Below, in pieces: positions 1-20,464 of a DNA stretch of 20,464 nt. Both the position numbers and the translations under genes were made by a program. Numbering within the stretch: the stretch's first letter is position 1; each line of letters starts with the position of its first letter. The stretch is from a virus. The stretch spans positions 1 to 20,464 of the IMG/VR virus record IMGVR_UViG_3300020074_000156. One strand, written 5' to 3'. Under the pieces are notes generated by a model that saw nothing but the letters and a program-made list of their open reading frames with translations, made no database searches and had not been told where the DNA came from.

Positions 1-177
1 ACTAGCACCCTTTAGAAGAATTGCTTGACCAGCAAAAAGTTGGATAGCAGGACCACTACCAAAAGTAACAGTAGATGCAGATGCAGCACTAACTCGGTAG
101 ACACCAGTTTTTACAAGTTGATATTCTATTCCAGCCGCAGCAATACTATTTGTACTTATAACGTTGAGAACGGTCAT
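1..177 (-). CDS. Small protein of unknown function between gp16 and the expected gp17, 3' end missing
   Basis: An open frame of 59 codons starts at an ATG (177-175) and runs off the window edge without a stop. The start is supported by a GGAGT Shine-Dalgarno sequence six bases upstream and by a 31-base gap after the gp16 stop. The visible protein begins MTVLNVISTNSIAAAG and continues as short alternating hydrophobic and small residues (VYRVSAAS, STVTFGSGPAIQLFAGQAIL), which suggests an all-beta fold. There is no signal peptide, membrane segment or cysteine in the visible part. I do not recognise a named family. In T4 the large terminase gene 17 follows 16 directly. From memory, marine T4-like phages often carry a small extra gene at this point, so a minor virion or packaging accessory role is possible but only inferred from position. 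Confidence 0.7.
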   Translation of the reverse strand, partial: MTVLNVISTNSIAAAGIEYQLVKTGVYRVSAASASTVTFGSGPAIQLFAGQAILLKGAS

Positions 178-208
178 ACTAAACTCCAAGTTTTTCTTAT
201 CCTATCTT

Positions 209-622
209 CTATTTAGTTTCTTTTAAGTTTTGCTGTTTAAGCAATTTTTGCAATTCTGCTGTACTACCAACAAATAATGCATTGGTTACGTTGTTTGGAC
301 CTTTCTTTGGATCGTCATCCAACTCTTTCATTTTTCTCTGCAGATCAATGAGTTTATCTGCTACGTCTCCAACGTTTTTAATAAGTTGACCTGCAACTTC
401 ATAAGCACGAGGATGATCTGACGCTCGTGCCACATCAAGTATGCCATCTACTGCCTCCTGTCCTTTCATAACTAAGTTGTGCAATTGGGCACGAGTAACC
501 TCATAATCTTGTTTGATATCTGGAGACTCGCTTCTTTTCAATAATGGATTTTCACTTTCATATTTTTGGATTTCAGTTGGTTCAGTGCCAAATACATCAT
601 TTAATCCATCAAAAGTACTCAT
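209..622 (-). CDS. 16: Terminase small subunit gp16
   Basis: This 137-residue protein is the probable small terminase subunit. It should form a ring that recognises concatemeric phage DNA and stimulates the large subunit gp17 during head packaging. The sequence follows the T4 gp16 plan. There is an acidic, disordered N-terminus, then a helical hairpin or coiled-coil core at about residues 37-102 (QDYEVTRAQLHNLV, ARASDHPRAYEVAGQLI, DLQRKMKELDDD). The C-terminal motif NALFVGSTAELQKLL (about 114-128) matches the T4 motif NATVFMGSPTELMDEI. T4 gp16 is 164 residues, so this one is shorter, mainly at the ends. The ATG at 622 follows the gp15 stop by two bases and has a GAGGAAAT ribosome site. The gene sits directly after gp15, as in T4, with gp17 expected just outside the window. 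Confidence 0.92.
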   Translation of the reverse strand: MSTFDGLNDVFGTEPTEIQKYESENPLLKRSESPDIKQDYEVTRAQLHNLVMKGQEAVDGILDVARASDHPRAYEVAGQLIKNVGDVADKLIDLQRKMKELDDDPKKGPNNVTNALFVGSTAELQKLLKQQNLKETK

Positions 623-624
623 AT

Positions 625-1410
625 TTAAATTTCCTCATCAACTCCAGTTGTAGGATTACGTTTTTCGTTATCAGTAAACTCTTCTTTAGTAATACCAAAT
701 CCAAAATCATCGTCAGCATCTGCGTCAGTTGGATCTGGCTCAATTGTATATCGCACTTCTCGTGGTGCTGTATTTACATTTGTATTTGTATAGTAATCGG
801 TAATCGTCTTTTTAATAATCTTCGCTTCAGTAACAGGACCATATAGGAAGGTCTTGCAGGTAAAGGTTAGAGTATAAATGATCGCCCTTCTAGTCTCAAA
901 ATCTCCTTCGTAATCATCTTCATAGTCAACACTATTGAGGACTACAGGAACATCTTTAGTTTCATTCATCTCATCCAACAATCTAATTGGTAGATTGTAA
1001 TGCGGTTGAAAATATGGAAGAATCTGCTCAATAATTTGAAGACCATCTTCTTGAGTTTTCGAAATAATCGTCAATTGAAAACCTAGATTATATGGCACTG
1101 GCATGAAAACATTTTTATTTTCATCATCATCTCTTGCTATTTTAATTTTTTGTGTTGGTGATACTTTCCTTGAAGGATCATAATCAATGCCATCTATTTC
1201 AAATGCAATCCTAGGAAGAGTGATCTGCACTCTCTTATTAGTTGGATCTGGAGTTTGAGCCAACCTTGCGAGGAATTTTTGCTTTGGTCCATATGCTAGA
1301 GGTACTTTCATTACCTCATTACCTCTACGAATTTCAATATTATTGAAAAGAGTACCAAATGCAACAACAGTTTTTCGAAAGACTTCGTGATAAGAATAAG
1401 TGCCTAACAT
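625..1410 (-). CDS. 15: gp15, tail sheath stabiliser and tail completion protein
   Basis: This 261-residue protein is close to the 272 residues of T4 gp15. In T4, gp15 forms a hexameric ring that caps the tail tube and sheath and binds the neck. The N-terminus (GTYSYHEVFRKTVVAFGTLF) resembles the T4 start, in which a short aromatic segment leads into a GxLFxNIxIxR strand. The clearest signature is QIIEQILPYFQPHYN at about residues 125-139, nearly identical to the T4 segment QIVEQILPYFQPHFN. A further conserved strand pair (RRAIIYTLTFTCKTFLYGPV) matches the T4 region before the C-terminus. The last 50 residues are acidic and probably flexible. The ATG lies two bases after the gp14 stop. I see no clear Shine-Dalgarno sequence, so translation may be coupled to gp14. 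Confidence 0.93.
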   Translation of the reverse strand: MLGTYSYHEVFRKTVVAFGTLFNNIEIRRGNEVMKVPLAYGPKQKFLARLAQTPDPTNKRVQITLPRIAFEIDGIDYDPSRKVSPTQKIKIARDDDENKNVFMPVPYNLGFQLTIISKTQEDGLQIIEQILPYFQPHYNLPIRLLDEMNETKDVPVVLNSVDYEDDYEGDFETRRAIIYTLTFTCKTFLYGPVTEAKIIKKTITDYYTNTNVNTAPREVRYTIEPDPTDADADDDFGFGITKEEFTDNEKRNPTTGVDEEI

Positions 1411-1412
1411 AG

Positions 1413-2591
1413 TCAGATAGTAGTATCAGTTATTTGTCCAATATGACCGAATGGATTGCCCTCGGTAAAATCGATAATATCATCATCCGCTTCTTCAAAC
1501 GTATAATTTTGGTCGATAGTATCGTCGGTATTAGTATTATTTAGTGTGTTATAAGAGAAAGGACTCCACAGAGCACCAGATGTCAACCCCTTAATTGTCT
1601 CAGCAGTATTAAATGTGCCCGTGCGATTAATTATCTGCAATTCCCTCGTTGAAGAATTCCATGATTTGACTTCTGCTCTATTGTCCCTTGGCGATGGGGC
1701 GATTGTTATCGTGGGCGCGGCAGCATATCCACTACCAGGATGAGTAAGAGTTATTCCAGTAACAATACCCGATGCAGAAACCACGGCAGTGCCAGTTGCT
1801 GTTGTGCCACCAGGCGGCGGAGCACTAAATGTTACAGATGGAAGTATTAGTGGATTATAAAATTCACCACCATCAGTAATGCTTGGAGTAGTGACTGCTC
1901 CGCTGGATAGTGTTGTTGTTGCGGTTGCTGTATGCAAATTGCCAACTACTTCTTCGCCAACAGTAAAGTTTCCAACTCCACCAGGATCCATAATCAACTT
2001 AATCGCATTTGCGAATGCAGTTTCAATAGCGTCAATTTCAGCAACTCCAGTATCCAACTCCTCATCACTATATTCAAAGATCTCGCAACGGCACTCCCAA
2101 ACATATCCCTTACCAAGTTGATAAAATGGTCTTTCTGCCTCTACAAATTTAATTTCAAATAAATGCTTTGTTGCAGGAAACCAGATCAGATCACCTTCAT
2201 TTGGGCGACCTTCAACATTTAGAGTAGAATTATCATCTACTTTTTGTTTAAATTTTTTGCGAGAAAAAATAAAAGTTGTTTTATCTTCAATTCGTACTCC
2301 AAATTTTGAAAGTAATTCTCCTTGCCCTTCCCACCCATCAACATTATTTACATACGCCCTAACAGTAAGTGCTTGTGTGAATCTACTATTCTCTACCTCA
2401 TTTAATATAGTATCTCTATTCACATATGTACGAGGTAAGTAGTAGATATTTTGACCATAAATTTCAATACTCTCGACAATCAAATTCTCAATAAAAGTTT
2501 GCTCTTGTGCAGATCCATTTACATTTAATCTACAAGAACTATCATAATCTGAGTAGAAGCAATTTGTTGGAGGCGTATTTGAATATGTCAT
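1413..2591 (-). CDS. 14: Neck protein gp14 with an extra C-terminal beta-rich region
   Basis: This 392-residue protein has a core that matches T4 gp14, a head-completion protein that forms the neck ring with gp13 and accepts the tail. The core covers about residues 11-190: YSDYD near the start, IYYLPRTYVNRDTILNE at 49-65, TFIFSRKKF at 106-114, GDLIWFPATKHLFEI at 133-147, and FYQLGKGYVWECRCEIFEY at 156-174. T4 gp14 has 256 residues, so this one is about 136 longer. The extra part contains a VGE/SWN module split by a GSGY-type module (see separate entries). The acidic end (FEEADDDIIDFTEGNPFG) probably belongs to the original gp14. The ATG follows the gp13 stop by one base and has an AGGA ribosome site four bases upstream. 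Order 13-14-15 is as in T4. Confidence 0.93.
   Translation of the reverse strand: MTYSNTPPTNCFYSDYDSSCRLNVNGSAQEQTFIENLIVESIEIYGQNIYYLPRTYVNRDTILNEVENSRFTQALTVRAYVNNVDGWEGQGELLSKFGVRIEDKTTFIFSRKKFKQKVDDNSTLNVEGRPNEGDLIWFPATKHLFEIKFVEAERPFYQLGKGYVWECRCEIFEYSDEELDTGVAEIDAIETAFANAIKLIMDPGGVGNFTVGEEVVGNLHTATATTTLSSGAVTTPSITDGGEFYNPLILPSVTFSAPPPGGTTATGTAVVSASGIVTGITLTHPGSGYAAAPTITIAPSPRDNRAEVKSWNSSTRELQIINRTGTFNTAETIKGLTSGALWSPFSYNTLNNTNTDDTIDQNYTFEEADDDIIDFTEGNPFGHIGQITDTTI
1680..1940 (-). other. GSGY-type beta module inserted in gp14
   Basis: Residues about 219-304 of gp14 hold a glycine-, threonine- and proline-rich segment: ITDGGEFYNPLILPSVTFS, then GIVTGITLTHPGSGYAAAPT. It has the same shape as units in the YHYH-like protein (GKVTSISVNDPGEYYQDPP), in gp8 and at the fibre tip. 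It lies exactly between FTVGEEVVG (1941-1967) and RAEVKSWN (1656-1679), two halves that are adjacent in the comparable module of the YHYH-like protein. The reading is therefore an insertion of one module into another. Boundaries are approximate. Confidence 0.7.
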
Positions 2592-2592
2592 T

Positions 2593-3396
2593 TTATCCTA
2601 TTAGATCCATTGGTGGGTATTCATAAGTATTGCGTAGTCTTTCCTCAAGATCCTTTTTAAATTGGGAAGCATCTTCTAAAATTTGACGACCATTAAGAGT
2701 CACACCACCTAGCATTTGTATACCATCATATTTACTTAGATTGCGTCCCCATTGTTGTTGAAATAGTGCTTCTACATAATCTTTCAACCAAGCATCATTA
2801 TACATGGATGTATAATCATCTGGATCCTGGCGCACAGTGCAATCTACTAAAATCCAATCTCCCGCATTTAAACTATCCCAATCAAAATCTAAATATAATC
2901 TATTTTGATATTGATTCCATTTCACTCTACGATTAGCTTGAGAATTCGTCACCCAATCAAGAGTTTCTAGATATTGAGATGTCATAAAATAATGCAAGAT
3001 CTGCCCATGAGTCATTCCGTAAATATCATTTAAGAAAATTTGATATTTGATATTGAAGATATTTCCAGGAACTACACTAGAAGCTCCAATATTAGTGTAT
3101 ACATGATTTATTCCAATAACACCATCTGGCATACTTACATAGTTTTTATTTTCATACCAATTTCCACCAAGAGATTCTGCAGTCTTGGAGGCAGCAATAA
3201 TGGCATCAGTTACTTGAATTTTAATAAAAGCACCAATACTAGCATCATAATGATACTCTTGCATATAATCAATAGCTTCTTCAATTAAATCATCCAACTG
3301 CTCATCACAGACATTGATATCTACCGCAGGGTAACCTAACCTACGAAGACAATACATTTTTAGTTCTTGTTTTGTTGCGGGTCTAGTTGCTGACAT
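2593..3396 (-). CDS. 13: Neck protein gp13 (head completion)
   Basis: This 267-residue protein is a probable gp13, which binds the portal-connector region after packaging and, with gp14, forms the neck. T4 gp13 is 309 residues. Recognisable features are an N-terminal helical region (KQELKMYCLRRLGYPAVDIN, then EQLDDLIEEAIDYMQEYHYD, about residues 9-52), a central beta region (NKNYVSMPDGVIGINHVYTN at about 83-102) and the conserved tail (LYLDFDWDSLNAGDWILVDC, then DAWLKDYVEALFQQQWGRNL). The C-terminus carries the typical GGVTLNGRQILEDA segment. The order fibre-13-14-15-16 agrees with the T4 order wac-13-14-15-16. The ATG lies six bases after the fibre stop. The ribosome site is weak. Confidence 0.93.
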   Translation of the reverse strand: MSATRPATKQELKMYCLRRLGYPAVDINVCDEQLDDLIEEAIDYMQEYHYDASIGAFIKIQVTDAIIAASKTAESLGGNWYENKNYVSMPDGVIGINHVYTNIGASSVVPGNIFNIKYQIFLNDIYGMTHGQILHYFMTSQYLETLDWVTNSQANRRVKWNQYQNRLYLDFDWDSLNAGDWILVDCTVRQDPDDYTSMYNDAWLKDYVEALFQQQWGRNLSKYDGIQMLGGVTLNGRQILEDASQFKKDLEERLRNTYEYPPMDLIG

Positions 3397-3402
3397 GTCT
3401 TA

Positions 3403-6400
3403 TCAAGCGAATGAGGAAATTGTGAGTGTTGTTACATTATTAGCGGAGACTGTTTCTCCAACCTCAAAGAATCCATCTACAGCGTTAACTGTTGCTGAAG
3501 TTGCACCAAGAGCAGTAATGACTCCAGTAGTACCAGTTGTAGCACCAGTAAGAGTGTTTCCAACTTTCATTTCTTTTACTGCACTAATAGTAATAGTTGC
3601 TTGCGGCGTAGTACCACCTGTAATAGTAATCACATCATTTGGCGAATATCCAGTGCCATCATTGTTAATCGTTACGGAAGTAACAATACCTGCAGTAGCA
3701 ACAATATTAACAGTCAATCCACTACCAGTGCCACCAGTTGTAGCAACACCAGTTGAAGTTAGATAACCATTACCACCACTTAGAGTTGCATTGTTAAAAG
3801 AGACAACATCTCCAGGAGTGGGATCTCCAGAAAGATTCAATACCAGAGTAGTATTAGTTTCTAGATTATTTAACATTGCCTTCAATTGTGCAAATGCATT
3901 ATCTAATTGATCCTGCACTCTTGCTTTAGTATAATAAAGTTTCGTGCCCTCTGCTAGATTTGTTGTCGTGAAATTAGATATACTGCTTACCTGGCCAGTT
4001 ACATTACCAGTAACATTACCAGTAACATTACCAGTCAGAGCACCAGAAAATGTTGCTGCGGTGACGTTACCAGAGGCATTAAGGCTTGTTGCACCTATAG
4101 CCCCAACGGTAATATTAGGAGTTCCAGAAAGACCCGTTGCATTACCAGTTACATTACCTGTTACATTACCAATCACATTACCAGTCAAGTTTGCTGTAAT
4201 TGTGCCCGCAGCAAAGTTTCCAGAGGCATCACGAAGTACGAGGTTATTTGAAGAATTTCCTGATGTTGATGCAACGTTAATAACGGTATTACCAGCGATA
4301 CCATCACCATTAGTAATCGTTATACCTGAACTTGCTGTGGCAGAAATACTTCTTTGTGCATATGTATTTGCTGCGGTTCTCACTACATAACCAGTGCCTG
4401 CCATTGCCGCTAAAGCAGTGATATCAGCGTCTACAAATGTAGTAGATATCGTTACATCTGCACTACCGTTGAAACTAACGGTGCCTGATACTGCCCCGCT
4501 TACTGCAATATTACGAGCAGTTTGTAGAGTAGTTGCAGTAGAAGAATTTCCAGTCAATGCTGCAGTGATTGTGCCAGCAGCAAAGTTTCCAGAAGGATCC
4601 CTAACTACAACTGTGTTTGATGTATTTGTTGATGCTGTTGTAAATCCATCTAATAAATCTGCATTTAAATTATTGACTTTAGTTGTAGATGTAACGATAA
4701 ATGGTGCCGTGCCACCAGCAACGTTAGATGTAATCACACCATCTACTGTTAATGCACCATCGATATTTGCATTAAAATCAACACTTAAAGCAGTGCCAGA
4801 TCCAGTCAATTTTAAGCTACCAGCACGGAGAGATCCATCGGTACCAGTAAATATTTCAGATGAATTGGTTGCAGTAGTTAAGAAAACATATTCTAGCGTT
4901 GATCTATCGAGACCGAAGAAACCAACTTTCGCTGTAGTGTCGAAATAACGGAATTCAACACCACGATCCTTAGAATCATCAGAGACTGGTGCCGTGTCGC
5001 CACCCAAAGTAATAATAGGGTCATCGACAGTAGTGACCGTAGAGTTGACCGTAGTGGTTGTTCCATTGACAGTAAGGTTACCTCCAACAGTTAGATTACC
5101 ATGTGTTGATACAGCGCCAGTTAAATTAGTGACACCAAAAGCAACTCTGGAATTTGTATTATCCCAGATATAAAAATCACCACCGATATATGCGTTTTTG
5201 GATACCCTAAGTCCACCATCCGTTGTTAATGAAACCGCATTATCAGCAAAACTTGTAACATCATCAACATTAGAAACTGCAACTCTTCCAGCAAATGTCG
5301 CATTACCCGATTGAGTTGTTGTCCCACTAATTGTGGAGTTTCCAAAGACTCTCATGCTACCAGCAACTGCTAGGTTTTTAGCAACTCCAAGACCACCATT
5401 AAGTCTAACAGCACCATCAGCAGTGTAAGATACTCCAGATATAGTCTGATCAGTTGTATTTGTCAGTGAAGTAACACCTGTCACACCGAGAGTGCTATTG
5501 ATTTGAGTTGCACTGGTGATAGTTGCAGTACCTGCAATAGTTGTATTACCAGAAGAAGAATCTACAACAAATTTATCAACTGCAGATCCATTTCGAATCT
5601 TAAAGAATTCAGTAGAAGCACTATCAGATCCAACGATTGTTACATTCTTATTAAATGTTGAGTTATCAGTTACGGTAAAGGTGCCAGATGCACTTGTGTT
5701 ACCAGTTTGAGCATCAACTGAGAATGTCGTTGCTCCAGCAAGTCCATTCTTAACAAATAAATCATTTCCGTGATTTGTTATACCGTAAATATCAGTTTGT
5801 CCAGTTTGTCCATATACACGGAAAATAACCAAGTCACTACCTGCCTGACTTCCTGGAGTATAATTTGTATTATGTCTTACTTGTAAATCCCCACCGACAT
5901 ATAAATCATCTCTAATGACAGCGCCACCACGACAGAATATTGAGGAAAACCAATCATTAAGATAAGTTGGAGTTGCAGTATCGTAGAAGTTTACGTCATC
6001 AAAGAATGTTTCTTTATTGTAGTGGTTTACTTCTCCCGCAATTCCACCACCAGTTGAAGTACCAAAATCGACTGATCCAAATACTTTTAAATTTTCACCA
6101 ACAATCAAGCTTTTTGCAATATCAACGCCACCAGAAACTAATAGAGCCCCTGGATGTGAGGCCATCGATGAATATGTCGTGCCAGAGGTGATTGATCCTG
6201 CAAAATTGGCATCAGTGGTATTACTTAATGTTGTAATACCACTAACTGCCAATGTTGAAGATAGAGTTGTGCCTTGACTAACTCTAAGTTGCTTAGCAAT
6301 ACCTACACCACCAGAAGTGATAATAGATCCTGTTGTGGTTGAAGTTGAATCTGTAGTATCTGTAGTAACGATTTGCCCAACTGTATCAATTTTACCAGAG

Positions 6401-8937
6401 CTCGCAGTAACAGCAAATTTATATGGTGAATTACCATCAGTATCAATTACAAGATTATTTTTAAATACTGATAATCCGTTATGTGTGGTTGTACCATCAA
6501 TATCTAATGTGCCATATACTTTTACATTTCCACCAATAACCATAGAGCTTGCAATTGAAGCTCCTCCATCTACCTTTAATGCACCATAAGTTACTAGTGA
6601 TCCATAGGCTGTACCTGCTAAAGCATTAGTAATATTGGTATTGGTAGTATTTTGAATATTGACTATGGATGCGGATTGGGTTGTTAGATTACCAGTAAGT
6701 GTTGTTGCACCAGTAACTCCAAGAGTGCCATTAAAACTTCCATTGCCTGTAGTTGATTGGAATTCAATTTTTGTTGTCCCTACTCCATCCTTTAATTGTA
6801 GAGTCTTAGATGCGCCTTGTAATACAAAATTGTCATCGAAACGAGAAGTACTACGCACTCTTAATGTGCTAGTAATATCTGTTAGGCCTCCAATAAATAC
6901 ATCGTTACTTACACCAATACCACCAGTAACTACTAACGTGCCAGTAGTTGCCGATGTTGAATTGGTGCCAGTGGTTAACTTGAGATTGCCTGCTAATAGA
7001 CCAGCATTGGTGCCAGAAAATACTTCGGAAGTATTTGTAGCATCGAAATAGAAGGCGAATCCACCGACATGACCCGCGAGATCAGTATACGAATCATCGT
7101 AACCATAGAATCCAAGTTTTGCTGCACTATCATAATATCTAAAACTGACACCTCTATCAAGATTATCATCAGAAGTTGGAGCAGTATCACCACCAAGAGT
7201 GATAATTGGATCGTCCACTTGCAATGTGGTAGAGTTAACCGTCGTTGTGGTGCCGTCAACCTGTAAATTGCCCCAAACTCTGACGGTGCCAGTAACGGCA
7301 CGATCATCACCAGGATCCAAGTTGAGGGTCGCATTAGTTGTAGCAATATAGTTATCTTGGAAACGATAATCTTCAACATGAATTTTACCTGTAGATTCAC
7401 TTGCTTGAATACTAACAACATCTTCAGCATTTAGATTTAATGTGCTTGTACCAGCACCAGAATTGCTGACAGAAAGGGTTACAGATCTAGCAGATGCACT
7501 AGCTTGAGTGCTAGTAATTGTTAGATTTCCGTCGCCAGTTTTATTAATTGTCTGTGCTGTAGTTGCATCTAATGTAATATCTGCGTGTCCGAAAAAACTT
7601 CTGACATTAATGTCAACTTCTCCAGATCCACTATTACCAGTATTATTGGCGCTAAACAGTAAACTGCCTGCGGTGTTATTAACTTTGAGATAATTTAAAT
7701 AATTAAATCCTTTATATGCAGTAGATGCTGTTAATTCTTGATCTAATTCAAAATCTTCTTTTGTATTAGTATCAGAGAAAGAAATTCTATTATTTTGTAG
7801 TTGAGTATTATCTACACCAAGTGCAGCAATTGTAACATGGCCATTTGAATCTACATCAAAATCTTCCTGTGCAAACGAGGCCAATCCTTTCTGTTCGGTT
7901 GCCGCAGCCGCGAGATATCTCCACCCTCCAGCATCGCTGGCATTAGTATGAGTAGGAGCACCAGCGCCCGCAGCGATTGCTCTAATTGCTTGGTAGACAT
8001 TACCGCCATTTTTGATGATGTCGTATCTTGAATAAGTTGTCCCAGCATTATACGAATTATACTTTGCGCCTTCGGTTGCGGTTGCAATAGGAAGATTGGT
8101 AGATGAAGTTAAACGTCCAAATGTGTCAACAGTATATTTTACTGTATTTACAGTTTGTGTGCCAAATGGTTCATTATTTGATCCAACTGCAGATACTGAA
8201 TTTAAATTTTCAGTATTGTAATCACCCGTTACAACAGTTGTTGTAATCAAATCGATGGTTGGGTTACCAGATAAACCAGCACCTTGGGTAACAGCAATTC
8301 TTCCTCCAGTACCAGTAATTGTCCTGGTAGACATTGCACCACCACTGGTTCTTGAAATAATGCCCGTTGTGCTTAGAGCGGAAATTGCAGCAAGATCTAA
8401 ATCATATGGTTGTGCTGATTGCCCCTCAACATTACCATTCAATCCATATTCAGAAAGAGTCGTTGGACTTGAAGCATTTATGACTCTTCCTTTAGCATCG
8501 ACAGTTACCTTTGTATAAGTACCAGATGAAGTGCTAGTGGCATCATAGTGAGGTAATGAAGATATTAATTGTAATGCAGCATTAATATTTAAGTTTGCTG
8601 ATCCATCAAAGTTTCCCGCACCAGTCAAATCCTGTGATAGTTGAATTTGGCGAGTAGATGCTAATCTTGTGGCAGTAGAAGCATTACCAATAATGGTTGC
8701 AGTAATAATACCAGCAGAGAAGTTTCCATCAGCATCTCTTGCCACCATAGTATTTGGTGTATTAGATACAGACTCGATAGGTCTCTCATATTTTAGAGAG
8801 TTCCATGCAGTAACACCGTCTCCTATTTTTAAGCGACCTGTATCTAGCTCAATCCCCACTTCACCTTGAGCAAGAGTTGGGTTAACGTTTGCCCACTCCT
8901 GAGCACCACCTCTCCTTAATTGAATTCTATTTGCCAT
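3403..8937 (-). CDS. Long repetitive tail fibre protein with an Mtd-like N-terminus
   Basis: This 1844-residue protein is a probable trimeric tail fibre that touches the host surface. Residues 1-50 (RIQLRRGGAQEWANVNPTLA, then GEVGIELDTGRLKIGDGVTA) match the small domain that starts many phage fibres and the major tropism determinant, which probably attaches the fibre to the virion. Residues about 60-120 and 1440-1490 are related fibre repeats (DGNFSAGIITATIIGNASTA versus SGNFAAGTITAALTGNSSTA). A CBM5/12-like patch lies near 293-343. The middle has seven GG-G-AK-L-VGG-L-V-G repeats, flanked by two copies of a block of about 105 residues. LYYTKARVQDQL near the end is a common fibre element. The last 135 residues carry GSGY and VGE modules. 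I see no S74-type intramolecular chaperone. Ser, Thr, Gly, Asn and Ala are very abundant and cysteine is absent or rare. A dedicated promoter and an upstream terminator isolate this gene. Confidence 0.88.
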   Translation of the reverse strand: MANRIQLRRGGAQEWANVNPTLAQGEVGIELDTGRLKIGDGVTAWNSLKYERPIESVSNTPNTMVARDADGNFSAGIITATIIGNASTATRLASTRQIQLSQDLTGAGNFDGSANLNINAALQLISSLPHYDATSTSSGTYTKVTVDAKGRVINASSPTTLSEYGLNGNVEGQSAQPYDLDLAAISALSTTGIISRTSGGAMSTRTITGTGGRIAVTQGAGLSGNPTIDLITTTVVTGDYNTENLNSVSAVGSNNEPFGTQTVNTVKYTVDTFGRLTSSTNLPIATATEGAKYNSYNAGTTYSRYDIIKNGGNVYQAIRAIAAGAGAPTHTNASDAGGWRYLAAAATEQKGLASFAQEDFDVDSNGHVTIAALGVDNTQLQNNRISFSDTNTKEDFELDQELTASTAYKGFNYLNYLKVNNTAGSLLFSANNTGNSGSGEVDINVRSFFGHADITLDATTAQTINKTGDGNLTITSTQASASARSVTLSVSNSGAGTSTLNLNAEDVVSIQASESTGKIHVEDYRFQDNYIATTNATLNLDPGDDRAVTGTVRVWGNLQVDGTTTTVNSTTLQVDDPIITLGGDTAPTSDDNLDRGVSFRYYDSAAKLGFYGYDDSYTDLAGHVGGFAFYFDATNTSEVFSGTNAGLLAGNLKLTTGTNSTSATTGTLVVTGGIGVSNDVFIGGLTDITSTLRVRSTSRFDDNFVLQGASKTLQLKDGVGTTKIEFQSTTGNGSFNGTLGVTGATTLTGNLTTQSASIVNIQNTTNTNITNALAGTAYGSLVTYGALKVDGGASIASSMVIGGNVKVYGTLDIDGTTTHNGLSVFKNNLVIDTDGNSPYKFAVTASSGKIDTVGQIVTTDTTDSTSTTTGSIITSGGVGIAKQLRVSQGTTLSSTLAVSGITTLSNTTDANFAGSITSGTTYSSMASHPGALLVSGGVDIAKSLIVGENLKVFGSVDFGTSTGGGIAGEVNHYNKETFFDDVNFYDTATPTYLNDWFSSIFCRGGAVIRDDLYVGGDLQVRHNTNYTPGSQAGSDLVIFRVYGQTGQTDIYGITNHGNDLFVKNGLAGATTFSVDAQTGNTSASGTFTVTDNSTFNKNVTIVGSDSASTEFFKIRNGSAVDKFVVDSSSGNTTIAGTATITSATQINSTLGVTGVTSLTNTTDQTISGVSYTADGAVRLNGGLGVAKNLAVAGSMRVFGNSTISGTTTQSGNATFAGRVAVSNVDDVTSFADNAVSLTTDGGLRVSKNAYIGGDFYIWDNTNSRVAFGVTNLTGAVSTHGNLTVGGNLTVNGTTTTVNSTVTTVDDPIITLGGDTAPVSDDSKDRGVEFRYFDTTAKVGFFGLDRSTLEYVFLTTATNSSEIFTGTDGSLRAGSLKLTGSGTALSVDFNANIDGALTVDGVITSNVAGGTAPFIVTSTTKVNNLNADLLDGFTTASTNTSNTVVVRDPSGNFAAGTITAALTGNSSTATTLQTARNIAVSGAVSGTVSFNGSADVTISTTFVDADITALAAMAGTGYVVRTAANTYAQRSISATASSGITITNGDGIAGNTVINVASTSGNSSNNLVLRDASGNFAAGTITANLTGNVIGNVTGNVTGNATGLSGTPNITVGAIGATSLNASGNVTAATFSGALTGNVTGNVTGNVTGQVSSISNFTTTNLAEGTKLYYTKARVQDQLDNAFAQLKAMLNNLETNTTLVLNLSGDPTPGDVVSFNNATLSGGNGYLTSTGVATTGGTGSGLTVNIVATAGIVTSVTINNDGTGYSPNDVITITGGTTPQATITISAVKEMKVGNTLTGATTGTTGVITALGATSATVNAVDGFFEVGETVSANNVTTLTISSFA
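3406..3810 (-). other. GSGY plus VGE modules forming the C-terminal end of the fibre
   Basis: Residues about 1710-1844 contain a GSGY-type unit (GIVTSVTINNDGTGYSPNDV) followed by a VGE-type unit (MKVGNTLTGATTGTTGVITA, then FFEVGETVSANN). The same two elements are embedded in gp14, gp8 and the YHYH-like protein, but here they form the extreme C-terminus of the fibre. The role is unknown. Either a structural cap or receptor contact would fit the position. Confidence 0.65.
3995..4030 (-). repeat. Three tandem 12-base units coding GNVT repeats
   Basis: On the plus strand the unit ccagtWacatta occurs three times without interruption, followed by a degenerate fourth unit at 4031-4042. On the coding strand it gives repeated GNVT tetrapeptides. 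Unit length is a multiple of three, so gain or loss of a unit changes fibre length but not the frame. Confidence 0.9.
4145..4180 (-). repeat. Second set of 12-base GNVT-coding units
   Basis: Three units of the form cc(a/t)(g/a)t(t/c)acatta lie next to one another, about 115 bases from the first set and closely related to it. They code for GNV(I/T) repeats. The two sets may derive from one another through slippage or recombination. Confidence 0.85.
4790..5095 (-). repeat. Second copy of a duplicated fibre block of about 105 residues
   Basis: Fibre residues about 1282-1383 read GGNLTVNGTTTTVNSTVTTV, then DDPIITLGGDTAPVSDDSKD, RGVEFRYFDTTAKVGFFGLD and SSEIFTGTDGSLRAGSLKL. They match the block at 6965-7285 almost position for position. 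The second copy is slightly shorter in the loop after FFGLD. Confidence 0.88.
5160..6940 (-). repeat. Seven diverged fibre-shaft repeats (GG-G-AK-L-VGG-L-V-G)
   Basis: Seven protein repeats share a core: GGIGVSNDVFIGG, GGASIASSMVIGGNVKVYG, GGVGIAKQLRVSQG, GGVDIAKSLIVGENLKVFG, GGAVIRDDLYVGGDLQV, GGLGVAKNLAVAGSMRVFG and GGLRVSKNAYIGGDFYIWD. Spacing is uneven, from about 60 to 180 residues. The pattern fits the shaft of a trimeric beta-structured fibre. The DNA is too diverged for simple slippage. Confidence 0.8.
6965..7285 (-). repeat. First copy of the duplicated fibre block of about 105 residues
   Basis: Fibre residues about 552-658 contain WGNLQVDGTTTTVNSTTLQV, then DDPIITLGGDTAPTSDDNLD, RGVSFRYYDSAAKLGFYGYD and TSEVFSGTNAGLLAGNLKL. 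The block is repeated about 730 residues later. The two copies bracket the shaft repeats, which suggests an internal duplication marking two similar positions along the fibre. Confidence 0.88.
7911..8063 (-). other. Carbohydrate-binding-like patch (CBM5/12 type) in the fibre
   Basis: Fibre residues about 293-343 read YNAGTTYSRYDIIKNGGNVY, then QAI, a loop with APTHTNASDAGG, and WRYL. This aromatic pattern (YxxGxxYxxxDIIxxxGxxYxA...P...W) is that of small chitin/cellulose-binding modules of the CBM5/12 type. The match is by eye, so a sugar-binding role is inference. Confidence 0.45.
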
Positions 8938-8973
8938 TTTTTAAGACAACCTGTGTATTTAATGCTTCTTTGT

Positions 8974-8981
8974 TATTTATG
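8974..8981 (-). promoter_or_regulatory. T4-type late promoter for the tail fibre gene
   Basis: The coding strand reads CATAAATA, fitting the NATAAATA late motif of T4-like marine phages. It lies 37 bases upstream of the fibre ATG in the 83-base gap, which is the longest gap in the window. It directly follows the T-tract of the upstream terminator, so the fibre and the neck genes after it probably start a new late transcript here. A weak AGGTT ribosome site (8948-8952) precedes the ATG. Confidence 0.7.
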
Positions 8982-8983
8982 TC

Positions 8984-9017
8984 AAATAAAAAAGAGGGGG
9001 GAAATAAATCCCCCCTT
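8984..9017 (-). terminator. Intrinsic terminator after the small coiled-coil gene pair
   Basis: On the coding strand a G6 run (complement of 9010-9015) pairs with a C6 run (complement of 8996-9001) across an eight-base AT loop (9002-9009). One A-T pair and one G-T wobble extend the stem at its base. The stem is followed by TCTTTTTTATTT (complement of 8984-8995). It begins within six bases of the TGA at 9021. In this AT-rich sequence, twelve perfect G/C bases in such an arrangement are very unlikely by chance. Confidence 0.92.
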
Positions 9018-9020
9018 GAA

Positions 9021-9242
9021 TCATTCTTCTGTATCAGTTTCGGCAGATTCTTCAGATTCTTCCTCTTCCGATTTTTCTTCCGAATAATATTGCAATGTTT
9101 CAATTGCTCCTTGTAGTTTTAGAGCAGTTACTTCATTATCTTTGATCTTAGATGCAAGTTGCTGATTCTCTTCTAGCAGCGCAGTATAGCGTTGTTTAAA
9201 TTGAGTCAACATTTCTTCTTGAGAAACTTTTTCAATTGTCAT
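9021..9242 (-). CDS. Small acidic coiled-coil protein, unknown function
   Basis: This 73-residue protein has no recognised family. Residues about 7-54 look like a continuous amphipathic helix or coiled coil (MLTQFKQRYTALLEENQQLA, then SKIKDNEVTALKLQGAIETL). It is followed by YYSEEK and a strongly acidic tail of Glu, Ser and Asp (SEEEESEESAETDTEE). The ATG at 9242 overlaps the end of the preceding gene by 11 bases, which suggests coupled translation. A strong terminator follows the stop. Lying between the giant baseplate-type protein and the fibre, it could be a small fibre- or baseplate-assembly factor, but the sequence shows only its shape. Confidence 0.8.
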   Translation of the reverse strand: MTIEKVSQEEMLTQFKQRYTALLEENQQLASKIKDNEVTALKLQGAIETLQYYSEEKSEEEESEESAETDTEE

Positions 9243-9483
9243 AATTGTTACTCTGATTTTTTACTAACGTCAGTAATAATGCCTTAATAGCATCCATATC
9301 CGATTTTAACTCAGAAACATCATCTTGTAAAGCTTGTTGTTTCTTACGATCGTCTACACGGCGGTTATACGCCGCCATATATTTATCATATTCAGATTCA
9401 TTTGCATTGATGATGGCATTTGATTCTGGATCTCTATACCATCCATCTTTCCCATCTACGGGAATTAATTTTCTAGTATTCAT
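9232..9483 (-). CDS. Small coiled-coil protein, unknown function
   Basis: This 83-residue protein starts three bases after the stop of the giant structural gene and overlaps the next gene by 11 bases. The N-terminal half has an ordered-looking motif (DGKDGWYRDPESNAIINANE, about residues 10-29), then SEYDKYMAAYNRRVDD. Residues about 47-76 form a likely coiled coil with hydrophobic residues in heptad spacing (QALQDDVSELKSDMDAIKAL, then LLTLV). There is no membrane segment or signal peptide. I believe similar small proteins occur at this place in marine T4-like phages, but I cannot name a family. An assembly or virion-linker role is inferred from the context only. Confidence 0.82.
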   Translation of the reverse strand: MNTRKLIPVDGKDGWYRDPESNAIINANESEYDKYMAAYNRRVDDRKKQQALQDDVSELKSDMDAIKALLLTLVKNQSNNYDN

Positions 9484-9486
9484 AAA

Positions 9487-12400
9487 TTATGTAGCAAGAG
9501 CAATTGCACGGAGGTCAGCGATTAGAGGCACTTTTGCTTGATTGCTTGACCTCATCACAATTTTGATTTGGAATGCGTTGAAATTCAATCCAGTAACTTC
9601 ATAATAATAGTCTTTCCAAAGAATTTCTTCTGATGGTGACGCATCATACTGTTTTGGTAATCCAACTAAAGTCCATCCAATAGAGTCTATGTCGTCATTG
9701 GTGCCGTTGTCAAATGCTTTGTAGTATACTCTAACGGAAGCTTCTGGTGGACGAGACATTTGGAAATCAATTCTAATCGTCTTAGAATTCTTAATAAGTC
9801 TTGCAAGACGTGTAATATAAACAGCATCATTCTGATCACCTGTTGGCAATGTTGATACATCTTGTGATACATCAATCTTTCCTGCTTGTCCATATGGTTC
9901 GGGACCACCTGGCCATTCGTTGATACGATTTGTTGTGCAAATTAATGAGCAACGATCCATGTCAACAACAGGACTCAATTTATCATTTTCGGTACTCATA
10001 TCTAAGAGCATTGTAAATGATTTTGCTCCACCTAATTTTGCTTCCTCATTAATCTCAGAGCAAATCATCCTAGGATCAGAAAAGAAGTTTAGATCATTTA
10101 AAGTTACTGGCTCATATGTACCATCATTTACAAATGAGTCTTGATCGATTCCTAAAGATCCTCCTTCTCCTCCACCATTGCCAACAGAAGTTGCGCTTGT
10201 AGTATTTACTCTAGCTGTAATATCGGTATCAGGTAACTTCATTATATTTACTGTTGGTGTAAGAGTTTCAAACTGCACATTCTGAGATGCAATGACAGAT
10301 TCTCCTCCAGCACGAATACCGTTATTTGCAACAGCATCAACAGATAACATATAAGTATCCATCCATGGGCATTGAATACCTTCATGCACTTTATTGATAT
10401 TCGTTAATGGAATTCCATCTAAAGTGTAACATTGGACAACATCATCTACTGAATGTGTGGCAGCATCTGTTTCCATCGCTCCTCTACCATTAGTCGCAAC
10501 AGTAATTGTTGCCCCATCTCCAGAAATAGCACTATAAAGAATAATCTCATCACCAATCTTTAGATATCCTGGATTTGCATTACTGATTGCCTGACCATTA
10601 ACAATGGTATGGAAATCGACGGCAGTATTTACAGATATTGAAGTTGCAGTAGCAGTCAGTGAATTTGTTAAGTATGTTGGTGAAACTTCAGATAAAACTC
10701 CTTCGATACTAACATGATTTGTACGCTGGTGCATACAATGATTGTTGTGAAGTATCAGAATTTCTTTCTCATCTGATGAGTATGAAGGTGCTAATGATAA
10801 ATAAACTCCTTTAGAATCACCACTGTAGGTAACGGCAGAAACAGTTGCTGTTGCGCCACCTGTGTTAGAAATTTGCTCAGTCGCTGTAAATGCTCCAGTA
10901 ATATAATTTAAAGTTAGACTCGTGCCACTAACTGCTGTAACGATACCAACAGTTGTACTGGTGCCACCAGTAACAACATTCCCTACAGAGAATGTACCTA
11001 CAACCGATGACATTGTAATATTTGCAATCGATTTAGATGATCTAACTCTAAATGTTGTGGAAGTGCCAGGGAGCCAATTACCAGAAACATCAGTAACTGT
11101 TAATGTATCTGGAGATGTAGTAGTATCAATTGAAACTACTGTGGCTGATGCGCCTGTTGTTTCTTGTAGTAAGTTTGCACCTTGACCAAAGGTATAATTT
11201 GCACCACTATCCAAAGTAAATACTAATTGTGGTTTACGAGTAGCAATTGGATTTGATTGCATAATTTTCAATCCACCATTACCTAATCCTTGTGGAGAAT
11301 TATTAAGTGCAAGAGTACCAGTCAAAGATGTAAATTTAGCTCTGTTAATTATGAATTTTAAATCTTCATACTGATCTGCTGTCCAAGTAGAAGCGTTTTG
11401 TGACTTGAATAGGACACCTGCATATGGTTGCTCAGAGATTGTTCTTGTGCCACTAACTTCAATATCTCCCATTCTAGAAATCCACACTTTATATTCATTG
11501 GAGTCTGACAGCAATACAAAACAGTATTCTGTAGATGCTTTAATATAAACAGGAGATCTAAAAGTAAATCTAGTAGGAATTGCTGCTGTAGATGAGATAT
11601 CTACGTCATTTGGTGTAATAGTAACATCAGAGAATGGTAGGATAGTTTTGGTTGGATATCCATTTTCCATGGTGCGGATTTGCATGGAAACTGGAATGTT
11701 TTTATCCTTTGATTGGAAATATATATCAACACTAGTTAAGAAAACTCCACCTTTCTCTTCAGTAATAAATGATTGTGCAAGAGGGTCATACCATCCAATT
11801 TGGCGCTCCTCAACTCTTGTTGATTGCACAACTCTCTCTTCACTTACAGTATCCTGCACAATTTCTGCATTTCTAATGGCAAGAATATTTTCTTGCACAA
11901 CTTGTAATGTGCCAGAGGCGGAATAATTTGTTTGTGCCGAAGAAGTTGCCTCAGTAGTATTGTTTACCTCACTTGTGGTAAATCTGAATAATCTAATGCC
12001 AGTTGCCCAACGTGGATTTGCATCATTCTTTGGAGATGGAATAAAGAATGTGCCCTTAAGTGTACCAACGTTATCACTTAACAATCTACGGTCAGCAATA
12101 ACTGCTCTAGCACCAGAAGATTGTCCAACTAAAATTTCACTAACTTGCATGTTTCCAAAATGATCTGGAGATACAGTCTTTGAAATAGAATCAATATCAT
12201 GATTTAAGTATGGTGTTTGTGAGGAATATGTTTCTGGAAGAGTTTCTTCTCCTTTACCATATGGATTTGTTGTATAACCATCATTAGGTGCTACAACTTT
12301 CAAACGACAACCAGAAGTTTGACCAATTACAGTTTCTCCGACAACAAATGGAGTTTCATTTGTTCTGGCATCGGTAGATGAATTTTTGATCAATTCGATA

Positions 12401-15400
12401 ACCTTTGGAGTTACATAATTTGAAATAGATACACCATCAAAGTATGGATAGAATCTTGTGCGTGGTTTTACTCTCTCTACTGAGAATCCAATATTTCTGG
12501 ATCTAATCCAAGGAATATTGGATCTAGACAATACTGTATCACCTAAAGACTTTCTTTCAATTTTAGGCACAATTCTTGATCGGACACCTTGACGTGCTTG
12601 GTTATTTACAACTCTGAATGTTGTGCGCTCGTGAAGATAGAATAGTCCTTGCTGTCTCTGTCCGTGACCAGCTCTACCTAACTGGCGGCCAATGCCATAT
12701 GTTCCAGATTGTGATGTATGTTGGCTTGATGATTCTATACTCTCACCAGTCCAAGTTGTTTGCCAAGATCCCCATTGAATAGGTGCAAATCCATTTTGAT
12801 CGACTTGCATATCTCTAGCAACAGCAGAAAAATCTCCCTCAACGTTTTCCACACGAGCAGGCATACGCTCGGTATCCAACCAATCATCAGATGCTGGTGT
12901 TAAATCGACTCTTCCAATAAATGTAAATACGTTAAATGGGTTAATATTTTCAGTACGTGACGCATATGGTTGCTTAATTAATTCAACTTCTGTATACGGA
13001 AGCATCGCAATGTTTCCACGAGTTAATACAACATTTGAAGATGCGGAAAGATTTGTTACTAATGCGACATTAGTCGTATAGTGTTGGGGACGTAATTGAC
13101 CTTCTTTAAAATCTAAAGAGCACTTGTAATCTGGATGGAACACGGCACCAAGAGTGTGATCTGTAAAATCATCAACGACATATCCATTTTTTAATCTATC
13201 AAATCCATTTTCATCATATACCTTAGTGTTGTCAGTCTGAGACTCTAATAAAGATAAAGAAGTATAATATTCTACGTGAGTTAGACGAGTTTCCAAATCA
13301 CCAATATCTTTCATAGTGTAACGACGAATAATTTCCTGTGTTATCAGACAATCCCTTTCTGGATCAAACATAAATGGCTTATATTCGATCGTCGCTAATA
13401 ACATAGCATTCTCAATCTTTTGTGGAGGAATTAAGTATTTTCCAGATACACCCTTCACAACCTTTAATTGTGCATCATGAGTTAGATATAATTTATCAAC
13501 TCTTGGTAGATACCAAGAATAATCAGATCTAAATGAAGAATCAACCTGCATAATATCAAAAATTGTTGATGCACCAGCGCCGCCAGTTGTATTGTATACT
13601 CTTGAATTAAAATCAAAAGTGCTACAATTCACAAAGTATGGGGCAGAAATTGTACCCGATCCAGATGCCAATTCTTTAACTCCAGGACGGAAGTCCAATT
13701 GGTCTCTTAAGAAGTTAATAGATCCATCAATTTTATATGTTGGAATTGCTTTATATGGAATTCCAGTATAAGATTCTGCGGAGAAGTAATCTCCAGACGA
13801 TTCGTGTGCAAAATAATCAAAGATGACTAATAATCTTCTTGTTGGAGCAATGCTGGATGGAAGTCTAGTTAACTTTGAAACATCATAGTAATTAGTTCTT
13901 TGTCCTGGTTCTAAACGATATCTATCAGTTACTAACTTACTGCCAGCAAATACCGTATTTTCCCCATCATCAACAATTGCCGTGATTGCATCTCCAGTTG
14001 CATTAAATCCTTGTAGAATTTCTCCAGGTATAAAATTAATTTCATTTAAAATTACATAATATAGTTTAAGATTGGTGTTTAAGAAAGAAATTACCCTTGC
14101 TCTAGCACCAGATGTTTTTCCAATAACAATGGTGTTATTTGCAAAAAACACAGATTCAGTTAATACTACATATGGCGGTGAAGCATCGTTTTCATCTAAA
14201 GATTCATATATGGCATGAATGTTATAAACGTCATTCAATCCTAAAGAAATTTCAAGATCTTCTACTCTAGTGCCTGGTAGAGTACTATATGTTAGTCCAG
14301 TCAATTGGACATCTTTATCTGTTAGGGTCTTGATTACTTTTAGTGACTTTAATAAACCAGCAGTTTTAATTTTCCTTGAAGGAGTATTCTTAGATACCAG
14401 TGCAGTAAGAGATACTGTAGTAATATTTGGCAATCCAGTAATAGTAATAGATTGGTTTTGAGCACCAAAAGTTACCGTCAATACTCCAGAATCTGCCAAT
14501 GCATCAATATCCATATTTGTGCCAACGGGATATGTTGCATTTGTACTGGCAACGACTGTTAGTATATAATTTTCTGAAGATAGTGAAGCAAATGATTCGG
14601 TATCTGGGAGAGTGAAAGTAATGGATCCACTACTAACAGTTTTATTAATAAAGTTTCTATAAACAAAGAAAGACTCATCAGAAATAGATTTCATTGCAAC
14701 TTCTGGTAAGTCGAATGACAATTCTCCATTTTGATAATCTTTTTGGAAAATGAATGGGCGTAATCTAGTTACACTAGTACTTACAACGTCAGCAACTGTG
14801 CCAACAGCAAGAGTACTATCAAGTAAAGCAACTTGGTTTGCAAAGTCAAAGATGGTTGCAGATACTCCAGTGTGCTTATTTACTGCTGTGTAATTAATCG
14901 CAGTTTGATTAATTCTTCTTACTCGCACAGTATTTGTGCCGACAAAATCTGCGACACCAGCAGCCAAAACATCTCCTGGTCTAAGATCTTTTTCAAATCT
15001 GGTTTTAAAACCAGTAATATCGTCACTTACATCGACATCAACAGTATTACCTTCAATTAAGGTCGCTTCGTTAAGGACAACATTACAACCAAATTTTACA
15101 ACATTGTTATTATTATATCCAAACATAGATTTGGTATCACCAAGTTGATAACTCCAAGCGGAGGTTAAACTGCCTCTCGCAATACCATCAATTTCTAATA
15201 CTTCATTATTAACAAAAACACCACTTACTTGCTCTAAGTAGGCATAATGAGTATTGTTACCAGTATTTACAATATACCCAGTTGCTCCAGAAGTTCTACC
15301 TCTGATTAATTGACCAACAGTGAATGGTGTAACTGGGTTGGCAATGTTGATAACAGTCCACATCTGCACATCAAAGAAATATAAATCATATACTCCGCCA

Positions 15401-16812
15401 GCTGGGATACTATTAGCACCAAAATTAGAATTTAGTGCATTTGCTGATGACGATCTTCTAAGTTGTACAGTCCTACATCTACCAATTTGATTCGCGCCTA
15501 CCTTTGGTGTAGATGTTACCGTTGGACTCCAATCATCATATAAGCGAAGAGTTTGATATGCATCAGAAATACCATCTCCAGTAATTTCTGGCCAACCATA
15601 AACTTGCCAAACTTTTAAGAAATTTCCGAGATTGAAGTTGAAAATACCATTATTGACAGTTTTATAATCTCTTGGTTTTTCAACATCAACATATTGTGGA
15701 GCAATAAACTCTGTCCTATATCCACGAATATATGCCTTTCCAGGTGCTACTTCAATAGATGCTAAATCTTCTGCCGCAGTATTTCCTTGCTGAGATTTTG
15801 TGCCAGGAGCGTTAACACCATTATTGAATCCATCGTCTAGATGCTCTCTAACCTTAACATCAAAACTATCAATTACATAATCTCCACTTTCTTCATAAGT
15901 CCTTCTTGCAAGAGATCTCTCTAATTCGCTATACTCTGTGCGATTTACAAAACTTTCTACACGACTTTTGTTTATTCTTAATAATTCAATAAAATCCTTA
16001 TCTGCTTCATCACCAATTAATCTCTTTACAAAAGATGTTTTAATTTTAAATCTATGGGCACCAGGAGCAGAATAATTCGATGTACCAGCAGCATTATCAT
16101 TTAATGTTTCATCATCTTCTGGAGTAACAATCGATTCAAAAATTTCAAGTCCAACTCTATATGATGGATTATTGCTATATTGTTCTAGAATAAGATATGA
16201 AGATGGGACATTAACAAAATGTCCTCTAATAAAATATACACCCTCATTAATATATGCAGAAGACGCTGTAGTAGTTGCATCAACTGGTAATAATTGGGCA
16301 AATGGAGTACCAACTTCAATCAGAGTTGATCCAAAAGTAATTTCAGCGTCACAAATTAATTGCTCATTTTCTTTAAAAGTCTTTTGAGTTGTTGTAGATG
16401 TAGTGTCTCCAGAATCAATATACTTCACATACAAAGTGAGATAGTCCTTTTCAGATTCTGATGCTGAAATACTATATAAAACCTTTGCCTTAACCCCAGT
16501 CGTTAATCCTTCAATGATAGTTCCAGTAATCTGCTCTCTATAAGTTTCGACTGTACTCCCTAAGAAAGATTCCTGTAGGAGAATCGCACCAACGTTTAGG
16601 TCGTATCCAACTTGACCAGGGATCACCATTGATCCTTCTTTGAAGAAGTGTTGACCCATCGACTCTACTTGATTTTGGAGAATCGATTGTGCAGTAGTTA
16701 ATTCACGAGCCTGGATTGGAAATCCAGGGCGAAACAATACTCGATAAAAATTATCATTTTTATCGAAATCGTCGTAATAAGGAGTTACATTGAGGTTAGT
16801 ATTCTGGGGCAT
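9487..16812 (-). CDS. Giant DUF4815-type baseplate/tail structural protein
   Basis: This 2441-residue protein is a probable baseplate or baseplate-fibre protein. The N-terminus (PYYDDFDKNDNFYRVLFRPG, then FPIQARELTTAQSILQNQVE, residues about 12-51, and HFFKEGSMVIPG) is typical of the DUF4815 family of phage structural proteins. Later landmarks are NPFNVFTFIGRVDLTPASDD near 1290, GWYDPLAQSF near 1671 followed by a beta-sandwich-like region (PVYIKASTEYCFVLLSDSNE, YKVWISRMGDIEVSG), an EIILYS module, and a conserved-looking C-terminus (LNDLNFFSDPRMICSEINE near 2235). At least seven VGE/TSGA modules are scattered through it. It starts one base after the gp8 stop and occupies the place of T4 genes 9-10, so it may do their work of linking wedges to fibres. 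That is inference from position. No enzyme motif is visible. Confidence 0.88.
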   Translation of the reverse strand: MPQNTNLNVTPYYDDFDKNDNFYRVLFRPGFPIQARELTTAQSILQNQVESMGQHFFKEGSMVIPGQVGYDLNVGAILLQESFLGSTVETYREQITGTIIEGLTTGVKAKVLYSISASESEKDYLTLYVKYIDSGDTTSTTTQKTFKENEQLICDAEITFGSTLIEVGTPFAQLLPVDATTTASSAYINEGVYFIRGHFVNVPSSYLILEQYSNNPSYRVGLEIFESIVTPEDDETLNDNAAGTSNYSAPGAHRFKIKTSFVKRLIGDEADKDFIELLRINKSRVESFVNRTEYSELERSLARRTYEESGDYVIDSFDVKVREHLDDGFNNGVNAPGTKSQQGNTAAEDLASIEVAPGKAYIRGYRTEFIAPQYVDVEKPRDYKTVNNGIFNFNLGNFLKVWQVYGWPEITGDGISDAYQTLRLYDDWSPTVTSTPKVGANQIGRCRTVQLRRSSSANALNSNFGANSIPAGGVYDLYFFDVQMWTVINIANPVTPFTVGQLIRGRTSGATGYIVNTGNNTHYAYLEQVSGVFVNNEVLEIDGIARGSLTSAWSYQLGDTKSMFGYNNNNVVKFGCNVVLNEATLIEGNTVDVDVSDDITGFKTRFEKDLRPGDVLAAGVADFVGTNTVRVRRINQTAINYTAVNKHTGVSATIFDFANQVALLDSTLAVGTVADVVSTSVTRLRPFIFQKDYQNGELSFDLPEVAMKSISDESFFVYRNFINKTVSSGSITFTLPDTESFASLSSENYILTVVASTNATYPVGTNMDIDALADSGVLTVTFGAQNQSITITGLPNITTVSLTALVSKNTPSRKIKTAGLLKSLKVIKTLTDKDVQLTGLTYSTLPGTRVEDLEISLGLNDVYNIHAIYESLDENDASPPYVVLTESVFFANNTIVIGKTSGARARVISFLNTNLKLYYVILNEINFIPGEILQGFNATGDAITAIVDDGENTVFAGSKLVTDRYRLEPGQRTNYYDVSKLTRLPSSIAPTRRLLVIFDYFAHESSGDYFSAESYTGIPYKAIPTYKIDGSINFLRDQLDFRPGVKELASGSGTISAPYFVNCSTFDFNSRVYNTTGGAGASTIFDIMQVDSSFRSDYSWYLPRVDKLYLTHDAQLKVVKGVSGKYLIPPQKIENAMLLATIEYKPFMFDPERDCLITQEIIRRYTMKDIGDLETRLTHVEYYTSLSLLESQTDNTKVYDENGFDRLKNGYVVDDFTDHTLGAVFHPDYKCSLDFKEGQLRPQHYTTNVALVTNLSASSNVVLTRGNIAMLPYTEVELIKQPYASRTENINPFNVFTFIGRVDLTPASDDWLDTERMPARVENVEGDFSAVARDMQVDQNGFAPIQWGSWQTTWTGESIESSSQHTSQSGTYGIGRQLGRAGHGQRQQGLFYLHERTTFRVVNNQARQGVRSRIVPKIERKSLGDTVLSRSNIPWIRSRNIGFSVERVKPRTRFYPYFDGVSISNYVTPKVIELIKNSSTDARTNETPFVVGETVIGQTSGCRLKVVAPNDGYTTNPYGKGEETLPETYSSQTPYLNHDIDSISKTVSPDHFGNMQVSEILVGQSSGARAVIADRRLLSDNVGTLKGTFFIPSPKNDANPRWATGIRLFRFTTSEVNNTTEATSSAQTNYSASGTLQVVQENILAIRNAEIVQDTVSEERVVQSTRVEERQIGWYDPLAQSFITEEKGGVFLTSVDIYFQSKDKNIPVSMQIRTMENGYPTKTILPFSDVTITPNDVDISSTAAIPTRFTFRSPVYIKASTEYCFVLLSDSNEYKVWISRMGDIEVSGTRTISEQPYAGVLFKSQNASTWTADQYEDLKFIINRAKFTSLTGTLALNNSPQGLGNGGLKIMQSNPIATRKPQLVFTLDSGANYTFGQGANLLQETTGASATVVSIDTTTSPDTLTVTDVSGNWLPGTSTTFRVRSSKSIANITMSSVVGTFSVGNVVTGGTSTTVGIVTAVSGTSLTLNYITGAFTATEQISNTGGATATVSAVTYSGDSKGVYLSLAPSYSSDEKEILILHNNHCMHQRTNHVSIEGVLSEVSPTYLTNSLTATATSISVNTAVDFHTIVNGQAISNANPGYLKIGDEIILYSAISGDGATITVATNGRGAMETDAATHSVDDVVQCYTLDGIPLTNINKVHEGIQCPWMDTYMLSVDAVANNGIRAGGESVIASQNVQFETLTPTVNIMKLPDTDITARVNTTSATSVGNGGGEGGSLGIDQDSFVNDGTYEPVTLNDLNFFSDPRMICSEINEEAKLGGAKSFTMLLDMSTENDKLSPVVDMDRCSLICTTNRINEWPGGPEPYGQAGKIDVSQDVSTLPTGDQNDAVYITRLARLIKNSKTIRIDFQMSRPPEASVRVYYKAFDNGTNDDIDSIGWTLVGLPKQYDASPSEEILWKDYYYEVTGLNFNAFQIKIVMRSSNQAKVPLIADLRAIALAT
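10470..10660 (-). other. EII-Y-S / RG beta module in the giant protein
   Basis: The segment contains ATSISVNTAVDF, then GYLKIGDEIILYSAISGDGA and TITVATNGRG. It matches a segment in the YHYH-like protein (TIYVNSTNSLPGSGTIRLNN, EIITYSSKSRQKLTGVTRG) in order and spacing, apart from a longer loop here. Function is unknown. Confidence 0.65.
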
Positions 16813-16813
16813 C

Positions 16814-18346
16814 TTAAAACTCGATTACGATTTTGATATCTTCTATTTGGTCATTAGCGCGGCCGATAGCGCGTCTGTTATCTATATAGATAATTTGTCC
16901 AGTGTTGGATCTGATCTCTGGTTTTGCATATCCAGTATTAAATTTCATTCCCAAGTCATACTCTGTATTATTGATGGTTCTTGTAGAAGTATTGGGAACT
17001 GATGGGAAATTAACATCTGGTTGTCCAGCTGCACCAGAAGTAGCACCACTTACAACGTTTGATCCATCAAATTCATTCAGAGTACCAGTAACTTCTGGAA
17101 AAATACCATCAACAGAATTTTGATAGTATTTTAAAACCTTAGTAATTGGATTCCAAGAAATTACTCTTCCACGAGCAGTAACCGAGGTGCCCCCAACAAC
17201 TCTATTTTGAGCAATAACTTCATCTGGAACGTAATTTCCTTGAAAAGTTGGAGAAAAAATTACAGCCCTTGTCCCAGATACTGTTAGATCTGCAATTAAT
17301 TCATCAGTACCAAATTTTTTGGGATTAGTAACAAGACCAATTCTTCTGTAGTCATTATCAATTGGAAAATCTCCAGCACCTTCATCATAAGACAATTTAC
17401 TATTCACCATCACACGATATGCACCCAATTCAACTGTTGAATCATATCCATGCCCATTTGGAGGAGGAATGATTACATCAACCTGTGATCCAGTTCCAGT
17501 GCCAATGCCAGCAATATTATCAATACCAATTTTACCAAAGGTATAATTAATACCACCTGAAGTTACCGTAGCAGAAATAATCTTACCACCATCAACAACA
17601 ATAGAAGCTCGGCCGCCAGTACCATCTCCATTGATGGGGACATTATCATAAGTGCCATTATTATATCCAGATCCAGCAGAATTGATTACAACAGTATCAA
17701 TTTCTCCACTAACTGCATTTGTTTTTACAGCATCATTTGTAAATACTGGCATGTAATCATTGGAGAAAAACTTCAAAACTGAAGCAACTGGAATTGTGTA
17801 AAGATACTTCCAACGATATCCATCTGCTGTTGTAATAACTGCTGTAGATGTGCCAGTTGGCTCAACGGTAGATGGTTTTCCATTTGGATCAGATGGTGAG
17901 GTGCCATTGTAAATGCACTTATAAACTTGATACTGAGAGTTTACAACGTAGAAATCCGAGTCATATAATTTTGTAGCACCAGAAGAAGCGGTTTTACTGG
18001 GAGAATAATCATGACGATACATGTCATAAGTATAACCCAAACCACCCGTTGTTTGCTCAGGTGGAGTCCAGTCGATTCTTCTAATAACTTGTATTGTGTC
18101 AGAAGATAAGACACGTTTCATTGAAATTAGATCATCATATGATCCAGAAAATTCTTGGAAAGAATCTACAGCTTGTGGGGGAACATTCTCATCATCCCAT
18201 GGTTGAGGTCTGCCAATAAAAATGTATAAACGGTCTCTTGTTTCTCCTGCAGCGGCGTCTGTTTGAGTCGGAATAGGACCCTCCAGTGCTTTAATGAATT
18301 TTTTCGCAGAAAAAATTCTGAATTGATCAGTAAGTAATGCAGCCAT
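16814..18346 (-). CDS. 8: Baseplate wedge protein gp8
   Basis: This 510-residue protein is a probable gp8, a dimeric component of each baseplate wedge. T4 gp8 is 334 residues. Shared landmarks are the N-terminal strand with RLYIFIGRPQPWDDENVPP (about residues 39-57; T4 has IFITFGRSEPW), the conserved IRRIDWTPP (88-96; T4 has IPRRDWG), and TADGYRWKYLYTIP (173-186; T4 has GDGYVWEYLFEIP). The extra length is largely a GSGY-type region (about 215-298) and a VGE/SWN-type region (about 371-437) absent from T4 gp8. The ATG is fixed by an in-frame TAA two codons upstream. A late promoter precedes it. A perfect AGGAGG lies 17 bases from the ATG, which is unusually far. Confidence 0.93.
   Translation of the reverse strand: MAALLTDQFRIFSAKKFIKALEGPIPTQTDAAAGETRDRLYIFIGRPQPWDDENVPPQAVDSFQEFSGSYDDLISMKRVLSSDTIQVIRRIDWTPPEQTTGGLGYTYDMYRHDYSPSKTASSGATKLYDSDFYVVNSQYQVYKCIYNGTSPSDPNGKPSTVEPTGTSTAVITTADGYRWKYLYTIPVASVLKFFSNDYMPVFTNDAVKTNAVSGEIDTVVINSAGSGYNNGTYDNVPINGDGTGGRASIVVDGGKIISATVTSGGINYTFGKIGIDNIAGIGTGTGSQVDVIIPPPNGHGYDSTVELGAYRVMVNSKLSYDEGAGDFPIDNDYRRIGLVTNPKKFGTDELIADLTVSGTRAVIFSPTFQGNYVPDEVIAQNRVVGGTSVTARGRVISWNPITKVLKYYQNSVDGIFPEVTGTLNEFDGSNVVSGATSGAAGQPDVNFPSVPNTSTRTINNTEYDLGMKFNTGYAKPEIRSNTGQIIYIDNRRAIGRANDQIEDIKIVIEF
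17030..17245 (-). other. VGE/SWN module in gp8
   Basis: Residues about 371-437 of gp8 read VPDEVIAQNRVVGGTSVTAR, then GRVISWNPITKVLKYYQN and VVSGATSGA. This matches the gp14 element (AEVKSWNSSTRELQIINRTG, then IKGLTSGA) in order and spacing. Confidence 0.65.
17455..17700 (-). other. GSGY-type beta module in gp8
   Basis: Residues about 215-298 of gp8 contain IDTVVINSAGSGYNNGTYDN, then GDGTGGRASIVVDGGKIISA and TVTSGGINYTFGKIG. Two units are visible, each of the form 'G-K-I/V-S-x-x-V/I-x-x-G-x-x-Y', like the tandem units in the YHYH-like protein. Confidence 0.65.
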
Positions 18347-18361
18347 TTGTTAGGTACAATT

Positions 18362-18369
18362 GTCCTCCT
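18362..18369 (-). promoter_or_regulatory. Strong Shine-Dalgarno at unusual distance from gp8
   Basis: The coding strand reads AGGAGGAC, the best ribosome site in the window. Seventeen bases separate its last G of AGGAGG from the gp8 ATG, against a usual 5 to 10. No in-frame start lies nearer, because TAA occurs two codons before the ATG. The short palindrome ACAATTGT lies between the two. Confidence 0.6.
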
Positions 18370-18372
18370 GTT

Positions 18373-18380
18373 TATTTATC
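18373..18380 (-). promoter_or_regulatory. T4-type late promoter for gp8
   Basis: The coding strand reads GATAAATA in the 38-base gap between the YHYH-like gene and gp8, 27 bases from the gp8 ATG. It shares the ATAAATA core with the site upstream of the fibre. It probably starts a late transcript covering gp8, the giant gene and the small coiled-coil pair up to the terminator at 8984-9017. Confidence 0.68.
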
Positions 18381-18384
18381 AATA

Positions 18385-20464
18385 TTATTGAGATTGAATT
18401 TCAGTTACATATTCAATACGTTTAATTCTATACGATGCACCACCATTACCAAGAATATTTTCACCTCCCAATACTGCTTGCAGTATAGCTCCATATCCAG
18501 TTGTATCAGATACATTATTGGTAACTGTAACTTCTGGTTTGTATTCTCCAATATTAGTGACATAACCATTTAATCCATATCCACCATTTACGATAGAAAT
18601 GCTAGATATTTGATCTCCAGCTATAGTCATATTTGCTGTAGATGTTGCTTGAATGTCACCATTATTTTCAATGGTTATTGTAGGCGGCGCAGTATAGTTG
18701 AATCCTGGTTCTTGAATTATAACATCAACTAATGTGCCTCTATCCGAAAAACTATAAAAATATCCAGCAATTCCAATATTTGTATTACCAGTATTGAATG
18801 GTATTATATTTTGCACTTGTAGTAATCCAGTTGTGGTATTCCAAGAAACTACCGTTGCTTTCACACCAGACTCATCACCCGTAACAGTTTCATTAACAGT
18901 ATAATTTTGTCCATTTCCAAAATTTCCATCCAAGTAAATATTAACAATAGCTGCATGGGAAATACCTTCACTTAACTGACCAGCTTCCACAATAGTTGCA
19001 TATTTAAATGGAATTGCCGCGTCTTTAATTTGATCACCAACTTGGAATAGAGTGGTATTAGTACCTCCAAGTGTCTCTTCAATACCATACAAACTTGAAT
19101 AGATTCCACCATCTAAACTAATCTGTCCAGCATAATCAGTGTTAGTATTAATTAAGTCTGGAATACCATCTCCAGCACCATCTAGTTCATCATCATCCTC
19201 AAATTTTTTATCAACCAGGACACTAATTGGAGAGGTTAGTAAAGTTATACTACTACCAACTTCAGTAATAACAGTATGTGGTAAAACTGCAAGGGGTGAG
19301 GAATCTGCTACTCCTGCATCAAATTGCACGATAGAATCTTCAGTCGATGGGATCCCCGCATCAATAAATGCCAGATCATCGACTTGGAATGTCACATATA
19401 ATTCTTTTGTTTGTGGATTCCAATCATATACTTTCGCAGATTTACTAGTGGAGTTTTCAATTTTTCTTACAATTCTATCCCCAACATTATACTCATAAAG
19501 AGATTTTCCATTGGAATCATTTTGAGTATCGTCTAGGACAACACGTTGATCATATCTAAAATTAGTTCCTCTAGTAACACCAGTCAATTTCTGCCTACTC
19601 TTTGAGGAATATGTGATTATTTCATTATTCAAACGGATTGTGCCAGATCCAGGGAGAGAATTTGTCGAATTGACATAAATCGTTCCTTGACTTGAAGTAA
19701 CCGACTGTAGGAGTCCAATAAGAAATGCAGATTTGGAATTAAAAGACTGACGAGTCCTAATCTTTCTCTTTAGAGAAACTAGTTTGGTAAATACAACTTG
19801 CGGTAGAGATACATATCCAACACCAGGATCTGTCACTGTAATTTCAGTTACTTTTCCCTGTGATACTGTTGCAATAGCTTTAGCGCCAATTCCTCCGCCT
19901 CCAGTGATTAGGACATATGGGGGATCTTGATAATATTCTCCAGGATCATTTACACTAATACTGGTAACTTTTCCAGTTGTATCTATTTTGGCACTACCTC
20001 TTGCCCCAGTACCATTTCCCCCACCTTCAAAAATGATTGTTGGGGGTGTGGCATAATTTTGCCCCCTATTCAACAAGGATAAACCAGTAACACTTTGGAC
20101 AGCTGGTGTGACTTTAGCACCAGTTCCTTCTCCACCAAGCACTTGAGCTGTTGTTGATCCAAAATAGGCATCACCAGGACGTTTCATAGTGATGTAATCA
20201 ACACCACCAGTGTCATCAAGAATTACTTTTGCTGCTGCACCATTAGCAAATTCCACTGGTAAATTGGTAACCTCATCACCTTCAAATATAGGTGCCCCAT
20301 AAAATTTTGGTCCTATATTATAGGGATATGTTGGATCTCCAGATACATTCTCAGTTAGGAAGTAAGCATATGTTCCATTTGGATATTCTGGTGTTGGACC
20401 ATATTTACCGTTGAATTCATCCAAATCTCCAACAGTAGCATCAAAAATATAGTCTTCAACAAAG
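18385..20464 (-). CDS. C-terminal part of a large YHYH-domain-like virion structural protein
   Basis: The frame is open to the window edge, so the start lies outside. About 692 codons and the stop are visible. The first visible residues (FVEDYIFDATVGDLDEFNG, then KYGPTPEYPNGTYAYFLT) resemble the C-terminal part of a YHYH domain, recalled from cyanophage structural proteins. The YHYH motif itself would lie upstream and cannot be checked. After this come four tandem GSGY units (19790-20240), an EIITYS/TRG module (19563-19683), two VGE/SWN modules (19379-19485 and 18760-18910) and a last GSGY pair (18550-18740). It sits next to gp8, at the place of T4 gp7, so a baseplate wedge role is plausible but inferred from position. 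No membrane segment, catalytic motif or cysteine cluster is visible. Confidence 0.82.
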   Translation of the reverse strand, partial: FVEDYIFDATVGDLDEFNGKYGPTPEYPNGTYAYFLTENVSGDPTYPYNIGPKFYGAPIFEGDEVTNLPVEFANGAAAKVILDDTGGVDYITMKRPGDAYFGSTTAQVLGGEGTGAKVTPAVQSVTGLSLLNRGQNYATPPTIIFEGGGNGTGARGSAKIDTTGKVTSISVNDPGEYYQDPPYVLITGGGGIGAKAIATVSQGKVTEITVTDPGVGYVSLPQVVFTKLVSLKRKIRTRQSFNSKSAFLIGLLQSVTSSQGTIYVNSTNSLPGSGTIRLNNEIITYSSKSRQKLTGVTRGTNFRYDQRVVLDDTQNDSNGKSLYEYNVGDRIVRKIENSTSKSAKVYDWNPQTKELYVTFQVDDLAFIDAGIPSTEDSIVQFDAGVADSSPLAVLPHTVITEVGSSITLLTSPISVLVDKKFEDDDELDGAGDGIPDLINTNTDYAGQISLDGGIYSSLYGIEETLGGTNTTLFQVGDQIKDAAIPFKYATIVEAGQLSEGISHAAIVNIYLDGNFGNGQNYTVNETVTGDESGVKATVVSWNTTTGLLQVQNIIPFNTGNTNIGIAGYFYSFSDRGTLVDVIIQEPGFNYTAPPTITIENNGDIQATSTANMTIAGDQISSISIVNGGYGLNGYVTNIGEYKPEVTVTNNVSDTTGYGAILQAVLGGENILGNGGASYRIKRIEYVTEIQSQ
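18550..18740 (-). other. C-terminal GSGY-type pair in the YHYH-like protein
   Basis: The segment reads VIIQEPGFNYTAPPTITIEN, then GDQISSISIVNGGYGLNGYV. It has the same G-x-x-Y-x-x-P-P pattern as the tandem array earlier in this protein, separated from it by about 350 residues of other modules. Confidence 0.65.
18760..18910 (-). other. Uninterrupted VGE/SWN module in the YHYH-like protein
   Basis: The segment reads YTVNETVTGDESGVKATVVS, then WNTTTGLLQVQNIIPFNTG. It is the cleanest whole copy of this module in the window and the reference for seeing that the gp14 copy is split. Confidence 0.68.
19379..19485 (-). other. Second VGE/SWN-type module in the YHYH-like protein
   Basis: The segment reads VGDRIVRKIENSTSKSAKVY, then DWNPQTKELYVTFQVDD. 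The 'AKVYDWNPQTKELYV' part aligns with 'ATVVSWNTTTGLLQV' of the other copy and with 'GRVISWNPITKVLKY' in gp8. Confidence 0.62.
19563..19683 (-). other. EII-Y-S / RG beta module in the YHYH-like protein
   Basis: The segment reads TIYVNSTNSLPGSGTIRLNN, then EIITYSSKSRQKLTGVTRG. The same order of elements occurs in the giant protein at 10470-10660. I recall this pattern from other phage structural proteins but cannot name a family. Confidence 0.65.
19790..20240 (-). repeat. Four tandem GSGY-type protein repeats
   Basis: Four consecutive units of about 37 to 42 residues follow the YHYH-like segment. Their cores are YITMKRPGDAYFGSTTAQV, VTGLSLLNRGQNYATPPTII, VTSISVNDPGEYYQDPPYVL and VTEITVTDPGVGYVSLPQVV. 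They are joined by Gly-rich links such as GGEGTGAKV, GGGNGTGARGSA and GGGGIGAKAIA. The regular strand-turn-strand pattern suggests a stack of small beta units. Confidence 0.82.

Follow-up and report, generated by a model that had tools for sequence, protein, structure and literature searches.

In an ECOD survey of domain insertions, architectures of the A1-B-A2 and A1-B1-C-B2-A2 type are described, with nesting to six levels in cyanobacterial RNA polymerase and inserts that are smaller than their hosts in 77% of events (PMC13114784). The main text of that survey uses neither the word phage nor the word viral (PMC13114784). In phages, T4 Hoc and the exchanged Ig-like virion domains carry variable beta domains on a conserved virion-binding part (PMC10385173). 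The neck protein gp14 of T4 has 256 aa, of which residues 178-256 are disordered until the tail joins and are in contact with gp15 in the virion (PMC12270204).

The gp14 analyzed here is encoded in a window of 20,464 nucleotides (the whole stretch of DNA that was analyzed, positions 1 to 20,464 of IMG/VR virus record IMGVR_UViG_3300020074_000156). It shares the core fold of T4 gp14 (PDB 9mkb, 9lu4-9lu7), but the C-terminal arm of T4 gp14 is without the modules described below. As in the ECOD architectures, one domain interrupts another and the inserted domain can itself be interrupted (PMC13114784). However, the gp14 host module of ~68 aa bears an insert of ~87 aa, which can in turn bear a propeller of ~357 aa, and each of these levels is polymorphic among close relatives. 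While the Hoc domains form a linear string in a nonessential head protein, the gp14 modules are nested in the arm of a conserved neck component. We found no paper on nested modules in gp14 in the open literature searched. Nested insertion as such is a known architecture, but for a core neck protein that literature appears to contain no description of polymorphic stacking. What is unusual in gp14 is that empty and filled forms persist at successive levels of one conserved neck gene, and that the inserts exceed their hosts.

Layout of gp14 in the window

The protein was identified as head closure Hc2 by phrog_460 (E 8e-177) and PF11649 (E 2e-34), a profile match over the core, and its core matches the T4 gp14 structure 9mkb (phmmer E 2e-27; Foldseek E 2e-11). 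The gene lies between gp13 (2593-3396) and gp15 (625-1410), the same 13-14-15 gene order as in T4. The interval 1656-1967 corresponds to residues 209-312 and includes the motifs FTVGEEVVG (residues 209-217), GSGY at 286 and the start of RAEVKSWNSSTRELQI, which begins at 305. The small beta module is called A and the unit within it B; A[B] denotes the filled form and A[B[x]] a form in which B is itself interrupted. The features are as follows:

1413-2591, minus strand: gp14 (head closure Hc2, neck protein), 392 aa; phrog_460, PF11649
2007-2591, minus strand: gp14 core, residues 1-195, T4 gp14 homologue; phmmer and Foldseek to 9mkb
1941-2006, minus strand: first half of module A, residues 196-217 (..FTVGEEVVG); A-only HMM and alignment with uninterrupted gp14
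1680-1940, minus strand: inserted unit B (two GSGY-type repeats), residues 218-304; missing from P-RSM3, P-RSM6, P-SSM7, Syn30 and others
within 1680-1940, minus strand: minimal insert of unit B, ~219/225-301/305; splice scan
1827-1931, minus strand: B repeat 1, residues 221-255; model strands 223-229, 232-240, 252-255
1701-1799, minus strand: B repeat 2, residues 265-297; model strands 266-271, 277-284, 295-297
1896-1907, minus strand: B hairpin turn 229-232 (SSGA), the propeller site in L055, L173 and L174, empty in the window; alignment position of relatives
1800-1826, minus strand: B inter-repeat loop 256-264, the GTGY-type site in S-BM1, S-MbCM6, L190 and L417, empty in the window; relatives
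1542-1679, minus strand: second half of module A, residues 305-350; A-only HMM, model strands 305-312, 317-324, 333-335, 344-350
1416-1541, minus strand: gp14 C-terminal tail, residues 351-392 (..NPFG..), not part of the exchanged cassette; identity back at core level in pairs with swapped cassettes

In the AlphaFold model, block-mean pLDDT is 83-92 over residues 201-320, and strands are predicted in both halves of A and in both B repeats. The model as a whole has a mean pLDDT of 69 and a pTM of 0.40.

Module A with and without unit B

An earlier note on this DNA had proposed that gp14 carries two halves of one module split by a GSGY-type unit, as would be left by insertion of one domain into a loop of another. 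This was borne out, with a gap of 87 residues (218-304), and at the level of sequence it is confirmed that the window gp14 carries two halves of one small module split by unit B. The relatives cleanly lacking the insert, which the note had set as a test, exist: the contiguous module GTFTVGETITGGTSNVTAEVKSF is found in gp14 of P-RSM3, P-RSM6, P-SSM4, P-SSM7, Syn30 and many viral contigs. The uninterrupted module reads GTFTVGETITGGTSNVTAEVKSFDASTRTLIVINRSGTF in P-RSM3 and is likewise unbroken in P-RSM6, while P-SSM4, P-SSM7, Syn19, Syn30 and others combine it with a gp14 of ~308 aa. These empty forms join the halves of A through ~5 residues. At least 98 distinct A-only and at least 92 distinct A[B] sequences occur in the gp14 loci examined, counts that are lower bounds and not prevalences. 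The A[B] form was found in 283 phage records at query coverage of at least 80%.

The excision of B was evaluated with an HMM trained solely on gp14 proteins without the insert. The spliced window protein scored 68.8 bits in full, whereas the unspliced protein was split in two, with 56.7 bits for the best piece. Among 2,715 scored trial excisions, the best 12 reached 72-76 bits against a median of 54, and all 12 take out ~219-226 to 297-305. With the same HMM, the YHYH-like protein also shows the module in contiguous form (E 3.9e-8), so the resemblance between the two proteins is not due to chance. The spacer in that protein is 8 residues (DESGVKAT) and not ten as first counted. As in an A1-B-A2 arrangement, the uninterrupted host domain exists and the inserted unit is found alone elsewhere; in other virion proteins, A and B each occur independently. 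Unit B matches 11 further phage families beyond gp14, of which 10 are virion proteins, as well as units in the YHYH-like protein. The empty forms, the excision scan and the separate existence of A and B thus support the proposed insertion of one domain into a loop of another. The suggestion that the insert accounts for much of the excess of 136 residues over T4 holds for the ~82-87 residues of unit B, but most of the remainder is module A itself.

As for the origin of B, a tblastn search for a donor phage gene of B or of the GTGY unit returned gp14s only, and no mobility machinery or target duplication was seen in the junctions read by eye. A recent donor within the window was rejected, as the candidate was just a 29-base match at 86%. 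A foreign origin, for which the GC bump over B might speak, was rejected as well: third-position GC shows no notable rise in B (0.25, compared with 0.21 for the core and 0.32-0.37 for the halves of A), and in 108 of 127 relatives B has a lower value than the core. The bump is a product of codons for Gly, Ala, Thr and Pro.

Units resembling A and B were also seen in other virion genes of the window. An 1844-aa fibre-like protein (3403-8937, minus strand; Mtd_N, phrog_697), at the position of the T4 wac gene, has a B-like unit (residues 1720-1773, iE 3e-4) and a weak A-like one at its C-terminus. In gp8 (16814-18346, minus strand, 510 aa) there is a B-like unit at ~206-269 and a weak A-like module at ~382-418, and gp8 may have grown in the same way as gp14. 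A small ORF of 83 aa (9232-9483, minus strand) lies between two large virion genes.

Third-level inserts and probable exchange of the cassette

In some relatives unit B is itself interrupted. The gp14 of L055 (contig IMGVR_UViG_3300025483_000423) has 748 aa, and its extra 357 residues (L055:4201-5271), at the first hairpin turn of B, are a seven-repeat FG-GAP_2 propeller (PF14312 E 5e-77, seven stretches). L173 and L174 have the same arrangement, with 89% and 71% identity to L055; these three metagenomic contigs are the sole known source of the propeller forms, and their genes are in frame, mutually different and use one common site. In the model of L055 many propeller blocks are predicted with pLDDT ~90 and match Kelch and TolB propellers in Foldseek, while the gp14 core is poorly predicted. 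The nearest phage relatives of the propeller by tblastn are other virion proteins, in S-TIM5/61/66 (52%) and S-MbCM6 (43%). A different insert, a GTGY-type unit of ~95 aa, occupies the loop between the B repeats in S-BM1, S-MbCM6 and contigs L190 and L417, and is present in the deposited phage genomes S-BM1 and S-MbCM6/S-MbCM25. Contig L183 has neither insert, and its core DNA is ~91% identical to that of L173 (propeller) as well as that of L169 (GTGY). On the core tree, monophyly was rejected neither for the propeller carriers (p 0.22) nor for the GTGY carriers (p 0.21), and independent insertion is therefore not claimed. In five ACG-2014f-type gp14s of 554-559 aa (L384, L386, L403, L407 and L408), the second half of A appears to hold a further insert, located after GEEL.. 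and before the final strand of the module.

The trees of the gp14 core and of module A are in conflict. On the core tree we counted 4 changes of insertion state (careful tree), 3 (quick tree) or 6 (more rows), unrooted counts in which gain and loss are indistinguishable, and a single A-only clade was rejected (AU p 1.5e-67). The module A tree has 1 such change, but the core lineages are scattered over it with 11 changes, and a core lineage as one clade was rejected (p 8e-30). Both p values are optimistic, as the tested clade was named after the trees had been seen. The module tree is unrooted and has 64-67 columns, and support for its split drops to 87/83 when longer-branched rows are added. 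In pairs with similar cores and different cassettes, identity drops across the module and is again at core level in the tail. Between L502 and L052, third-position identity is 71% in core and tail but 42% and 49% in the module halves. It may be that residues close to the insert have co-adapted with it, so that sequences cluster by state without shared ancestry; co-adaptation as the whole cause is, however, disfavoured because silent sites fall as well, and only across the cassette. Our results suggest that a single entry of B into A probably underlies the sampled A[B] cassettes, and that gp14 cores have since exchanged cassettes as wholes, A or A[B]. L419, with an intermediate module sequence, may be a second insertion. 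To the earlier reading it should be added that the piece that moves between phages at present looks like the whole cassette and not B alone.

Proposed history and role of the gp14 arm

In the history we propose, the C-terminal arm of gp14 would have carried module A, and, prior to the divergence of the sampled A[B] cassettes, the two-repeat unit B would have been inserted in a loop of this module. Later, in a few relatives, a third domain, either the propeller or the GTGY-type unit, would have entered a hairpin or loop of B. Hairpins and loops serve as the insertion sites; an extra domain at such places can leave the host fold intact. Through recombination at its edges, the complete cassette (A, A[B] or A[B[x]]) would pass from the gp14 gene of one lineage to that of another, and each genome would keep its own core and last ~40 residues. 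We observed directly that the sequence is nested, that every level has empty and filled forms and that the trees conflict, and we put the whole account, nested insertion in the gp14 arm together with cassette exchange, at a probability of roughly 0.85.

A different order of events would have A[B] as the ancestral state of the clade, with the short forms produced several times by clean loss of B. The four to six state changes required by the core tree can be read in this way, as unrooted counts do not separate gain from loss. However, the module tree brings the short forms together, which is unexpected under repeated independent losses. The sister ACG-2014f-type gp14s (L083, L330-L409) belong to the same core family and contain the same two kinds of module, but here the GSGY units form a tandem row ahead of an unbroken A instead of interrupting it. 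The module of the divergent relative L510 is also uninterrupted. Because A and B each exist alone, B must in any case have entered A at some point, and we regard repeated loss as an unlikely course.

Less probable still is that the halves never formed one module and that residues 196-350 are a longer continuous beta region, the short gp14s having a different C-terminal domain with a similar motif. The A-only and A[B] cassette types do have many substitutions between them (aa identity of 50-67% in the halves), yet both halves can be aligned over their full length with uninterrupted modules, the top-scoring excisions fall in one place, and the same contiguous module recurs in the YHYH-like protein. 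That the inserts are artefacts of assembly or strain mixture is scarcely credible. The restriction of the propeller to metagenomic contigs would be compatible with it, but A[B] is found in hundreds of phage records, the GTGY insert is present in deposited genomes, and the three propeller genes combine intact frames and one shared site with clear sequence differences.

Regarding nested insertion with cassette exchange, the cassette sits in the region corresponding to the T4 gp14 C-terminal arm that meets gp15. The correspondence is by position after the core, since an HMM comparison of the last 40 residues of gp14 with T4 did not show homology (E 0.47). This placement would probably expose the cassette, in up to six copies, on the outside of the head-tail joint. 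The least certain part is what the displayed cassettes do: like the Ig-like domains of Hoc on the head (PMC10385173), they might be variable surface binders or decorations, with a role in weak surface binding. We also tentatively consider, at somewhat less than even odds, that the gp14 arm could have evolved into a docking site at which display domains are interchangeable and recursively nested. Marine T4-group phages would then vary the exterior of the head-tail joint by cassette swaps and by insertion into the hairpins of earlier inserts, with some inserts several times the size of their hosts.

Single finished structures are the usual evidence for domain insertion. In gp14, the steps are traceable and testable because empty and filled forms survive at two successive levels. 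The finding points to an apparently undescribed variable surface that may lie at the head-tail joint of abundant marine phages.
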